DNA from: Brumimicrobium glaciale
Lineage (GTDB): Bacteria > Bacteroidota > Bacteroidia > Flavobacteriales_D > Crocinitomicaceae
NCBI RefSeq assembly: GCF_004152935.1
Contig: NZ_SETE01000002.1
Span: forward strand, 310,001-374,000
Length of the DNA stretch: 64,000 nt
Direction: 5' to 3'
The notes under the pieces are model-generated. The model saw only the letters and a list, made by a program, of their open reading frames with translations, did not search any database and had not been told where the DNA came from. Below are positions 1 through 64,000 of the stretch, in pieces (positions within the stretch are counted from its first letter, which is position 1; each line of letters begins with the position of its first letter). The translations under genes were made by a program, and so were the position numbers.

Positions 1-943
1 TTCTATTCGGTCCTACGGATTTTTCATGGGCGTTTTAATGTTGGCCCTGAATAGCTTCTTTATGGCGACTGGAAAAACATGGGTAATCATGGTCAGTACA
101 GCATTTTTTGCTACTTCAAATATCATTTTAGATTATTTACTCATCTTCGGGTTTTGGGATATCGAACCCATGGGTGTTAAAGGGGCTGCACTGGCTTCTG
201 TGATTTCAGAAGGATTAACTGCTTTGGTACTGTTGGTACTTCTATTTTCTTCGAAAGAACGCATAACTTACGGAATTTTCTCCAAATTCCAGGTTACACT
301 GAAAAGTCTGCGTCGCTTATTTAACGTAGGAATGCCATTGGTAATTCAAGGTTTTTTCGCTTTAGCAACTTGGACAGTTTTCTTTACTTGGATAGAACAA
401 ATGAGTACTTATGATTTAACTGTCTCACAAAACATCCGGGCCATTTATTTTTTGGCATTTGTTCCCATATTTGGATTTGGAGCCACCACAAAAACTTATG
501 TAGCACAATATATGGATGCCAAGGACAAAACCATCATTCCAAAAGTTGTGAAGCGGATTCAGTTCTTAACGATGTTATTTCTATTGGCAATTTTCCATGG
601 CGCACTGCTCTATCCAGAACAATTAATTTCCATAATTAATCCGGAAGAAGCATATTTAGAAGACAGTGCTTATATATTAAGGATGGTTTTTGGTTCAATA
701 TTGATATTTGGACTTTCCACGCCTTACTTTCAAACGATTAATGGATCTGGAAATACAAGGGTCAGTTTGGCAATTGAAATTTTCGGAATGATTGTTTATA
801 TTGCCTATGCTTATTTCACTATTAAAGTATGGAACTGGAGTATCGCAGCAATATGGACTGTTGAATATCTCTACTTCATCTCTCTTGGGGCATTGTCACT
901 ATTGTATTTATCTATATTTAACTGGCGTAAAAAAGAATATTAA
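1..943 (+). CDS. MATE-family efflux transporter, C-terminal part (cut by window edge)
   Basis: The reading frame is open to the left edge, so the gene starts outside the window. An internal ATG at 26 is not the true start, because in-frame codons before it (SIRSYGFF) continue the same membrane segment. About eight hydrophobic segments are separated by short loops. The stretch DYLLIFGFWDIEPMGVKGAA resembles the conserved MATE loop that follows the fourth helix of each half. MATE proteins are inner-membrane antiporters that expel cationic drugs or metabolites using Na+ or H+. The stop codon overlaps the fmt start by one base (TAATG), which suggests translational coupling. The substrate cannot be inferred. 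Confidence 0.85.
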   Translation, partial: SIRSYGFFMGVLMLALNSFFMATGKTWVIMVSTAFFATSNIILDYLLIFGFWDIEPMGVKGAALASVISEGLTALVLLVLLFSSKERITYGIFSKFQVTLKSLRRLFNVGMPLVIQGFFALATWTVFFTWIEQMSTYDLTVSQNIRAIYFLAFVPIFGFGATTKTYVAQYMDAKDKTIIPKVVKRIQFLTMLFLLAIFHGALLYPEQLISIINPEEAYLEDSAYILRMVFGSILIFGLSTPYFQTINGSGNTRVSLAIEIFGMIVYIAYAYFTIKVWNWSIAAIWTVEYLYFISLGALSLLYLSIFNWRKKEY

Positions 944-1899
944 TGAAAGAAAAGAAGGATTTGAATATCGTATTTATGGGAACCCCAGAATTTGCGGTTA
1001 CGATTTTAGAAAAATTGATTTCAGAATCATACAATATAAAAGCGGTAGTTACTGCACCGGACAGACCAGCTGGACGTGGACGTAAATTGCAAGGAAGCGC
1101 CGTGAAAGATTGTGCTATTAAACATGATTTAACTGTTTTACAGCCTACTCAATTAAAGGACGAAGATTTTATTCAAGAATTACAGTCCTACAAAGCTGAT
1201 TTATTTATTGTTGTTGCTTTCAGAATGCTGCCGAAAGTTGTTTGGGAAATTCCAACAATGGGTACATTTAATTTACACGGATCTTTATTGCCACAATATA
1301 GAGGAGCGGCCCCTATAAACTGGGCTGTGATAAATGGAGAAACAGAAACAGGAGTGACTACTTTTTATATAGATGAAAAAATAGACACAGGTCAAATCTT
1401 GATGAGCGATAAAATATCGATAGGTAAAAATGAAACAGCTGGTGAACTGCATGACCGTATGATGGTTTTAGGAGCACAAACAGTTGCAAACACAGTTGAA
1501 TTAATTCGTTTAGGGAATGCGCAAGCAAAACCACAACCAGAAAGTGATTTAAAAGCAGCTCCAAAAATTTCAAAGCAGGATTGTTTATTGGATTTGAATC
1601 AACCTATTGAAGCAATTCATAATTTTATTAGAGGAATGTCACCATATCCTACAGCTTGGATTAAACTTCAACATAAGGAAAGTAAAGATGAAAAGACCTT
1701 GAAATTATTTCACTCCGAAGTACGCGATACTGAAAAGTATTCAGAAACGGTTTTAGTAAATGATAATAAAAGTTTAATCTTAGAAACTTCATTTGGCGCA
1801 TTAACTTTAAGTGAAGTACAATTAGAAGGAAAGAAAAGGTTAGCTGCAGTTTCATTTTTAGCTGGATTTCCAATTGAGGATTGGGAAATTGTAAATTAA
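943..1899 (+). CDS. fmt: methionyl-tRNA formyltransferase
   Basis: Fmt transfers a formyl group from 10-formyl-tetrahydrofolate to Met-tRNA(fMet) for translation initiation. The 318-residue length is normal for the family. The N-terminal Rossmann-like formyltransferase domain starts with IVFMGTPEFA and carries the signature HGSLLPQYRGAAPIN, which holds the catalytic His and the folate-binding residues. A smaller C-terminal OB-like tRNA-binding domain follows from about residue 205. The start is the ATG that overlaps the stop of the MATE gene by one base. No deformylase gene is adjacent. No clear terminator follows; a 315-bp AT-rich spacer separates it from HU. Confidence 0.97.
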   Translation: MKEKKDLNIVFMGTPEFAVTILEKLISESYNIKAVVTAPDRPAGRGRKLQGSAVKDCAIKHDLTVLQPTQLKDEDFIQELQSYKADLFIVVAFRMLPKVVWEIPTMGTFNLHGSLLPQYRGAAPINWAVINGETETGVTTFYIDEKIDTGQILMSDKISIGKNETAGELHDRMMVLGAQTVANTVELIRLGNAQAKPQPESDLKAAPKISKQDCLLDLNQPIEAIHNFIRGMSPYPTAWIKLQHKESKDEKTLKLFHSEVRDTEKYSETVLVNDNKSLILETSFGALTLSEVQLEGKKRLAAVSFLAGFPIEDWEIVN

Positions 1900-2214
1900 G
1901 CGATCCTATTCTTGATTATATTACATTCGAATTGATGTTTTTTTTGTTTTCGAATGGTGTAATTAGCCTATTTAGAAGGTGTTTTAGTCGATTAAAACTA
2001 AACTTTAGTTAGAGAAATAGTTTTTTAACATTTCATTGAAAATAAACATTAATTGATCAGATCGCCCGAAAACAAAGGAGAAGAGCAATTGTTTACCCTT
2101 ATTTTGATGATTTTTTCAACATATTGTGATTTTTTTTCACTCAAACGCTTGTGAGTAGTGGATATTCCGCTATATTTGCTAGAGTATAATTTTTAACAAA
2201 AAAAAACCATAACT
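1900..2214. other. AT-rich intergenic region before HU
   Basis: No coding frame is apparent. An 8-bp inverted repeat (CATTCGAA at 1924-1931, TTCGAATG at 1949-1956) encloses a T-rich loop just after fmt. It is not a canonical terminator, because the T run lies inside the loop. The right part holds the HU promoter. Confidence 0.5.
2149..2178 (+). promoter_or_regulatory. Bacteroidota-type promoter of the HU gene
   Basis: TTG (2149-2151) is followed by a 19-base spacer and an exact TAnnTTTG element (TATATTTG, 2171-2178). This fits the -33/-7 arrangement known for the primary sigma factor of Bacteroidota. It predicts a start near 2184 and a leader of about 30 bases. Confidence 0.7.
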
Positions 2215-2487
2215 ATGAACAAAGCAGAATTGATCGAAGCAATGGCTTCAGAAGCTGGATTGTCAAAAGCAGATTCAAAAAAAGCTTTAGACGCATTTAT
2301 TAACGCAACTACAGGTGCATTAAAAGAAGGTGATCGCCTTTCTTTAATCGGTTTTGGTTCTTTCTCTATTTCTGAGCGTGCAGCTAGAACTGGAAGAAAT
2401 CCTCAAACAGGAAAAGAAATTCAAATTGCAGCTAAAAAAGTTGTTAAGTTTAAAGCTGGTTCTGAGTTAGCAAGCTCTGTTAACTAG
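2215..2487 (+). CDS. hup: HU-family DNA-binding protein
   Basis: A 90-residue basic nucleoid protein, the standard HU size. The start MNKAELIEAMASEAGLSK is the typical helical dimerisation region. The middle carries GFGSFSISERAARTGRNPQTG, the conserved beta-arm region that inserts into the minor groove (the R-x-GRNPQTG signature). HU bends and compacts DNA as a dimer and assists replication, recombination and transcription. It stands alone with its own promoter (2149-2178) and a strong terminator (2514-2540), as expected for an abundant monocistronic protein. HU and IHF subunits cannot be fully separated by eye, but the single stand-alone gene and length favour HU. Confidence 0.96.
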   Translation: MNKAELIEAMASEAGLSKADSKKALDAFINATTGALKEGDRLSLIGFGSFSISERAARTGRNPQTGKEIQIAAKKVVKFKAGSELASSVN

Positions 2488-2513
2488 AAAGCAATTCTTT
2501 TAAAAAAATTGCA

Positions 2514-2540
2514 GGGAGCCCGAAAAGCTCCCTTTTTTTT
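2514..2540 (+). terminator. Rho-independent terminator of HU
   Basis: GGGAGC (2514-2519) pairs with GCTCCC (2527-2532) around a 7-base loop and is followed by eight T residues. It lies 27 bases after the HU stop. Confidence 0.9.
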
Positions 2541-2558
2541 GTTTAAAACTTTAATTAT

Positions 2559-3242
2559 ATGAATGAAAAGTTGCTAGAAGCGTTGTATTCTATTATTACT
2601 CCTGCTAAAATTGAAAAATTTGAAAGAATTGCTGCTGAAAGAACCCGACATGTAACAGTGGCAGTTGAAAATTTATACCAAGAACACAATGCAAGTGCGG
2701 TAATGCGCAGCTGTGATTGTTTTGGAATTCAAGATTTACACATTATTGAAAAAGACAATAAATTTAATGTAAATAAGGATATTGCACTTGGCGCTGGACA
2801 ATGGGTAAATCACTATCATTATACAGATATACTTTATCCGACCACGACTTGTATTCAAACATTGAAAGACAAAGGTTACAAAATTGCCTCCACTACTCCA
2901 CACACCGACGCTTATACCATAAATGATGTTCCGATTGACGAACCAATCGCATTTCTTTTTGGAACAGAACAAACTGGACTTTCAGAAAAAGCACTCGATT
3001 TATCTGACTATTATGTAAAAATCCCAATGGTTGGATTTACGGAGAGCTTTAACATCTCCGTTTCTGCTGCATTAACGATAAATACGGTGCGCACACGATT
3101 AGAAAATCAAGAAAACTTAAACTGGAAAATTTCAAAAGAAGAACAAACCGCTTTAAAGATTGAATGGTGTAAGAACATTATCAAAAATCCAGAGAATGTT
3201 GTAAAAGATTTTATGAGAAGAATTGCGCTGGAGAATGGTTAG
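2559..3242 (+). CDS. trmH: tRNA (guanosine-2'-O-)-methyltransferase, TrmH type
   Basis: A 227-residue SPOUT-fold methyltransferase, close in length to E. coli TrmH (229), which methylates the 2'-O of G18 in tRNA. The three SpoU motifs are visible: N-A-S-A-V-x-R near residue 47, LFGTEQTGLS near 135 and FTESFNISVSAAL near 162. The C-terminal segment LKIEWCKNIIKNPE resembles the E. coli TrmH tail that contacts tRNA, which favours TrmH over the rRNA enzyme RlmB. The start follows the HU terminator by 18 bases. No exact -7 element was found, so its promoter is uncertain. Confidence 0.9.
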   Translation: MNEKLLEALYSIITPAKIEKFERIAAERTRHVTVAVENLYQEHNASAVMRSCDCFGIQDLHIIEKDNKFNVNKDIALGAGQWVNHYHYTDILYPTTTCIQTLKDKGYKIASTTPHTDAYTINDVPIDEPIAFLFGTEQTGLSEKALDLSDYYVKIPMVGFTESFNISVSAALTINTVRTRLENQENLNWKISKEEQTALKIEWCKNIIKNPENVVKDFMRRIALENG

Positions 3243-3324
3243 TCTGTGATTTTAGGGTTAGATTTTATAGGTAAAAAGTTTGATATACTTAGGCAACTAA
3301 ACATATTTTTCTTTGGACTCTTTA

Positions 3325-4443
3325 CTAATGTCTCGTAGATATATTAAGTCCAGGTATAAAATTCCTGAGATTTGAATACCACTTTTTCAGTGATTTTTCA
3401 TCCTTAAAATCAGAATGTTTACGTATTGGTTGAGTCATCCATTGATCAAATTCTACCTTATTAAAACGATACTTGTCAAATATAATTTTCTTATCCTCTT
3501 CTAGTTTGTCTTTGTATATAGGTTTTTCTAACTCCAACAAAACTTCATCTCTGGTCATTACACCAGAAAGAATCAAATTAGAAAAATGAGCTCTTCTCTT
3601 ATCAATCCCAAATCTTGTTGGAAGAATATGACATTGATAAAATCGAGTCCAAATAGATTCCCCATGTTTCACTCGAACACGCTCCCAACCATAAATAGAT
3701 TTCATTTCTTCGGAAGCTTTTTCTTTATCGTAATCTAGGTAATTGAGAATAAAAATCATCTCAATTTTTCTAATATTATAATTGAGAAATTTTTTCCATA
3801 AAGTTAGCATTGGGTAGGATTTTAAAGAAGTACCATCTCCATATTGTTTATAAATATCCATTATGTTTCTACTATCAAGCTTGTCCGTAATCCAACTGTT
3901 CGGCATTACACATTCTGTTTCGAAATTATGCCCCGTTAATATAAATGGCACATTCTTATCTCTCGCTACCTGGTAAAGTGATCCATATAAAGCATGATCT
4001 ATAGGTATGTCAAGATCTATTACTCCAGCTTTTAAATAAGCTATTTGAAGTGCTCTGAATTCTTCAAAATTAACCGTAAACTCATACAGATCTACCCCAA
4101 TAATATCTGTCATAGATTTGACATTATGATTTGCCTCTTCGCTATTCCATCCACTATTGTAATGCACTGCTAGAACTCTAAGTCCACAGTCTTTAAGTTT
4201 ATGCAACATATAAGAACTATCAGTTCCACCACTACAACCCACAATACAATCGTAGGGATGTGATTTACCTCTTTTCTTGATTCGGTCAATAATGGATTGA
4301 AATTCTTTGTTCCAATTCTTGTATTCAACATTGCGTAAAAAATTATATTGATTACAATGATTACATATTCCTTCTGAATCGAAGGAAATATCTGAATCAG
4401 ATGTATCCATAACACAGTTCTTACAAACTTTATAATTACTCAT
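3325..4443 (-). CDS. N-acetyl sugar amidotransferase (WbpG/PseA-like)
   Basis: A 372-residue PP-loop ATP pyrophosphatase related to tRNA thiolases. The N-terminal four-cysteine cluster (C7, C10, C27, C30) is typical of this sugar amidotransferase family. The PP-loop motif SGGTDSS lies at residues 71-77. Known relatives convert an acetamido group of a UDP-sugar to an acetamidino group during lipopolysaccharide or flagellin glycan synthesis, using ammonia from a HisH/HisF-like pair. Those partners are not seen here, so either they lie elsewhere or this is an orphan. The nearest same-strand large gene is a Wzx-type flippase about 690 bases upstream. Together they look like the edge of a surface-polysaccharide locus. 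Confidence 0.87.
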   Translation of the reverse strand: MSNYKVCKNCVMDTSDSDISFDSEGICNHCNQYNFLRNVEYKNWNKEFQSIIDRIKKRGKSHPYDCIVGCSGGTDSSYMLHKLKDCGLRVLAVHYNSGWNSEEANHNVKSMTDIIGVDLYEFTVNFEEFRALQIAYLKAGVIDLDIPIDHALYGSLYQVARDKNVPFILTGHNFETECVMPNSWITDKLDSRNIMDIYKQYGDGTSLKSYPMLTLWKKFLNYNIRKIEMIFILNYLDYDKEKASEEMKSIYGWERVRVKHGESIWTRFYQCHILPTRFGIDKRRAHFSNLILSGVMTRDEVLLELEKPIYKDKLEEDKKIIFDKYRFNKVEFDQWMTQPIRKHSDFKDEKSLKKWYSNLRNFIPGLNISTRH

Positions 4444-4516
4444 GATTTGTACATTTTCAGTCTAAGAATACAACGGTTTAATTTTTAAGATATTGCGGTC
4501 TATTATTTTCATACTT

Positions 4517-4675
4517 TTATAATTTTAACAAAAGATTAAAATATATTAAATGAAAGTTTAGGCTTGGTAGTTTCTGTTCTTCACCATTAAAATTTGTTCT
4601 TTTGTAACAACCGAGATGAGCACAATATCCGGAAATATAGGATCGATATTCTGGTGAACCTAAAAAAAAGCACAT
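4517..4675 (-). CDS. possible small ORF or gene remnant (52 residues)
   Basis: An ATG frame of 52 codons, MCFFLGSPEYRS and onward, contains a cysteine- and aromatic-rich stretch (YCAHLGCYKR). It ends 73 bases upstream of the amidotransferase gene on the same strand. The composition looks more protein-like than expected for AT-rich spacer, but an ORF this short can arise by chance. It may be the tail of a lost glycan-synthesis gene, since the frame is closed by a TAG only a few codons upstream of the ATG. No family is recognised. Confidence 0.25.
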   Translation of the reverse strand: MCFFLGSPEYRSYISGYCAHLGCYKRTNFNGEEQKLPSLNFHLIYFNLLLKL

Positions 4676-5129
4676 TGCAAAATACACCAACTACTAGGAG
4701 AAGGCCCTATAAAATATTGTCCACGAAAGATTAATTTTTCAGTTTACCTTAGAAAAAGATGGGAGTTTGTCGGATATTGGAGTATTAATAGGTAACTAAA
4801 ATAACTCGATGCTGAGGCGATATTTATGATTTCAAGAATACCAAATTTGACATCTTAAATTTATGAACGTAAATATTTACGCTCACAAGTAAGGCTTCAA
4901 TCAACTGTTTTTGAACAAATTATATTTAGATTTTGTATCTATTTGATGATAGTTTATACAAAATACAATGGTTTTGACGACTTCATATGCAAAACTATTA
5001 TAATTGCAATACTTTAAATCATTTGAAGGAAATCATCAACACATTTTACTCCGACATCCAAAATAAGGGTAAAAAAAACTTTTCAATACTCCACGCGTAA
5101 AAAAACATATTTTACGCTAACATTGAAAA
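4676..5129. other. non-coding AT-rich gap between polysaccharide genes
   Basis: No convincing frame on either strand. Two palindromes share a core: GAACGTAAATATTTACGCTC (4865-4884, nearly perfect 20-mer) and an 8-bp hairpin GCGTAAAA/TTTTACGC (5095-5117). The second sits 13 bases past the flippase stop and may be a weak terminator. Confidence 0.4.
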
Positions 5130-6410
5130 TCATCCATTACTATGGTCCAAGCCCTTCACGATCCTTAACAACCAAATCGTACTTCCCCAAAACAGTACAA
5201 ACATAATCCAAGAAATAATCTCAAACACTCCAATTTCGGTTATTCTTAAAATTTCCATTAACTCGGGAAACATTGCAAAGAAGGACAATTGCATTATTGT
5301 CGTTACAATTCCAATCCAAAAGAACCATTTTAATTTTCCAATTATTGCTGGAACCATAGAAATTGATGACGCTACAAAATTAGCCATTAACCAAGGCGAA
5401 AGAACTGCTGCTATTTGACCAGACAGCCTCCATTCCTCTCCAAAAACAAAGGCGAATATTGGAGCTCCCCAAATATATATTACTGTAAATGGAATTATCC
5501 CTATTAAAGTCAAGAGGATTACCGAGCGCTTTAGTAAAGGATAAATGACTTTTTTCTGAGCGAAATCAGCTGAAATTTTATTGTATAAAACTTGTCCCAC
5601 AGCTACACCAATCAACAGTAATGGAATCTTTAACATTCGAAAAGAATGGTCATAAGACCCAAATAAAGAAGTACTTAAGTATAAAGTCAAGAAGAAAGCA
5701 ATGATTAATTCTCTACTTGCGTCAATTAAAGAATGTGGAAGATTCACTTTAGGGAATTCTCGGTATTGTCTTGCGACAACTGCTCTACGAAGCTTCGACT
5801 TCTTGTTGTTCCTTTTATAAATCCCAAAAGCGTCAAAAACAAAAACCAAACTCCCAACAATTACTCCTAACAAAGTCGAAATTACCAATCCTATAACTCC
5901 CAAGCCGGCAATTCCAGCGAGTAACTTTGCCGTATTTGTCGTCGCTGAGGCTATTAAGGTGGAAATAGAAATATTTTTAAACCATTTCATTCGAATTGCC
6001 CAATGTCGACCAATACTTATGAAAACTGTAAAGCCAGTAATAGCGCTAATAGTTACAATGTAAAACAATAAATTATTTGATTCAGATTTGAATAACCAAA
6101 ATATTCCTCCGGCTAACAATGTCAGTCCAACCGTCCACATTAAAATCCTAAGCGACAAGCGATAAATATGAAACGCATGTTCATTCTTTTTAGGTAAAGG
6201 AATCGCATGTTCATATCTTGCAGCGCCAATCACAGCGAGGAAAGCCACTATTCTCATAATGATTCCAAATTCTCCAAAATCTTCAGGAGAATATAGTCTT
6301 GTGATAAAAGGAGTAAGTAAATAACTTATCGCTTGAGCCAACACAGTTCCAGAAGAAAGCACTATTGCAGACTTGATCAACTCAGATTTTAAATTGATTT
6401 TGGAGCGCAT
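5130..6410 (-). CDS. oligosaccharide flippase family protein (Wzx-like)
   Basis: A 426-residue integral membrane protein with about 12 predicted hydrophobic helices and short charged loops. It opens with an amphipathic lead-in and SSGTVLAQAISYLLTPFITR, then LYSPEDFGEFGI, the typical N-terminal pattern of the polysaccharide biosynthesis/Wzx family. Members flip undecaprenyl-linked glycan units across the inner membrane. It lies 52 bases downstream of the DUF721 gene on the same strand, so it may be co-transcribed with recF-DUF721, although it is functionally unrelated. The amidotransferase gene further downstream is a plausible partner. The glycan transported cannot be inferred. Confidence 0.85.
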   Translation of the reverse strand: MRSKINLKSELIKSAIVLSSGTVLAQAISYLLTPFITRLYSPEDFGEFGIIMRIVAFLAVIGAARYEHAIPLPKKNEHAFHIYRLSLRILMWTVGLTLLAGGIFWLFKSESNNLLFYIVTISAITGFTVFISIGRHWAIRMKWFKNISISTLIASATTNTAKLLAGIAGLGVIGLVISTLLGVIVGSLVFVFDAFGIYKRNNKKSKLRRAVVARQYREFPKVNLPHSLIDASRELIIAFFLTLYLSTSLFGSYDHSFRMLKIPLLLIGVAVGQVLYNKISADFAQKKVIYPLLKRSVILLTLIGIIPFTVIYIWGAPIFAFVFGEEWRLSGQIAAVLSPWLMANFVASSISMVPAIIGKLKWFFWIGIVTTIMQLSFFAMFPELMEILRITEIGVFEIISWIMFVLFWGSTIWLLRIVKGLDHSNG

Positions 6411-6462
6411 TTATTGAATTATTAATTCAGAAAACAAGTGGATAGTATTGTTGATCGTTCTT

Positions 6463-6765
6463 TTATTCAAACCAAATGTCATTGACCACTTCAGAACCAG
6501 CAAATTCATTTACTCTTTGAATAATTACGGTTCTACCATAATGCAATTCATCACGCATCACTGAAGAATTCAATTTTATGTGCAGGACTTTGTTTCTGAT
6601 ATAGATTTTTTCAGTTCGATTGGCAATTCCTTGTCCCATCATTTCTGGCCATGCATTAATGATGTCCATTTCCTTCATTTTTCCTTCCAAGCCCCAAGCT
6701 TTCATCATTTTATCAATGATTTTATCTATTCCTTGGTCTTTTTGATTACGCTCTTTATCACTCAT
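6463..6765 (-). CDS. DUF721 (DciA-like) protein
   Basis: A 100-residue protein matching the DUF721 pattern: an acidic/basic N-terminal helix, WPEMMGQGIANRTEKIYIRNKVLHIKL, then RDELHYGR. DciA proteins of this family load the replicative helicase DnaB in bacteria that lack DnaC. Its ATG overlaps the recF stop (ATGA), which gives tight coupling with recF. That recF-DUF721 neighbourhood supports a replication or repair role. Short Bacteroidota forms contain little more than the DUF721 domain, as here. Whether it is the functional helicase loader is an inference. Confidence 0.85.
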   Translation of the reverse strand: MSDKERNQKDQGIDKIIDKMMKAWGLEGKMKEMDIINAWPEMMGQGIANRTEKIYIRNKVLHIKLNSSVMRDELHYGRTVIIQRVNEFAGSEVVNDIWFE

Positions 6766-7898
6766 ATAGCTGCAATTTTTGTCTCTGATTCAACAATTGT
6801 ATTCTCATCAATATGAAAAGCTTTGTATTCAATTTGATTATTTTCAAAGATAGTAGCAATTCGTTCTTTGTCGGTATCTGTAATTAAAACTTGTCCGAAA
6901 TCTTGATCACTCACCATTTGCATCAATCTTTCCACTCTTCCATTATCTAGTTTATCAAAAATATCATCTAATAAAAGAACAGGTTTACGGTTTAAACGAG
7001 ATAAAAGCCATTCATATTGCGCCAATCTCAATGCTATTAAATAAGATTTCTGTTGACCTTGCGATCCGAATTTCTTAATTGGGTGACCTTTTATAGTAAA
7101 AATGAAATCATCTTTATGTGTTCCAACGGTTGTGTATTGTTTTCTCTGATCGCTGCGTTTTGCACCTTCTAAAAGATCTTCAAATGAATGATCAAATAAT
7201 TGAGACCGGTATTCTAAACTGACCTCTTCCTTGTTATCAGATAACCACTGATAATACTTTTGAAAAATTGGAATAAATTCTTCCACGACTCTTTTTCTCG
7301 CTTTATGAATGTTATTTCCGCAGGCAACCAATTGTTCATCCCAAACACTGATACTTTCTTGATCGAAAAATCCATAGCTCCCCATGTTTTTTAAAAGCGC
7401 ATTTCTTTGACTCAATACTTTTCCATATTTTATTAAATCTTGAAGAAAATCTCGGTCAAATTGGGCTATAATCCCATCCATCCATTTTCTTCTCACTTCG
7501 CTTCCTTCTAAAATCAAGTTCCTGTCATAAGGAGAAATCATCACCGCTGGAAAAAGTCCAATATGATCAGCTAACTTCTCATAAGTGACTTTATTTTTCT
7601 TAAAAACCTTCTTTTGACCTTTCTTTACACCACAATAAACAGTTTCTTGAACATTATCTTTATTCCAAGTACTTTGAATCACAAAAAAAGATTCATCAAA
7701 TAAAATGTTTTGACTGTCGATTGGATTCAAGTACGATTTACACATACTTAAATAGTAAATAGCATCGAGAATATTCGTTTTACCGGCACCATTTGGACCA
7801 ATGAAACAATTGATATCGGGCGATAGCGATACATCGGCTTGTTTATAATTTTTAAAATTAATCAAGCTCAATTTTGATAGAAATATATGATTACTCAC
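6762..7898 (-). CDS. recF: DNA replication/repair protein RecF
   Basis: An SMC-like ABC ATPase that helps load RecA at gaps with RecO and RecR. The Walker A motif GPNGAGKTN and Walker B/D-loop LLLDDIFDKLD are both clear, as is the lid region with GSQGQQKSYLIALRLAQ, which contains the ABC signature. The frame is also open to an ATG at 7946. The GTG at 7898 was chosen because it puts the conserved start (FLSKLSLINFKNY) within the first dozen residues, as in other RecF proteins. The product is then 378 residues. It is the first gene of a minus-strand unit with DUF721, and divergent from the TPR gene. Confidence 0.95.
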   Translation of the reverse strand: MSNHIFLSKLSLINFKNYKQADVSLSPDINCFIGPNGAGKTNILDAIYYLSMCKSYLNPIDSQNILFDESFFVIQSTWNKDNVQETVYCGVKKGQKKVFKKNKVTYEKLADHIGLFPAVMISPYDRNLILEGSEVRRKWMDGIIAQFDRDFLQDLIKYGKVLSQRNALLKNMGSYGFFDQESISVWDEQLVACGNNIHKARKRVVEEFIPIFQKYYQWLSDNKEEVSLEYRSQLFDHSFEDLLEGAKRSDQRKQYTTVGTHKDDFIFTIKGHPIKKFGSQGQQKSYLIALRLAQYEWLLSRLNRKPVLLLDDIFDKLDNGRVERLMQMVSDQDFGQVLITDTDKERIATIFENNQIEYKAFHIDENTIVESETKIAAI

Positions 7899-8016
7899 CC
7901 GGTAAATATAGGGAAATTGTAAAGTATTTACAGTATTTAATGACACTTAAAAAATTAAAAATAGTTACTAACACAGGACTTTTTATAAATAGTTCGTTTT
8001 GGATGAAAAAAAAACT

Positions 8017-8024
8017 TATTTTTG
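8017..8024 (+). promoter_or_regulatory. -7 element upstream of the TPR gene
   Basis: TATTTTTG is an exact TAnnTTTG match. It would start transcription near 8030, about 18 bases before the ATG at 8048. No good -33 box is seen at the ideal spacing. Confidence 0.45.
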
Positions 8025-8047
8025 CACTTGCTTTAAAATAGCTAATT

Positions 8048-8689
8048 ATGAGTGAAAACATTACAAAGGAAGAAATAATCGAACAATTTAAGGGCAACAA
8101 GATCCTTAAATACTCTACAATGGTTGTAGGTGTAATTGCAGTGATAGTACTTGCTGTACTAGCATATAAGAACTTCATTTCTGGACCGAAAGAGAAGGCA
8201 TCTGAAGCAGAAATTGCAAATGGTATAATGTATCTAGAGAACGATTCAACACGTTTGGCAACAGAGGAGTTTGAATATCTTACATCTGAATACGATGGAT
8301 ACAAAGGTGGAGAAGTAGCACAGTACGCGCTTGGAAATTTATATTTCGAGCAAGGAAACTACGAAGCAGCATTGAAGGAGTTGAAAGGTGTAAAAATCGA
8401 AGATACATATTTGATGACTTTGGCTATTGGAACACAAGGAGATTGTTATTCTGAATTAGGAGACTATAAGAACGCAGTTAAAATGTACGTAAAAGCAGCT
8501 GAACGTAAAACAAATGATGTAACTACACCAATGTTCTACTTCAAAGCTGGAATCAATGCTGAAGAAGCGGGAGATTTCTCAAAAGCAACAGAATTTTACA
8601 AAATTATCAAAAGTGATTATCTTTCATTTGCTAGTCAAAAAGGAATTGATAAATATATCACTAGAGCAGAAAACTCAGTAATTGAATAA
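8048..8689 (+). CDS. membrane-anchored tetratricopeptide repeat protein
   Basis: 213 residues. A short cytoplasmic N-terminus is followed by one transmembrane helix at about residues 18-40 (ILKYSTMVVGVIAVIVLAVL). Several TPR units then begin at about residue 85 (EVAQYALGNLYFEQGNYEAAL, GDCYSELGDYKNAVKMYVKAA and TPMFYFKAGINAEEAGDFSKA). The layout resembles YfgM-type anchored TPR proteins that act as periplasmic chaperone adaptors. Orientation suggests that the repeats lie in the periplasm. It precedes ribH by two bases, so the two are translationally linked. A specific partner cannot be named. Confidence 0.85.
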   Translation: MSENITKEEIIEQFKGNKILKYSTMVVGVIAVIVLAVLAYKNFISGPKEKASEAEIANGIMYLENDSTRLATEEFEYLTSEYDGYKGGEVAQYALGNLYFEQGNYEAALKELKGVKIEDTYLMTLAIGTQGDCYSELGDYKNAVKMYVKAAERKTNDVTTPMFYFKAGINAEEAGDFSKATEFYKIIKSDYLSFASQKGIDKYITRAENSVIE

Positions 8690-8691
8690 TT

Positions 8692-9180
8692 GTGGCTACA
8701 GTAAATAAAAACTTATCGCATTACGATAAAGACAGTATACCAAACGGTGCCGATTTCAAAATCGGCATTGTTGTTTCTGAATGGAACGAAAATATCACTT
8801 TTAACTTACTTAAAGGTGCTAAAGAAGCGTTACTAGAAAATGGTGTCAAAGAAGAAAATATTCATGTGCATTACGCTCCTGGATCATTTGAATTACCGCT
8901 TGCTTCCCAATGGTTACTTGAAAAAGAAGACATTGATGGCGTGGTGGCAATTGGTTCCGTGATTCAAGGTGAAACAAAGCATTTTGATTTTGTTTGCAAT
9001 GCAACAGCTCAGGGTGTAAAAGATGTTGGATTGAAATACAATAAACCAGCTATCTTTTGTGTTTTAACAGACAACAATTTGCAACAAGCAATTGATCGTT
9101 CTGGCGGAAAGCATGGTAACAAAGGAATTGAAGCTGCCATTGCTTGCATAAAAATGGTACATTTAAAAAAATCTATTTAA
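8692..9180 (+). CDS. ribH: 6,7-dimethyl-8-ribityllumazine synthase
   Basis: RibH makes the lumazine precursor of riboflavin from the pyrimidinedione and dihydroxybutanone phosphate, usually as an icosahedral or pentameric shell. The 162-residue protein shows all landmarks: SEWNENIT (aromatic substrate residue), APGSFELP, GSVIQGETKHFDFV with the catalytic His, and LTDNNLQQAIDRSGGKHGNKG near the end. It starts with GTG only two bases after the TPR stop. No other riboflavin genes are in the window. Confidence 0.96.
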   Translation: MATVNKNLSHYDKDSIPNGADFKIGIVVSEWNENITFNLLKGAKEALLENGVKEENIHVHYAPGSFELPLASQWLLEKEDIDGVVAIGSVIQGETKHFDFVCNATAQGVKDVGLKYNKPAIFCVLTDNNLQQAIDRSGGKHGNKGIEAAIACIKMVHLKKSI

Positions 9181-9191
9181 AACCTTATAAC

Positions 9192-10577
9192 GTGACCTTA
9201 ATTAAATCTATATCAGGAATTCGAGGAACAATTGGTGGAAAAGTCGGTGAAGGACTTTCTCCTCTTGATGTTGTTAAATTTTCATCTGCTTACGGAACTT
9301 GGTTACAGCAGGAAAATAACGCAAAGAAGTTAACTGTTGTTATCGGTAGGGATGCCAGGATTTCTGGTCCAATCGTAAACAGTTTAGTAATTGCATCATT
9401 AAGAAGTTTAGGAATAAATGTTATTGATTTAGGCCTCTCCACTACTCCAACTGTTGAAATGGCAGTAACAATGGAGAAAGCTCATGGAGGAATTATAATT
9501 ACTGCAAGCCATAATCCTAAGGAATGGAATGCATTGAAATTACTTAACGGAGCAGGAGAATTCATATCTGGAGCTGAAGGTGAAAAAGTACTAGAAATCG
9601 CAGAAAAAGAAGCATTTATTTTTGCTGACGTTGATAAACTAGGGAAACTTACAAAGAATAACGATTATATTCAAAAGCATATTGAAGCTGTTTTAAATCT
9701 TCCTTATGTAGATATTGAAGCAATTAAGAAAGCTGATTTCTCAATTGTTGTTGATGCCGTTAACTCAACTGGAGGAATTGCAGTTCCATTACTTCTAGAT
9801 GCTTTAGGCGTAAAGAAAGTAGCTGGAATTCACTGTGAACCAACAGGAGTTTTCGCTCATAATCCCGAGCCTTTACCAGCTCATTTAACGGATCTTTCTG
9901 AAGCAATTTTACAACACAAAGCAGATTTAGGAATTACTGTTGACCCAGATGTTGACCGTTTAGCAATGGTTTGTGAAGATGGTACAATGTTCGGAGAAGA
10001 ATATACATTAGTTGCTGTAGCTGACTTTGTTTTAGGACACAAAGGCGGTTCTACTGTTTCTAATCTCTCTTCAACACGTGCTTTACGTGATGTAACAGAG
10101 AAACATGGTCACGAATATTTTGCATCAGCTGTTGGTGAGGTAAATGTTGTTGAAAAAATGAAAGCTGTAAATGCAGTTATTGGTGGTGAAGGAAATGGAG
10201 GAGTTATTCTTCCTGAATTACACTACGGACGTGACGCATTGGTTGGAATTGCACTTTTCTTAACGCATTTAGCAAACAAGAAAATGACTGCTTCTGAATT
10301 AAGAGACAGTTACCCAAAATATACGATCTCAAAGAACAAAATTCAGTTAACTCCTCAAACAAATGTTGATCAGGTGCTTGTTGAAATGGCTAAGAAATAC
10401 AGCAAACAAGAAGTAGATTCAACTGACGGAGTAAAAATTTATTTTGATAAAGAATGGGTACACTTACGTAAAAGTAACACGGAACCTATCATCAGAATTT
10501 ATGCTGAAAGCGAGAACGAATCAAAAGCAGACCAATTAGCTAAGGAAATTATGGCTGAAATTGAAAGTATATTGTAA
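9192..10577 (+). CDS. glmM: phosphoglucosamine mutase
   Basis: A member of the phosphohexomutase superfamily, 461 residues from the chosen GTG. It most likely converts glucosamine-6-phosphate to glucosamine-1-phosphate for UDP-GlcNAc synthesis. Landmarks are the start LIKSISGIRGTIGG, the phosphoserine loop TASHNP with Ser106, the metal loop DPDVDR, the sugar loop GGEGNGG, and the phosphate-binding RKSNTEPIIRIYAE at the end. The frame is open to an ATG at 9144, but that start would overlap ribH by 37 bases and add non-conserved residues. The GTG at 9192 puts the conserved motif at once after the start. Phosphomannomutase activity is an alternative. Confidence 0.9.
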   Translation: MTLIKSISGIRGTIGGKVGEGLSPLDVVKFSSAYGTWLQQENNAKKLTVVIGRDARISGPIVNSLVIASLRSLGINVIDLGLSTTPTVEMAVTMEKAHGGIIITASHNPKEWNALKLLNGAGEFISGAEGEKVLEIAEKEAFIFADVDKLGKLTKNNDYIQKHIEAVLNLPYVDIEAIKKADFSIVVDAVNSTGGIAVPLLLDALGVKKVAGIHCEPTGVFAHNPEPLPAHLTDLSEAILQHKADLGITVDPDVDRLAMVCEDGTMFGEEYTLVAVADFVLGHKGGSTVSNLSSTRALRDVTEKHGHEYFASAVGEVNVVEKMKAVNAVIGGEGNGGVILPELHYGRDALVGIALFLTHLANKKMTASELRDSYPKYTISKNKIQLTPQTNVDQVLVEMAKKYSKQEVDSTDGVKIYFDKEWVHLRKSNTEPIIRIYAESENESKADQLAKEIMAEIESIL

Positions 10578-10710
10578 TCATTTATTTTCATAAGATTACA
10601 AGAATAGAAATTTTTAAAAATTCTATTTTAAATACTTAGTCTGGTTTTTAGTTAATTTGCACAATTAAATAATAAGTCACTTTTTTAGACTTAAAGAACA
10701 ATACACAACA

Positions 10711-11856
10711 ATGAGAGTTTATTTAGACAATGCTGCAACTACACCAATTGCTCCTGAAGTTTTTGAAGCAATGGTACCTTTCTTAAAAAATGAATTTGGA
10801 AACCCATCTTCTACTCACTCTTTTGGTCGTCAGGCTAAAGGAACAATTGAGACTTCAAGAAGAAAAGTTGCTAGTCTAATTCACTCAAAACCTTCTGAAA
10901 TTATTTTTACTTCTGGAGGAACTGAAGCCGATAATATGGCTTTTAGCATAGCCATTAATGAATTAGGCGTTAAAAGAGTAATTACTTCTGAAATTGAGCA
11001 CCATGCTGTTATTCATACTGCTGAAGATGTTTGTAAAAAGAACGCTTTAGAATTCGCTTTGGTAAAATTACTTCCAAACGGACATGTCGATTTAGCACAT
11101 CTTGAAGAACTTTTGGCCAATAGCGATAAAAAAACATTGGTTTCATTAATGCATGGAAACAATGAAATTGGAAATTTACTTCCTTTAGAACGTGTAAGCG
11201 AGATTTGTCGTAAATACAATGCTTATTTTCATTCAGATACTGTGCAAACAATGGCACATTACAATTTCGATTTAAGCAAATTAGACATTGATTTCATCAC
11301 TGGAGCGGCACATAAATTTCATGGACCGAAAGGAGTTGGGTTTTTATACATCAAGAATAACATCAAAGGTTTACCATTTATTCACGGAGGTTCTCAGGAA
11401 CGCGGTTTAAGAGGTGGAACAGAGAATTTATATGGAATTGTAGGTTTAGCTAAAGCAATGGAAATTGCTTATGAAGATTTAGAAGCCCATCAAAACCATG
11501 TTCAAGGATTGAAATCGCACATGATTAGTGAATTGAAGAAGAACATCGATGATGTTGGATTTCATGGAGATATTAAACCAGAAAATAGTCTTTACACTGT
11601 CATAAATGTTTGCTTGCCTAAAACAAGTAAGTCAGCAATGCTCTTGTTTACGCTCGACCTAAAAGGTGTAGCATGTTCTGGAGGTTCGGCTTGCACATCA
11701 GGAAGCGCCAAAGGTTCACATGTTTTAGAAGGAATTAAAGCAGATACTACAAAACCAAACGTGAGGTTCTCATTTTCTCGATACACAACAAAAGAAGAAG
11801 TTGATTTCGCAGTTACAGTTTTAAAAGAAGTGTTTGAAAAGGAATTAGTTGATTAA
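10711..11856 (+). CDS. class V cysteine desulfurase (IscS/NifS-like)
   Basis: A PLP enzyme that takes sulfur from cysteine for Fe-S clusters or tRNA thiolation. The 381-residue protein starts YLDNAATTP, the hallmark of the IscS/NifS branch. The PLP lysine is K202 in GAAHKFHGPKG. The persulfide cysteine is C328 in CSGGSACTSGS, on the long mobile loop typical of group I desulfurases. No iscU, iscR or suf gene is adjacent. It is followed by an MBOAT gene after only 11 bases, so it shares a transcript with apparently unrelated O-acetylation genes. Confidence 0.93.
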   Translation: MRVYLDNAATTPIAPEVFEAMVPFLKNEFGNPSSTHSFGRQAKGTIETSRRKVASLIHSKPSEIIFTSGGTEADNMAFSIAINELGVKRVITSEIEHHAVIHTAEDVCKKNALEFALVKLLPNGHVDLAHLEELLANSDKKTLVSLMHGNNEIGNLLPLERVSEICRKYNAYFHSDTVQTMAHYNFDLSKLDIDFITGAAHKFHGPKGVGFLYIKNNIKGLPFIHGGSQERGLRGGTENLYGIVGLAKAMEIAYEDLEAHQNHVQGLKSHMISELKKNIDDVGFHGDIKPENSLYTVINVCLPKTSKSAMLLFTLDLKGVACSGGSACTSGSAKGSHVLEGIKADTTKPNVRFSFSRYTTKEEVDFAVTVLKEVFEKELVD

Positions 11857-11867
11857 ATTAACACTCT

Positions 11868-13289
11868 ATGTTATTTAATAGTATAGTATTTCTATTTGCA
11901 TTTCTGCCGTTACTATTAATTCTATATTATTTAACTCCAAAAAAATATAGGAACTACACCATTTTACTGGCTAGTTTACTATTTTATGCATGGGGAGGTG
12001 TTTCTTACACGTTAATTTTAATTGGCTCAATTCTGGTTAATTACCTATTTGTAAAACAGATTGAAAAGAATAATTCATTAAAGAAAACTTGGTTAATTAT
12101 TGGTTTGATAGTGAACATTCTCATTATCGTACTTTTTAAATATTTAGATTTTCTAATTGATAATATTAACATCGTTGGAACTGCAATAAATTCAGATTAT
12201 TCAGCAATTCCATTTCAGAATATCGTTTTACCCTTAGGAATTTCATTCTTTACTTTCCAACAAATGTCTTTGATTTGGGATGTGTATAGAAATGAAAACA
12301 CCGAGAAAACTACACTTTCAAACATTGCCCTTTACATTAGTTTATTTCCACAACTAATCGCTGGACCTATTGTAAGGTACAATGACATTGTTGGCCAAAT
12401 TAAACACAGGGTTTCTTCCTTCCCTCTTTTTCGATCAGGAATTCAACGCTTTGTTCTCGGATTATTTAAGAAAGTAATCATTGCTAATACTTGTGGAGAA
12501 TTAGCAGATAACATTTTCAATAGTTCTTTTGATTCCCTAGACACTCCAACAGCTTGGTTGGGAATAATTGCTTATTCTCTTCAAATTTATTTCGATTTCT
12601 CTGGATACTCAGACATGGCCATTGGATTAGGGAGAATGTTTGGATTTAAAATTCTTGAGAACTTTAACTTTCCATATATTTCTAAAAGTATTCAAGAATT
12701 TTGGAGAAGATGGCATATATCTTTGTCCACATGGTTCCGCGATTACGTTTACATTCCATTAGGCGGAAACAGAGGAGGTCCATACAAAACCTATTTCAAT
12801 TTGATAACTGTATTCTTCCTCACTGGAATCTGGCATGGAGCGACTTGGAGTTTTGTTATTTGGGGACTATTTCATGGTTTTTTCTTAATCATGGAGCGTT
12901 TAGGATTTAAAACAATCTTAGATAAACTCCCAAAAGGTATTCAATGGTTTTATACCATTCTTGTAGTAATGATTGGATGGGTTTTATTTCGAGTAGAAGT
13001 CTTCTCTGATGCGCTTGATTATATTGCAACGCTTTTCAGCTTTCAACTGTCAGAAAACATGAATTTCTTAACTTATTTAAATAATGAAAGGATTTTAATC
13101 TTGTTATTGGCAATACTTTCAAGCTCTTTGTTTTTCCTCAAAATCAAAGAATTCTTGATAAAAAGAAAACTATTTCAAAAATTTGCATTTCAATCATTCA
13201 TGGATTTTGGTGTGGTAGCGCTTTTACTCATTTGCATTATTTATATAAATTCTGGATCTTACAGTCCTTTTATTTATTTTAGATTCTAA
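11868..13289 (+). CDS. MBOAT-family O-acyltransferase (AlgI-like)
   Basis: A 473-residue membrane protein with about ten hydrophobic helices. Motifs typical of the AlgI/DltB branch are present: QLIAGPIVRY, EFWRRWHISLSTWFRDYVYIPLGG, and TGIWHGATWSFVIWGLFHG with the likely catalytic H323. Such proteins pass acetyl groups across the inner membrane to a periplasmic or surface partner that acetylates a polysaccharide. The gene is three bases upstream of an AlgX/AlgJ-like gene, which supports an acetyl-transfer pair. The acceptor polymer is unknown, and no polymerase genes are nearby. Confidence 0.93.
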   Translation: MLFNSIVFLFAFLPLLLILYYLTPKKYRNYTILLASLLFYAWGGVSYTLILIGSILVNYLFVKQIEKNNSLKKTWLIIGLIVNILIIVLFKYLDFLIDNINIVGTAINSDYSAIPFQNIVLPLGISFFTFQQMSLIWDVYRNENTEKTTLSNIALYISLFPQLIAGPIVRYNDIVGQIKHRVSSFPLFRSGIQRFVLGLFKKVIIANTCGELADNIFNSSFDSLDTPTAWLGIIAYSLQIYFDFSGYSDMAIGLGRMFGFKILENFNFPYISKSIQEFWRRWHISLSTWFRDYVYIPLGGNRGGPYKTYFNLITVFFLTGIWHGATWSFVIWGLFHGFFLIMERLGFKTILDKLPKGIQWFYTILVVMIGWVLFRVEVFSDALDYIATLFSFQLSENMNFLTYLNNERILILLLAILSSSLFFLKIKEFLIKRKLFQKFAFQSFMDFGVVALLLICIIYINSGSYSPFIYFRF

Positions 13290-13292
13290 GAT

Positions 13293-14426
13293 ATGAAGGA
13301 AAATAAATTCATTAAATATCAGCTCACTATTCTATTTCTCTTGATTATAATGGTGCCGTTTTTCTTCAACATTTCTGGTGTTAAAGGCTTTGATCGTAAA
13401 GATGAGAACAGGACCTTCAGCGATTCCGTGTCTTTAAACATCAACAAATTAGACAATTTCCCCGGAGATTATGACGCTTATGCCAAGGATAATTTCTTTT
13501 TCAGAACTCCAATGTTGAATTACTTTCATCAAATGAAATTTAATATTTTCAACATTTCACCACATCCTGAAAAAGCGATAATAGGAAAAGACGGTTGGAT
13601 GTTTAAATCTGGTAGAGAAATAGATATTATCAATGGCAATTCTGATTTTTCGCCTGAAACACTGGATTCTTTTTCAAATGAATGGAAAGAAAGAATGCGC
13701 TATTATGAAGAGCTGGATATTCCTGTATTTTGGATCATTGCGCCTATAAAGCAACGAATTTATAAAGACAAATTGCCTTATAGTGTTTTTGTTTCTGAAA
13801 CAAATAGAATTGAATCACTTAAAGCGCATTTTAAGAAAGATTTCCCAAATTTAATTATTGATCCAAGTGATTTATTAAAGGCGAAGAGAGACAGTTTTAA
13901 GGTTTACTACCAATTAGATAATCATTGGAATGATCGAGCTGGCTATTACATCAGTAATCTATTAATAGAAAAATTAAGAGCTGAGTTTCCAACGAAAACC
14001 ATTCTTGATATTCCTAAGATTACATGGGAAATTGATGAAAATCATAAAGAAGGATTCCACCATCGTGTTATGGGAATTGATGAATTAAGTGAAATTAATG
14101 AAACTGCGGTAATAGATAATCCACAAGCCAAGGAAGCAAAAAAATATGGATTTGAAAGTATAAAAGGTTTTGCTTATCCGTGGGATTATGAAAATCGATT
14201 TATCAATAAGGATTTAGATAATGGTATAAGAGTGCTCTTTATTCGTGATTCGTTTGCCTTAGCGCTACGTCAATTTTTAAAAGAAGCATTCAAAGAAAGT
14301 GTGTTCATTTTTGATGCGTGGCAATTCAAAGTGAATGAAGAAATTGTAGAGAGAATGAAGCCTGATGTGGTGGTTTATATTGGACTGGAAACGAACATTG
14401 AAAACTTCTTGAAAGATTATGAATAA
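13293..14426 (+). CDS. AlgX/AlgJ-like SGNH acetyltransferase
   Basis: 377 residues with one N-terminal transmembrane segment at about residues 8-26. The rest is periplasmic. Diagnostic features of the AlgX/AlgJ SGNH-hydrolase-like domain are GKDGWMFKSG near residue 92, the paired D209 and H211 in QLDNHWNDRAGYY, and a nucleophile serine in LFIRDSFALALRQFL near residue 320. These proteins receive acetyl groups from the MBOAT partner and transfer them to the glycan. Placement directly behind the MBOAT gene fits. Convergent to the M61 peptidase gene, with a large palindrome between. Confidence 0.88.
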   Translation: MKENKFIKYQLTILFLLIIMVPFFFNISGVKGFDRKDENRTFSDSVSLNINKLDNFPGDYDAYAKDNFFFRTPMLNYFHQMKFNIFNISPHPEKAIIGKDGWMFKSGREIDIINGNSDFSPETLDSFSNEWKERMRYYEELDIPVFWIIAPIKQRIYKDKLPYSVFVSETNRIESLKAHFKKDFPNLIIDPSDLLKAKRDSFKVYYQLDNHWNDRAGYYISNLLIEKLRAEFPTKTILDIPKITWEIDENHKEGFHHRVMGIDELSEINETAVIDNPQAKEAKKYGFESIKGFAYPWDYENRFINKDLDNGIRVLFIRDSFALALRQFLKEAFKESVFIFDAWQFKVNEEIVERMKPDVVVYIGLETNIENFLKDYE

Positions 14427-14437
14427 AAAAAACGTGA

Positions 14438-14539
14438 TTGGTTTGTGTTTTATGTGCAGTAGGCTTGCGCTATTAGCGCATGCCTACAGCGCATAAAACA
14501 CAGCGCAAACACATAGCAGATTTGTAAAACACAAACCAA
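14438..14539. repeat. nested palindromic structure between convergent genes
   Basis: An inner imperfect inverted repeat has 28-base arms (14445-14472 and 14474-14501) with 25 of 28 positions complementary, centred on GCGCTATTAGCGC. A second, perfect 15-base inverted repeat (14438-14452 and 14525-14539) reuses the left arm, so two alternative folds are possible. It may act as a bidirectional terminator, but its length and unusually high GC against its surroundings suggest a mobile palindromic repeat. It contains ACAGCGCAAACACA (14500-14513), also found at 59371-59384. Confidence 0.75.
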
Positions 14540-14555
14540 CCCTATTTTTTAAACC

Positions 14556-16337
14556 TTATTTCTTTTCTCTTAACCAATATGTTCCTAATTTATTTACTTC
14601 GTATGTAAACTCATAACGCGGCGACTCAATTGTTCCCATCTTAGCGTCGATACTCATCAATTGATCACCTCTTGCGATTATCAAATTGAATTCATCATCT
14701 ACAGCCAATTTACCTAAGAAATCTTGAAGGTCACTAACACCAACTCTAAATCCGTTAAAGGCAATTATTTCATCGTTTGGAGAAATCCCAGCACGCTCAG
14801 CAGCACTATTCGACTGAACTCCATTTACGATTAATTTTCCTTCATTATTAGACATTGTAATTCCTAATGAAGTTCTAGTTTCTCTTATTTGTTCTATTTT
14901 CAATCCTAAGTCCTTGAAGTAAGTAGCATAAGGAATTGTTTCTGTTCCATAAACGTATTTCTTAAAGAATTCATCCAAGTTATCACCTAAGAAATCTTCT
15001 AAAGTAGTTTTGAATTGAGCAGGCGTCATTCCTGTATTGTCTTCTTCGTAAAACTTAGAATATAGTACTTGCATAAACTCATCCAATGACTTTTTACCTT
15101 TCGTTTTCTTGATAATCATCGCTTCAATTGCATGGGCCAATAAGCCTCCTTTTGAATAGTACGAAATATTTGTGTTTCTACTGTTTTCATTTGGACGGTA
15201 AGACTTTATCCAAGCGTCATAAGAAGAGTGTGCAACTGGTTGAATGTTGTTTCCTGGTGTTCCTTCCACATAATTGATTGTGCTCTTAAAAACATCCATG
15301 TATTCTTGTTCAGTATAAAAACCAGCTCTTCTTAAAATCAATTCATCATAATAAGAGGTGAATCCTTCCATTACCCATAGTAAATCTGTGTAGTTTTCAT
15401 TGCTGTAATCGTATTCAACAAGATTCGCTGGACGTAAACGTTTCACATTCCAAACGTGGAAATATTCATGGGCAACCAAAGAAAGAAATTTATTGTAGTT
15501 TTCTGGCCCATAAGTCCATCTGTTTACATTTAAAGTTGTAGAATTCATGTGCTCCAATCCTCCGCCTCTGCTGTCTGTGTTGTGAATGATGAACCAATAT
15601 TCTTTGTTTGGATTTTGTCCAAAAACAGCTGTGGTTGATTCAACAACCTTTGCCATATCTACTTTTAATTTTTCTATATCGTAATTTCCAGGTCCATACA
15701 TTGCGACATTGTGCTTTATTCCAGCAGCTTGAAAGCTAAACAATTCTTGATTTCCTATCTCGATTGGTGTATCTGCAAGTTGTTCAAAGTTTTCAAAAAC
15801 AAAAGTCTCCGCATTGTTGTCATTACTAAATCCTTCTTTTGATTTTTCTAAAGGAGCTGTAATGGTTTTAAAAGATGAATGAGGAATGATGGTTAAAGTT
15901 CCACCTAAATCTGTGTGACCTTCAGGGAATGTAAAAATGGTGGTTCCGTTAAGATAACCATGTGTTTTATCTAAAAATGAAGTTCTTACTGTTAATTCAA
16001 AAGAATAAACTTCATAATTTACAGTGACTTTTTTGGAATTTCCTTTATTAATTTCCCACTTATTTTTGCTCACTTTTTGAACAGAAAGATCATTTCCATT
16101 TTCGTCTTTTGCACGAACAAGATTCACATTTTTAGGAAATTCTCTCACTAAATAAGATCCTGGAGACCAAACTGGCATAACAATAACCAATTTTTCTTCC
16201 TTAAAATCAGTAAGTGTAGTTTCTACATGAAAGTAGTGGGTTTCGGGAGCGGGCATTGAAAGTTCGTGATGTACTTTTTGACCTAAAACTGTTCCGCTAA
16301 ACAATAAAATTAAAGCAAGTAAATTGTAAATTTTCAT
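14556..16337 (-). CDS. M61-family metallopeptidase with PDZ domain
   Basis: 593 residues with a signal peptide (MKIYNLLALILLFSGTVLGQ). An N-terminal beta-rich domain is followed by the zinc site HEYFHVWNVKRLRP (H290, E291, H294), and a third ligand is likely in MEGFTSYYDE. A PDZ domain occupies roughly residues 490-570 (SAAERAGISPNDEIIAFNG). This is the glycyl-aminopeptidase (M61) architecture, an exported aminopeptidase common in Bacteroidota. It has its own promoter element at 16358-16365 and is divergent from a coiled-coil lipoprotein gene. Confidence 0.92.
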   Translation of the reverse strand: MKIYNLLALILLFSGTVLGQKVHHELSMPAPETHYFHVETTLTDFKEEKLVIVMPVWSPGSYLVREFPKNVNLVRAKDENGNDLSVQKVSKNKWEINKGNSKKVTVNYEVYSFELTVRTSFLDKTHGYLNGTTIFTFPEGHTDLGGTLTIIPHSSFKTITAPLEKSKEGFSNDNNAETFVFENFEQLADTPIEIGNQELFSFQAAGIKHNVAMYGPGNYDIEKLKVDMAKVVESTTAVFGQNPNKEYWFIIHNTDSRGGGLEHMNSTTLNVNRWTYGPENYNKFLSLVAHEYFHVWNVKRLRPANLVEYDYSNENYTDLLWVMEGFTSYYDELILRRAGFYTEQEYMDVFKSTINYVEGTPGNNIQPVAHSSYDAWIKSYRPNENSRNTNISYYSKGGLLAHAIEAMIIKKTKGKKSLDEFMQVLYSKFYEEDNTGMTPAQFKTTLEDFLGDNLDEFFKKYVYGTETIPYATYFKDLGLKIEQIRETRTSLGITMSNNEGKLIVNGVQSNSAAERAGISPNDEIIAFNGFRVGVSDLQDFLGKLAVDDEFNLIIARGDQLMSIDAKMGTIESPRYEFTYEVNKLGTYWLREKK

Positions 16338-16357
16338 AATATATCATTGAATTTTCT

Positions 16358-16365
16358 CAAATATA
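16358..16365 (-). promoter_or_regulatory. -7 element of the M61 peptidase gene
   Basis: On the minus strand TATATTTG is an exact TAnnTTTG match, 20 bases before the ATG. It forms a divergent pair with the plus-strand element at 16387-16394. Confidence 0.5.
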
Positions 16366-16386
16366 CGATTTACCCAAAGAATTCGT

Positions 16387-16394
16387 TAGTTTTG
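16387..16394 (+). promoter_or_regulatory. -7 element of the coiled-coil lipoprotein gene
   Basis: TAGTTTTG matches TAnnTTTG exactly, 25 bases before the ATG at 16420. No -33 box is clear. Confidence 0.45.
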
Positions 16395-16419
16395 TGAGTA
16401 GAATCAAATAAACAAATTA

Positions 16420-17271
16420 ATGAAATACTTATTCTTATTTACACTACTTTTCGTTTTCGCTGCTTGTAAAGGCGATGCTAACGATGATGTCAATGCTACT
16501 TCTGAGAAAGAAGCTGAAATGGTTGAACTTCGAAACAAAGTTGCTCAATTAGAACTCGAAAGTTCACAAAAAGACGCTGCACTAAACGAAGCAATTTCTT
16601 TCTTTAATGAGGTACAAAGTAACCTTGCTAAAATTAACATTAAGGAAGAAGAAATAAGAGTAAGAAGTGACAATCCAGAAATATCAAAAGATGATCAAGA
16701 ATGGATTCTACAAGAGATTCAAAATATCAACTTTTTAAGAAAGCAAAACGCACAAAGCCTTAAAAATCTAAAGCAGAAATTAAAAGAAAAAGATTTAAAG
16801 ATTGCTGAGTTAGAAAACATGAGAGATCGTTTGGTAATGCAAATTCGTGCAAAAGATGAACAAATTTCTTCTTTACAAAGGACTTTGGCTGACTTAGACA
16901 TGGAGTATTCAGAATTATTTGACGAGTACCAAGAACAAGTTGAAATGACTTTAGATGTCATAAAAGAATTGAATACTGTTTATTACGCTTATGGAACATT
17001 GGATGAATTAACTGCCAATAGTGTCTTAGTGAGAGAAGGTGGATTTATTGGAATTGGTCGTAAAACAAATATTGCAGCTAATTTGAATGAAAAATACTTC
17101 CAGAAAATGGATAAGACTAAAATTAAAGAAATTAGAGTTGTCGGAGATAAACCAGATTTGATAACTGACCACCCAATCGCATCTTACGAATGGAAAGGAA
17201 ATAAATTGATCATTTTGGACTCCGATAAATTTTGGAAAATTTCAAATTATTTAGTGATTACTGTGAAGTAA
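16420..17271 (+). CDS. coiled-coil lipoprotein of unknown function
   Basis: 283 residues. The N-terminus is a lipoprotein signal with the lipobox FAAC at residues 13-16 (MKYLFLFTLLFVFAACKGD). A long, charged heptad-like coiled coil spans about residues 28-185 (repeated E/K/L patterns such as LRNKVAQLELESSQKDAAL). A compact C-terminal region of about 90 residues includes GGFIGIGRKTNIAANLNEKYF. Orthologous-looking lipoproteins occur in Bacteroidota without assigned function. It probably sits on the periplasmic face of a membrane. It is followed by a terminator at 17293-17326. Confidence 0.8.
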   Translation: MKYLFLFTLLFVFAACKGDANDDVNATSEKEAEMVELRNKVAQLELESSQKDAALNEAISFFNEVQSNLAKINIKEEEIRVRSDNPEISKDDQEWILQEIQNINFLRKQNAQSLKNLKQKLKEKDLKIAELENMRDRLVMQIRAKDEQISSLQRTLADLDMEYSELFDEYQEQVEMTLDVIKELNTVYYAYGTLDELTANSVLVREGGFIGIGRKTNIAANLNEKYFQKMDKTKIKEIRVVGDKPDLITDHPIASYEWKGNKLIILDSDKFWKISNYLVITVK

Positions 17272-17292
17272 GGAATTGATTTAAAATATTGG

Positions 17293-17326
17293 AAGCGTGG
17301 TGATCTTAGGGTTATCACGCTTTTTT
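17293..17326 (+). terminator. terminator after the coiled-coil lipoprotein gene
   Basis: AAGCGTG (17293-17299) pairs with CACGCTT (17316-17322) and leads into a T-rich tail. It lies about 20 bases after the stop. Confidence 0.75.
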
Positions 17327-17413
17327 GTTGAATGTATATCGGATATCACTCTCTAGACTGATTAATTGAACCTTATTTATTTTTTTGAACAGCGAAGGCC
17401 AATAATTATTTAC

Positions 17414-17665
17414 TTGAATTGCAACCATGTGTCGCCAATTCTGTGGCTTATAGAGGCATATCAATAGTGGTTTTAATAACACTGCACCACTCTGTGGCGG
17501 TGATAAATATTAAAACAAATTACGAATAAGTTGAATCTTAATCATCCTTTTTTAAAAAATATAATAGTTCTCCTATTGCTGGAGATTTTTAGTTGGTGAC
17601 GATAAGTTTTCTTTTTAATAAATTATGGAATTATAGATAACGACTTATCTTGGTAACCAAATTAT
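17414..17665. mobile_element. partial copy of a MITE-like element
   Basis: About 250 bases align with the right half of the element at 41170-41572. Shared features are CCACTCTGTGGC modules, an ATAATAGTT block, and a 27-base identical end at 17638-17664 matching 41552-41578. The right terminal repeat is present. No left terminal repeat could be found, so this copy appears 5'-truncated. It ends four bases before the stop codon of the next minus-strand gene. Apart from this the 17272-17668 spacer holds no gene. Confidence 0.65.
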
Positions 17666-17668
17666 TTA

Positions 17669-18220
17669 TTAATTTCTATAGACTCGCCAACGTCGATTCC
17701 CTTTTCTATAATATCCTTGATTATTCACCTTCCCATTCCAAAGTTCTTCATAATAAAAAGAACCTTCCAAACCTTTATATTTTCTAGACCAATCCAGTAT
17801 TTCATTGAATGAGCTTATTTGAGGATTTTTTTTAGAATATGCATACGATTTAAAATACCAAGGCCAGCCATTTCTATATTCTTCATGGTTTGAAATTCGT
17901 CCGTCACTTAAATACCATTTAAAAACACCTGTCAATAATTGCGGCGAACCTTTCTTTGGCCATACTCCAATGTGCGACATCGAATCAGCATCTACATTTC
18001 GATTTTCATAATGTTTAAATACACTTTTACCATTATCATACGACTCAAAGGCGATAAAAAATGCTTTACCTTTCACATCTATTTCAAAAAGTGAACTATC
18101 CAAATAAATTTGCCAAGTGCCATTTTTTTTTCCACTTGTATTATATTGATTTAATGAATCACTTTGTGCGAAAAATGTGAAGGGAATAAAAAGCAGTAAT
18201 ATTTTGAGTAAGTTTTTCAT
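17669..18220 (-). CDS. secreted hypothetical protein with MORN-like motifs
   Basis: 183 residues with a signal peptide (MKNLLKILLLFIPFTFFAQ). Short repeats resembling MORN/YwqK-type units are visible: NTSGKKNGTWQIYLD, GVFKWYLSDGRISNHEEYRNG and GSFYYEELWNGKVNNQGYYRKG. Such repeats form beta-hairpin ribbons, and their role in Bacteroidota secreted proteins is unknown. An exact -7 element lies at 18263-18270. A partial repeat element abuts its stop codon. Confidence 0.7.
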   Translation of the reverse strand: MKNLLKILLLFIPFTFFAQSDSLNQYNTSGKKNGTWQIYLDSSLFEIDVKGKAFFIAFESYDNGKSVFKHYENRNVDADSMSHIGVWPKKGSPQLLTGVFKWYLSDGRISNHEEYRNGWPWYFKSYAYSKKNPQISSFNEILDWSRKYKGLEGSFYYEELWNGKVNNQGYYRKGNRRWRVYRN

Positions 18221-18645
18221 TAAATAATATTAAAATGGGTTTGAGATAGGACAAACTATTAACAAATATAATGATTACTTTTTTTTTCTAAGGTCTTCAA
18301 GCGATGTATGTTTTGCTGTAGATTCCTAAGCGTTTATTATTTAAAGACCCAATAGGACAACATTTAATGAGGATAGACAATTGTCCACTCAGCAAACGAT
18401 AGAAACCATTGTAAAACCCGAAAAATTGAAATAATTAATAAAAGCTCAACTAACTATACATCTGCAAAATGCAAAAGACATCCATTTACAAGACTACGTT
18501 TTTATAAAAATTATAAAAATCAGATTTTCAAAGTTCCTCTTGAGTTTATGGTATAATCATTAATATTTGAAAATATTAAAATTGATTGCCTACAGCATTT
18601 CATTTAGCGCCTACTTTTTTTTTCAGATCGCTAATAAATATTTAG
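18221..18645. other. intergenic region, no gene seen
   Basis: AT-rich with stops in all frames. It contains TATATTTG on the minus strand at 18263-18270, a likely promoter element of the 17669-18220 gene. It also has a perfect 9-bp AT hairpin (18560-18579). Confidence 0.5.
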
Positions 18646-19077
18646 CTACTTTTTTCTCCCAAAACAGTCTCCATAAAAAACTTCACCCAAACTACTTTCA
18701 TAGCTAATTTCGAAAAAAATTGAATCATTAGTAGCAAATCCTGATGAGTTTCTAACGTTAACATTATTAATGTCTTGATCAAGAACAGTAATAACATTGT
18801 TATCTACTTCACAAACTACTTCAAAAGCGGTTCCACTTAAATTCTTATTTGCATAATTTGAAATCCTTATTTTATTAGGAGAACAAGTTGAAGCCAATAT
18901 CTCTAGATCATAAGATTTGTGGTCATAATCTCCTGGACTCATACCTCCAGATATTGAATCTTTTACTGCATACTCCCCTATTAAGTAATCATGGCACAAA
19001 TTAGAGCTTTCTTTTTTACAAGATAGAAATGATAAAGAAAGTAGAATAGATAATGTAATTATTTGAGTGTATTTCAT
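18646..19077 (-). CDS. small lipoprotein of unknown function
   Basis: 143 residues with a lipoprotein signal and lipobox LSFLSC (MKYTQIITLSILLSLSFLSCKK). The mature part is beta-rich with four cysteines (CHDYLIGEY, STCSPNKIR, VVCEVDN, YGDCFGRKK), which could form disulfides in the periplasm. No family is recognised. It is flanked by non-coding spacers on both sides. Confidence 0.65.
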   Translation of the reverse strand: MKYTQIITLSILLSLSFLSCKKESSNLCHDYLIGEYAVKDSISGGMSPGDYDHKSYDLEILASTCSPNKIRISNYANKNLSGTAFEVVCEVDNNVITVLDQDINNVNVRNSSGFATNDSIFFEISYESSLGEVFYGDCFGRKK

Positions 19078-19656
19078 AATAGGTATTTTTTAAAATAGTT
19101 TAGAAGATTCATTAGACTGTTATTTTGCTGCCATTTCTAAATTAGTAAAATTTAATTTTATAGCGTATAAAAACGAAAGAATTTAATTGGGTATTGTTAG
19201 AACGTTGCTTAAATCCTAGATATTAACCGCTTTACAATATTCAAAAAAATGAGATCATAAAATTTGATCCGCCTTTATCATACCCGTTCTTTTTATCAAA
19301 ATAGATAAGAATCAGGTTTCTAGATTGAAAAGAAGAGAGTTCTCCGTCTCTGATCGGATTCCTCGGCATTGTTATAAAAATCAGAATCTATAATGGTGAA
19401 TAACCAAAAAAGAGATCCAGACTTGCGCTTGTAAACGTCTCAGTTGTAAATTGAGGCTACTGGATACTTTATGTAGAGTCAATCATAAAAAGCTATAATT
19501 ACCAAGAGAATTATATTGACAGTATAAACTTGTTTGGGTTAACAAGCTAAGTCGCACTTCTTTTAAAAGGGATTCCGCCAGAGGTCGGTGAGCTCCTCAG
19601 TGGTTGTACTTCTTCGGAATGACAGGCTTTTCGAGCCTTGGGTGGATAGAAATATT
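19078..19656. other. 579-bp intergenic region with repeat-like fragments
   Basis: No coding frame is seen. On the minus strand two stretches (about 19340-19375 and 19565-19625) contain GAGGAATCC- and CATTCCG-type words. They resemble intergenic repeat debris often seen in this phylum. Their family could not be named without a search. Confidence 0.35.
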
Positions 19657-21555
19657 TTAATTCTCAACAACAACCAATTGTTTATACTCTTTACCCTCTG
19701 TTCTTACTCGCATGATATACAATCCTGAATTCAAAGTAGAAACATCCATTTTAATTTCTTTATCGTTATAGTTAATGCTTTTCATCATTTTCCCCAACAA
19801 ATCAAACATTTGTATTTCATAATTATCTGCGTTATGCTCCTCTGGAATGGATATATTGAAATAACCATTTCTAGATGGATTTGGATAGATTAAAATTGAA
19901 TTATTTTGGTCATTTAAATCTACTGTACTTGCAGTACTTACTGATATTCCATTAATAACCATAGAGAAATCTTGGATTCCATTTACCAAGTTGTTTTTAT
20001 GGGTTACGGTAACTGTGTAAACGCCTTGTGGCAAAGTATTGATATCAATTCGTTCAACATTATCTCTAAAATTATCGCCTTTTGTTGCAGCATCATCAAA
20101 ATTATCAGAAGTAGCATTTGGAGTCATTACCCAAGGTTCGTAAATTTCAGCGTCTTTGGTGATTCTGACATCTAAATCATTAATCAACATTGGTGATTGA
20201 CTATCTGTACCTCCAACAGGACTTCCATCAGGATCTGTCCAGGCTATTGTTAGCGCTAAGGGAGATAATCCATTTGTTTCAAAAGTAGTTGTGTATATAT
20301 TCCCGTTGGTTAATGTGAGTTCATCCATTCTTGAAGTCGTACCATTATTTGAAATTACTTGTGCAGCACGTTCGGCATTGATTAGTCCCCAACCATTTTG
20401 AAAATCTGGACCATCATTCGCACCAGCTTCTTCAGTTGTTCCTAACAATAAAGCTTTAACAGTTGCTGCTTTCATATAAAGACTATTCTCGTTGCGATAA
20501 TGCTGCTGTAATAATGCAATAGCTCCAGCTACAGACGGTGTAGACATCGACGTACCACTTTTAACTGAATAGTCTGTATCATTCGCATTGTCTGCTGAAT
20601 AAAGTGATACACCATTTGCCACTAGATCAGGCTTTATTCTCCAGTCATCGGTTGGGCCCCAACTACTAAATGAAGATTGAGAAACAGACAATGGACTGCT
20701 ATAAATACTCACATCACTTACAGCTCCAATGGACAATAAATTTTTAGCTACTGCCACGGTATAGATAAGATCGTAACCGTTATCGCTCACATTTACGCCA
20801 TCATTCCGTGTGTTTCCTGCCGATTTGCACAACGTTAAATAAGGAGCGTTATACAAAATTTCATCCCATTCTCCGGCGTTAGTAGTATATGTACCATAAA
20901 GTGGAATATTACCATTCGGATTTCCTGTGCTGTAGGAATGATTCGATAAAATTCCTCCTGCAGCGCCAAAATTTGCAATTTCAGCTTCATCATTGCTGCT
21001 TCTGCGCGAAACAATAGTTGAACTTGAAGCCATTCCACGTGTGTCAGTATCAATTCCGGTTCCGATCATGGTGCAAGCTGTGTGTGTTGAATGGCTACTC
21101 ACCGCTTCATTTTCAGCATGCGTAATTTTGCCCGCAAGTTCTTGATGCGTTGTTAAAGCCAAACCACCTGCTTCCCAATGTCCGATTTCTATTCCTGAAC
21201 CATCAAGATTGAGTCCACTGGTTCCACCACTCCAAATTTTATCTACACGACTCGTTATTGCTGAATTTACATTATCGTCAAAATCATAAACAGGATTTCC
21301 TTGTGCATCAAATCCAGACAAATATCCTATTTCATTATTGCTATTTAGGATTTCTGTCTCTACTCCTTCCGCTAGTGCTTTTTTAAGGGCCGTAATATAA
21401 TGAGTATTTGCTTTTTTCGATAACTCATTTAGTTTCTTGGTATTGGTTTGTTCTATAATTTTCAATCTGTCACTCTCACTTTGCGCTATTAATTCGGATT
21501 GAAAGAAGAATAAAACGCTAAAGAATAAAACAAGTTTTTTCGTAGTAGTTTTCAT
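19657..21555 (-). CDS. S8 (subtilisin-like) peptidase with T9SS sorting domain
   Basis: 632 residues with a signal peptide ending near residue 25. The peptidase domain spans about residues 115-400. The His motif SHSTHTACTMIGTG carries H155, the oxyanion Asn is N248 in SAGNTRND, and the Ser motif SGTSMSTPSVAGA carries S336. Where relatives have a catalytic Asp (pattern IWDGG) this protein has HWEAGG with Glu128. A jelly-roll/P-domain-like region (residues about 410-540) follows. The last 80 residues (LIYPNPSRNGYFNIS to LYIMRVRTEGKEYKQLVVVEN) are a type A T9SS sorting domain, so the protein is secreted across the outer membrane. Activity with Glu is uncertain. Confidence 0.9.
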   Translation of the reverse strand: MKTTTKKLVLFFSVLFFFQSELIAQSESDRLKIIEQTNTKKLNELSKKANTHYITALKKALAEGVETEILNSNNEIGYLSGFDAQGNPVYDFDDNVNSAITSRVDKIWSGGTSGLNLDGSGIEIGHWEAGGLALTTHQELAGKITHAENEAVSSHSTHTACTMIGTGIDTDTRGMASSSTIVSRRSSNDEAEIANFGAAGGILSNHSYSTGNPNGNIPLYGTYTTNAGEWDEILYNAPYLTLCKSAGNTRNDGVNVSDNGYDLIYTVAVAKNLLSIGAVSDVSIYSSPLSVSQSSFSSWGPTDDWRIKPDLVANGVSLYSADNANDTDYSVKSGTSMSTPSVAGAIALLQQHYRNENSLYMKAATVKALLLGTTEEAGANDGPDFQNGWGLINAERAAQVISNNGTTSRMDELTLTNGNIYTTTFETNGLSPLALTIAWTDPDGSPVGGTDSQSPMLINDLDVRITKDAEIYEPWVMTPNATSDNFDDAATKGDNFRDNVERIDINTLPQGVYTVTVTHKNNLVNGIQDFSMVINGISVSTASTVDLNDQNNSILIYPNPSRNGYFNISIPEEHNADNYEIQMFDLLGKMMKSINYNDKEIKMDVSTLNSGLYIMRVRTEGKEYKQLVVVEN

Positions 21556-21762
21556 GAGTATAAATTTTGAACCATTGCTAATCTATAAAAGTAATAAATT
21601 TAAAGTATTGTTGTTCAGTAAATTGTTTCGGCTTGAGTTTTTTTTTGGAGATCATTTGAAATATCTAAACCCAACATATTTTAGTGAAGTTATTTATTAA
21701 TTCAATAAAATATTGCCGTCAAATCACTTTATGTAGAAAAATTACTTTCCCTAAATTTTAAA

Positions 21763-24700
21763 TTAGAGTTTTACAAATCGCTTATTTATAGATCCTTTTT
21801 CTGTACTCAAGACAATAAAGTAGGTTCCAGAACTTAAGTCTGAAACATCAATTTTATCAAAACCATCAATAGCTGTTTTTAAAATTTTACCTGTAAAATC
21901 GAAAATTGTTACTTTATTTAAACTTAATTCAGTTAGGATTGATAACTGATTTGAAGTAGGATTTGGATAGATGTCTACTTCTAAATTCAAATTTACTTCA
22001 TTATTCAGACCTACAGTATTAGGCGTTGAACTTACGTTAATGGTAAATCCATTTGCTTTAAAAACAACACCATTTTCACCTATAGAATCACAATAAAAAT
22101 CAACACAACCCGCTTGATTATCTACTGTTAAGCAAAGATAGAAAGGGCCATTACTGTTGTAATTATGAGTAGGATTTTGTTGAGTTGAAGTTGTTCCATC
22201 ACCGAAATCCCATAAATAGCTTAGGTTATTACCTGTTGAACTATTTATAACATTAACACCTCCATTTGTGTCTGGATAAACAACAAACCCAGCATTACAA
22301 TCCAACTGAACTGGTGCATTTGAAACTATAATTGTATCGATAAAATAATCAAAACAAGTTATCGTATTCACGGAATCATTAACAGTTAACACAACATAGT
22401 AAGTTCCATTAGTATTAAAGGTATGATTCGGGTTTTCTAAAATAGATGTCGAACCATCACCAAAAGCCCAATGAACATCGGTAAAATCTCCTGTAGAGCT
22501 ATTGGTGAAAGAATAATTTCCGTTTCCATTGTCTACATAAGAATAGTCTGAAATACTATTACAAAAATTAATGGTAACACAATTCGAAGTATCTACACAA
22601 TGGTTAAGGGTTAGTTCAACAGCATAAGTTCCAGGTGTACTTGGTGAGAAATACTGATTTGTTTCTCCAATAACTGTAGCGTTAGAGACGCAATCAATCC
22701 AATGATAACTGTATCCACTTTCTTCGGCAAATAACGTAAACTCATCAAATTGACTCATGTCTTTAATAAGTGTATTGTTTAAAGTAAGCGTCAGGGAAAC
22801 AATTGAGTCTGTACCCATTGCAGATTGCAAAGTGTCCACATAAGTACCAGGCAGCACTGGGTCTATTAACCAATTTCCAAATTGATATGTTGTATCTTCA
22901 CAATCCACTTGATCCGTTAGAAAAGTACTTCTGTGTAATCTAGCAATACCATTGCGTTTTACAGAGCCAATGTAATCAAAATTACCAGCTACAATAATAC
23001 GTCCGTCAGACTGAATATCTAATGCTCTAACTTGGCCCATAGAAAAACTCTCTGGTACATCAAAAAGTGTATCTCGTTGTCCACTATTGGATAAAATAAA
23101 GGCATTTCGTGTTCCATTAGGTACACTAGGAAAAGTACCTGACACCAAAATATGGTCATCTGAAATACGATTTATTGTTTTAACCAAACTGCTTGAGTAG
23201 CCAAAATATCCAGGATTTGTTTCATTGAAAGTCGGGTCGTAAGATCCATCGGAATTTATTCCCATTAAAAGATATGGAACTTGTCCATTATTAGAGAAGG
23301 CCGTTCCTCCAATGATGTATTTACCATTATCTAGTTCCACAAAATCATAGACAGTTCCACTCAAATTGAAGTAGAAACTTCCATCTATTGTTCCATTAGC
23401 ATTGAGTCTAACTACTGGATTACAACAAGCGAACTTTCCTGTAACCATTATTTTTGAATTGGAAACAATTTGAATTTTATTGGCAGACATTCCAAAAGTA
23501 ACGTTATCCCACAAAGGAGAAAAGAAAGAATTGTCGTATGCTCCGTCCACCTCCAGACGTGCTATATAATCTTGAGGACTGCCATTTACGTATCGAAAAT
23601 TTCCTCCCACAAGAATTTTACCATTGGGTTGAACATCTATTGAGTTAACTCCACCATGCAAAAATGTTGGACCGTTGAATGTGGTATCTACTGATCCGTC
23701 TGCATTAATACGAGCAATTCTATCTGCAGGATATCCATTTACAGAAAGAAAGTTTCCTCCAACCAAGATTTTTTGATTCGGTAAAACATAAATGTCTTGT
23801 ATTTCTCCCGCTACTCCAAGACCTAACTTATTTTGAAATGCTGTGTCTAGTTCTCCATTCATATTTAAACGAGCTAAACCTCTAGAAGCTTGTCCAGCAT
23901 AGTGAGTAAAACTGCCTCCAACCAAAATTTTATTATCAGGTTGAATTGCCAGTGAAAAGACAAATCCTTGCTGAATTCCTAGAGGGGGAATGATGGTTGT
24001 TCCCGTTAAATCAACCTCCGTTAAATTCGTATGCATTGCCATATTGACCTTAGTGAAAGTCCCTCCAATTGCAAGATTACCAGTGATAGTTTCAGTGATG
24101 CATTTTACACCCGGAGAATTTCCATTTATTTGAGTATTAAAAGTAGTATCTACAGTTCCATCATTATTTAATACAGCTACTCTTTTTGAAGGATGCCCGT
24201 TGAAACTGTTAAATCCACCACCAATAGCTATTTTACCGGAAGAAAGAAGTTTTAAAGCGTGTATGCTTCCACCATTTGAATTCGTGAAACTGGTGTCAAT
24301 AGTTCCATTAGAATTTATTCGGTACAATTTTCCTGACGATTGAATTATAGTTTTATCGTCATCCTGTACTTGACTCTTATGCCAAAAATTTGCGACTCCT
24401 AAAAAGCTATCATATGTAAATCCAGTAACTGCAGTACCATCCGAATTCAACTTTGCATAACCTTTACAGCTGATTCCATTTAGAGATGTAAAGTCTCCAG
24501 TTATTATTATCTCACCGGTACTCAACAAACCAATATCGTGAATGTAACTAATTGTTCCATTGACGAGAAATGTTGAATCAATAGTTCCATCTGTATTCAA
24601 TCGGATAATTTTACTCGGACTCCCATTCCAACCTGTAAAATTCCCTGCAACAAGAATTTTACCATTTGGCTGGATTTTAATTTTCCTCACATAACCTCCT

Positions 24701-25137
24701 GGCGTTGGACCAGTATCAAAAGTTGTGTCCACTGTCCCATCTGAATTTAATCTTACAATATTTCTATAACCTAGATTTGTTACGCTGATACCACCTCCAA
24801 CAATTATTTTCCCATCTCCTTGAACATCTAAGCCGCTAATGCTGAACCCAAGATCAAACTGAGATTGATTGAATGAAGTATCGAGTGCTCCTGATGAAGT
24901 TATACGAGTGATGTATTTTTTTAACTCACCATTGTAATTCAGAAACTCACCCGCTACAATTCTTTTACCATCCAATTGCTCATATATAATTTTCACTTCA
25001 TCATCAGGACCAATATAAGTTCCAAATAATGTGGTGTCGTATGGGTTAAACGAAAGATCTACTTCGCCATGTTGACCTATAGCACAATGAACGATGAGTA
25101 AATTAAGTATTAGAAAAGATGCAAATTTAAATTTCAT
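21763..25137 (-). CDS. delta-60 repeat / PKD domain protein with T9SS sorting signal
   Basis: 1124 residues with a signal peptide (MKFKFASFLILNLLIVHCAIGQ). About 14 delta-60 type units fill residues 30-720 (pattern QPNGKILVGGNF, ...ARLNxDGxxDTTF), probably forming beta-propellers. A cysteine-containing linker is followed by two PKD domains (HWAFGDGSTSILENPNHTF and LWDFGDGTTSTQQNPTHNY). The C-terminus is a T9SS type A domain (DIYPNPTSNQLSILTE ... GTYFIVLSTEKGSINKRFVKL). It is likely a large surface or secreted adhesin-like protein. An exact -7 element (TAATTTTG) lies at 25161-25168 on the minus strand. Confidence 0.9.
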   Translation of the reverse strand: MKFKFASFLILNLLIVHCAIGQHGEVDLSFNPYDTTLFGTYIGPDDEVKIIYEQLDGKRIVAGEFLNYNGELKKYITRITSSGALDTSFNQSQFDLGFSISGLDVQGDGKIIVGGGISVTNLGYRNIVRLNSDGTVDTTFDTGPTPGGYVRKIKIQPNGKILVAGNFTGWNGSPSKIIRLNTDGTIDSTFLVNGTISYIHDIGLLSTGEIIITGDFTSLNGISCKGYAKLNSDGTAVTGFTYDSFLGVANFWHKSQVQDDDKTIIQSSGKLYRINSNGTIDTSFTNSNGGSIHALKLLSSGKIAIGGGFNSFNGHPSKRVAVLNNDGTVDTTFNTQINGNSPGVKCITETITGNLAIGGTFTKVNMAMHTNLTEVDLTGTTIIPPLGIQQGFVFSLAIQPDNKILVGGSFTHYAGQASRGLARLNMNGELDTAFQNKLGLGVAGEIQDIYVLPNQKILVGGNFLSVNGYPADRIARINADGSVDTTFNGPTFLHGGVNSIDVQPNGKILVGGNFRYVNGSPQDYIARLEVDGAYDNSFFSPLWDNVTFGMSANKIQIVSNSKIMVTGKFACCNPVVRLNANGTIDGSFYFNLSGTVYDFVELDNGKYIIGGTAFSNNGQVPYLLMGINSDGSYDPTFNETNPGYFGYSSSLVKTINRISDDHILVSGTFPSVPNGTRNAFILSNSGQRDTLFDVPESFSMGQVRALDIQSDGRIIVAGNFDYIGSVKRNGIARLHRSTFLTDQVDCEDTTYQFGNWLIDPVLPGTYVDTLQSAMGTDSIVSLTLTLNNTLIKDMSQFDEFTLFAEESGYSYHWIDCVSNATVIGETNQYFSPSTPGTYAVELTLNHCVDTSNCVTINFCNSISDYSYVDNGNGNYSFTNSSTGDFTDVHWAFGDGSTSILENPNHTFNTNGTYYVVLTVNDSVNTITCFDYFIDTIIVSNAPVQLDCNAGFVVYPDTNGGVNVINSSTGNNLSYLWDFGDGTTSTQQNPTHNYNSNGPFYLCLTVDNQAGCVDFYCDSIGENGVVFKANGFTINVSSTPNTVGLNNEVNLNLEVDIYPNPTSNQLSILTELSLNKVTIFDFTGKILKTAIDGFDKIDVSDLSSGTYFIVLSTEKGSINKRFVKL

Positions 25138-25160
25138 AAGTAGGATATTTCATTTGACTT

Positions 25161-25168
25161 CAAAATTA
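25161..25168 (-). promoter_or_regulatory. -7 element of the delta-60 protein gene
   Basis: TAATTTTG on the minus strand matches TAnnTTTG, 23 bases before the ATG at 25137. No -33 box was seen at the standard distance. Confidence 0.4.
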
Positions 25169-25211
25169 GTGAATTTATCTTAAATAGATGATGTTCTTGA
25201 AAATGAGTCTT

Positions 25212-26258
25212 TTATTCATTAATATATATTGAAAAATCTGATTTTTCTATGAGCTCTCCGATTGGTTCAGCATAAAGTCCCTTGCTTTTTAGAATAGATT
25301 CTACTTTTTGAGCAGCTTCTTTCTTTACAGCAATGAGTAATCCTCCGCTGGTTTGTGGATCACACAAGATATGTCTTTGTCTTTCGTCTTCAATATTCAA
25401 CTTATGTCCGTAGCTTTCCCAGTTTCTTAATGTTCCCCCTGGAATACATTGTTGATCAAGATAGCTATGTATTTCTTTGAAAATCGGAACTTTACTATAA
25501 TTGATATGCGCTGATACATTGCTTCCTTCACACACTTCCAATAAATGTCCCATTAACCCAAATCCAGTTACATCTGTTAAAGCGGTAACGGCATCAATTT
25601 CTGAGAGTGCTAATCCAACATCATTTAAAATGATCATCGAATTGGTGGCAATGTCTTTGTGTTCCTTTTCTAGTAACCCTTTCTTTTGTGCGGTGGCTAA
25701 AATACCAATACCTAAAGGTTTGGTTAGGTAAAGAATACTTCCTGATTGCGCGGTATCATTGCATTTTAAATTAGCGATTACAGCTGATCCTGTAACTGCA
25801 AGTCCAAAGATAGGTTCTGGATTATCAATACTGTGTCCGCCAGCCAATATAATATTTGCATCAGCACAGGCTTTTCTGCCTCCTTCCATTACTTGCGCAG
25901 CAACTTCAGGAGCTAATTTATCAATGGGCCAACCTAAGATAGCAATTGCCATTAAAGGCTTTCCTCCCATTGCATATACATCGCTGATTGCATTAGTAGC
26001 AGCAATTCTTCCAAAAGTGAAAGGGTCGTCCACTATAGGTAAGAAAAAATCTGTTGTACTAATGATGGCTGTTCCATTTCCCATATCATAAACAGCAGCA
26101 TCATCTCTAGTATCGTTACCTACTAAAAGACGCGGGTCTTCAATTTTAGGTGTACTCGTTTTTAATATTGTAGTTAATACTTTTGGTGATATTTTGCAGC
26201 CACAACCGGCACCGTGACTAAAACTTGTTAATTTTATTGGTTCATCCATTATTTTCAT
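25212..26258 (-). CDS. selD: selenide, water dikinase (selenophosphate synthase)
   Basis: SelD makes selenophosphate from selenide and ATP, the selenium donor for all known biological uses. The 348-residue protein follows the E. coli enzyme almost motif by motif: [15 protein letters not shown] with the catalytic Cys and Lys (C19 and K22 from the first ATG), [55 protein letters not shown] and [10 protein letters not shown]. The catalytic position is Cys, not selenocysteine. An ATG three codons later (26249) is an equally good start. It overlaps the end of mnmH, so the two form one operon. Confidence 0.97.
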
Positions 26259-27276
26259 CTATTAAGCGTATTAAAATATCCGCAATTTCTTCATGATTCG
26301 CGGAGGTGATTTCAAGTTCTTGAATTGAAGATTCTTGACGTTTTTGTAATCCTTTTAAGTAGTATTTATCGTAATAGAAAAGGATAATCTCTACAACTTT
26401 ATAATAATTTTTATTTTCAAGCGCATCCAAAGCAAATTTAGCTTTATCATATCCAAGCTTTTTACCTATTCGACCAATTGCATCTGCCAATTTATCCTGA
26501 CTTAAACTAGCGTAAGTATCAACAAGGTGTTCTATTCTTTTCTCAATAGGAACATTTAAGAAATAGACAGGCATTTCCTTCATTTTAATATAAAATAGAT
26601 TAGGAATTATTACAGTCCCAATTATTCTGCTTTCATCCTCAATCCAAATAGGTAGGATCGGATTTAAACTACGTAATTTTGAACATAGATTGTTTTCGAA
26701 TTGCTCTGTTGTTGGCTGAGGTTGAAGATCTATTCCTCCAAATGCTGACCCTCTATGGTTTGCCAATCCTTCTAAGTCAATCACTTGTCGCCCTTTATTT
26801 TCTAAAAAATGCAGTATTTCAGTTTTGCCTGTCCCTGTATATCCACCTAAAATTTTAAGATTAAAGGGTTGTTCAAAATAGTGTAATACATAATTTCTAA
26901 AAGCTTTGTATCCTTTTTCTATAACGTAAACTTTATTAAATCCATTTTCGATAAGATGATCGGCAAAAGCATTACTTCTCATTCCTCCTCGCCAACAATG
27001 AACTACAACTTCATTTTCAGGAGCAACGCCAACAGATTGAGTGAAAAAATCATTTAGTTTGGGAATTACAAACTCATATCCAAGTTCAATAGCCCTTTCT
27101 TTTGACTCTTTTTTATAGGCCGTTCCAACTATTGCACGTTCTTCATTTGTAAATAAATCAATATTGTGAGCATTGGGAATATGTCCTTTCTCAAACTCTC
27201 CTGGCGACCTAACATCAATGATTGGAATGTGTTCTAAATTCTGATAGTAAAAGTCTACGGTAATGATTTGTTTCAT
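26242..27276 (-). CDS. mnmH: tRNA 2-selenouridine synthase
   Basis: MnmH (SelU/YbbB) replaces sulfur by selenium at the wobble 2-thiouridine of tRNAs for Lys, Glu and Gln, through a geranylated intermediate. An N-terminal rhodanese domain carries the active C94 in [14 protein letters not shown], close to E. coli C97. A P-loop domain follows with [11 protein letters not shown] and [15 protein letters not shown]. The frame extends upstream to 27444, but the ATG at 27276 (344 residues) matches the family start [10 protein letters not shown]...[12 protein letters not shown], and the upstream residues are not family-like. The gene overlaps selD. No selA or selB is in the window, so selenium use in tRNA is the only role seen here. 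Confidence 0.96.
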
Positions 27277-27512
27277 TTTAAAGTCCATGTAATTTTTCAG
27301 CGGTAAACTGTATTCATTAAGAGAGACTCTAAATTTAAATAAAAACCTCAATAATTTTAGTATTAAATACAATACTGTAGGCATAGAATTTATATATGCT
27401 TCAATTGCAAATAGTAAGGTAAAAATAGATATTTCTCTTGGCAATTTTCCCGACAGGCATTTAAAAGTAAAAGGTTTTTACAGGATAATCGCTAAAGTCA
27501 GTTTAGATGACT

Positions 27513-28156
27513 TTATTCTTTGTTTAGCGAGTCAAGCATTTTTAACACTTTTTCCATGGTCAAAGAGTCTTGTTTATTTATCTCACTAACATCGAAACTT
27601 ATTTTTTCACCAATAGTTACCGTGTTTTCAGTATAGCTTTTAAGAACGACATATATTTTATTGTTTTCTTTCGCTTTAAAAAAAGTATCATTTTCGGACA
27701 GTCTATTGTATTTAGGTTTGTCAGCATAATACTCTAATGTTAAACTATCAATATCCACTCCTCTATGAGAATTATGATCAAATAGTTTTCAGGATTTTCT
27801 GACGTAAACCTAGCTATAGTATCATAATAGACTTTATCAATATAAGATTTATAGGTGTCTTTTGGATTGTTCGGTAAAAAATCAATTTCTTCAATTTTTT
27901 TCAGATTGAAAATTTCGTGCGTGTTAATTGCGGTGTTTTTAATGATTAATTTAAGTTTGTCACTTCTCTTTTCAATTGAAATTTCGACATCCTTCTTATA
28001 ATAGGCATGGTAACTTGTATACTTATCTTTGCTTTTAATAAAAACGTGGTTTGCATGGAAGTCAGCTCCTTGAGTTGCATTATCTGATCCAATATCAAAT
28101 TTCCTTAATTCATAAAGAACAATGTTTCTACGTTTACTTTTTTTGAAAGTAAAGTT
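27513..28156 (-). pseudogene. frameshifted hypothetical gene fragment
   Basis: A protein-like frame runs from 28156 to a stop at 27740 (RNIVLYELRKFDIG...FTSENPENY). The coding quality then continues in another frame that ends at 27513 (HRGVDIDSLTLEYYADKPKY... to SLNKE). The two join if one T is restored in the short T run near 27780, giving about 210 residues. No ATG opens the fragment; it begins beside the remnant of a dehydrogenase gene. An annotation of only the last 81 codons (from GTG at 27758) would describe just the tail. No family is recognised. A single sequencing error is an alternative for the frameshift, but not for the missing start. Confidence 0.6.
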
Positions 28157-28284
28157 TTAAGTTCTTCTAATTTTTCTGCTCTTCACCCACATAAAATAAG
28201 GTTGTTTCCCTCTACTGCAAGTCTAATAGCTGTTGCTTTTCCTATTCCAGAAGTCGCTCCTGTAAATAAAATATTTTTATTCAT
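28105..28284 (-). pseudogene. short-chain dehydrogenase (SDR) N-terminal remnant
   Basis: From ATG 28284 the frame reads MNKNILFTGATSGIGKATAI, the classic TGxxxGIG cofactor motif of SDR oxidoreductases. It continues RLAVEGNNLILCG, stop, RAEKLEELKTLLSKKVNVETL. The stop is TGA at 28183-28185, where relatives normally have Arg in a C/Y-GRR-xEKL pattern, so CGA to TGA is the likely change. The frame ends 27 codons later, before any catalytic YxxxK region. Both the nonsense codon and the truncation show a dead gene. It abuts the broken hypothetical fragment downstream. Confidence 0.75.
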
Positions 28285-28408
28285 TTTTGTCAATTCGTGA
28301 TGCATAAAGGTTAAATATACATTTTCAGAAATTAATAGTTCGAATATTTTTGAATTAAAGAATTTTAGTCATTTTATTCTGGTGATTGCAGTATCAATTT
28401 CATCGCCG

Positions 28409-30082
28409 TTAAAAATGAATCGCTGTTTTATTATAATTGCTATACACCCATGTTCCTGCCTCATAGATAAAGCAAAAATAAGATTTCGGCTCACTCACAT
28501 AATTTTTATCTCTTAGCTCAATGAGTAGATCTTCTTCTCCGTCTTCATTAACGTCAATTAACTGCATATTTACTTTTACTCTCTCATCAAAACCTTCTAA
28601 ACGGTTTGTTATGAATATTTTCTGTATTTCATCTGTTGGTGTCAAGAAATCGCCAAATGGTGGCAACCAAAAACCAGTTTGCATTGAAATATCCATCGGG
28701 ATTGTCAATTCCATTCCATTCGCTGTTTCAATTTCCGTTGACATAGAGATAGCGTATCCTCCAAACATACTGGTGTCTTTGTAATTCAATAATAATTTCA
28801 ATTGCATCTTTCCATAGGTTTTACTCTCTACTTTGTGTGATGAAATAGCTAATGAGGCTTGTGGTAAAACCCTGTAAGAATGCCCATGGTTTGACGCTAA
28901 TATCTGACCTTTTTCATTAATTACATATCTCTTTGAAGAATAGGTTTTATAAATAAAATTATTCATATCGGAATTGATTTCATCGAAATCTACTATTTCT
29001 TTGTTAATGAACATTTCTTCTGGAGTAAAAACGGTATTTACTCTTGAAAAACTCTCTACATAATCACCTTGACCAATTAAAATATGGTCTACATAATTTC
29101 CTTTCAAATCATAATTCACTAAATAGGTTTCATATGAATTATCGTACTGAAAATCAACAACAATACTATAAATATTTTCACTTAAATCAACTGTCCCCGT
29201 GATAAAAACGTCTGTAAACTTTTTGCAAATATTTACTAAATAAAGTTTCGCGTAAGCTTCATCATCAATACGCAGTTTCTTCTGTCCCTTTTTATTCTGC
29301 TCGGCATGAAGAGGCAGAACAATTGTGTTTTCATTGAGTTCTCCAGTGGTGTATAATTTTGATACAAAAATCTCGCTTTTATTGAGATTAGGGTATCCTT
29401 TCAACTGAATGTTTTTTGGAAATAGCGGTTTAGTGTTACTCAATTTACTCTTTAAAAGATATAAATTATCGTTTTTGATTTCATTTTTGTGATAACGACT
29501 AACGTAATATTGATTCTCGTAAAACAAATCAGAAATAGGCTCATTTAAAATTAAAAACCTATCTCCGGGAGGCAAACTGTCTGTCTTTTTTGAATTCAGA
29601 GTAGGCTGATCAAATAGGAATTCCTGTGAAGTACTTGCATTGTATTTAAAGATATATTTCCCCGATTTTTTGAATTTTTGTTCTTTAATAGGACTGAATT
29701 CGTGAAATGGATCAATCGTGAATAATAAATCTCCCTCTTCGATTACAATAATTACATTGCTTTTAGCTCCATAATAATCACCAATAATTTCTCCTTTATC
29801 AAAGCGGACATTTTCTATGAATCTATCCTCATAACCATCACTATATGAATTGTATTGTATAAAAACAGAGTCAGTCTTAGGGTTTTTAGAAATGTTTAAT
29901 GTTTCGGCATTCTGCCCATATTGCCAGATTCCAATAAAATCATAAATAGTGGGCTTAGGAGATGAACTTGCTTTCGATCCGAGGTTTTCAGTTTCAACAT
30001 GATTTGTTTCTAAAATTGAAAGTTCGTTTTGAGCAAATAAATGAATAGGAATTAAAAGAAAAAAGGATATAAATTGTTTCAT
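28409..30082 (-). CDS. large secreted hypothetical protein
   Basis: 557 residues with a signal peptide (MKQFISFFLLIPIHLFAQ). The N-terminal region (residues about 45-145) has IYDFIGIWQYGQ followed by beta-rich sequence, like small lipocalin-type domains in this phylum. The middle is mixed. The end contains DVNEDGEEDLLIELRDKNY, an Asp-rich loop similar to FG-GAP/VCBS calcium-binding repeats. No known family can be assigned. It is alone on the minus strand, upstream of the gene remnants. Confidence 0.7.
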   Translation of the reverse strand: MKQFISFFLLIPIHLFAQNELSILETNHVETENLGSKASSSPKPTIYDFIGIWQYGQNAETLNISKNPKTDSVFIQYNSYSDGYEDRFIENVRFDKGEIIGDYYGAKSNVIIVIEEGDLLFTIDPFHEFSPIKEQKFKKSGKYIFKYNASTSQEFLFDQPTLNSKKTDSLPPGDRFLILNEPISDLFYENQYYVSRYHKNEIKNDNLYLLKSKLSNTKPLFPKNIQLKGYPNLNKSEIFVSKLYTTGELNENTIVLPLHAEQNKKGQKKLRIDDEAYAKLYLVNICKKFTDVFITGTVDLSENIYSIVVDFQYDNSYETYLVNYDLKGNYVDHILIGQGDYVESFSRVNTVFTPEEMFINKEIVDFDEINSDMNNFIYKTYSSKRYVINEKGQILASNHGHSYRVLPQASLAISSHKVESKTYGKMQLKLLLNYKDTSMFGGYAISMSTEIETANGMELTIPMDISMQTGFWLPPFGDFLTPTDEIQKIFITNRLEGFDERVKVNMQLIDVNEDGEEDLLIELRDKNYVSEPKSYFCFIYEAGTWVYSNYNKTAIHF

Positions 30083-30342
30083 ATTTTCAATAATTATAAA
30101 GGTGAGATTGTAAGTGATTATTGGGGAAAGTAAATATAGTTAAATTCAATTGGTTCGTGTAATTAATGAGTCTTTCCATTATTGGTTTATCTATTGAAAT
30201 AATGCTAATAATTACGAGTATAATTAGTTGCAAATTCTCTTTTAACACATATATAATGCCAAGAATAACGCAATATAAATTTTACTCACTTTCTGATTGA
30301 TAAAAGAGCATATAATTAAAATACAGTAGCTTAGTTATGGCT

Positions 30343-32892
<2,550 letters not shown>

Positions 32893-32896
<4 letters not shown>

Positions 32897-34116
32897 ATCG
32901 TATACTTTTTAATCCAACTAGGATTCCACCCTATTTTAGGTTCATTAGATAATTTTAAAAAAGTTCCATTTTGAACGTATTTATTAGAATTATTAAAATC
33001 GAATGTATTCATAAAGTCTAGTTTAACATCCAACATTATTTCATCAAAAATTTTGATGGCTATATTATTCTGTTCTTCATCGGAATAATGACTTTTATCC
33101 TTTGGAGCATGTTTTCTTTTTACTTTTTTCCAGATATCTATACATGATTCTTTAAAATCTTCGTAATCGGGTTTAGTAAAAGTGTTCATTGAGGTAATCA
33201 AATGAGAAATTTCGATGTCACATAGAATAAAGTCCATGACCGCATCTTTGACTATTTCCTCCTTATCCTCAATATCTCTTTCGATATCTTCAATTTGTTG
33301 AATGTAGGTATCACTTCTTATTTCTGTCAAATTGATTTTTAGAAATTCAGGGATATCTTTTTTATTCCTGAACAATGCCTTTTTTAATGGGTGAACTTTC
33401 CGAAGGTGATCATATTTTTCCTCAAAATCTTTCTTTGTAAATTGTGCTTCATTTTCATTGACCCAATTTTCTTTTGATCTACTCACAACCCAACCTAGAA
33501 AGTTATCGTATAGATTAGATTTATATGAATCATCTGTGATTGAGCCTAATTGAATTGAATCAAAAAAGTCATCTTTTAGTTGATATTTTTCTTTAAAAGA
33601 AAATTTTGATAGAATAATTTTCAAATTTGATAGATCATTTAATACTAAATCTATTCTTTTGAGAGTGGCATCTATAGCCGGTGATTTTTTTTCTTTGTTT
33701 GCATTCTCTTTGATTTTTTTTTCTTGATTAATTTTTATATTTTTAATCTTATCAACAACGACTTCAAACTTTTCAATTCCGAATTCCCTGACAATAGAAG
33801 TCAATGGTATTTTTACGTTGGTAATAGCAATGAAATTATTCCCCTCAACTATATGTCCTTTCTTGAGTTTATCCAACCAATTAACCAGTGTCTTCCACAA
33901 ATCAACAGAAGTGCTACCAAAGGTTGATCCAGTCATAGAAATGCTATGCTTTGCTTGCATTGTTAAAATGTAATGACCTTTTTCATCCTGAATAGCCAAG
34001 TCATCCATTCTTTCAATAGACAAAACATCATCTTTACTCATTTTAGCTAATTCGACCAAGGCGAGTTCAAATTGATATATATATCCTGCCGCAGGACCTT
34101 TCGCAGAATCACTCAT
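32893..34116 (-). CDS. ABC-3C system effector with nuclease-like N-terminal domain
   Basis: 407 residues. The N-terminus GPAAGYIYQFELALVEL, then E35-R-M-D-D39 and Q54-A-K56 (MQAKHS), follows the E...D...QxK pattern of restriction-endonuclease-fold domains related to DUF4297/Cap4-type nucleases. STSVDLWKTLVNWLDKLKKG is also typical of this group. The C-terminal half is helical, with HLRKVHPLKKALFRNKKDIPEF, and probably corresponds to the ABC-3C C-terminal domain that binds the middle component. Gene order effector, middle component, ATPase is the usual ABC-3C order. DNA cleavage is a prediction from motifs only. Confidence 0.8.
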
Positions 34117-34176
34117 ACTCTAACTTTTTAATTAGCCTCAACATATTGATAACTCTTATATTTTTTAGCAACTAAT

Positions 34177-34440
34177 TTAACAATTATTTCTTAACCACTC
34201 TTTCAACAGCAAATAAACACCTCGCCTACCCTCAATCTTCTTCAATAATTCCTTATCAAAATCTGAAACATAATTTTGATCTTGACTCTCTCCTTTAATA
34301 GCAAAATGTTGATAGGTATGTCGGAAATTCCAACATACTCAATTCTCATCCAACTCTTCATCTTCAAATATTATTTTTAAGATGCTCAGTAATGATAGAA
34401 TGTCCTTTTTTAAAAGCTCTGAATAAAGATTTTTAATCAT
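34177..34440 (-). pseudogene. 87-codon frame with one internal UGA upstream of ABC-3C
   Basis: From ATG 34440 the frame reads MIKNLYSELLKKDILSLLSI and on to EDEELDEN, then TGA at 34339-34341, then VCWNFRHTYQHFAIKGES to LLLKEWLRNNC and a TAA at 34177. All 87 codons are otherwise open, and both halves look protein-like. A near-perfect 11-bp inverted repeat (34316-34338) begins at the base right after the TGA. It lies 60 bases upstream of the ABC-3C operon on the same strand. The simplest reading is a Trp or Arg codon turned into a stop. UGA recoding is considered separately among the findings. No family is recognised. Confidence 0.5.
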
Positions 34441-34491
34441 AGCCCATCAAAATAATCACTCTAAATCACAGTACAGACATTTTAAATTGCA

Positions 34492-34836
34492 CTACCCTCC
34501 TTTCCGCTTCGTTTTATACCCATCCTTCTCCAAAAGCTCCATCACCTTATCTCTGTGATTTCCTTGAATTAAAATTTCGCCATCTTTTACAGTTCCTCCG
34601 CCTCCGCAGGAAGATTTTAACTTTTTCCCTAAATCTTTCAAATCGTCTTCAGTACCTACGAAACCTTCAACAAGGGTGACATCTTTTCCTTTTCTTTGCT
34701 TGCGGTCTATGGAAACATACAGCAATTGTTGGTTGTTTTCTAAGGTTTCCTCTTCCATTTCTTCTTCATCGTTGTAACCGAAATTTGGATTTGTGCTGTA
34801 AACTACATTTTCGCGTTTTTTACTGTTTTTTCCCAT
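34492..34836 (-). CDS. yciH: SUI1/eIF1-like translation factor (YciH family)
   Basis: 114 residues. The acidic N-terminal tail (EEEMEEETLENN) is followed by the SUI1 domain: VSIDRKQRKGKDVTLVEGF, LGKKLKSSCGGGGTVKDGEILIQG and HRDKVMELLEKDGYKTKRKGG. This matches the bacterial eIF1 homologue YciH, which affects start-site fidelity. It ends with a basic tail. It begins four bases after the patatin gene on the same strand, so the two are probably co-transcribed. Confidence 0.93.
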   Translation of the reverse strand: MGKNSKKRENVVYSTNPNFGYNDEEEMEEETLENNQQLLYVSIDRKQRKGKDVTLVEGFVGTEDDLKDLGKKLKSSCGGGGTVKDGEILIQGNHRDKVMELLEKDGYKTKRKGG

Positions 34837-34840
34837 AATT

Positions 34841-37123
34841 CTATTTTGTATCTTTTTGTATTACATCCATTTTTAAAATACTCAACAATCGCTCTAACGA
34901 TGCATGATTCTCTTCTGAATGAATTGCATTGATAATTTTCTCTTTTTCCTTTTTTGTTAAGTGCCACGACAACGAAATTTTATCGTTAAAATTCTCGCGC
35001 AAATTGAATGTCACCACTTCAATAGGGTAATTCATCGAGCGAATTGCAGTAGAAAACAATTCATCTTGATTGAAATCTTGAACCCTTGGGAAGTTTCCAT
35101 ACATGTTTCCAAAAGGCAATAACAAACGATCAAATAATCCAATATTTTCGAATGTTTCACCGACTAAAGTCTTTTTTGTATCCCTAATTTTTAAGACAAT
35201 TACTCCGCTGGTATTTTCTTTAATCCAATTTCTTAACGCAATTAAATACCTGACAGTTATTTTAGAACCATAATTATCTCTAATTCCTGCATCCATAACT
35301 TGCATCCCTGGATCTGTAGGCATCGTAATCATTGGCATAATGTATGGAAAAGTGGAACTCATTCTCAAGACAGAAGTAAAACTCACCTCTTTTGGATTAT
35401 TCTTTTTAAAATATTTCAAATATTCAATATTCTCCATTTGTGGATTCAAACCAACCCTTTCATCTAATTTATCAGTGGCTTGCAAATAGCCGTGATGCTG
35501 GGAACTCACCAACAATCTTCGACCGTCATTTACAATAGTTGGTGTAAAGATCATCGTTGGAAATTCTCCAGATCGTTCATACGCTTCATATTCTCCTAAA
35601 GTTCTTGAAAACGCACCATCTAGATTCGAAACCAAAGCTTGTTCAAACGCATAACCTCTGTCTTTGCTGTATTTAAAATTATTGATTTCCACTTTTTGAA
35701 AACGGAAAAACATATCATTTGTAGAAATTGAAAAAGACAAACGATTCAGTAGATCTTTAGAAATATTGATCAGGTATTTTCCACTTGTTCGTGTGGTGAT
35801 ATCGTCTTCTTTTTCCATGATCATTAAATCACGGTAATATGCAGCGCCTACCATTCCACCAGAAGCTCCGGTAATCATTTGAATGTTTTTCATAAACTCT
35901 TTACCGGTTAAACTATCGAGTTCCTGCAATACTCTAAAAGTCCACATTGCGCTTCTTAACCCACCTCCACTGGTATTCAATAAAATTAATTTCGGTTTCT
36001 TCTTTCCAGTTTGCTTTTTCCAGTTTTCTAGTGTATTTATATAATTCGCATAATCTTTTTTAATCACTGAATCAGAATATTTCAAATCAATAAGCGATTG
36101 TTTGGTATAATCTACTAGTTTATCTTCTTCATAGGAAAGGCCGAAAGCGTAACTCTTAAATTGAAATAAATCTGTGACTGTGCTTAAGTAGTTCACTAAA
36201 AAGAATGCTGCTACAATAATTGGGTAGGTCCAAGATTTAAACCATGAAAAAAGCGCACTAATCAACATTATAATTATCGTCAAAATCATCATTACACTTA
36301 CACTAGCAGGAACTTGGAAGAATTCATAATCTCTAAAAAAACCAATAGCAATGTAGGAAAGAACAAGTAAAATCTCAAAAACGGATGCATTAATATGATT
36401 TTGAGAAAAAACTTTATTGAGCACATTAATATCGTAATGAGAACTACTGCGCGATTGCATGAATTTAAATCTCGAACCAATATAATAGTAACGATCGACA
36501 TTTTTTGCCATAAAAGGTTCATACCAAATTTGCTTTCTATGCAAAGTCGCCTGTACATTACTAGCATTTCTTTGAAATTCTTCAGATCGTTTACCTGTAA
36601 TTGAAAAAAGGTCTTTATTCGTTGGGAAAAAATAAAGTAGAGAAAACAAAATAAAAAGTGTAATTCCCAATACTAATGATCCAATTAAGCCATAAACTTC
36701 ATATTCACCAGCATATTCTTGTCCCTTTTGAAAGTAATACACCCGAAAGCACAGATTGACAACAAAAATTAACGGGAGTAAACTGTTGTTTAAAGAGAAT
36801 TTATAAAATGGTCTGGAAAGCGTTGCAATAAATGGATACTTGGGTCCTATTTGGATATAGCTGTATATATGAAAAGCCATAATAAACCCGCCAATGCTGA
36901 TTCCTAATATTAAAAATGCCAAGTAACTAGAAAGTCCGAGGTATTCTGGAGATAAAAATAAATAGGGTAATCCTATTCCAATTCCTATACTACTATTAAT
37001 AATTCCAAAGAGCAAAATCCAATAAAATAGGACAATGAGATTATACTTTACCTGTGAAAACAGTAAGTTGATAGGGAAAAATGTACGTATTCCTTCTAGA
37101 AATTTTAGTACTTGCTTAATCAT
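34841..37123 (-). CDS. patatin-like phospholipase with N-terminal membrane domain
   Basis: 760 residues. The first 340 residues hold about eight hydrophobic helices in two groups, then the patatin domain begins at about residue 375 (KPKLILLNTSGGGLRSAMW, the oxyanion glycine loop). The nucleophile is S421 in GASGG, and the catalytic Asp is D611 in MDAGIRDNYGS. Patatins are lipid acyl hydrolases. The membrane-fused form occurs in Bacteroidota and probably acts on inner-membrane lipids, but the substrate is unknown. It is upstream of yciH in the same unit. Confidence 0.9.
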   Translation of the reverse strand: MIKQVLKFLEGIRTFFPINLLFSQVKYNLIVLFYWILLFGIINSSIGIGIGLPYLFLSPEYLGLSSYLAFLILGISIGGFIMAFHIYSYIQIGPKYPFIATLSRPFYKFSLNNSLLPLIFVVNLCFRVYYFQKGQEYAGEYEVYGLIGSLVLGITLFILFSLLYFFPTNKDLFSITGKRSEEFQRNASNVQATLHRKQIWYEPFMAKNVDRYYYIGSRFKFMQSRSSSHYDINVLNKVFSQNHINASVFEILLVLSYIAIGFFRDYEFFQVPASVSVMMILTIIIMLISALFSWFKSWTYPIIVAAFFLVNYLSTVTDLFQFKSYAFGLSYEEDKLVDYTKQSLIDLKYSDSVIKKDYANYINTLENWKKQTGKKKPKLILLNTSGGGLRSAMWTFRVLQELDSLTGKEFMKNIQMITGASGGMVGAAYYRDLMIMEKEDDITTRTSGKYLINISKDLLNRLSFSISTNDMFFRFQKVEINNFKYSKDRGYAFEQALVSNLDGAFSRTLGEYEAYERSGEFPTMIFTPTIVNDGRRLLVSSQHHGYLQATDKLDERVGLNPQMENIEYLKYFKKNNPKEVSFTSVLRMSSTFPYIMPMITMPTDPGMQVMDAGIRDNYGSKITVRYLIALRNWIKENTSGVIVLKIRDTKKTLVGETFENIGLFDRLLLPFGNMYGNFPRVQDFNQDELFSTAIRSMNYPIEVVTFNLRENFNDKISLSWHLTKKEKEKIINAIHSEENHASLERLLSILKMDVIQKDTK

Positions 37124-37161
37124 GTAGTTTTATATATAACAATATAGCACAAAGAATTTGA

Positions 37162-38124
37162 TTAACCATGTACAATAATAAAATCACTTACTAAATAGGC
37201 CAAAGTTTTTCCAACGATGCGTTCTTCTTCATCCGTTTGTGGTGCTCCTTCTGGTAAATGCAAATAGGCAACTTTTTCATTTGTACCGAAAATACGTAAA
37301 TATTGTCTTGCTGTTTCTATCGAAATTCCAACTGGTGAAGATGCAGAACTAGGCATTCGCGCAATTACATCTAAATCGAGTTCTATTCCTAAATAATTTT
37401 CTTGATTACTTTGTTCTTTCATTTTAGTCTTGAAGTCATCTAAATAATTGCGTTCCTCCATTAAATAAGATTCATTGAACGTGAACTTATGTCCATCTCG
37501 ACGTAAATCATCGAGTGTACGTTGGCTGTTATAACGTTGATGTAATCCAAAAACATGGTAGTTTTTCAAATAACCTTCTTTGAAAGCATAAGAAAATGGA
37601 TTTCCAGAATGCCTTCCTTCCAATAAACGATAATCTGCATGTGCATCAAGATTCACTACATCAATTGAATTCGAAAATCTATGCTTAGAAAAGCTAATCA
37701 AAGGAAACGCATTATTATGTCCTCCTCCTATTATTATTGGAATTTGATTTTCACTGATATGTGATTTTAATACCTCAAAAACGAAATCATCGAGCTCTTC
37801 AACAGTTTTAGAAAGATCATTTTCATCTTCTTGGTGTTGAATGACTTTTCCTAAAATCTGAATATTGTCTCCCACTAAGGATTCATTGGACTGCATAGCG
37901 TTAAAAACGCTTAAAAACGATTTGAATCCATTTTCAGCACCTGATCTACCACTATTTGCTTTTGGCCCAATACTCTCTTCAATTCCCAAAATAACATACT
38001 TAGGTTTTGGTGAATTGTTAATAACTTGACCCAACTTGGTTTCACCATCTCTCTTGGAAAAACACTTATATATATCGTCTTTATCGAATTTCAACAGCTC
38101 AAATGACTTGGAATTACTAAACAT
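37162..38124 (-). CDS. formimidoylglutamase / arginase-family hydrolase
   Basis: 320 residues from the chosen start. The ureohydrolase fold ligands are visible: IIIGGGHNNA, NLDAHADYR (DxHxD) and ELDLDVIARMPSSASSPVGIS. These bind two Mn ions. The length and the PSSASSPVG stretch fit the formimidoylglutamase branch (histidine degradation) in Bacteroidota, although other hut genes are absent nearby, so the substrate could be another guanidine compound. The frame continues to an ATG at 38166, but that overlaps the thioesterase gene by 50 bases. The ATG at 38124 overlaps it by only eight. Confidence 0.85.
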   Translation of the reverse strand: MFSNSKSFELLKFDKDDIYKCFSKRDGETKLGQVINNSPKPKYVILGIEESIGPKANSGRSGAENGFKSFLSVFNAMQSNESLVGDNIQILGKVIQHQEDENDLSKTVEELDDFVFEVLKSHISENQIPIIIGGGHNNAFPLISFSKHRFSNSIDVVNLDAHADYRLLEGRHSGNPFSYAFKEGYLKNYHVFGLHQRYNSQRTLDDLRRDGHKFTFNESYLMEERNYLDDFKTKMKEQSNQENYLGIELDLDVIARMPSSASSPVGISIETARQYLRIFGTNEKVAYLHLPEGAPQTDEEERIVGKTLAYLVSDFIIVHG

Positions 38125-38557
38125 CTTTTTTAGATTTTTTAGAGTGCAATAATTTGACAAAATCATCAGGTGGAAGGACGGGCCTCATTGTCTTCTTGTC
38201 GACAAAAACCAACACTGTTTCCGCAGTTGCTAATAAACGATTTTCTTCATTCTTCACTTCATATTCAAAGTACAATCTTACCCCATTTAGGTCCACTATT
38301 TTTGTAGTGATACTTAACAAATCATCATACAAAGCAGGAGCAATATACTTCACACTAAAAGTGGAAACAGGAAGCATAAACCCTTTGTTTTCAATGTCTT
38401 TGTAAGACATCCCAAGATCTCTCATGGCCTCTACCCGACCTACTTCAAAGTATTGAGCGTAGTTTCCGTAGTAGCAATAGCCCATTTGATCAGTCTCTCC
38501 ATATCTTACACGAAGTTGTGTAATTGCTGAATGTAAACAGTCGTTATTTTTACTCAT
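38117..38557 (-). CDS. acyl-CoA thioesterase, YbgC/4HBT family
   Basis: 146 residues of the hot-dog fold. RVRYGETDQMGYCYYGNYAQYFEVGR carries the catalytic Asp in the YbgC pattern (xTDxxGxxxxxxY). The following VKYIAPALYDDLLSI strand fits 4-hydroxybenzoyl-CoA thioesterase-type enzymes. Probable role: hydrolysis of short- or medium-chain acyl-CoA. It overlaps the formimidoylglutamase gene and is divergent from dnaA across a 310-bp spacer. Confidence 0.88.
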   Translation of the reverse strand: MSKNNDCLHSAITQLRVRYGETDQMGYCYYGNYAQYFEVGRVEAMRDLGMSYKDIENKGFMLPVSTFSVKYIAPALYDDLLSITTKIVDLNGVRLYFEYEVKNEENRLLATAETVLVFVDKKTMRPVLPPDDFVKLLHSKKSKKDV

Positions 38558-38867
38558 TATTTTTTAACAATTGAAAGTTAATAATCAAAAAAAGATATGT
38601 ATATTGTGAACGAATCAATCAATAGAAAAATACTACAAATCTGACTTAATTGTCGATTAAAATAGTAAAATTTTACGACGAAAACGATTATAAAATTTAT
38701 ATTTTTTTATTTGGTGTAGGTGTAAAAGTTTTGTAAAAGTCAATAGGGTTTTGATTTTTTTTTAAACTTTTTTATCCAAATATTTGCCCTTCGATAACGA
38801 GACATAAAAGTGATAAAATATCACTTACAATTATATTTATTTGCTATAAACGCGTTAAACTGATTAA
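38558..38867. promoter_or_regulatory. dnaA upstream region with operator-like palindrome
   Basis: A perfect inverted repeat AAGTGATA-AAA-TATCACTT lies at 38808-38826, 41 bases before the dnaA ATG. TTATCCAAA (38772-38780) differs by one base from the DnaA box TTATCCACA, so autoregulation is possible. The rest is AT-rich. No exact TAnnTTTG element was found for dnaA. Confidence 0.5.
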
Positions 38868-40298
38868 ATGAGCCAATTGCATGAACAAAAATGGGAAGCT
38901 TGTCTGAAAGTAATTAAAGACATCATTCCATTACAAGCTTTTAAAACTTGGTTTTCACCGATTGTTCCCGTGAAGTTAGATGGAGATGTATTAACAATTC
39001 AAGTTCCCTCTCATTTCTTTTACGAATGGTTAGAAGAGCATTACATTGGATTACTGAAAAAGGTAATCAAAAAGGAATTGGGTGCCAATGGAAGATTAGA
39101 ATACAGTATTATTATGGAACGTAATACACCAAATTCTACTCCTTACACAGTGAAAATTCCAACATCAGGAGGTAGTTCTTTAAGAAATGCACCTGTTTCT
39201 GTTCCTTTAAAGGTTGGCGAAGATCAAATTCGTAATCCTTTCGTTATTCCAGGGTTAAAGAAAATTGAAGTTGAATCTAACTTAAATGCCGCTTATACTT
39301 TTGACAATTTCGTTGAAGGAGATTGTAACCGTTTGGCAAGATCTGCTGGTTATGCAGTAGCAAACAAACCAGGTGGAACAGCTTTTAATCCATTATTGAT
39401 ATATGGTGGAGTTGGTCTGGGTAAAACGCATTTGGCGAACGCAATTGGAATTGGTATTAAAGAACAGTTTCCGAACAAAACAGTTTTATATGTAAGTTCT
39501 GAAAAATTCGTTCACCAATTTATTGACTCTATAAAGAACAATACTTCAAATGATTTTGTACACTTCTATCAAATGATGGATGTATTAATTATTGATGATG
39601 TTCAATTCTTCTCTGGAAAAGAAAAAACGCAAGATGTATTTTTCCACATCTTTAATCACTTGCACCAAAACGGTAAGCAAATCATTTTAACGTCTGACAA
39701 GGCACCTGTTGATATCCAAGGAATGGAGCAACGTTTGTTGAGCAGAATGAAATGGGGATTATCTGCAGATTTACAAGCGCCAGAATTAGAAACGCGTATT
39801 GCTATTCTTGAAAAGAAAATGTACAGCAATGGTATAGAACTTTCGAAAGAAGTTGTTGAATACTTAGCTTACAGCATAAATACTAACGTTCGTGAAATCG
39901 AAGGAGCATTAAACTCATTGATTGCACAAGCATCGTTAAACAAAAAAGCGATTACTCTAGATTTAGCGAAGCAAATGATTGACAAATTCGTGAAGAACAT
40001 CACCCGTGAAGTTTCTATCGAATACATTCAGAAAGTTGTTTGTGATTACTTTGACATTGAAATCGAAATCTTGAAATCTAAAACTAGAAAGAGAGAAATC
40101 GTTCAAGCCCGTCAAATTGCTATGTTCTTCTCTAAGAAAATGACAAAGTCTTCATTGGCTAATATTGGAGCACATTGTGGAGGAAAAGATCACGCAACTG
40201 TATTGCACGCTTGTAGAACGGTTAATAACCTATCAGAAACAGACAAGCAATTCAAAGCTTATTTGAATGATTTAGAAAAGAAATTATCGATGCAGTAA
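38868..40298 (+). CDS. dnaA: chromosomal replication initiator protein DnaA
   Basis: 476 residues with all four domains. Domain I starts KWEACLKVIKDIIPLQAFKTWFSP. A short linker follows, then AAA+ domain III with YTFDNFVEGDCNRLA, Walker A GGVGLGKTHLANA, Walker B VLIIDDVQFFSGKEKTQ and the LLSRMKWGL box. Domain IV ends with the DNA-binding helix-turn-helix and the signature CGGKDHATVLHACR. DnaA binds DnaA boxes at oriC and opens the origin. A strong bidirectional terminator follows. recF lies about 31 kb away, so the classical dnaA-dnaN-recF cluster is dispersed. Confidence 0.98.
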   Translation: MSQLHEQKWEACLKVIKDIIPLQAFKTWFSPIVPVKLDGDVLTIQVPSHFFYEWLEEHYIGLLKKVIKKELGANGRLEYSIIMERNTPNSTPYTVKIPTSGGSSLRNAPVSVPLKVGEDQIRNPFVIPGLKKIEVESNLNAAYTFDNFVEGDCNRLARSAGYAVANKPGGTAFNPLLIYGGVGLGKTHLANAIGIGIKEQFPNKTVLYVSSEKFVHQFIDSIKNNTSNDFVHFYQMMDVLIIDDVQFFSGKEKTQDVFFHIFNHLHQNGKQIILTSDKAPVDIQGMEQRLLSRMKWGLSADLQAPELETRIAILEKKMYSNGIELSKEVVEYLAYSINTNVREIEGALNSLIAQASLNKKAITLDLAKQMIDKFVKNITREVSIEYIQKVVCDYFDIEIEILKSKTRKREIVQARQIAMFFSKKMTKSSLANIGAHCGGKDHATVLHACRTVNNLSETDKQFKAYLNDLEKKLSMQ

Positions 40299-40317
40299 GC
40301 TGTATTGTTAAGATATA

Positions 40318-40352
40318 AAAAATGCCGAATGAGATTTTCATTCGGCATTTTT
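40318..40352. terminator. bidirectional terminator after dnaA
   Basis: ATGCCGAATGA (40322-40332) pairs perfectly with TCATTCGGCAT (40338-40348). The stem is flanked by A residues on the left and T residues on the right, so it can serve dnaA and the convergent gene at 40380-40859. Confidence 0.92.
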
Positions 40353-40379
40353 GTTTTATAAAGGTTTTTGGAAAAGCTT

Positions 40380-40859
40380 TTACTCTTCATAAAGTGAAAG
40401 TAAATACTCTTTTACAATTGCAGCTTCTTCAATAGTTTTAAGCGCATTTTTTCTTCCGTGTTGAATGTAAACTAAAACACCAAGATTTTCTTTTTCGTCC
40501 ATCTCTGAAAGTTTCAACTCTTTATCTTTTGTGTTTTTAAATGTCAAAAATTGAAATTGATAAGTTTCTTTTTTTACATGAAGTCCTTCGTGCAATCTTA
40601 TAGTAACAGGATCATCTATTCCAGGAATTTGAATTTTCTTAATTTTCCAGATATAGCGATGCTCCTTAAAATCTGAAAAAGTTAAAAGTAAAGACTCTTT
40701 TAATCTTGTTGATTCCTCTCCATACATCTGAAAATTATATCCTCCATAATCTTCTCCTCCTCGCGATTGTGTAATAGTCAAAGCATTTGGAGTGTGAAAT
40801 TGTGCAAACGAGAATTCGGAAAAATTTAATATACCAAGAATTAAAAGTAGCTTTTTCAT
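40380..40859 (-). CDS. secreted hypothetical protein
   Basis: 159 residues with a signal peptide (MKKLLLILGILNFSEFSFAQ). The mature part is mixed alpha/beta (ESTRLKESLLLTFSDFKEHRYIWKIKKIQIPGIDD) with no recognisable motif. It is convergent with dnaA, sharing its terminator. A conserved function cannot be suggested. Confidence 0.65.
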   Translation of the reverse strand: MKKLLLILGILNFSEFSFAQFHTPNALTITQSRGGEDYGGYNFQMYGEESTRLKESLLLTFSDFKEHRYIWKIKKIQIPGIDDPVTIRLHEGLHVKKETYQFQFLTFKNTKDKELKLSEMDEKENLGVLVYIQHGRKNALKTIEEAAIVKEYLLSLYEE

Positions 40860-40954
40860 GCGTAATGTTTTTGATTTATTTAAGTTTTCGTTAAATATAC
40901 ACTTTTAACTACTTAACATCTATCACGCTAAGATATTTAACAATTGATTTTTTT

Positions 40955-41014
40955 GGATCTGATCTTCAATCACTTAATCCAGTTGTGTTTTTAGCGATGA
41001 ATTGAGTTCTAAAA
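40955..41014. pseudogene. 60-bp relic of a paralogous lipoprotein gene
   Basis: This stretch aligns without gaps to 41980-42039, inside the lipoprotein gene at 41928-42404, with about 49 of 60 positions identical. The flanking sequence does not continue the match. It is therefore a decayed fragment of a tandem copy, now cut off from the intact gene by a MITE-like element. Confidence 0.55.
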
Positions 41015-41080
41015 ATATGTCTTTACTGCAAACTCAAATTGGTTAATAAAAATCTATTTTTAAGGCTCTACCTGAAATAC

Positions 41081-41089
41081 TGTGGATAA
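41081..41089 (-). promoter_or_regulatory. perfect DnaA-box sequence
   Basis: TGTGGATAA is the exact reverse complement of the consensus box TTATCCACA. It is the only exact copy noticed in the intergenic sequence read. It lies in a 1068-bp gene-free region 800 bases downstream of dnaA. A single box does not prove an origin. Confidence 0.4.
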
Positions 41090-41169
41090 TCAATAGTAAT
41101 CCTTCGAAAAATTAATAGTTCTACTACGAATTTAACTGTAACCTACACGAGTTGTATTTTAAAGTATTG

Positions 41170-41572
41170 GGTTACCAAGATAGGTCGTTAATTGAAGAAT
41201 GTTTTTAATATGCCTTAACTTCATCTTAGCCCACGGAGTGGGTGACATGTTAATAAAAAAACGAATAACGTTTTTTAAAAAACCACAGAGTGGTGACACG
41301 TTATAAATACATCGCCAAATTCTCTTAAACAAAATAGAGTTTTCGCAAAATTGAAACACATTCACATGCCGCCACTCTGTGGCTTTATGCTATTACTGGG
41401 TAGCTAAAGCTACTAACATTTCACCACTCCTGTGGCGATTATACATAAGCCGAATCATAATCATCCATTTCAGAAAAGTATAATAGTTTTTCTGTTACTC
41501 GAGATAATTAGGAGTGATAATAAGTTTTTATAATGAATATGGGATTACAGTTAACGACTTATCTTGGTAACC
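41170..41572. mobile_element. 403-bp MITE-like element with 22-bp terminal inverted repeats
   Basis: The ends 41170-41191 and 41551-41572 are inverted copies with 21 of 22 positions matching (GGTTACCAAGATA...). Inside are four CCAC/GTGG palindromic modules, two in each orientation (near 41239, 41281, 41371 and 41423). The sequence TTAAAGTATT occurs at 41159-41168 and 41576-41585, just outside the ends, and could be a target duplication, although it is not exactly flush. No transposase is encoded. A 68-codon frame inside (41159-41365, minus) reads through the repeats and is probably not a gene. A partial copy lies at 17414-17665. Confidence 0.75.
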
Positions 41573-41585
41573 AAATTAAAGTATT

Positions 41586-41927
41586 TATCAAAATCATAAT
41601 TTCATTTTTACAGGTAAGCCTATGGTGGTCTGTATTTCAGTTGATTAGCCCATAAGTTGGTAGGCTACTAACAATAACCACTTAAATAACAGGAACTTAT
41701 CAAATTAAGCGAAATGTAATTAAATAGAAAGTTTCCATTTAAATAAAAGTAGAACCAAATTAACATTCGTTTAGCTTCAATTAAAGCCATAGATTTTAAA
41801 TCTACTCACACAAAATCATCTAGAACTATTTTTAAGCTCAAAATTTTATCATTTGTGGCTCAAAAAATTGCATATTTGAACTTGATTCTAATATAAAATG
41901 AGCTACTAATGAATTTTTTCTAAAATA
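41586..41927. other. AT-rich spacer, no gene seen
   Basis: No coding frame or strong signal was found between the MITE-like element and the stop of the lipoprotein gene. Confidence 0.5.
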
Positions 41928-42404
41928 TTATTCATTTAAATCTTCTCTCACTCTAATATATTTCACAGTAGAAGTTTTCGGATCTGAGCTACCAGCACTT
42001 AATCCAATTGTGTTTTCATCAATGAATTGAACTTTAAAATCTTTAGATGTGTCTAAACCATAAACAGAAAATAAAGCACCTCCTATTTTCTTTTCGGTTA
42101 ACTTAAATTCATAGTTGGAGATCTTGCTAATTTCAGAAATCCATGTATCCTCTTGCTCAGCAAATAGTTGAACGAATTTGTTTTCGTTTAGAGAAACGAT
42201 TTTTCCTTTCAATTCTCCATTTTTATTTTTATCGATTTGAATTATAACACCATCAAACATAGGCCGACCTTGCAATTCCCAATTTCCTTCAAATTTATCG
42301 ATGCTCACTTTCTTAAAGTCATCTCCATCACAGCTGGTAAATAGAAATGCAAGAAGTATTATAGTAGAGATAATTGCAGTCTTTGATCTTTTAATTGTAT
42401 TCAT
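41928..42404 (-). CDS. lipoprotein of unknown function
   Basis: 158 residues with a lipoprotein signal and lipobox AFLFTSC (residues 19-25). The mature part is beta-rich: FEGNWELQGRPMFDGVIIQID, GELKGKIVSLN, EFKLTEKKIGGALFSVYGLD and TVKYIRVRE. This pattern resembles small lipocalin-like domains. No specific family is certain. A decayed piece of a second copy lies at 40955-41014, so the gene was once duplicated. Confidence 0.7.
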   Translation of the reverse strand: MNTIKRSKTAIISTIILLAFLFTSCDGDDFKKVSIDKFEGNWELQGRPMFDGVIIQIDKNKNGELKGKIVSLNENKFVQLFAEQEDTWISEISKISNYEFKLTEKKIGGALFSVYGLDTSKDFKVQFIDENTIGLSAGSSDPKTSTVKYIRVREDLNE

Positions 42405-42581
42405 AATTAGAAATTTAAAATGCTATAATTTCATAAAAATAGTAAATAGATGTCAATACAGCTGTTCAATTATTTGAATTGAAAAAGCATTATGCAAATT
42501 GTTGAATGTTGGATTTCTTAAATCACTCTATGTTTGAATGTTTGAATCCTTGAATCTTTAAATTCCAAAATCCTCAAACAC

Positions 42582-42608
42582 AAAAAAGGACATCCGCAGA
42601 CATCCTTT
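42582..42608 (-). terminator. terminator of the DUF5684-like gene, UGCG loop
   Basis: In the minus-strand transcript AAAGGAUGUC pairs with GAUGUCCUUU (two G-U pairs) around a UGCG tetraloop, followed by six U. The stem is nearly the same as that of the fabI terminator at 43654-43682. Confidence 0.85.
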
Positions 42609-42631
42609 CAAATTCAAATCCATCAAAAATA

Positions 42632-43027
42632 CTATCTAAAATTCTGATCTAATTCTGGAGAATTCCCTCCACCTTCACCTCCTGTTGGCCCTTGATACTC
42701 TGCATCACTAAATGCTAAAATTGGGAAGAAAATAATTGGCAATAAGATCAAACCTACTGTGAAACCTACATCCTTACCAAAAGATAAAGAAAGGTGATGA
42801 TAAATTTTAATACCAATTACAATATTTACAATTGGAATAAACATAAGTAAAATCCACCAAATAGGTTTTCCAACAATTTCCAATAAAACAACAATATTAT
42901 AAATTGGAACAATTGAAGCCCAACCTGGTTTTCCAGCTTTTGCATAAACAATCCAATAAGAAGCTATGCTTAGAACAAGAATACTAAGATAAATTATTGA
43001 TAAGAAAACAATTAAAAGGACTCCCAT
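42632..43027 (-). CDS. DUF5684-like small membrane protein
   Basis: 131 residues with four predicted transmembrane helices. KAGKPGWASIVPIYNIVVLLEIVGKPIWWILLM is the conserved core of DUF5684-type proteins, in which a GKPGW loop precedes a PxYN helix. The tail (TGGEGGGNSPELDQNFR) is flexible and probably cytoplasmic. The family function is unknown. It stands alone with its own terminator. Confidence 0.78.
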   Translation of the reverse strand: MGVLLIVFLSIIYLSILVLSIASYWIVYAKAGKPGWASIVPIYNIVVLLEIVGKPIWWILLMFIPIVNIVIGIKIYHHLSLSFGKDVGFTVGLILLPIIFFPILAFSDAEYQGPTGGEGGGNSPELDQNFR

Positions 43028-43151
43028 AAAGTGCAGTGTTTAAAGATATACCTACTCGTATGGCTTTTCGGTATCGCCCTGTTTAGTTCAGTGGTTGCTG
43101 GTCTCCACTTTGAATTTATGAATATAGAGATAATTCTATAAACGGAAGTTT

Positions 43152-43593
43152 TTAATCCCAATATTCTTTATGGAGAAAACCCTTTTTCAACAAATACCTG
43201 CAATAGAAAAAGAATAAAACGGTTAACAAGAGCATCGATAAATCAACACTCGCCAACATAGATCCAAAAAACTCCCAACGATTCATGAATCCAAAAGTGT
43301 AAATTGATAATAATGTCATTGATACAGCAGATATAAATGATAATCCTACCGCCCATTTAGATTGTGCAAATTAGAACACAACCGCGATTGGAGAACTAAA
43401 AACATTGACTCCCCAAATTAATGATAAAACAGAAGAATAGTTTTTAAAATATACAAATAAATCACCCTCGGCATCTATTGAATTAATATAGTCTATGTTT
43501 TTAGTATGGATATTTATAAAATCATAAATTCCAATGGAATATGCTAGAAAAATTATAACTCCAAACAACCAGGTGCCAAGGTCTTTTCTTCAT
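43152..43593 (-). pseudogene. broken small membrane protein gene
   Basis: The frame (R)KDLGTWLFGVIIFLAYSIGIYDF and onward to NVFSSPIAVVF is interrupted by TAA at 43371-43373. It resumes in the same frame as FAQSKWAVGLSFISAVSMTLL to LHKEYWD with a natural stop at 43152. At the 5' end the likely ATG (43593) is one base out of frame across a short A run. Four hydrophobic segments remain recognisable. Two independent defects make a living gene unlikely. Annotation of only 43371-43568 would miss the second half. The rest of 43028-43706 holds the fabI terminator and no other gene. Confidence 0.7.
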
Positions 43594-43653
43594 ATTATAA
43601 AGATAATAATTTTAAATAGAGGCTTTCCTATCATTCGGCAAACCAATCAAAAA

Positions 43654-43682
43654 CAAAAAAGGACACCCGAAGGCATCCTTTT
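43654..43682 (-). terminator. fabI terminator with UUCG tetraloop
   Basis: In the transcript AAAGGAUGCC pairs with GGUGUCCUUU around a UUCG loop closed by C-G, followed by six U. It lies about 25 bases after the fabI stop. Confidence 0.9.
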
Positions 43683-43706
43683 CTCTAAATATTTCATCTA
43701 TTTCAA

Positions 43707-44519
43707 CTATTCAGCAAATTTATCAACAACTCCTTGAGTAACTCCAGTTGAGCTGAAACCTCCGTCGTGGAAAAGGTTTTGCATTGTTACGTATCTTGTG
43801 TAATCCGAAAACATAGAAACACAATATTCTGCACAAGCTTCTGCCGTAGCATTTCCTAATGGACTCATTTGATCACTAAAATTAATGAATTCATTAAATC
43901 CTTTAATTCCTTCTCCTGCGGTTGTAGCAGTTGGAGATTGAGAAATCGTATTTACTCTTACTTTATTTTTGATTCCATAATGGTAACCAAAACTACGTGA
44001 AATTGACTCCAATAGTGATTTAGCATCTGCCATGTCATTGTAATCAGGGAAAATTCTTTGCGCACCAATATAAGTCAATGCCAAAACAGATCCCCATTCG
44101 CTGATTGCATCTTTCTTCATAGAAATAGCCAAGACTTTGTGCAGTGAAGTAGCAGAAATATCTAAACTTTGGCTGTAGAATTTGTAATTTAATTCCGTGT
44201 AATGCTTTCCTTTACGCACGTTTGGCGACATTCCAATAGAATGTAAAATAAAGTCAATTTTACCTCCAAGAATCTCCATTGACTTTTCAATTAAATTCTC
44301 AAGATCTTCATCACTCGTTGCATCAGCAGGAATAATTTGACTATTTGTTTTTTCAGCCAACTTATTAATTTCTCCCATTCGCATAGCGATAGGCGCATTT
44401 GTTAAAACAAACTCTGCTCCTTCTGCGTGAGCCACTTCAGCGACTTTCCATGCGATTGATTTCTCGTTCAATGCACCGAAAATAATTCCGCGCTTTCCTT
44501 TTAGTATATTGTTAGCCAT
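43707..44519 (-). CDS. fabI: enoyl-[acyl-carrier-protein] reductase (NADH)
   Basis: FabI performs the last reduction of each fatty-acid elongation cycle. The 270-residue protein has the divergent SDR cofactor motif GALNEKSIAWKVA, HSIGMSP, and the catalytic YxxxxxxK set Y160 and K167 in FPDYNDMADAKS, with Y150 ten residues before. These match E. coli Y146, Y156 and K163. SQSPTATTAGEGIKGF is the substrate-binding loop region. An exact -7 element (TATTTTTG, 44538-44545, minus) lies 18 bases upstream. It is divergent from the DUF2452 gene. Confidence 0.96.
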   Translation of the reverse strand: MANNILKGKRGIIFGALNEKSIAWKVAEVAHAEGAEFVLTNAPIAMRMGEINKLAEKTNSQIIPADATSDEDLENLIEKSMEILGGKIDFILHSIGMSPNVRKGKHYTELNYKFYSQSLDISATSLHKVLAISMKKDAISEWGSVLALTYIGAQRIFPDYNDMADAKSLLESISRSFGYHYGIKNKVRVNTISQSPTATTAGEGIKGFNEFINFSDQMSPLGNATAEACAEYCVSMFSDYTRYVTMQNLFHDGGFSSTGVTQGVVDKFAE

Positions 44520-44537
44520 ATTTAATTTCTTTGGTCA

Positions 44538-44545
44538 CAAAAATA
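44538..44545 (-). promoter_or_regulatory. -7 element of fabI
   Basis: TATTTTTG on the minus strand is an exact TAnnTTTG match, 18 bases before the ATG. No -33 box is evident. Confidence 0.45.
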
Positions 44546-44674
44546 GAAAACTTCCTTAAATAGCGCTTCTAATCCCAATATTGATATGAATCAAATTGAA
44601 AAAGACTTTAAACTTATGAACCAAATTCATATCTTCGTGTTATACCTTCATAGCAATAAAAAATTACTAAAAGC

Positions 44675-45151
44675 ATGTCTAAAAATAACTCCGACGAAAA
44701 GAACAACACTGAGTTTATCAATCCAGTAAATCCAGATCACATAACTGAAAATCCACATAATTTACCTTATCCTCACACGCAAGGAAGTGCTTTGGTAAAA
44801 CCTGTGGACGAAGGGAAAGTAAAAGGTCGTGCCTTAAACGCAATGGAGCATCAAACGGACATGCAGCTAAAACAGCTTTATGATCAGATGAATCTTTTGG
44901 CAAGTCAAGCGAAAGGTTTACAAGATAGAAAAACTGTTTCAGAGAAGATTTATAATGCAGAAATGCGCTTCGAACCGTTGATTAATCATATTTATCACCT
45001 GTATCAAAAAGATAATAAAACATATTTGCTTTCATTGATTGCACCTGACCAATGGGGAAGATCTAAGAAAACGTTTGAGTTTGTGGCTACAGTTCAGTTA
45101 CTGGCGGATCATACTTGGGATGTTTTGGAGAAGAGTGACCTGGAGATATAG
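44675..45151 (+). CDS. DUF2452-containing protein
   Basis: 158 residues, soluble, no signal peptide. The conserved features are INPVNPDHITENPHNLPYPHTQGSA, PVDEGKVKGRALNAMEHQTDMQLKQLYDQM and MRFEPLINHIYHLYQ ... LSLIAPDQWG, the pattern of DUF2452. The function is unknown. Conserved Tyr, His and Trp residues suggest a binding role. It is convergent with the 42-residue ORF across hairpin repeats. Confidence 0.85.
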   Translation: MSKNNSDEKNNTEFINPVNPDHITENPHNLPYPHTQGSALVKPVDEGKVKGRALNAMEHQTDMQLKQLYDQMNLLASQAKGLQDRKTVSEKIYNAEMRFEPLINHIYHLYQKDNKTYLLSLIAPDQWGRSKKTFEFVATVQLLADHTWDVLEKSDLEI

Positions 45152-45172
45152 ATTTAGATTTAGAAGAATAAC

Positions 45173-45224
45173 GCGGAGATTCGCAGAGGAGCGGAGATTC
45201 GCAGAGAAGAAAGAAAGAAAGAAA
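45173..45224. repeat. tandem 16-mers and AAAG microsatellite
   Basis: GCGGAGATTCGCAGAG occurs at 45173-45188 and again at 45191-45206, identical, followed by an (AAAG)n run at 45207-45224. It lies just after the DUF2452 stop. Confidence 0.8.
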
Positions 45225-45297
45225 TCATAAGCTTATTTTATAATCTTAATAAAGAATTTGGTATTTGAAATTTAATTATAAAATTTGGACTTCGGGT

Positions 45298-45346
45298 AAA
45301 CTTAAAGGTTGCGCAGCTGTGCAACTGCAGCGCAGCCTTTAAGTTT
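45298..45346. repeat. GC-rich hairpin, copy 1 of the duplicated segment
   Basis: AAACTTAAAGGTTGCGC (45298-45314) pairs with GCGCAGCCTTTAAGTTT (45330-45346), 16 of 17 positions plus one G-U. It sits between the DUF2452 gene and the convergent 42-residue ORF and may terminate both. It lies inside a segment repeated 273 bases further on. Confidence 0.8.
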
Positions 45347-45375
45347 ACAACAGCACTTTAAAGCAAATCTATAAA

Positions 45376-45504
45376 CTACTCACTTGTACATTTATAAACA
45401 AGAATTCCAATTCCTAAAACAACATACATCCAAAAATTGAAATTGCGGATTAAATCAAATATACTCAATCTGTTATTTTCTTTGTCTTGCTCGCTATTCT
45501 TCAT
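45376..45504 (-). CDS. 42-residue single-span membrane protein
   Basis: The frame MKNSEQDKENNRLSIFDLIR is followed by a hydrophobic segment (FWMYVVLGIGILVYK) and a short tail (CTSE). The polar N-terminus and one transmembrane helix suggest an inner-membrane microprotein. The 3' part recurs in the copy at about 45649-45700 with changes that keep the helix (MYVVIGIAVLAYKFPSE). Several are silent or conservative, which argues that the sequence was under protein-level selection. No function can be assigned. Confidence 0.5.
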   Translation of the reverse strand: MKNSEQDKENNRLSIFDLIRNFNFWMYVVLGIGILVYKCTSE

Positions 45505-45570
45505 GATTATTTATGATAAATCAGTTGGTCTTCAGATTTGGTATTTAATGATAAATTTTAGACTTCGAGT

Positions 45571-45619
45571 AAACTTAAAGGTTGCGCAGCAGTGCAACTG
45601 CAGCGCAGCCTTTAAGTTT
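45571..45619. repeat. GC-rich hairpin, copy 2 of the duplicated segment
   Basis: Same 17-base arms as the hairpin at 45298-45346, offset by exactly 273 bases. Its loop contains GCAGT-GCA-ACTGC, a small extra stem. Confidence 0.8.
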
Positions 45620-45736
45620 ACAACAGCACTTTAAAACAACTCTAGAAACTATTCACTTGGAAATTTATAAGCAAGAACCGCAATCCCTATAACAACATAC
45701 ATCGTTAACCATTAAAAATTAACCATTAATCATTAT

Positions 45737-47812
45737 TTAAAACCTTACTCTCAACTGAACTCCTACTTCACTCTTCACATTTCCAGTAATTTCTTCAGAT
45801 CCGCTGCTCAATGTTTCTTCTTGATTGTACACAAATGCAGCATAACGTACCCATAAATCGCATGTTTCATTGAAGAAAGTGTATCTCAACATTAAATACG
45901 CTCTACTTCCCTTATTGAAATAGGCTGGAATACTGAATACGTTTTCAAGGTTGTATTCATAAGCGTAAACTCTAGTATCGTAGCTGTCTGTATTGAAAAT
46001 TGCATAACGCATTGAAACTTCAACTGGGAACTTTTTACTGCGGTACAATAAATCTTGCGTCAAGGCAAATCCTTCTTGTTTTCCAGAGCTTATTCTTTGA
46101 TCTGTTACGTAATCAATTCTTGATCTCCATTTCCAACCTGAACCTAAATCTGCAGTTAGTCCAACTTGATATTTGCGTTGTTTATAATTTTCTATTGGAC
46201 GAATATTCCCTGTATACTCACTAACATTAATCATTTTGTTCTTTTCTCGAACACGTAAATAGGTCTCAAAGCGTGTACTTGGGCGGTATTTTAATTGAGC
46301 GAGTACTTCTTGACCTTCACTTGGACTGTCTACTCTGAATTTTAACCACGGAGATTTAAAGAAGTCAACATAAGAGTTCAAACTCCATGCTTTATTCAAT
46401 TTAAATGAACCACCTAAGTAGATTCCAGATTCATTATTGGTATTGCTTCCGTCTCCAAATCCTTGTGCATAAAACGTGTGGTAGTCTTTTGGATAGTTTC
46501 TATAAAGCGCAGTTATTGACGCCCTTCTTCCCATTGCAACTGTTGCTCCTTGTAAAATTGCAACTGCATTAGAACCTCTACTTTGTGCAACTTCACCATA
46601 AATACTAAGGCTTCTATAAATATAAGAGTAATCTGCACTTAAATTTGTCAACTCTTTTCCTGCAAATTGATACTTGTTTACCAAGCGATCTGCTCGTTCA
46701 TAATACGCATCATAAGCTTGTTGGACAGCGGTTACTCCAATCTGAAAACTTCTGCTTTCATATTTTACATTTGCGCCGTAAACCATTTCCATTAAACTGT
46801 TCTTGCGTTCCAATTCAGATGTTGTTCGGTGATATCCTGACATATTGATTGAGGAAGCCATTCTCGCTTCTTCGGAATCCAAAGTATCCAACATTTCAAC
46901 GGAACCATCGACTCCTTTGTAAGAAGCCCACGTTGTTAATGAAAAGTTTTTTATTCCTAACTCTACCCCAGCTCCACGCATAAATCTAGTTTCATCGGTC
47001 GAACTATAAGGTTTTAATCCTTTGGCGTTTTTTCTAGCTGAAGTTGCATCGGCTGTTTTACTGAATCCATAACCTGTCCACATCGCCAAACCTTGACCAA
47101 ATTGAACTTGATAATCTCCAATCACAGCTTTTCTTATAAATTTACTTCCACTATAATAAGCATGAGCACTATAAAAATCGAATCCATTTGGTGATTTATC
47201 TCCAAATAATTGTTCACCTGGATCTTTTTCCATCGTGACTCCAATACTTAAATCAGTTTGGTGTGTATATCGAATTCTAGAATACAATTTGTTTGGATCG
47301 CCCCAATAGTACTTACTGCTTTCCTCCTTTTCTTCATCCGTGACATCGGCGTAACCCGATTTTTCTTCAATATTTCTCTGGTATCGGAAATACGCTTCTA
47401 CTTTTCCTTCCTTTAAATATTTTTGAAGATTCCCTTTTTTCTTCTCTTCAACTTTGGAGACAAGAACAAAAGGTAAAATGTTTTCCAATGTAGGAATATC
47501 CCAATACTCGATTTCCTGAATTTCATAAATCGTATTAAAAGAACCTATCTCATCTCTCCTTGTCAACAAAGCATTGATCTGAAAATCATTAAGCAATAAC
47601 AATTCCTGAAGTTCTTCTTTTGTTGCTGTGTTTAAGTTTAATGGATTGTCGTAGTAATTATTAAGTACGTCAAATAAATCCTCTAAAGAAAGTTCTTCCT
47701 CTTCCAAATCTTGCGCAATGAACTCGATTCTTTGCTGAATAATTTCATTTTTGGATTGTCCGAAAACAACTGCTCCAATTACTAAAAAGGATATTAAAAT
47801 GAGATACTTCAT
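45737..47812 (-). CDS. helix-hairpin-helix outer-membrane protein with C-terminal barrel
   Basis: 691 residues with a signal peptide (MKYLILISFLVIGAVVFGQ). Residues 35-120 hold helix-hairpin-helix units of the ComEA type (NPLNLNTATKEELQELLLLN and IGSFNTIYEIQEIEYWDIP). The remaining 550 residues are alternating aromatic/polar beta strands ending in VQLRVRF, typical of an outer-membrane barrel whose last residue is Phe. Such HhH-barrel proteins are common in Bacteroidota but uncharacterised. A role in DNA contact or uptake is only a suggestion from the HhH units. It shares a base with the PorV/PorQ-like gene upstream. Confidence 0.82.
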   Translation of the reverse strand: MKYLILISFLVIGAVVFGQSKNEIIQQRIEFIAQDLEEEELSLEDLFDVLNNYYDNPLNLNTATKEELQELLLLNDFQINALLTRRDEIGSFNTIYEIQEIEYWDIPTLENILPFVLVSKVEEKKKGNLQKYLKEGKVEAYFRYQRNIEEKSGYADVTDEEKEESSKYYWGDPNKLYSRIRYTHQTDLSIGVTMEKDPGEQLFGDKSPNGFDFYSAHAYYSGSKFIRKAVIGDYQVQFGQGLAMWTGYGFSKTADATSARKNAKGLKPYSSTDETRFMRGAGVELGIKNFSLTTWASYKGVDGSVEMLDTLDSEEARMASSINMSGYHRTTSELERKNSLMEMVYGANVKYESRSFQIGVTAVQQAYDAYYERADRLVNKYQFAGKELTNLSADYSYIYRSLSIYGEVAQSRGSNAVAILQGATVAMGRRASITALYRNYPKDYHTFYAQGFGDGSNTNNESGIYLGGSFKLNKAWSLNSYVDFFKSPWLKFRVDSPSEGQEVLAQLKYRPSTRFETYLRVREKNKMINVSEYTGNIRPIENYKQRKYQVGLTADLGSGWKWRSRIDYVTDQRISSGKQEGFALTQDLLYRSKKFPVEVSMRYAIFNTDSYDTRVYAYEYNLENVFSIPAYFNKGSRAYLMLRYTFFNETCDLWVRYAAFVYNQEETLSSGSEEITGNVKSEVGVQLRVRF

Positions 47813-48636
47813 TATTTTTTCGGTTTATAGAAATCAAAAATAAATGAAGCTGCAGGAGTCCAACCTAAGATTTGATTGTATTGAGAAGAAATATCTAATT
47901 TAAGTCTTTCATATTTTAAGCCGAATCCAAATGCGAAATCCATTGGTGCTCCTTGAACACCAGCGCGGATGTATAATAAATCAATAGGATGATATTCTAT
48001 TCCTGCTCTTAATCGTGTATCAAAATTAATTTCTTGTTCGATTTCAGCAACAATCAATAATTCTTCAATAAGTTGGTAGGAAAGTCCCAGTCTAATAAGT
48101 GTTCCGTATCGATCATCTTTATAATCTGCAAGTCTAGTTCGACTAATATTTACGACAGAAAATCCGACATTCACTCTGTCATTAAGTTTTGCCAAAGCAC
48201 CAAACTCGGCACTAACGCCATGTTTTACTCCATAAGCAGGATCTAAACGCGTTCCTAAATAATTAATTTGAACTCCAGCTGATATTTTTTCAGATAATTT
48301 CATGCTATAACCCAGTCCAGCTCTCGTTGTTCTATAGGTATCATAACCATAAAATTGTCCACCAGTAGAAATAACTCCAACTTTAAGTGGAACAGCAACT
48401 GCAAAGCTTTGTGTTTGTAATTCTTTTAAAGCATATCGACTTTCATAAGATATTCCAGCGCTTCCTTCTTCAATAAATCCTAATGCTCCAGGATTATGAT
48501 GATAAGAAAAAGCATCAACCAAAGTCACACCATTGTTTGCCATTGCGCCGCTTCTAGCACCTTGTGACAACCAACCTTGTGCGCTAACAGTGAATGCACA
48601 AAGCATAGTTAAACCTCCAATGAGTAATGTTTTCAT
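47812..48636 (-). CDS. PorV/PorQ-like outer-membrane barrel protein
   Basis: 274 residues with a signal peptide (MKTLLIGGLTMLCAFTVSAQ). The mature start QGARSGAMANNGVTLVDAFSYHHNPGAL is like the PorV/PorQ/FadL-type N-terminus in T9SS-associated porins. The rest is a beta barrel (GGQFYGYDTYRTTRAGLGYS, GVQINYLGTRLDP, RAGIEYHPIDLLYIRAGVQG). The stop overlaps the start of the HhH-barrel gene by one base, so the two are made together and may form an outer-membrane pair. Confidence 0.75.
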   Translation of the reverse strand: MKTLLIGGLTMLCAFTVSAQGWLSQGARSGAMANNGVTLVDAFSYHHNPGALGFIEEGSAGISYESRYALKELQTQSFAVAVPLKVGVISTGGQFYGYDTYRTTRAGLGYSMKLSEKISAGVQINYLGTRLDPAYGVKHGVSAEFGALAKLNDRVNVGFSVVNISRTRLADYKDDRYGTLIRLGLSYQLIEELLIVAEIEQEINFDTRLRAGIEYHPIDLLYIRAGVQGAPMDFAFGFGLKYERLKLDISSQYNQILGWTPAASFIFDFYKPKK

Positions 48637-48716
48637 AATTCAATTTTATGAATAAGAAATTGTAAAAATGAAACGGTGATTGTTTACGTTCGTACTTTAT
48701 TTCTTAAATAATATTT

Positions 48717-49460
48717 TCAAATATAAGGATATTCTAAACTTTGCAAAAACAAACCTTTCGCTGGGACAGAACAACCTGCTTCTCCTCTATCTTCTTTCGC
48801 TATAATTAACTTGACTTCCTCTGGAGGAATGTTCCCTTTTCCTACTTCCAATAATGTTCCAACAATCGCTCTTACCATGTTACGTAGGAATCTATTGGCA
48901 CTAATTTCAAACCGCAATTGATCTCCAACAACCTTCCATTCTGCGTTATAAATATCACAGAAATTATTATTCACATCCGTGTGTAATTTTGAGAAAGAAG
49001 TAAAATCCTGTCGCCCTAACAAAAAGGCAGCAGCTTCATTCATTCTTTCAATGGATAATTCTGAAGGATAAAACCAACTGTCATTTTGATGAAAAGGCAA
49101 TTTCTTTTGGTGAATGAAATAATGATAAGTCCGCTTGGTAGCGTCAAATCGTGCATGAGCCTTAGGTTCTACGTCAATAATATTACCAATAGCAATTGCT
49201 AAAGGAAGCATATTATTCAATTTATACTGTAACTGTTCGTTCGAGAAAACAGGTTCTAAATCCACATGAAAATACGCTTGTAAAGCATGAACTCCGGCAT
49301 CAGTTCTACCGCAACCCACAATATCAATGGTTTGATTTCCAAACAACATAGATAATTTTTCTTCAATTACTCCTTGAATGGTTTTTACAACTGGCTGTTT
49401 TTGCCAACCAGAATAATCCGTTCCATCGTAAACACATTGAAAAAATAGACGTTTCTTCAT
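48717..49460 (-). CDS. truA: tRNA pseudouridine(38-40) synthase
   Basis: 247 residues. TruA converts uridines 38-40 in the anticodon arm to pseudouridine. The N-terminus FQCVYDGTDYSGWQKQP, the catalytic Asp54 in VGCGRTDAGVHALQ, and the tail RFLRNMVRAIVGTLLEVGKG are all standard. It stands alone between outer-membrane protein genes, about 80 bases upstream of the porin gene on the same strand. Confidence 0.96.
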   Translation of the reverse strand: MKKRLFFQCVYDGTDYSGWQKQPVVKTIQGVIEEKLSMLFGNQTIDIVGCGRTDAGVHALQAYFHVDLEPVFSNEQLQYKLNNMLPLAIAIGNIIDVEPKAHARFDATKRTYHYFIHQKKLPFHQNDSWFYPSELSIERMNEAAAFLLGRQDFTSFSKLHTDVNNNFCDIYNAEWKVVGDQLRFEISANRFLRNMVRAIVGTLLEVGKGNIPPEEVKLIIAKEDRGEAGCSVPAKGLFLQSLEYPYI

Positions 49461-49552
49461 GTTGTGAAAGTAGTAAAATTATAAGATAATCGGAAAGTAG
49501 TATTATTCAAAACAAGATATAAAATGACAACACAGTGAGTCCTGGTAATAGA

Positions 49553-49584
49553 AAAAGAGAGCTACATATTGTAAACTCTCTTTT
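49553..49584 (-). terminator. terminator of the 180-residue barrel protein gene
   Basis: AAAAGAGAG (49553-49561) pairs with CTCTCTTTT (49576-49584) and the transcript side ends in a U run. It lies about 30 bases after the stop at 49615. Confidence 0.75.
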
Positions 49585-49614
49585 AATAAACTCTTAATTT
49601 TGGGATTTTTAGAT

Positions 49615-50157
49615 TTAAAGCTTTACAGTTAACCCTAAATTTAATATTGCCATACCATATCCTAACTCAGCAAAAGCACCAACTTTTTCATTAAAATAAT
49701 ATTTACCTCCGACATGAAAACCGTAAGCTATTCCACTTACTGAAGCAGGTTGTGGAGTAATAAATGGATTAGGACCTTCAATCTCAACCCTGGAATTTCC
49801 TATGATATAACCTAAAGTTGCACCACCATACACATCTATTTTATCGGTATTGTAAAAATGGTAACTACCTCTTAGCCCCAAAATGATGTAAGAATACTTG
49901 AAAATATACTTAGAAGCACCAAATGATACTTCCTCTTTAGATCCCATGTAGGATAAAACCCCACCTACACTAATCTTATCAGTAAAACCATGCTCGAAAG
50001 ATGCGGAAATTGGAGGTAATGTCGTAGTTCCCGTTCTAAATGCTGATCCCAAACCTATTCCAATATTCAACATATTGTCTCCTTCATTGTAGGTTTGCGC
50101 TGATACTGTTCCACCTAAACCCAAAACGATTGCGATTGTTACTATAATTCTTTTCAT
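49615..50157 (-). CDS. small outer-membrane beta-barrel protein
   Basis: 180 residues with a signal peptide (MKRIIVTIAIVLGLGGTVSAQ). The mature chain is glycine- and aromatic-rich with alternating strands (LNIGIGLGSAFRTG, FEHGFTDKISVGGVLSYMGS, LRGSYHFYNTDKIDVYGGATLGYIIG, AFAELGYGMAILNLGLTVKL). It ends in a strand pattern usual for eight-stranded barrels of the OmpA/OmpW type. No ligand can be inferred. It has its own terminator. Confidence 0.8.
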   Translation of the reverse strand: MKRIIVTIAIVLGLGGTVSAQTYNEGDNMLNIGIGLGSAFRTGTTTLPPISASFEHGFTDKISVGGVLSYMGSKEEVSFGASKYIFKYSYIILGLRGSYHFYNTDKIDVYGGATLGYIIGNSRVEIEGPNPFITPQPASVSGIAYGFHVGGKYYFNEKVGAFAELGYGMAILNLGLTVKL

Positions 50158-50502
50158 AATTGTGTTTTTAATTGTTCAAAACAAAAATCATGACTTTAAC
50201 ACATTTATGAAATACGACATCTGACGTATATTCAGGAAATTTTGATTCCTTCCTTTTGAAATCTATAGTTTAATGTTTCTAAAATTATTTCAAGATAGCT
50301 TGAGCACCTATAAGTAATTCTTGGTGACTTACTGATTAGTTATTTACATTTCGAATTCCAGTTATAATTATAAATTTAAACTAGTTTTCATAGTTTTAAG
50401 TACATAAACACTCCTTTCAACACATGAAAGTTAATAGAAAATTGATTCTACGATTCTAACCCCATTAAAAGATGTTTACTTTTAACATTCAAAATATATC
50501 TC
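50158..50502. other. 345-bp AT-rich divergent spacer
   Basis: No coding frame seen. It must hold the promoters of the barrel protein gene (minus) and the Mpl-type ligase gene (plus), but no exact TAnnTTTG element was located. Confidence 0.4.
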
Positions 50503-51840
50503 ATGAAAGTTCATTTTATCGCCATTGGAGGAAGTGCTATGCACAATTTAGCTATTGCATTATCAAGAAAAGGATTCGTTGTGACGGGTTCTGATGATGA
50601 AATATTCGAACCGTCAAAAGGGCGATTGAAGAAAGAAGGAATTCTTCCTGAGCAGATTGGATGGAATGATGATTTTATTACTGCCGATTTAGACGCTGTA
50701 ATTTTAGGAATGCATGCGAGAGCAGATAATCCTGAATTAGCAAAAGCAAAAGAATTAGGTTTACAAATCTTCTCTTATCCTGAATATATTTATGAGCAAG
50801 CGAAGAACAAGAAACGTGTTGTAATTGGTGGTTCACATGGAAAAACAACCATTACTTCAATGATTTTACATGCATTGCAAGTTTTGGATTTCCCGGTGGA
50901 TTATATGGTCGGTGCACAATTGGAAGGTTATGATTGCATGGTGAAACTGACAGAAGACAACGATGTTATTATTCTTGAAGGAGATGAATATTTGAGTTCA
51001 CCAATTGACAGAAGACCGAAATTTCATTTGTATAAACCACATGTTGCTTTAATTAGTGGAATTGCTTGGGATCATATTAACGTTTTCCCAACTTATGAAA
51101 ACTACGTTGATCAATTTGATATTTTCTGTAATGTCATAAAAGACGATGGTATATTAGTTTATAATGAAGAAGATGCCGACACTGAAAAAGTCGCTTTAAA
51201 ACAAATAGACAGATTGAAGATTGTGCCTTACTCAACTCCAAAATACGAGGTTAATGACGAAGGAACAATATTTCATTACGAGAATCAAAAGTTCCCATTA
51301 AAGATTTTTGGAGCACATAATTTACAGAATTTATACGGAGCATTAAATGTGGTAGCAGCATTAGGAATTGCACCAACAGACTTCTTAAATGCAATGAAAG
51401 GCTTTACAGGAGCTGGAAAAAGGCTGGAGAAAATTAGTGAAACACCAGAAAGAATAGTTTATAAAGACTTTGCACATTCGCCAAGTAAATTAAAAGCTAC
51501 AACATCAGCGGTTAAAGAACAATATCCTGATAGAAAACTAGTGGCTTGTATGGAATTACATACTTTCTCGTCATTAAAAAAGGATTTCCTTCCACAATAT
51601 AAAGACGCAATGAAAATGGCTGATAAAGCCTTGGTTTACTTCAGTCCGAATGTTGTAAAACACAAAAAACTAGATCCAATCACCAAAGAAGAGGTTTACG
51701 AAGCTTTCGGAAAGAACGTCCAAGTCGAAACTGAAACTGAAAAAGTTTTACAGTTTATTGAAGAAGAAAGTACTGATAACATGGTGCTTTTAATGATGAG
51801 TTCAGGGAATTTTGATGGGGTGGATTATAGTCAATTATAA
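50503..51840 (+). CDS. mpl: Mpl-type Mur ligase (UDP-MurNAc tripeptide recycling)
   Basis: 445 residues. Mpl joins recycled L-Ala-D-Glu-mDAP tripeptide to UDP-MurNAc. The N-terminal Rossmann-like domain starts HFIAIGGSAMHNLAIALSRKG, with the P-loop GGSHGKTTITS, the Mur motif ILEGDEYLSS and GAHNLQNLYGALNVVAALG. The C-terminal domain has DFAHSPSKLKAT. The MHNLA variant after GGSA and the DEY motif fit Mpl better than MurC. The distinction from other MurC-like ligases is by motif only. The downstream spacer carries ATTCGTAATTCGTAATT-type repeats. Confidence 0.85.
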   Translation: MKVHFIAIGGSAMHNLAIALSRKGFVVTGSDDEIFEPSKGRLKKEGILPEQIGWNDDFITADLDAVILGMHARADNPELAKAKELGLQIFSYPEYIYEQAKNKKRVVIGGSHGKTTITSMILHALQVLDFPVDYMVGAQLEGYDCMVKLTEDNDVIILEGDEYLSSPIDRRPKFHLYKPHVALISGIAWDHINVFPTYENYVDQFDIFCNVIKDDGILVYNEEDADTEKVALKQIDRLKIVPYSTPKYEVNDEGTIFHYENQKFPLKIFGAHNLQNLYGALNVVAALGIAPTDFLNAMKGFTGAGKRLEKISETPERIVYKDFAHSPSKLKATTSAVKEQYPDRKLVACMELHTFSSLKKDFLPQYKDAMKMADKALVYFSPNVVKHKKLDPITKEEVYEAFGKNVQVETETEKVLQFIEEESTDNMVLLMMSSGNFDGVDYSQL

Positions 51841-51948
51841 AATAATTACGAGTTACGAATTATGAATTATTTAAAGGTCGCACAAGAGGATGAATTATAA
51901 ATCCAAATTTTTCAATTCGTAATTCGTAATTAAAAAATTCGTAATTAA
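51841..51948. repeat. short dispersed AATTCGTAATT-type repeats
   Basis: Several overlapping copies of ATTCGTAATT-like units lie between convergent genes. Related units occur at about 56835-56870, and TTAATGGTTAA-type words occur at about 45704-45735 and 56490-56520. They look like common low-complexity spacer repeats. Confidence 0.55.
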
Positions 51949-52623
51949 CTACTGCTCTCGCGTAAACAAAAACTTATTAGGACTCACTAAATTAGCTTTC
52001 ACAGCATACATAACAATTCCGGCAGTATTTTTCGTACCGAGTTTCGCCATTATATTTTTTCTATGTGTCGTAACAGTGTGTGGACTCAAACAAAGAATGT
52101 CCGCAATTTGGGAGTTGGTATTTCCTTCAGCGATGTATTTAATAATTTCTAATTCTCTTTCTGAAAGTAAAACTGGTTCACAAGAAAACTTTTCACTGTC
52201 CAAATGCTCTACATCAATTGAAGAACGACGAATACTGTCTAGGATTTGGCCACAAAAGAACTTATTTCCTCCAGCTGTTTCTCTGACAGAAGCAATAATC
52301 TCTGGAATATCGCAATCTTTTTTGATGTAACTCATTACACCAGATTTCAAAGCATCTAAAATTACAGATGGATTTTGTTCAGGAGTAATTGCAACGATTT
52401 TTAATCTTTTATTGATGTTTAAAGCTTTTGGAATAACATCAATTGAAAATCCAGGCGCAGTATAGTCTAATAAAGCCACATCAACCTCTAATGATTTCAA
52501 TTGATCAAGGAATTGTTCACTCGAAACAGCCTCTCCAACGATATCTACAATAGAATCGGAAGCCAAGATTGACCGTAATCCTACGCGAACAATATCGTTG
52601 CTATCTGCTATTATGACTTTCAT
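51949..52623 (-). CDS. NarL/LuxR-family response regulator
   Basis: 224 residues. The receiver domain (residues 1-115) has the acidic pocket D7 and D10 and phosphoacceptor Asp53 in VDVALLDYTAPG, with K102 of the KK pair in SYIKKD. The C-terminal HTH domain (LSERELEIIKYIAEGNTNSQIADILCLSPHTVTTHRKNIMAKLG) is of the LuxR/GerE type. No histidine kinase is adjacent, so the partner is unknown. Its upstream region holds three 107-bp tandem units. A TACCTTTG element (52629-52636, minus) lies just six bases before the ATG, so a near-leaderless mRNA is possible. Confidence 0.92.
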   Translation of the reverse strand: MKVIIADSNDIVRVGLRSILASDSIVDIVGEAVSSEQFLDQLKSLEVDVALLDYTAPGFSIDVIPKALNINKRLKIVAITPEQNPSVILDALKSGVMSYIKKDCDIPEIIASVRETAGGNKFFCGQILDSIRRSSIDVEHLDSEKFSCEPVLLSERELEIIKYIAEGNTNSQIADILCLSPHTVTTHRKNIMAKLGTKNTAGIVMYAVKANLVSPNKFLFTREQ

Positions 52624-52738
52624 GAAAACAAAGGTAAGATATTTATCCTCTTAATTAGAATCATTTTAAATAAAAAATAATCAAAATAATATACTGTCTT
52701 TTAGTTCCATAAATATTGGTTGATTTTATAGGTTGATT

Positions 52739-53059
52739 AACCGTTATAAACGGCTATGGGGTTGATATGACAGGATTATAGTAAAATCTATTCTTAAAAA
52801 ATATACAGAAATTCTAAAATACTTGACGAATATCAAAGATACGATAACCGTTATAAACGACTATGGGATTGATGTGACGGGTTTATTGGGATATTTATTC
52901 TTTGAAAGTCAGTAAGGAATTCAAGAACCTTCGATCATTTCAAAGATTCATTAACCGTTATAAACTGCTATCGGATTGGAATAAGTGGTGTCAGGAAAAA
53001 TATTCTTTAAAAAACAACGAGTTTTCTAAATTCAAATAATTTCTCAATGGTGTATTAAC
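52739..53059. repeat. three tandem 107-bp units upstream of the response regulator
   Basis: Units start at 52739, 52846 and 52953, exactly 107 bases apart. Each opens with AACCGTTATAAAC. It continues with a CTATSGGRTTG-like stretch and includes TATTCTTT about 50 bases in. The first unit has a perfect CCGTT-ATA-AACGG inverted repeat, which decays in units two and three. A weak fourth start (AACAGTTATA) lies at 53057. The unit interiors are more diverged than the starts. Confidence 0.75.
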
Positions 53060-53147
53060 AGTTATATAAATAAAAAAACTAAAGCTGTTTATTAGTTCAG
53101 AGAAAAACTATTACCTAATAAAGCTTTATTCACAAAAAAGTTAACGC

Positions 53148-53183
53148 AAAAATAAAGGGCTATCGAATAATCGATAGCCCTTT
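53148..53183 (-). terminator. terminator of the cold-shock gene
   Basis: A perfect 13-bp stem AAAGGGCTATCGA / TCGATAGCCCTTT (53154-53166 and 53171-53183) with a four-base loop is followed by a T-rich tail on the transcript side. It lies 24 bases after the stop. Confidence 0.92.
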
Positions 53184-53206
53184 AGAGTACTTAAAGCAAA
53201 TTATAA

Positions 53207-53398
53207 TTAACCGATAACTTTTACGTTAACTGCGTTTAATCCTTTTCTTCCCTCTTCGATGTCGAACTCAACTTTATCGTCTTCACGAATTTCGTCGATT
53301 AATCCGTTCGCGTGAACGAAAACGTCATTTCCATCTTCCGGTACGATAAAACCGAATCCTTTCTCTGTGTTAAAAAACTTAACTGTTCCTTGTGGCAT
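53207..53398 (-). CDS. cold-shock domain protein
   Basis: 63 residues, a single cold-shock domain: QGTVKFFNTEKGFGFIVPEDG with the RNP-1 motif KGFGFI, NDVFVHANGL with RNP-2, and DIEEGRKGLNAVNVKVIG. It binds single-stranded RNA or DNA as an RNA chaperone. The frame is open back to 53428, but the ATG at 53398 gives the standard start MPQGTVKFF. It has an exact promoter element and a strong terminator. Confidence 0.95.
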   Translation of the reverse strand: MPQGTVKFFNTEKGFGFIVPEDGNDVFVHANGLIDEIREDDKVEFDIEEGRKGLNAVNVKVIG

Positions 53399-53425
53399 AA
53401 TAAATATAATTAAAAATATAAAGCA

Positions 53426-53457
53426 CAAAGATAGACCATCAATTCTGATTATGCAAG
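53426..53457 (-). promoter_or_regulatory. promoter of the cold-shock gene
   Basis: On the minus strand CTTG (53454-53457) is followed by 20 bases and TATCTTTG (53426-53433), an exact TAnnTTTG. The transcript would start near 53419 with a leader of about 20 bases. Confidence 0.65.
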
Positions 53458-54012
53458 TAAAATCAAAACTTATTTCATAGAAAATCGATAATTTAACATA
53501 TCACATCGATTAATATCATCACCAAAAAACCCTACCCCCCTTACTACGACTAACATATTAAGCGAAATATTGATTTTAAAATATTTAGAAAAAAAACATT
53601 AAAAAAACTCATCAGGTTCCTGATAGGATCCTAAAACACATTAAAATGAATAAATAAATGAAAGAACATGTGTTGTTTAAGCGAAATAAATAGGCCAAAA
53701 ACACTTTGTTCTTCTTGTAACAGTTAAAACTTCTAATACCCATGGATATTATGCTTCAAAAAATGATAAAAACTTGTCCCTATTAGCTCTCCTGAGAATT
53801 TCACAGGAATATTTGAGATAAATGTCCTTTGAATAAATGGACGTTTCTAAACACTAAATGGGAACGGCATTAAAATCAATGCAACACTTAAACAGTATTA
53901 CATTACAAAATTGGTGTAAATGAAGAATCATAAATTGATTAATGCGCTTAATTAACGCCTAACCTTTATATATGTTCTTCGGGTATCAAATAGCACTTCT
54001 AATGAGAAGGCT
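53458..54012. other. 555-bp gene-free region
   Basis: No coding frame seen. Two adjacent palindromes occur at 53611-53632 (ATCAGG-TT-CCTGAT and AGGATCCT). A short CTTCT/AGAAG hairpin lies near 53995-54008, close to the end of the L,D-transpeptidase gene. Confidence 0.45.
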
Positions 54013-54816
54013 TTAAACTTTATTCAACTCGTCTATTATATCTTCATAACGGTATGAATTTATAACATCAGAACTTTGAAGGTAATTAAAATCATTGGAA
54101 TAAATAAAGAAACAAGTCCCTTCTTTTATTTCATCGATTAATTCTGTTGCGTCGTCTTTAGGTAAAGCTGGACAACCATAACTTCTTCCCAGCACTCCCC
54201 CATTGCGTTCCAAGAACTCAGGAGTTGCATAATTTGCTCCATGAACAACAATTCCGCGTTCACGTGCTCGAGAATTTGCTTTTTCTAATCCATCCAAGCG
54301 CATCGCATAATCAAACTTCCCAGAATAAGTTTCCGCAGTTAAGAAAAACCCTAAACTACTTTGTAAACTTCCATTTGTATTGGAAAAACTTGTAGCCATT
54401 GCAGCTCCAGTATTTTTTCCATGCGAACACAAAGTCTTTTTAATGATCTCAAAAGTGTTCACGTTTATAATGTACATTCTTTCTTTTGAGGAATGTTGTG
54501 TAAAATCAACAATCGTTAAAACTCCCTCTTGCTTTAATATTCCTTTCTCTTTTAAAGCATAGTAACCTTTCAGTCCATTATAAAATGCTTCGTAAGTTAA
54601 AGTAGTGTCACCCAAACATTCATAATTGGAATAAACATATTGTTCCCAAAAATTAATTGCTGTAGGTTTACCTTTTACACTAATTATGTGCTCCTGATTA
54701 TGAAAATCTAGATTTACATCATTGGTACTTACAGGAATGTTTTCAGTCGTAAAACTAAAAAATAAGACCATTACACTAAGCAGTGCAATAGTTTGAAGGG
54801 GTTTTTTATTTAGCAT
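54013..54816 (-). CDS. murein L,D-transpeptidase catalytic-domain protein
   Basis: 267 residues from the chosen ATG at 54816. The frame is open to 54876, but that would run into the divergent prfC promoter. An N-terminal hydrophobic signal segment ([17 protein letters not shown]) is followed by the YkuD-like domain. IVVHGANYA and [10 protein letters not shown] carry the likely catalytic His and Cys215. This subfamily (murein L,D-transpeptidase catalytic domain) is found mostly in Bacteroidota. It probably crosslinks or trims peptidoglycan in the periplasm. Confidence 0.85.
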
Positions 54817-54842
54817 AGCGGAGCAAAATAATAAATTGTCAC

Positions 54843-54850
54843 TACATTTG
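54843..54850 (+). promoter_or_regulatory. -7 element of prfC
   Basis: TACATTTG is an exact TAnnTTTG match, about 50 bases before the chosen ATG at 54902. No good -33 box. Confidence 0.45.
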
Positions 54851-54901
54851 TGCACAAATTCGAATGCTATTTTCATGTATTCGACTAATGTCCCGATATT
54901 T

Positions 54902-56491
54902 ATGACGAATCAAAAAGAGATAGAAAAAAGACGCACGTTTGGAATTATTGCTCACCCTGATGCTGGAAAGACTACGCTGACTGAAAAACTATTACTTTTT
55001 GGTGGGGCAATTCAGACTGCTGGAGCGGTAAAAAGCAACAAGATTAAAAAAACTGCGACTTCCGATTTTATGGAAATTGAGAAGCAACGTGGAATTTCTG
55101 TTGCAACTTCTGTTATGGCTTTTGACTATCGCGGTAAACACATAAATATTTTGGATACTCCTGGTCACAAGGATTTCGCTGAAGATACTTACCGTACTTT
55201 GACGGCTGTCGATAGTGTGATTTTGGTAATTGACAATGCCAGCGGTGTGGAAAGTCAAACCGAGAAACTCATGGAAGTTTGTCGCATGCGAAATACTCCA
55301 GTAATTGTGTTCATTAATAAAATGGACCGTTATGGAAAAGACGCGTTTGATGTTTTAGATGAAATTGAACAAAAATTAGGTATCGGCGTTCGTCCGCTTG
55401 CATGGCCAATTGGAATGGGAGACGATTTCAAAGGTGTTTATAATATGTATAAGCATGAATTAAGTTTATTCGATGCCAATAAGACAAATATTAGTGAGGA
55501 GTTAGTAAAATTCAATGATTTGTCGGATCCTGCTTTAGATGAAATCATAGGTGAAAAAGCGGCAAGAGAATTACGAGAAGAAGTTGAATTGGTAGATGGA
55601 GTTTATGATCCATTTAATCAAGAAGATTATTTAAGTGGGAAAATAGCTCCAGTATTCTTTGGAAGTGCAGTGAATAACTTTGGTGTTCGTGAATTATTGG
55701 AAGCTTTCGTTGAAATTTCTCCTTCTCCAAGAGGCAGAGATACTGATGCTGGTTTTGTTGAACCAAATGATCCTAAATTTTCAGGATTTGTATTTAAAAT
55801 TCACGCCAATTTAGATCCTAATCACAGAGACAGAATTGCGTTTTTACGGATTGTTTCAGGAAAATTTGAAAGAAACACTTTCTACAAGCACATTCGTAAC
55901 AATAAGAAAATGAAATTTGCGAATCCTACTTCTTTTATGGCGCAAGAAAAGAGTATTGTCGATGAGGCATATCCGGGAGATGTAATTGGATTATATGATT
56001 CAAGTAACTTTAAAATTGGTGACACACTTACCGAAGGAAAAGACTTCAATTTTGTAGGTATTCCATCATTCTCGCCAGAATTCTTCCAAGAATTACGTAA
56101 TGACGATCCAATGAAATCTAAACAATTAGAGAAAGGAATTCGTCAATTAATGGATGAAGGAGTGGCTCAAATGTTTATTCAAGAACCAGGAAGTAGAAAA
56201 ATTGTGGGTACAGTTGGACAACTTCAATTTGAGGTTATTCTTTACCGTTTACTGCATGAATATGGAGCAAAATGTTCATTCACCCCAATGAATTACCACA
56301 AAGCATGCTGGATTACTTCAGACAAACCTGAAGAAATTGAGAAATTCATGAGAGCAAAAGTGGGAAGTATAGCGAAAGATAAAGACGAAAACTATGTATT
56401 CTTAGCGGAAACTTCATTCTTGTTAGAAATGGCGGAAAGAGATTATCCAGAGATTACTTTCCATAAGACGAGTGAATTCAAAGTAAAATAA
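54902..56491 (+). CDS. prfC: peptide chain release factor 3
   Basis: A translational GTPase that recycles RF1 and RF2 after termination. 529 residues from the ATG at 54902, the usual RF3 length. The frame is open to an ATG at 54836, but the 22 extra residues are not family-like and precede the TACATTTG element. G1 is [12 protein letters not shown], the switch I region is [12 protein letters not shown]3 is DTPGHKDF, G4 is NKMDR, and [15 protein letters not shown] follows as in RF3. Divergent from the L,D-transpeptidase gene. Confidence 0.97.
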
Positions 56492-56864
56492 TGGTTAATG
56501 TTTAATTATTAATGGTTAACGTGTTGGTGGTAAGGAGTTTTGGTGGTTAGTTTGGAGATAATTATTAGTGTTAAACGGGTTGATAATAGTAAGCTGATAT
56601 AATTTTTATGTTTTGAAAATTCATGAAACTTTACGACAATTTGAAAAATAATTTTTGGTTTCCCTCTTTGGAGAGGGATTAAGGGAGAGGACTATTGTAA
56701 TTAATAAACCTTCAACATAAATCAATTTTACACAAATCTCAGTCAATTCACAAAGCACACATTATCAATCGACTGAGGCAAAACCTTGAAAATTAGTAGT
56801 TGTCTTTATTAGAATCAATGCCGGTTTCAAATTCGTAATTTCCACATTCGTAATTCGTAATTGA
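56492..56864. other. 373-bp spacer with dispersed repeats
   Basis: No gene seen. It holds TTAATGGTTAA-type words at the left. A short hairpin region near 56660-56692 (CCCTC..GAGGG) resembles a common repeat of this phylum. ATTCGTAATTCGTAATT-type units lie at the right end. Confidence 0.45.
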
Positions 56865-57983
56865 TTACTCCAGTCTCATCAGAAAGTTTCCATTCATGCT
56901 GTGGTATAAATTGGCAATATGCAGCTTTCCTTTGTACACTCCGATTTCACCAATTTTCTCTGTAACAGTATTCGGTAATCCTATCCAATTGCCGTTCTTC
57001 CATTTGATGATATTTCTTGAATTCATGGATGGAGTTCCAGAAAAATCTCCTCCTACGAATAATTGTTTTCCATACACGAAAAGTCTATGTACTCCACTTG
57101 AACCACCAACAAGCCCTTTTTGCATCGACTCCCATTCCGAACCATTCCAAATCGCAACATAAGAGCGATCAGAATTTCCATCAGCTTCAGTAAATTTACC
57201 CCCAACGACTAGATTTCCATCAAGAACTGCAAGATCACGCACAGCTTTATTCACTCCACCTCCCAGTGCAACCCATTCACTTCCATCCCATTTTGCTATA
57301 TTGTTTAAAATAGTTCCATTTGAAGAAGTAAACTCACCAGCACAATACAATTCTCCCTTGTATTCAATAAGAGCATTAATTCTCACATTACTGGAATGCT
57401 CAAAATCGATAAAATTTATATTTCCAGAAATGGACCTTACATAAGGTGATGTTCCAACTCCTATGATTTTATCTGTTCCGTATCCGGCAAGGGCTGTGGG
57501 TTGAGTTCCGTATCCACCAGATACAGGATCCCAACTGTTGTATGGCAAGCTATTTATCTGATCAATTTTAAATTCCCACAATCCATTGCCGTCCCAATAT
57601 CCCATCGAATAAACTTTACCATCTATGACCTCTATATCTTCCAAACCTAGTCCGCTCGGCCAGTAATGCAGCCCATGTCTAACTAAATTAGTATCTCCAG
57701 TAAGATGACCAGATAAAAAATATGTTCCTTGATCGATATAATCGAAAAAAGTAAGCACCATATTTCCGTCTACCGTCCCAATTCCTTCAATTACTTTATC
57801 TGAAAAATAAACTTCTTGAATCTTCTTCCAAGAGGAACCTGAAAGATCAACAAAAGTTTCACCAACTGGTAAATTAGGGACATTTTGATCAATAATTTTT
57901 AGCTTTTCCTTTTTACAAGATGAAAAACCAATTAATCCAACAATTATTATAAATAGTAATGCTATATTTTTCATGCTTATCAA
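56865..57983 (-). CDS. lipoprotein with repeated WDG/delta-60-like blades
   Basis: 372 residues with a lipoprotein signal (lipobox LIGFSSC, then KKEKLK). Repeats such as AKWDGSEWVALGGGVNKAVRDLAVLDGNLVVGGKF, AIWNGSEWESMQKGL and IIKWKNGNWIGLPNTV recur about every 45 residues in the C-terminal half. They suggest a beta-propeller. The start could be the ATG at 57983 or one three codons later (57974). A surface- or periplasm-facing binding role is likely but unproven. Confidence 0.78.
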   Translation of the reverse strand: MISMKNIALLFIIIVGLIGFSSCKKEKLKIIDQNVPNLPVGETFVDLSGSSWKKIQEVYFSDKVIEGIGTVDGNMVLTFFDYIDQGTYFLSGHLTGDTNLVRHGLHYWPSGLGLEDIEVIDGKVYSMGYWDGNGLWEFKIDQINSLPYNSWDPVSGGYGTQPTALAGYGTDKIIGVGTSPYVRSISGNINFIDFEHSSNVRINALIEYKGELYCAGEFTSSNGTILNNIAKWDGSEWVALGGGVNKAVRDLAVLDGNLVVGGKFTEADGNSDRSYVAIWNGSEWESMQKGLVGGSSGVHRLFVYGKQLFVGGDFSGTPSMNSRNIIKWKNGNWIGLPNTVTEKIGEIGVYKGKLHIANLYHSMNGNFLMRLE

Positions 57984-58181
57984 TTATGGTTTATGCTTAA
58001 AACCTTCATTTACTTCCTATTTTCAACCAATAGCTTACAAAAATAATCAAACCACAGCCTTTATACAACCTTCACCCGATTTTCAACCCTTTTGGGTCAA
58101 TTCAATTGTAATTATTTCACTTTTAGAAAAACGTCATACACACCTCCTTCCTTTCAAGGATATCAAAGAATCAGTAAATTA

Positions 58182-58514
58182 TCAATTAATTTTCGTTCCA
58201 TTCTCAACTCCTCTTTCTGGTTCAATTAAAACCACCTTCCCTTCGCCTTCTACTCCGCCAAGTACAAGACATTCGCTCATTATATTAGCAATCTGTTTTG
58301 GTGGAAAATTCATTACAGCGATGATTTGCTTTCCGATGAGTTCTTCAGGTTGGTATAATTTGGTGATTTGAGCGGAAGTTTTACGAATTCCGAATTCTCC
58401 AAAGTCAATGGTCATTTTGTAGGCTGGATTTCTTACTTCTTCGAAGTTTTCAGCGGTAAGAATCGTTCCTATGCGCATTTCAATTTTCTCAAAGTCTTTC
58501 CAATCTATATTCAT
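58182..58514 (-). CDS. csaA: tRNA-binding protein CsaA
   Basis: 110 residues of the OB-fold tRNA-binding family. FEKIEMRIGTILTAENFEEVRNPAYKMTIDFG, RKTSAQITKLYQPEELIGKQIIAVMNFPPKQI and MSECLVLGGVEGEGKVVLIEPE match CsaA closely. CsaA binds tRNA and has been linked to protein export and chaperone-like activity in Bacillus. It stands alone on the minus strand. Confidence 0.94.
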   Translation of the reverse strand: MNIDWKDFEKIEMRIGTILTAENFEEVRNPAYKMTIDFGEFGIRKTSAQITKLYQPEELIGKQIIAVMNFPPKQIANIMSECLVLGGVEGEGKVVLIEPERGVENGTKIN

Positions 58515-58608
58515 AACTAAAATGTTTTCTGATTCTGCTAATCTATTAATTAGTAATGAGAATATTGAAGAAATAGCATATTAGGTTTTGGAAGGACTCA
58601 AATAGCAC

Positions 58609-58668
58609 GCTGTAATGGCACGCGGATGATACGGATGCAAGCAGCGCGGATTTAAAGCGGATTTTTTA
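58609..58668. repeat. left arm of an inverted repeat around the GxxExxY gene
   Basis: This arm contains GGCACGCGGATGA and AAAGCGGATTTTTT, both repeated in inverted order at 59318-59375. The remaining 58515-58877 spacer has no gene. A perfect 7-bp palindrome ATGCTAT-T-ATAGCAT lies at 58725-58739. Confidence 0.7.
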
Positions 58669-58877
58669 TTTATCTGCGATAGATTGGAAACTCAGAAAAT
58701 TAGTGACAAATTAGCGTCAATCACATGCTATTATAGCATATCATCCCAGTGTGAAGTTGAAGAAATCATAAAATGATTCGGAACACTACATGTATTAAAA
58801 TTTATTTACTGAAACTTTGAGCTAACTCAACATTTTGTGTATCTTAGTTAGACGTCAAAATCTAAATCAAAAGCAAT

Positions 58878-59276
58878 ATGTACTTAATGCACAAAAACTT
58901 AACTAATCAGATAATTAAAACTTTTTATGATGTTTACAACGAACTTGGACACGGATTCCTTGAAAATGTATATCAAAATGCTCTATATCTTGAATTAAAA
59001 AACAGAGGCTTTTATGTCGAAGCACAAAAACAAATTAAAGTTTATTACAAGAACACTCAAGTCGGAGTGTATTATGCTGATTTAATAATAGATGAAGTAA
59101 TTATACTAGAATTAAAAGCAGCTGAAGTAATTGTAAAGGAATTTGAATTCCAACTATTAAATTACTTAAAAGCCACTGAAATTGAGGTTGGTCTTTTATT
59201 GAATTTTGGTATTAAACCAGAGTTTAAGAGAAAAGTTTTTACTAATAAAAGAAATTTAGAATCGAGTTTGGAATAA
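58878..59276 (+). CDS. GxxExxY protein
   Basis: 132 residues. The name-giving motif is GHGFLENVY (residues about 24-32). The PD-(D/E)xK-like core is ADLIIDEVIILELKA, with D, E and K at nuclease-like positions, followed by EFQLLNYLKATEIEVGLLLNFG. Family members are small, widespread in environmental bacteria, often multi-copy and of unknown function. ATG codons at 58878 and 58887 are both possible. The gene lies inside a long imperfect inverted repeat, which suggests past mobility. Confidence 0.88.
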   Translation: MYLMHKNLTNQIIKTFYDVYNELGHGFLENVYQNALYLELKNRGFYVEAQKQIKVYYKNTQVGVYYADLIIDEVIILELKAAEVIVKEFEFQLLNYLKATEIEVGLLLNFGIKPEFKRKVFTNKRNLESSLE

Positions 59277-59317
59277 ATAGAACATTAAATAAGGAGTTTC
59301 GGAGCAAAAACGAATTC

Positions 59318-59375
59318 AAAAAAATCCGCTTTAATCAGCGGTCGGAGATCAGCGTCATCCGCGTGCCAATACAGC
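59318..59375. repeat. right arm of the inverted repeat around the GxxExxY gene
   Basis: It is the inverted partner of 58609-58668. The outer 21 bases match with one mismatch and the inner 14 bases match exactly. Beyond it lies ACAGCGCAAACACA (59371-59384), shared with the palindrome at 14438-14539. Confidence 0.7.
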
Positions 59376-59542
59376 GCAAACACAACGCAAACTAAGCTTA
59401 TCAACAAATCTACATTTTTTGTTGATAAGTTCCTTCTCAGATTTCACTCCTAACACCTATTTTCTGTTTAATTTCATACTGTTTTGCTCTTTTTCAAGTG
59501 GATTGAGCCCAAATTTTACAAATACCGATTCAAAATTTAGAT

Positions 59543-62500
59543 ATGAATACATATTTCATCAACCGTAGTTTCCTTTTCTTTCTGACATTAACCTTAATCC
59601 TTGCGGGTTGTGGAAAAGATAATCCCGAAGATTTTCAGATAAATCCTGAATATCAAAAACACATCAGTTCATTTACTTCTGGTGTTATTTCGGCAGCTGC
59701 TCCAATTAAAATTCAGTTGACGGAACCTTATCCGAAAAAGGTAACACTGAATCAGGCAATCAAGGAGGATTTCATAAGAATAACGCCATCTGTAAAAGGA
59801 AAAACAGTTTGGAAGGATCAATATACTATCGAATTTATTCCTGAAAAAAGATTCAATTCTGGCGAAACTTATTGGGTTGAATTTGATTTAGGAAAAGTAA
59901 GTGATGTTCCAAAAGAATTGAAAACTTTCAAATTTCCTTTCAGCATTATCAAACAAGCTATCAATTTTGAAGTCGATGGATTGAAGAGTTATTCAAGTGA
60001 ATCTATGGATTGGTATCAGTTTTTAGGAACTGCGATTACTGCTGACGTTGTTTCAACAAAAACTTTAAATGAGAACTTCAAAGTTACTGTAAATGGGGAA
60101 ACTAAAAAAGCAAAATGGGTTAAGCAAGGGAACGAAAGATTATACAATTTAGTAGTAGACAGCATCCATAGAAAAAAGAAAGCTGGAGAGGTGAAAGTTG
60201 TTTGGAATACCTATCCAAAAGGTGATAAAGAGGAATACGAAATTAAGCATGAAGTTCCTGCAATGGGAGATTTCAAAGTAACTGGAACAACAGTAATTCA
60301 ATATCCAGAGCAATATGTTTTAGTGCGCTTTTCAGATCCTTTATTAACCAATCAAAACTTAAGTGGATTAGTTGAAATAAGAGGTTTAGGGAATGTTAAA
60401 ACAGCCATTTCAACCAACGAATTACGCATTTATCCAGGAAGTCGATTAGAAGGAACGCAGACTTTGGTCTTAAACGAAGCAATCGAAAACGCTAAAGGCT
60501 ATAAATTCAAGAAAACAGTTAATATTTCTGTTGATTTTAAAGCCATAAAACCAGCGGTTAGATTAGTTGGAAAAGGAAGTATTCTGCCTTCATCAAACAA
60601 TATGATGGTACCATTTGAAGCAGTCAACATCAAAGCCGTAGACATTCGCATCATTAAGATTTTTGAAAGTAATGTTACGCAATTCTTTCAAAACAATGAT
60701 TATGATGGAAGTGATGAATTAAAGCGTGTAGGTCGCGTTATTCGTAAGAAAACGATCTATTTAGCGGAAGATAAACCACTCGATTTAGGAAAATGGAACC
60801 GATTCAATTTAGATTTATCTCAATACATTAAAGTGGATAAAGGTGCAATTTACCGAATAGAAATTGGATTTAGAAAACACCATTCTGTTTATCCTTGCAG
60901 CGGTTCTGCTGATGAAGATGTTCAAAGAGACGAAACCGATTGGGATGAAAAAGATTATGCAGAAGCTAATGAGTGGGATTACATCAATGATTGGAGTCAT
61001 GATTATTACGATTACGACTATTTCGATGGATATGACTACCGTTTAGAAGACGATCCTTGCTCTTATTCGTTCTACAGAAATAAAAGCGTTGTTAAAAACA
61101 TCTATGCTTCTGATATCGGGATTATTGCGAAAACTGGAACGAATGGTCAAACGCTTGTTGCCGTGACAAATATCGTTAGCGCACTGCCTATTCAAGGAGC
61201 TGTGGTGAGATTGTACGATTACCAGCAACAACTTATGGAAGAAATTCGCACGGACACTAAAGGAATGATTAAAACCAAACCTTTCAAAAGAGCGCCATTC
61301 TTTATTGTGGTTGAACACGATAATCAAAAAGGATATTTGCGTCTTGGAAATGGAAATTCTTTGCCACTGAGTCGATTTGACATTGATGGTGCAACAATTC
61401 AAGAAGGAATTAAAGGATATATCTACGGAGAACGCGGTGTTTGGCGTCCTGGAGATACACTTTTCTTGAATTTCATATTGGAAGACAAAGACAGAATGAT
61501 TCCAGCCGACCACCCTGTTATTTTTGAATTACACAACGCACGTGGTCAATTGGTGAAAAGAGAAGTCCGCAAAGAATCAATGAACGGGTTCTATAATTTC
61601 ACTACTCCAACAGATGCAGATGCTCCAACAGGAAATTGGAATGCAAAAGTTGAAGTCGGTGGAGCTACTTTCTATGAAACTATTAAGGTTGAAACGATTA
61701 AACCCAACAGGTTAAAAATAAACTTGAAGCTAAATGATGAATTAATTAGTGCTTCAGATCCATTTGTGAAAGGTAATTTAACGGTAAAATGGTTGCACGG
61801 AGCACCCGCAAAACAATTGAAAACTGATATTTCATTGAAGTTTGTTCCGACGACAACGACCTTCAAAGCTTTCAAGAATTATACTTTTGACGATCCAAGT
61901 AAATCCTTTTATCCTTCTGAAGAAATGTTCTTAGAACAAAAATTAAACGACGAAGGAAAATTGTCTTTCAGTCAGAAAATTGAAGTACAGGACCAAGCTC
62001 CGGGAATGTTAAAAGCAATTTTTAAAACCAGAGCATTTGAACGTGGTGGAGATTTCAGTACGGATCAAATGGCAGTAAACTATGCTCCTTACGATCATTT
62101 TGTTGGAATTCAAACACCTGAAATTAATAAATACGGTGCTTTACAAACCGATACGACTTACAATTTCCCAATTGTTTCTGTAGATAAAAACGGAATCAGA
62201 AAAGGAAATCGCCAACTACAAGTTGAAGTATATAGAATTGAATGGAGTTGGTGGTGGGAAAGCGGTTCTAACAATGTAGCGAGCTATATCAACAGAAACA
62301 ACGTCACTCCTATTTCGCGTGAAGTAATCTCTACCAATGCTAGTGGTGATGGAAAAACTTCTACTAAAATAGAAAAATATGATTGGGGACGTTACCTCAT
62401 CAAAGTGACAGATTTAAACAGCGGACATTCTACGGGAATGATGACTTATTTTGATTGGCCGAATTGGATGTCAAGAGCTGGAAGAGAAACTCCAGACGGT

Positions 62501-64000
62501 GCAAATATGTTGGTTTTTTCTTCAGATAAAAAAGAATATTCAACTGGAGAAAAAGCGAAAATCAGTTTTCCTTCTGCTGCTTATGGTAGAGCATTAATCA
62601 GTATTGAGAATGGAAAGAAAGTAATTGATGCTTTTTGGATTGAAACAATTGGAAGTGAAACATCATTTGAGTTGCCAATAACTAAAGACTTGGCTCCAAA
62701 TTGCTATGTTCATATTACCTTCCTTCAAAAGCACGAAAAGACAACCAATGACGCTCCAATTCGAATGTATGGAGTTGTTCCAATTATGGTCAAAGATCCA
62801 CACACGATTCTTGAACCACAAATTAAAATGCCAGATAAATTAGCGCCTGAATCTTCGTTTACGATTGAAGTGAGCGAGAAAAACAGACGTGAAATGACTT
62901 ATACCATTGCCGTTGTGGATGAAGGTTTATTGGATTTAACAAGATTCAAAACTCCGAATCCGTGGAATCATTTCTATGCACGTGAAGCTTTAGGCGTTCA
63001 AACTTGGGATTTATTTGACCATGTAATTGGCGCTTATGGAGCAAAAGTCGAGAATATTTTAACAATTGGTGGAGATCAAAACATTAATCCGGGAGATGAT
63101 AGTCCAATTCGCTTTAAACCTATGGTTCGTTTTATCGGGCCTTTCAAATTGAATGCTGGAAGTACTGCAAAACATAAAATTAGCGTTCCAAATTACATTG
63201 GTTCAGTGAGAACAATGGTTGTAGCGGGTCAAGATGGCGCTTATGGAAGTGCTGAAAAGACGACGGCTGTCAAGAAACCTTTGATGGTTCTAGCGACTTT
63301 ACCTCGTGTTTTAGGCCCTAAAGAGAAAGTTTCTTTACCGATTAACGTTTTCGCAATGGACAAAAAAGTGAAGAACGTAACTTTACAAGTCAAAACGAAT
63401 AGCCTGGTAAAAGTAATTGGTTCGCCACAAAAGCAAATCACTTTCGATAATGTGGGTGATCAAGTGGCTTATTTCGACTTAGAAGTCGGAACAATTACTG
63501 GTGCTGCCAAAGTAGAAGTTATTGCAACAAGCGGAAATGAAAAATCTACGCATGTTATTGACCTCGAAGTGCGCCAACCCAATCTTCCAATTACAGTTTA
63601 TAATGAAGGAACAATTGATGGCAATGCTTCATGGATGAACAGTATTGACTTGCCAGGAATGGACAACAGTAATTCAGCGAAATTGGAATTATCGACCATC
63701 CCTCCTATTAATTTAGAGAAACGCTTGGGTTATTTGATCCGTTATCCGCATGGATGTTTGGAACAGAAAACTTCTGGAGCTTTCCCACAATTATATTTGT
63801 CTTCTCTAATGGACATTGATGCGCCTACAAAAGCGCGTATTGATAATAATGTTCGTTCGGTGATTAATAAAATCCAAAGACATCAACTGAATGATGGAGG
63901 ATTCTCATTCTGGCAAGGCAGTGGTACTTCAAGCGATTGGGGAACAACTTATGCCGGACACTTTATGTTAGAAGCTGAGAAAAAAGGCTATGCGCTTCCT
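59543..64000 (+). CDS. alpha-2-macroglobulin family lipoprotein (cut by window edge)
   Basis: The frame from ATG 59543 is open for 1486 codons to the window end. A lipoprotein signal (FFLTLTLILAGCGKD) anchors it to a membrane. Macroglobulin beta domains follow, with GYIYGERGVWRPGDTLFLNFI at about residue 625 and RVLGPKEKVSLPINVFAMDKK at about 1255. The thioester motif YPHGCLEQ holds Cys1405 and Gln1408 and marks the complement-like thioester domain. Bacterial A2M proteins are thought to trap foreign proteases in the periplasm, often with a PbpC-type enzyme encoded next door. That neighbour would be outside the window. Confidence 0.93.
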   Translation, partial: MNTYFINRSFLFFLTLTLILAGCGKDNPEDFQINPEYQKHISSFTSGVISAAAPIKIQLTEPYPKKVTLNQAIKEDFIRITPSVKGKTVWKDQYTIEFIPEKRFNSGETYWVEFDLGKVSDVPKELKTFKFPFSIIKQAINFEVDGLKSYSSESMDWYQFLGTAITADVVSTKTLNENFKVTVNGETKKAKWVKQGNERLYNLVVDSIHRKKKAGEVKVVWNTYPKGDKEEYEIKHEVPAMGDFKVTGTTVIQYPEQYVLVRFSDPLLTNQNLSGLVEIRGLGNVKTAISTNELRIYPGSRLEGTQTLVLNEAIENAKGYKFKKTVNISVDFKAIKPAVRLVGKGSILPSSNNMMVPFEAVNIKAVDIRIIKIFESNVTQFFQNNDYDGSDELKRVGRVIRKKTIYLAEDKPLDLGKWNRFNLDLSQYIKVDKGAIYRIEIGFRKHHSVYPCSGSADEDVQRDETDWDEKDYAEANEWDYINDWSHDYYDYDYFDGYDYRLEDDPCSYSFYRNKSVVKNIYASDIGIIAKTGTNGQTLVAVTNIVSALPIQGAVVRLYDYQQQLMEEIRTDTKGMIKTKPFKRAPFFIVVEHDNQKGYLRLGNGNSLPLSRFDIDGATIQEGIKGYIYGERGVWRPGDTLFLNFILEDKDRMIPADHPVIFELHNARGQLVKREVRKESMNGFYNFTTPTDADAPTGNWNAKVEVGGATFYETIKVETIKPNRLKINLKLNDELISASDPFVKGNLTVKWLHGAPAKQLKTDISLKFVPTTTTFKAFKNYTFDDPSKSFYPSEEMFLEQKLNDEGKLSFSQKIEVQDQAPGMLKAIFKTRAFERGGDFSTDQMAVNYAPYDHFVGIQTPEINKYGALQTDTTYNFPIVSVDKNGIRKGNRQLQVEVYRIEWSWWWESGSNNVASYINRNNVTPISREVISTNASGDGKTSTKIEKYDWGRYLIKVTDLNSGHSTGMMTYFDWPNWMSRAGRETPDGANMLVFSSDKKEYSTGEKAKISFPSAAYGRALISIENGKKVIDAFWIETIGSETSFELPITKDLAPNCYVHITFLQKHEKTTNDAPIRMYGVVPIMVKDPHTILEPQIKMPDKLAPESSFTIEVSEKNRREMTYTIAVVDEGLLDLTRFKTPNPWNHFYAREALGVQTWDLFDHVIGAYGAKVENILTIGGDQNINPGDDSPIRFKPMVRFIGPFKLNAGSTAKHKISVPNYIGSVRTMVVAGQDGAYGSAEKTTAVKKPLMVLATLPRVLGPKEKVSLPINVFAMDKKVKNVTLQVKTNSLVKVIGSPQKQITFDNVGDQVAYFDLEVGTITGAAKVEVIATSGNEKSTHVIDLEVRQPNLPITVYNEGTIDGNASWMNSIDLPGMDNSNSAKLELSTIPPINLEKRLGYLIRYPHGCLEQKTSGAFPQLYLSSLMDIDAPTKARIDNNVRSVINKIQRHQLNDGGFSFWQGSGTSSDWGTTYAGHFMLEAEKKGYALP

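Follow-up and report, generated by a model that had tools for sequence, protein, structure and literature searches.

The window, the whole 64-kb stretch of DNA analysed here, carries two MITEs, one inserted in the other. The initial annotation had described a single MITE-like element here and missed this nesting. Some 0.8 kb separates the two MITEs from a dnaA homologue at 38868–40295 (Bac_DnaA, DnaA_N and Bac_DnaA_C), and the ORFs at 40383–40859 and 41931–42404 have no Pfam match. The features of the nested MITEs are as follows, in order along the window.

41056–41063, no strand: left copy of the host MITE's 8-bp target duplication, ATTTTTAA
41064–41827, plus strand: outer host MITE with ends GGCTCTACCTGAAATACTGTGGATAATCA ... 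ACTCACACAAAATCATCTAGAACT, 347 bp once the inner element and one duplication copy are subtracted
41159–41166, no strand: left copy of the inner element's 8-bp target duplication, TTAAAGTA
41167–41575, plus strand: inner IS1595-type MITE, 409 bp
41167–41192, plus strand: left terminal inverted repeat, TTGGGTTACCAAGATAGGTCGTTAAT, matched by the right repeat at 23/26 positions
41230–41293, plus strand: left REP doublet, CCCACGGAGTGGG then TGACATGTTAATA, an AT-rich hairpin, and CCACAGAGTGG then TGACACG
41372–41435, minus strand: right REP doublet, in mirrored orientation, reading CCACTCTGTGG and CCACTCCTGTGG on the plus strand
41550–41575, minus strand: right terminal inverted repeat, TTTGGTTACCAAGATAAGTCGTTAAC on the minus strand
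41576–41583, no strand: right copy of the inner element's 8-bp target duplication, TTAAAGTA
41828–41835, no strand: right copy of the host MITE's 8-bp target duplication, ATTTTTAA

Borders, copies and insertion site of the inner MITE

The inner element adds a new member to the IS1595-type MITEs, with ends that start TTGGG on the left and TTTGG on the right. Its inverted termini are as first described: 41170–41191 and 41551–41572 agree at 21/22 positions, and an inverted pair of this quality at 40–600 bp spacing occurs only once in the window and in 0/20 first-order Markov replicas of it. The 27-base block noted at the right end is also real, with 17638–17664 identical to 41552–41578. The limits of the element had been set at 41170–41572, and flank alignment of paired copies corrects them to 41167–41575. 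The flanking duplication was rightly recognized but was given as 10 bp, whereas it measures 8 bp (TTAAAGTA); on the left the two extra bases already belong to the element, of which they are the first two, and on the right they are host sequence. When boundary and length were scanned together over 15 elements of this genome, flank identity peaked at 0.908 for 8 bp and the 41167–41575 boundary. Over all 34 elements (the same 15 and 19 from relatives, that is, 35 listed pairs minus one overlapping another), the 8-bp duplication and its 6-bp core were level (0.879 and 0.887, respectively). The 8-bp duplications are exact in 9/15 own-genome pairs and have at most one mismatch in 13/15, the other two being poor with 3 and 4 mismatches; when relatives' elements are included, 17/34 are exact and 27/34 have at most one mismatch. 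Random re-pairing of right flanks yields on average 1.2 pairs with at most one mismatch in the own-genome set of 15 and 1.7 in the set of 34. The duplication of the window copy is exact. Among ORFs of at least 100 aa, none overlaps 41167–41575.

Further copies of the element, a sister-species autonomous element and empty sites (below) all support the original proposal of a non-autonomous inverted-repeat element. A search of the 4.27-Mb genome (12 contigs) returned at least 27 matches among the best 40 of 83 candidates scored. These include a full-length copy on contig C9 (97% identity) and a near-full-length copy on C1 (70%), both of which had escaped notice. The partial copy reported 24 kb away exists, but it is larger than stated, with 134 query bases aligning at 79%:

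17357–17664, plus strand: left-truncated copy that retains spacer together with the REP doublet and terminal repeat of the right side; its left border is approximate and was placed by eye against the C6 copy

At up to two mismatches, inner-type ends occur 34 times in this genome (17 per strand) and a reversed control 0 times; 12/59 genomes, including this one, have at least one such end. In the sister species G002, the elements at loci L073 and L077 (934 and 925 bp) have the same IS1595-type ends as well as REP-like hairpins, but they contain additional internal DNA and only short ORFs.

The host MITE provides the empty sites. When both flanks were joined and searched against the genus, at least 28 uninterrupted host copies among the best 40 of 111 candidates scored spanned the junction; these empty sites are paralogous and lie in the same genome. 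Both host ends are present at 24/25 host MITE loci (L272 was dropped), and the target duplications of these 24 are exact in 12 cases, have one mismatch in 6 and are poor, with more mismatches, in 6. In three host copies (in the window, at C1:143 kb and at C2:104 kb) an IS1595-type MITE interrupts the sequence at the same TTAAAGTA, and we take these three insertions as independent because the inserted MITEs differ in interior or orientation. In G002 a fourth IS1595-type MITE lies at the corresponding base of a host copy that lacks its right half. That IS1595-type MITEs have repeatedly hit one and the same base in a repeat family offers a natural assay of target choice. As the source of the outer MITE itself we considered ISL3; the ISL3 transposase (PF01610) has 5 matches in 3/10 genomes of the genus, none with outer-MITE ends.

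An IS1595 relative in a sister species

On contig C2 of the sister species G007, two matching ends bound a 1023-bp element with the target duplication TAAAGGAA. It encodes a 307-aa ORF that scores above the cut-offs for PF12762 (DDE_Tnp_IS1595), PF12760 (IS1595 zinc ribbon) and NCBIfam NF033547 (IS1595), and its terminus is identical to the left end of the window element at 23/24 aligned bases. The initial annotation had suggested looking for a transposase flanked by the same termini; this sister species has one, and a search of the own genome with the G007 protein found no IS1595 transposase. The same query has matches in 13/36 genomes, most of them weak, with the own genome among those without. 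One relative, in another genus, has a transposase 58% identical to it and ends with 6 and 2 mismatches. A transposase match in G005 (40%, one stop) was rejected as a partner, such ends being absent nearby.

The 15 paired copies look orphaned because no such transposase was found in the genome. Since the own genome showed no IS1595 relative, the mover is deduced from the sister species and would be an IS1595 transposase acting in trans. According to the available text of PMC8101967, IS1595 members usually make 8-bp duplications and have an N-terminal zinc finger, one group excepted. The window element has in common with non-autonomous IS1595 derivatives its ends, an 8-bp duplication and a counterpart in a sister species whose protein has the zinc ribbon and the DDE_Tnp_IS1595 domain. 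It differs from them in carrying a REP-like unit and in residing in a genome with no detected transposase.

Tagged hairpins and Y1 transposase genes

The interior of the element contains the four mirrored CCAC/GTGG modules first described (41230–41242, 41283–41293, 41372–41382 and 41424–41435). They form a quartet of two mirrored hairpin doublets, and most of the hairpins are followed by a GACA-type tag; hairpin spacing within doublets is 49–53 bp in this genome and its relatives. Folded as single-stranded DNA, the quartet has a z of −6.2, and 0/200 shuffles are as good. The CCAC-type hairpin is present in few copies, with 25 genome matches at up to one mismatch. These palindromic modules belong to a second system, linked to Y1 (HUH) transposases. 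At C3:346.2–348.5 kb, an array of window-type REP doublets surrounds the gene for a 149-aa Y1 transposase, and a second Y1 gene on C4, 57% identical, lies among arrayed copies of a hairpin of its own kind (GTTCC-AGC-GGAAC, then GACATATTAATAG). Hairpins that differ in stem but resemble these in the bases after it also flank the Y1 gene in four relatives, one example being ATCCC-GAA-GGGAT-GACATATTA. In G003, REP doublets are present with no IS1595-type ends nearby.

We scored the association with a tag of G, A/G, A/C/T and A directly following a hairpin whose 5-bp stem is perfect and contains at least 3 G/C and whose loop has 3 nt, a definition made by eye from loci partly included in the 30-locus set. 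At those 30 loci, some of them used for the definition, 83/288 hairpins are tagged, and two wrong tags score 2 and 2. At 23 loci kept out of the definition the figures are 43/220 tagged and 0 and 0 for the wrong tags, while beyond 2.5 kb at the same loci they are 0/55 and 1 and 2. The window has 2/18 tagged hairpins, both in the inner element, and one wrong tag there also scores 2. Dinucleotide shuffles of 56 loci (one counted twice, as L147 and L188) predict 1.5 tagged hairpins, and 140 are seen. The distribution is uneven: at least one perfect tagged hairpin occurs at 15/30 and 13/23 loci, and three loci (L209, L224 and L227) supply 31/43 of those in the 23-locus set. Neither locus of two further own-genome Y1 genes, at C2:599 kb and C2:668 kb, has a tagged hairpin. 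These genes (L191, C2:598500–600500; L192, C2:667500–669500) lie with other repeats, such as CCCCACGCTCTGAAGGAGCAACTCACCTC at L192. At L209, in Winogradskyella epiphytica, the Y1 gene is 53% identical to the C3 gene and has a stop in the frame read; the locus has 15 tagged hairpins, at least two of them GCCAC-AGA-GTGGC, the stem and loop of the window element, and at least one more with that stem.

The C3 Y1 protein scores 76.1 bits for NF033573 (IS200/IS605; cut-off 55) and 30.7 bits, below the cut-off of 80, for NF047646 (REP-transposase, RAYT). A Y---Q--HH motif is present in 52/56 rows (51/55 distinct genes) and absent in L141, where a contig end cuts the gene, L146, L153 and L230; the HuH motif is DH[IV]H in 23/56 rows, with DHVH in the C4 protein and NHLH in the C3 protein. 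Own-genome matches to the C3 protein are 100, 57, 37, 35 and 20% identical. This spread is unlike that of a spreading IS, and there is no set of near-identical copies.

Judged by these protein features, the genes are likely members of TnpA Y1 subclass 1.2, for which the accessible part of PMC6006769 gives Y---Q--HH, low copy number and a distribution mainly in Cyanobacteria and Bacteroidetes, with REP listed as "no". Common to both are the Y---Q--HH and W-Q motifs, a Bacteroidetes-type host and low copy number, and the 149 aa of the C3 protein compare with a subclass median of 148 in the same portion of that paper. The differences are the C3 motif NHLH, where the consulted table has DH[IV]H, and the tagged hairpins at about half of loci, where it has "no" for REP. 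No report of REPs for subclass 1.2 turned up in the literature searched, mostly papers outside subscription.

The arrangement also resembles REP/RAYT systems (REPtrons, REPINs and BIMEs), which likewise have mirrored tagged hairpins around a Y1 gene and copies elsewhere in the genome; hairpins that both flank the Y1 gene and recur elsewhere are found for the C3 and C4 genes. It differs from them in its tag, a GACA-type sequence that follows the hairpin (on the opposite strand, TGTC ahead of it) and not GTAG, in the few copies of the CCAC type, and in a Y1 protein that scores as IS200/IS605 and not as the RAYT class. PMC11194056 applies the name RayT to Chryseobacterium transposases, and the excerpt at hand describes no hairpins. 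The Y1 protein may recognize the tagged REP hairpins.

REP-like units as probable MITE cargo

The inner element is one of several MITEs with such an interior. The window host copy is the REP-less 347-bp form, found also at C3:128 kb, which lacks the hairpin/palindrome block. In the common form of that family, of about 523 bp, two C4-type hairpins in inverted orientation enclose a long palindrome whose core is AATTGCATGCAATT. The two forms differ by one clean block (10 of 19 aligned sequences read), and in the sister species G002 host MITE copies already carry part of the REP unit. The AATTGCATGCAATT core occurs at 29 places in the own genome and in 0/9 other genomes of the genus searched. A further MITE family, whose ends resemble GGTTCTACCACTATTTTAATGG, is represented by five copies that likewise contain two REPs in inverted orientation together with a long palindrome of the AATTGCATGCAATT kind:

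C1:499500–500500: GGTTCTACCACTATTTTAATGG-end MITE (L286)
C1:554350–555350: GGTTCTACCACTATTTTAATGG-end MITE (L287)
C2:468500–469500: GGTTCTACCACTATTTTAATGG-end MITE (L288)
C3:42500–43500: GGTTCTACCACTATTTTAATGG-end MITE (L289)
C7:147000–148000: GGTTCTACCACTATTTTAATGG-end MITE (L290)

By eye, their target duplications include two exact 8-bp cases (TAAGAATT and AATTTTAT), one with 1 mismatch and two that are poor. L291 and L298 have REP units without GGTTCTACCACTATTTTAATGG-type ends in the stretch read. Counted by their ends, at least three MITE families of this genome thus appear to carry REP-like units as cargo. A second IS1595-type MITE form carries TGTCATTCC palindromes that resemble CGTC-tagged REPs, a resemblance only, with stem and loop compared informally.

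We read the window locus as a non-autonomous IS1595-family MITE that inserted into a second MITE and carries a Y1-linked REP-like unit, with a probability of about 0.8. What this reading builds on can be seen directly in the DNA: the ends and target duplications of both MITEs, the uninterrupted host copies, the autonomous element of G007, the REP unit common to MITE and array, and tagged hairpins at Y1 loci. Acting in trans, an IS1595 transposase would move the element by its ends, inserting it with an 8-bp duplication into an AT-rich site of a pre-existing host MITE copy, a site that recurs throughout the host family. The REP quartet would be passenger DNA of Y1 origin, travelling as cargo, and may have been placed in the MITE earlier by Y1-mediated single-strand recombination, although MITEs may instead have seeded the arrays. 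An inner-family MITE without the quartet would show this capture; all-against-all comparison, with the window-element matches read, gave no clear candidate.

Alternatively, the element could be an ordinary IS1595-derived MITE whose palindromes are its own, the C3 array being a tandem amplification of an end-less MITE in which the Y1 gene lies by chance. The array and the MITE do have spacer in common besides the hairpins, and some 6 kb away from the array there is a copy whose left end has decayed (5 mismatches). Such an origin would leave unexplained that hairpins of other stems, similarly tagged, flank Y1 genes in other genomes, that the second own-genome Y1 gene is surrounded by an array built from another hairpin, and that the REP doublets of G003 lack such ends nearby, and we regard it as unlikely. 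Chance insertion of the C3 Y1 gene as an IS200 element is itself unlikely given the second array, on C4, and the other loci.

Much less probable again is a structured RNA or regulatory element that is not mobile: the strong fold of the quartet would suit one, whereas Rfam has no match at gathering threshold in 40900–41930 and the copies are dispersed, with target duplications and empty sites. We find it scarcely credible that the whole unit is a Y1-mobilized, IS200/IS605-like element with incidental terminal inverted repeats. The mirrored doublets and full Y1 gene of the C3 array would fit this, but the unit has 8-bp duplications and end-to-end inverted repeats in common with the IS1595 element, and IS200/IS605 elements are not known to make a target duplication.

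The accessible text of PMC3733652 reports CGTC-tagged REPs in Bacteroidetes, where CGTC is often changed to TGTC, and knows no dedicated transposase for them. The nearest precedent for a cargo MITE of the kind we favor comes from the same paper: the REP dimers of some species sit inside longer palindromes, and Neisseria CGTC-1 elements are interleaved with other repeats; the hosts of the dimers are not described in that text as MITEs with target duplications. Our literature search, mostly of papers outside subscription, uncovered no MITE with target duplications that was reported to contain REP units. To judge from this search, the Y1-linked REP-like unit inside a MITE and the tagged hairpins at subclass-1.2-type genes both appear to be new.

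A broader proposal, which we hold to be somewhat more doubtful than probable, is that subclass 1.2 represents an unrecognized TGTC/GACA-tagged REP system of Bacteroidota and neighbours that spreads largely as cargo of DDE-type MITEs. If so, this would be a general route for REP dispersal without Y1 transposition, and it might also account for REPs without a dedicated transposase. REP dispersal is poorly understood, according to the part of PMC8266576 consulted, and REP-like units in MITEs of three end families with duplications suggest a testable alternative to Y1-driven dispersal. They would also provide a candidate DNA partner for a Y1 subclass described without one in the accessible text of PMC6006769.

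Beside the host MITE, the stretch 40920–41040 is similar to the 3′ part, at low coordinates, of the ORF on the minus strand at 41928–42404, the two having cacttaatcca.ttgtgttttt in common by eye, and is perhaps the remnant of a paralogous gene.
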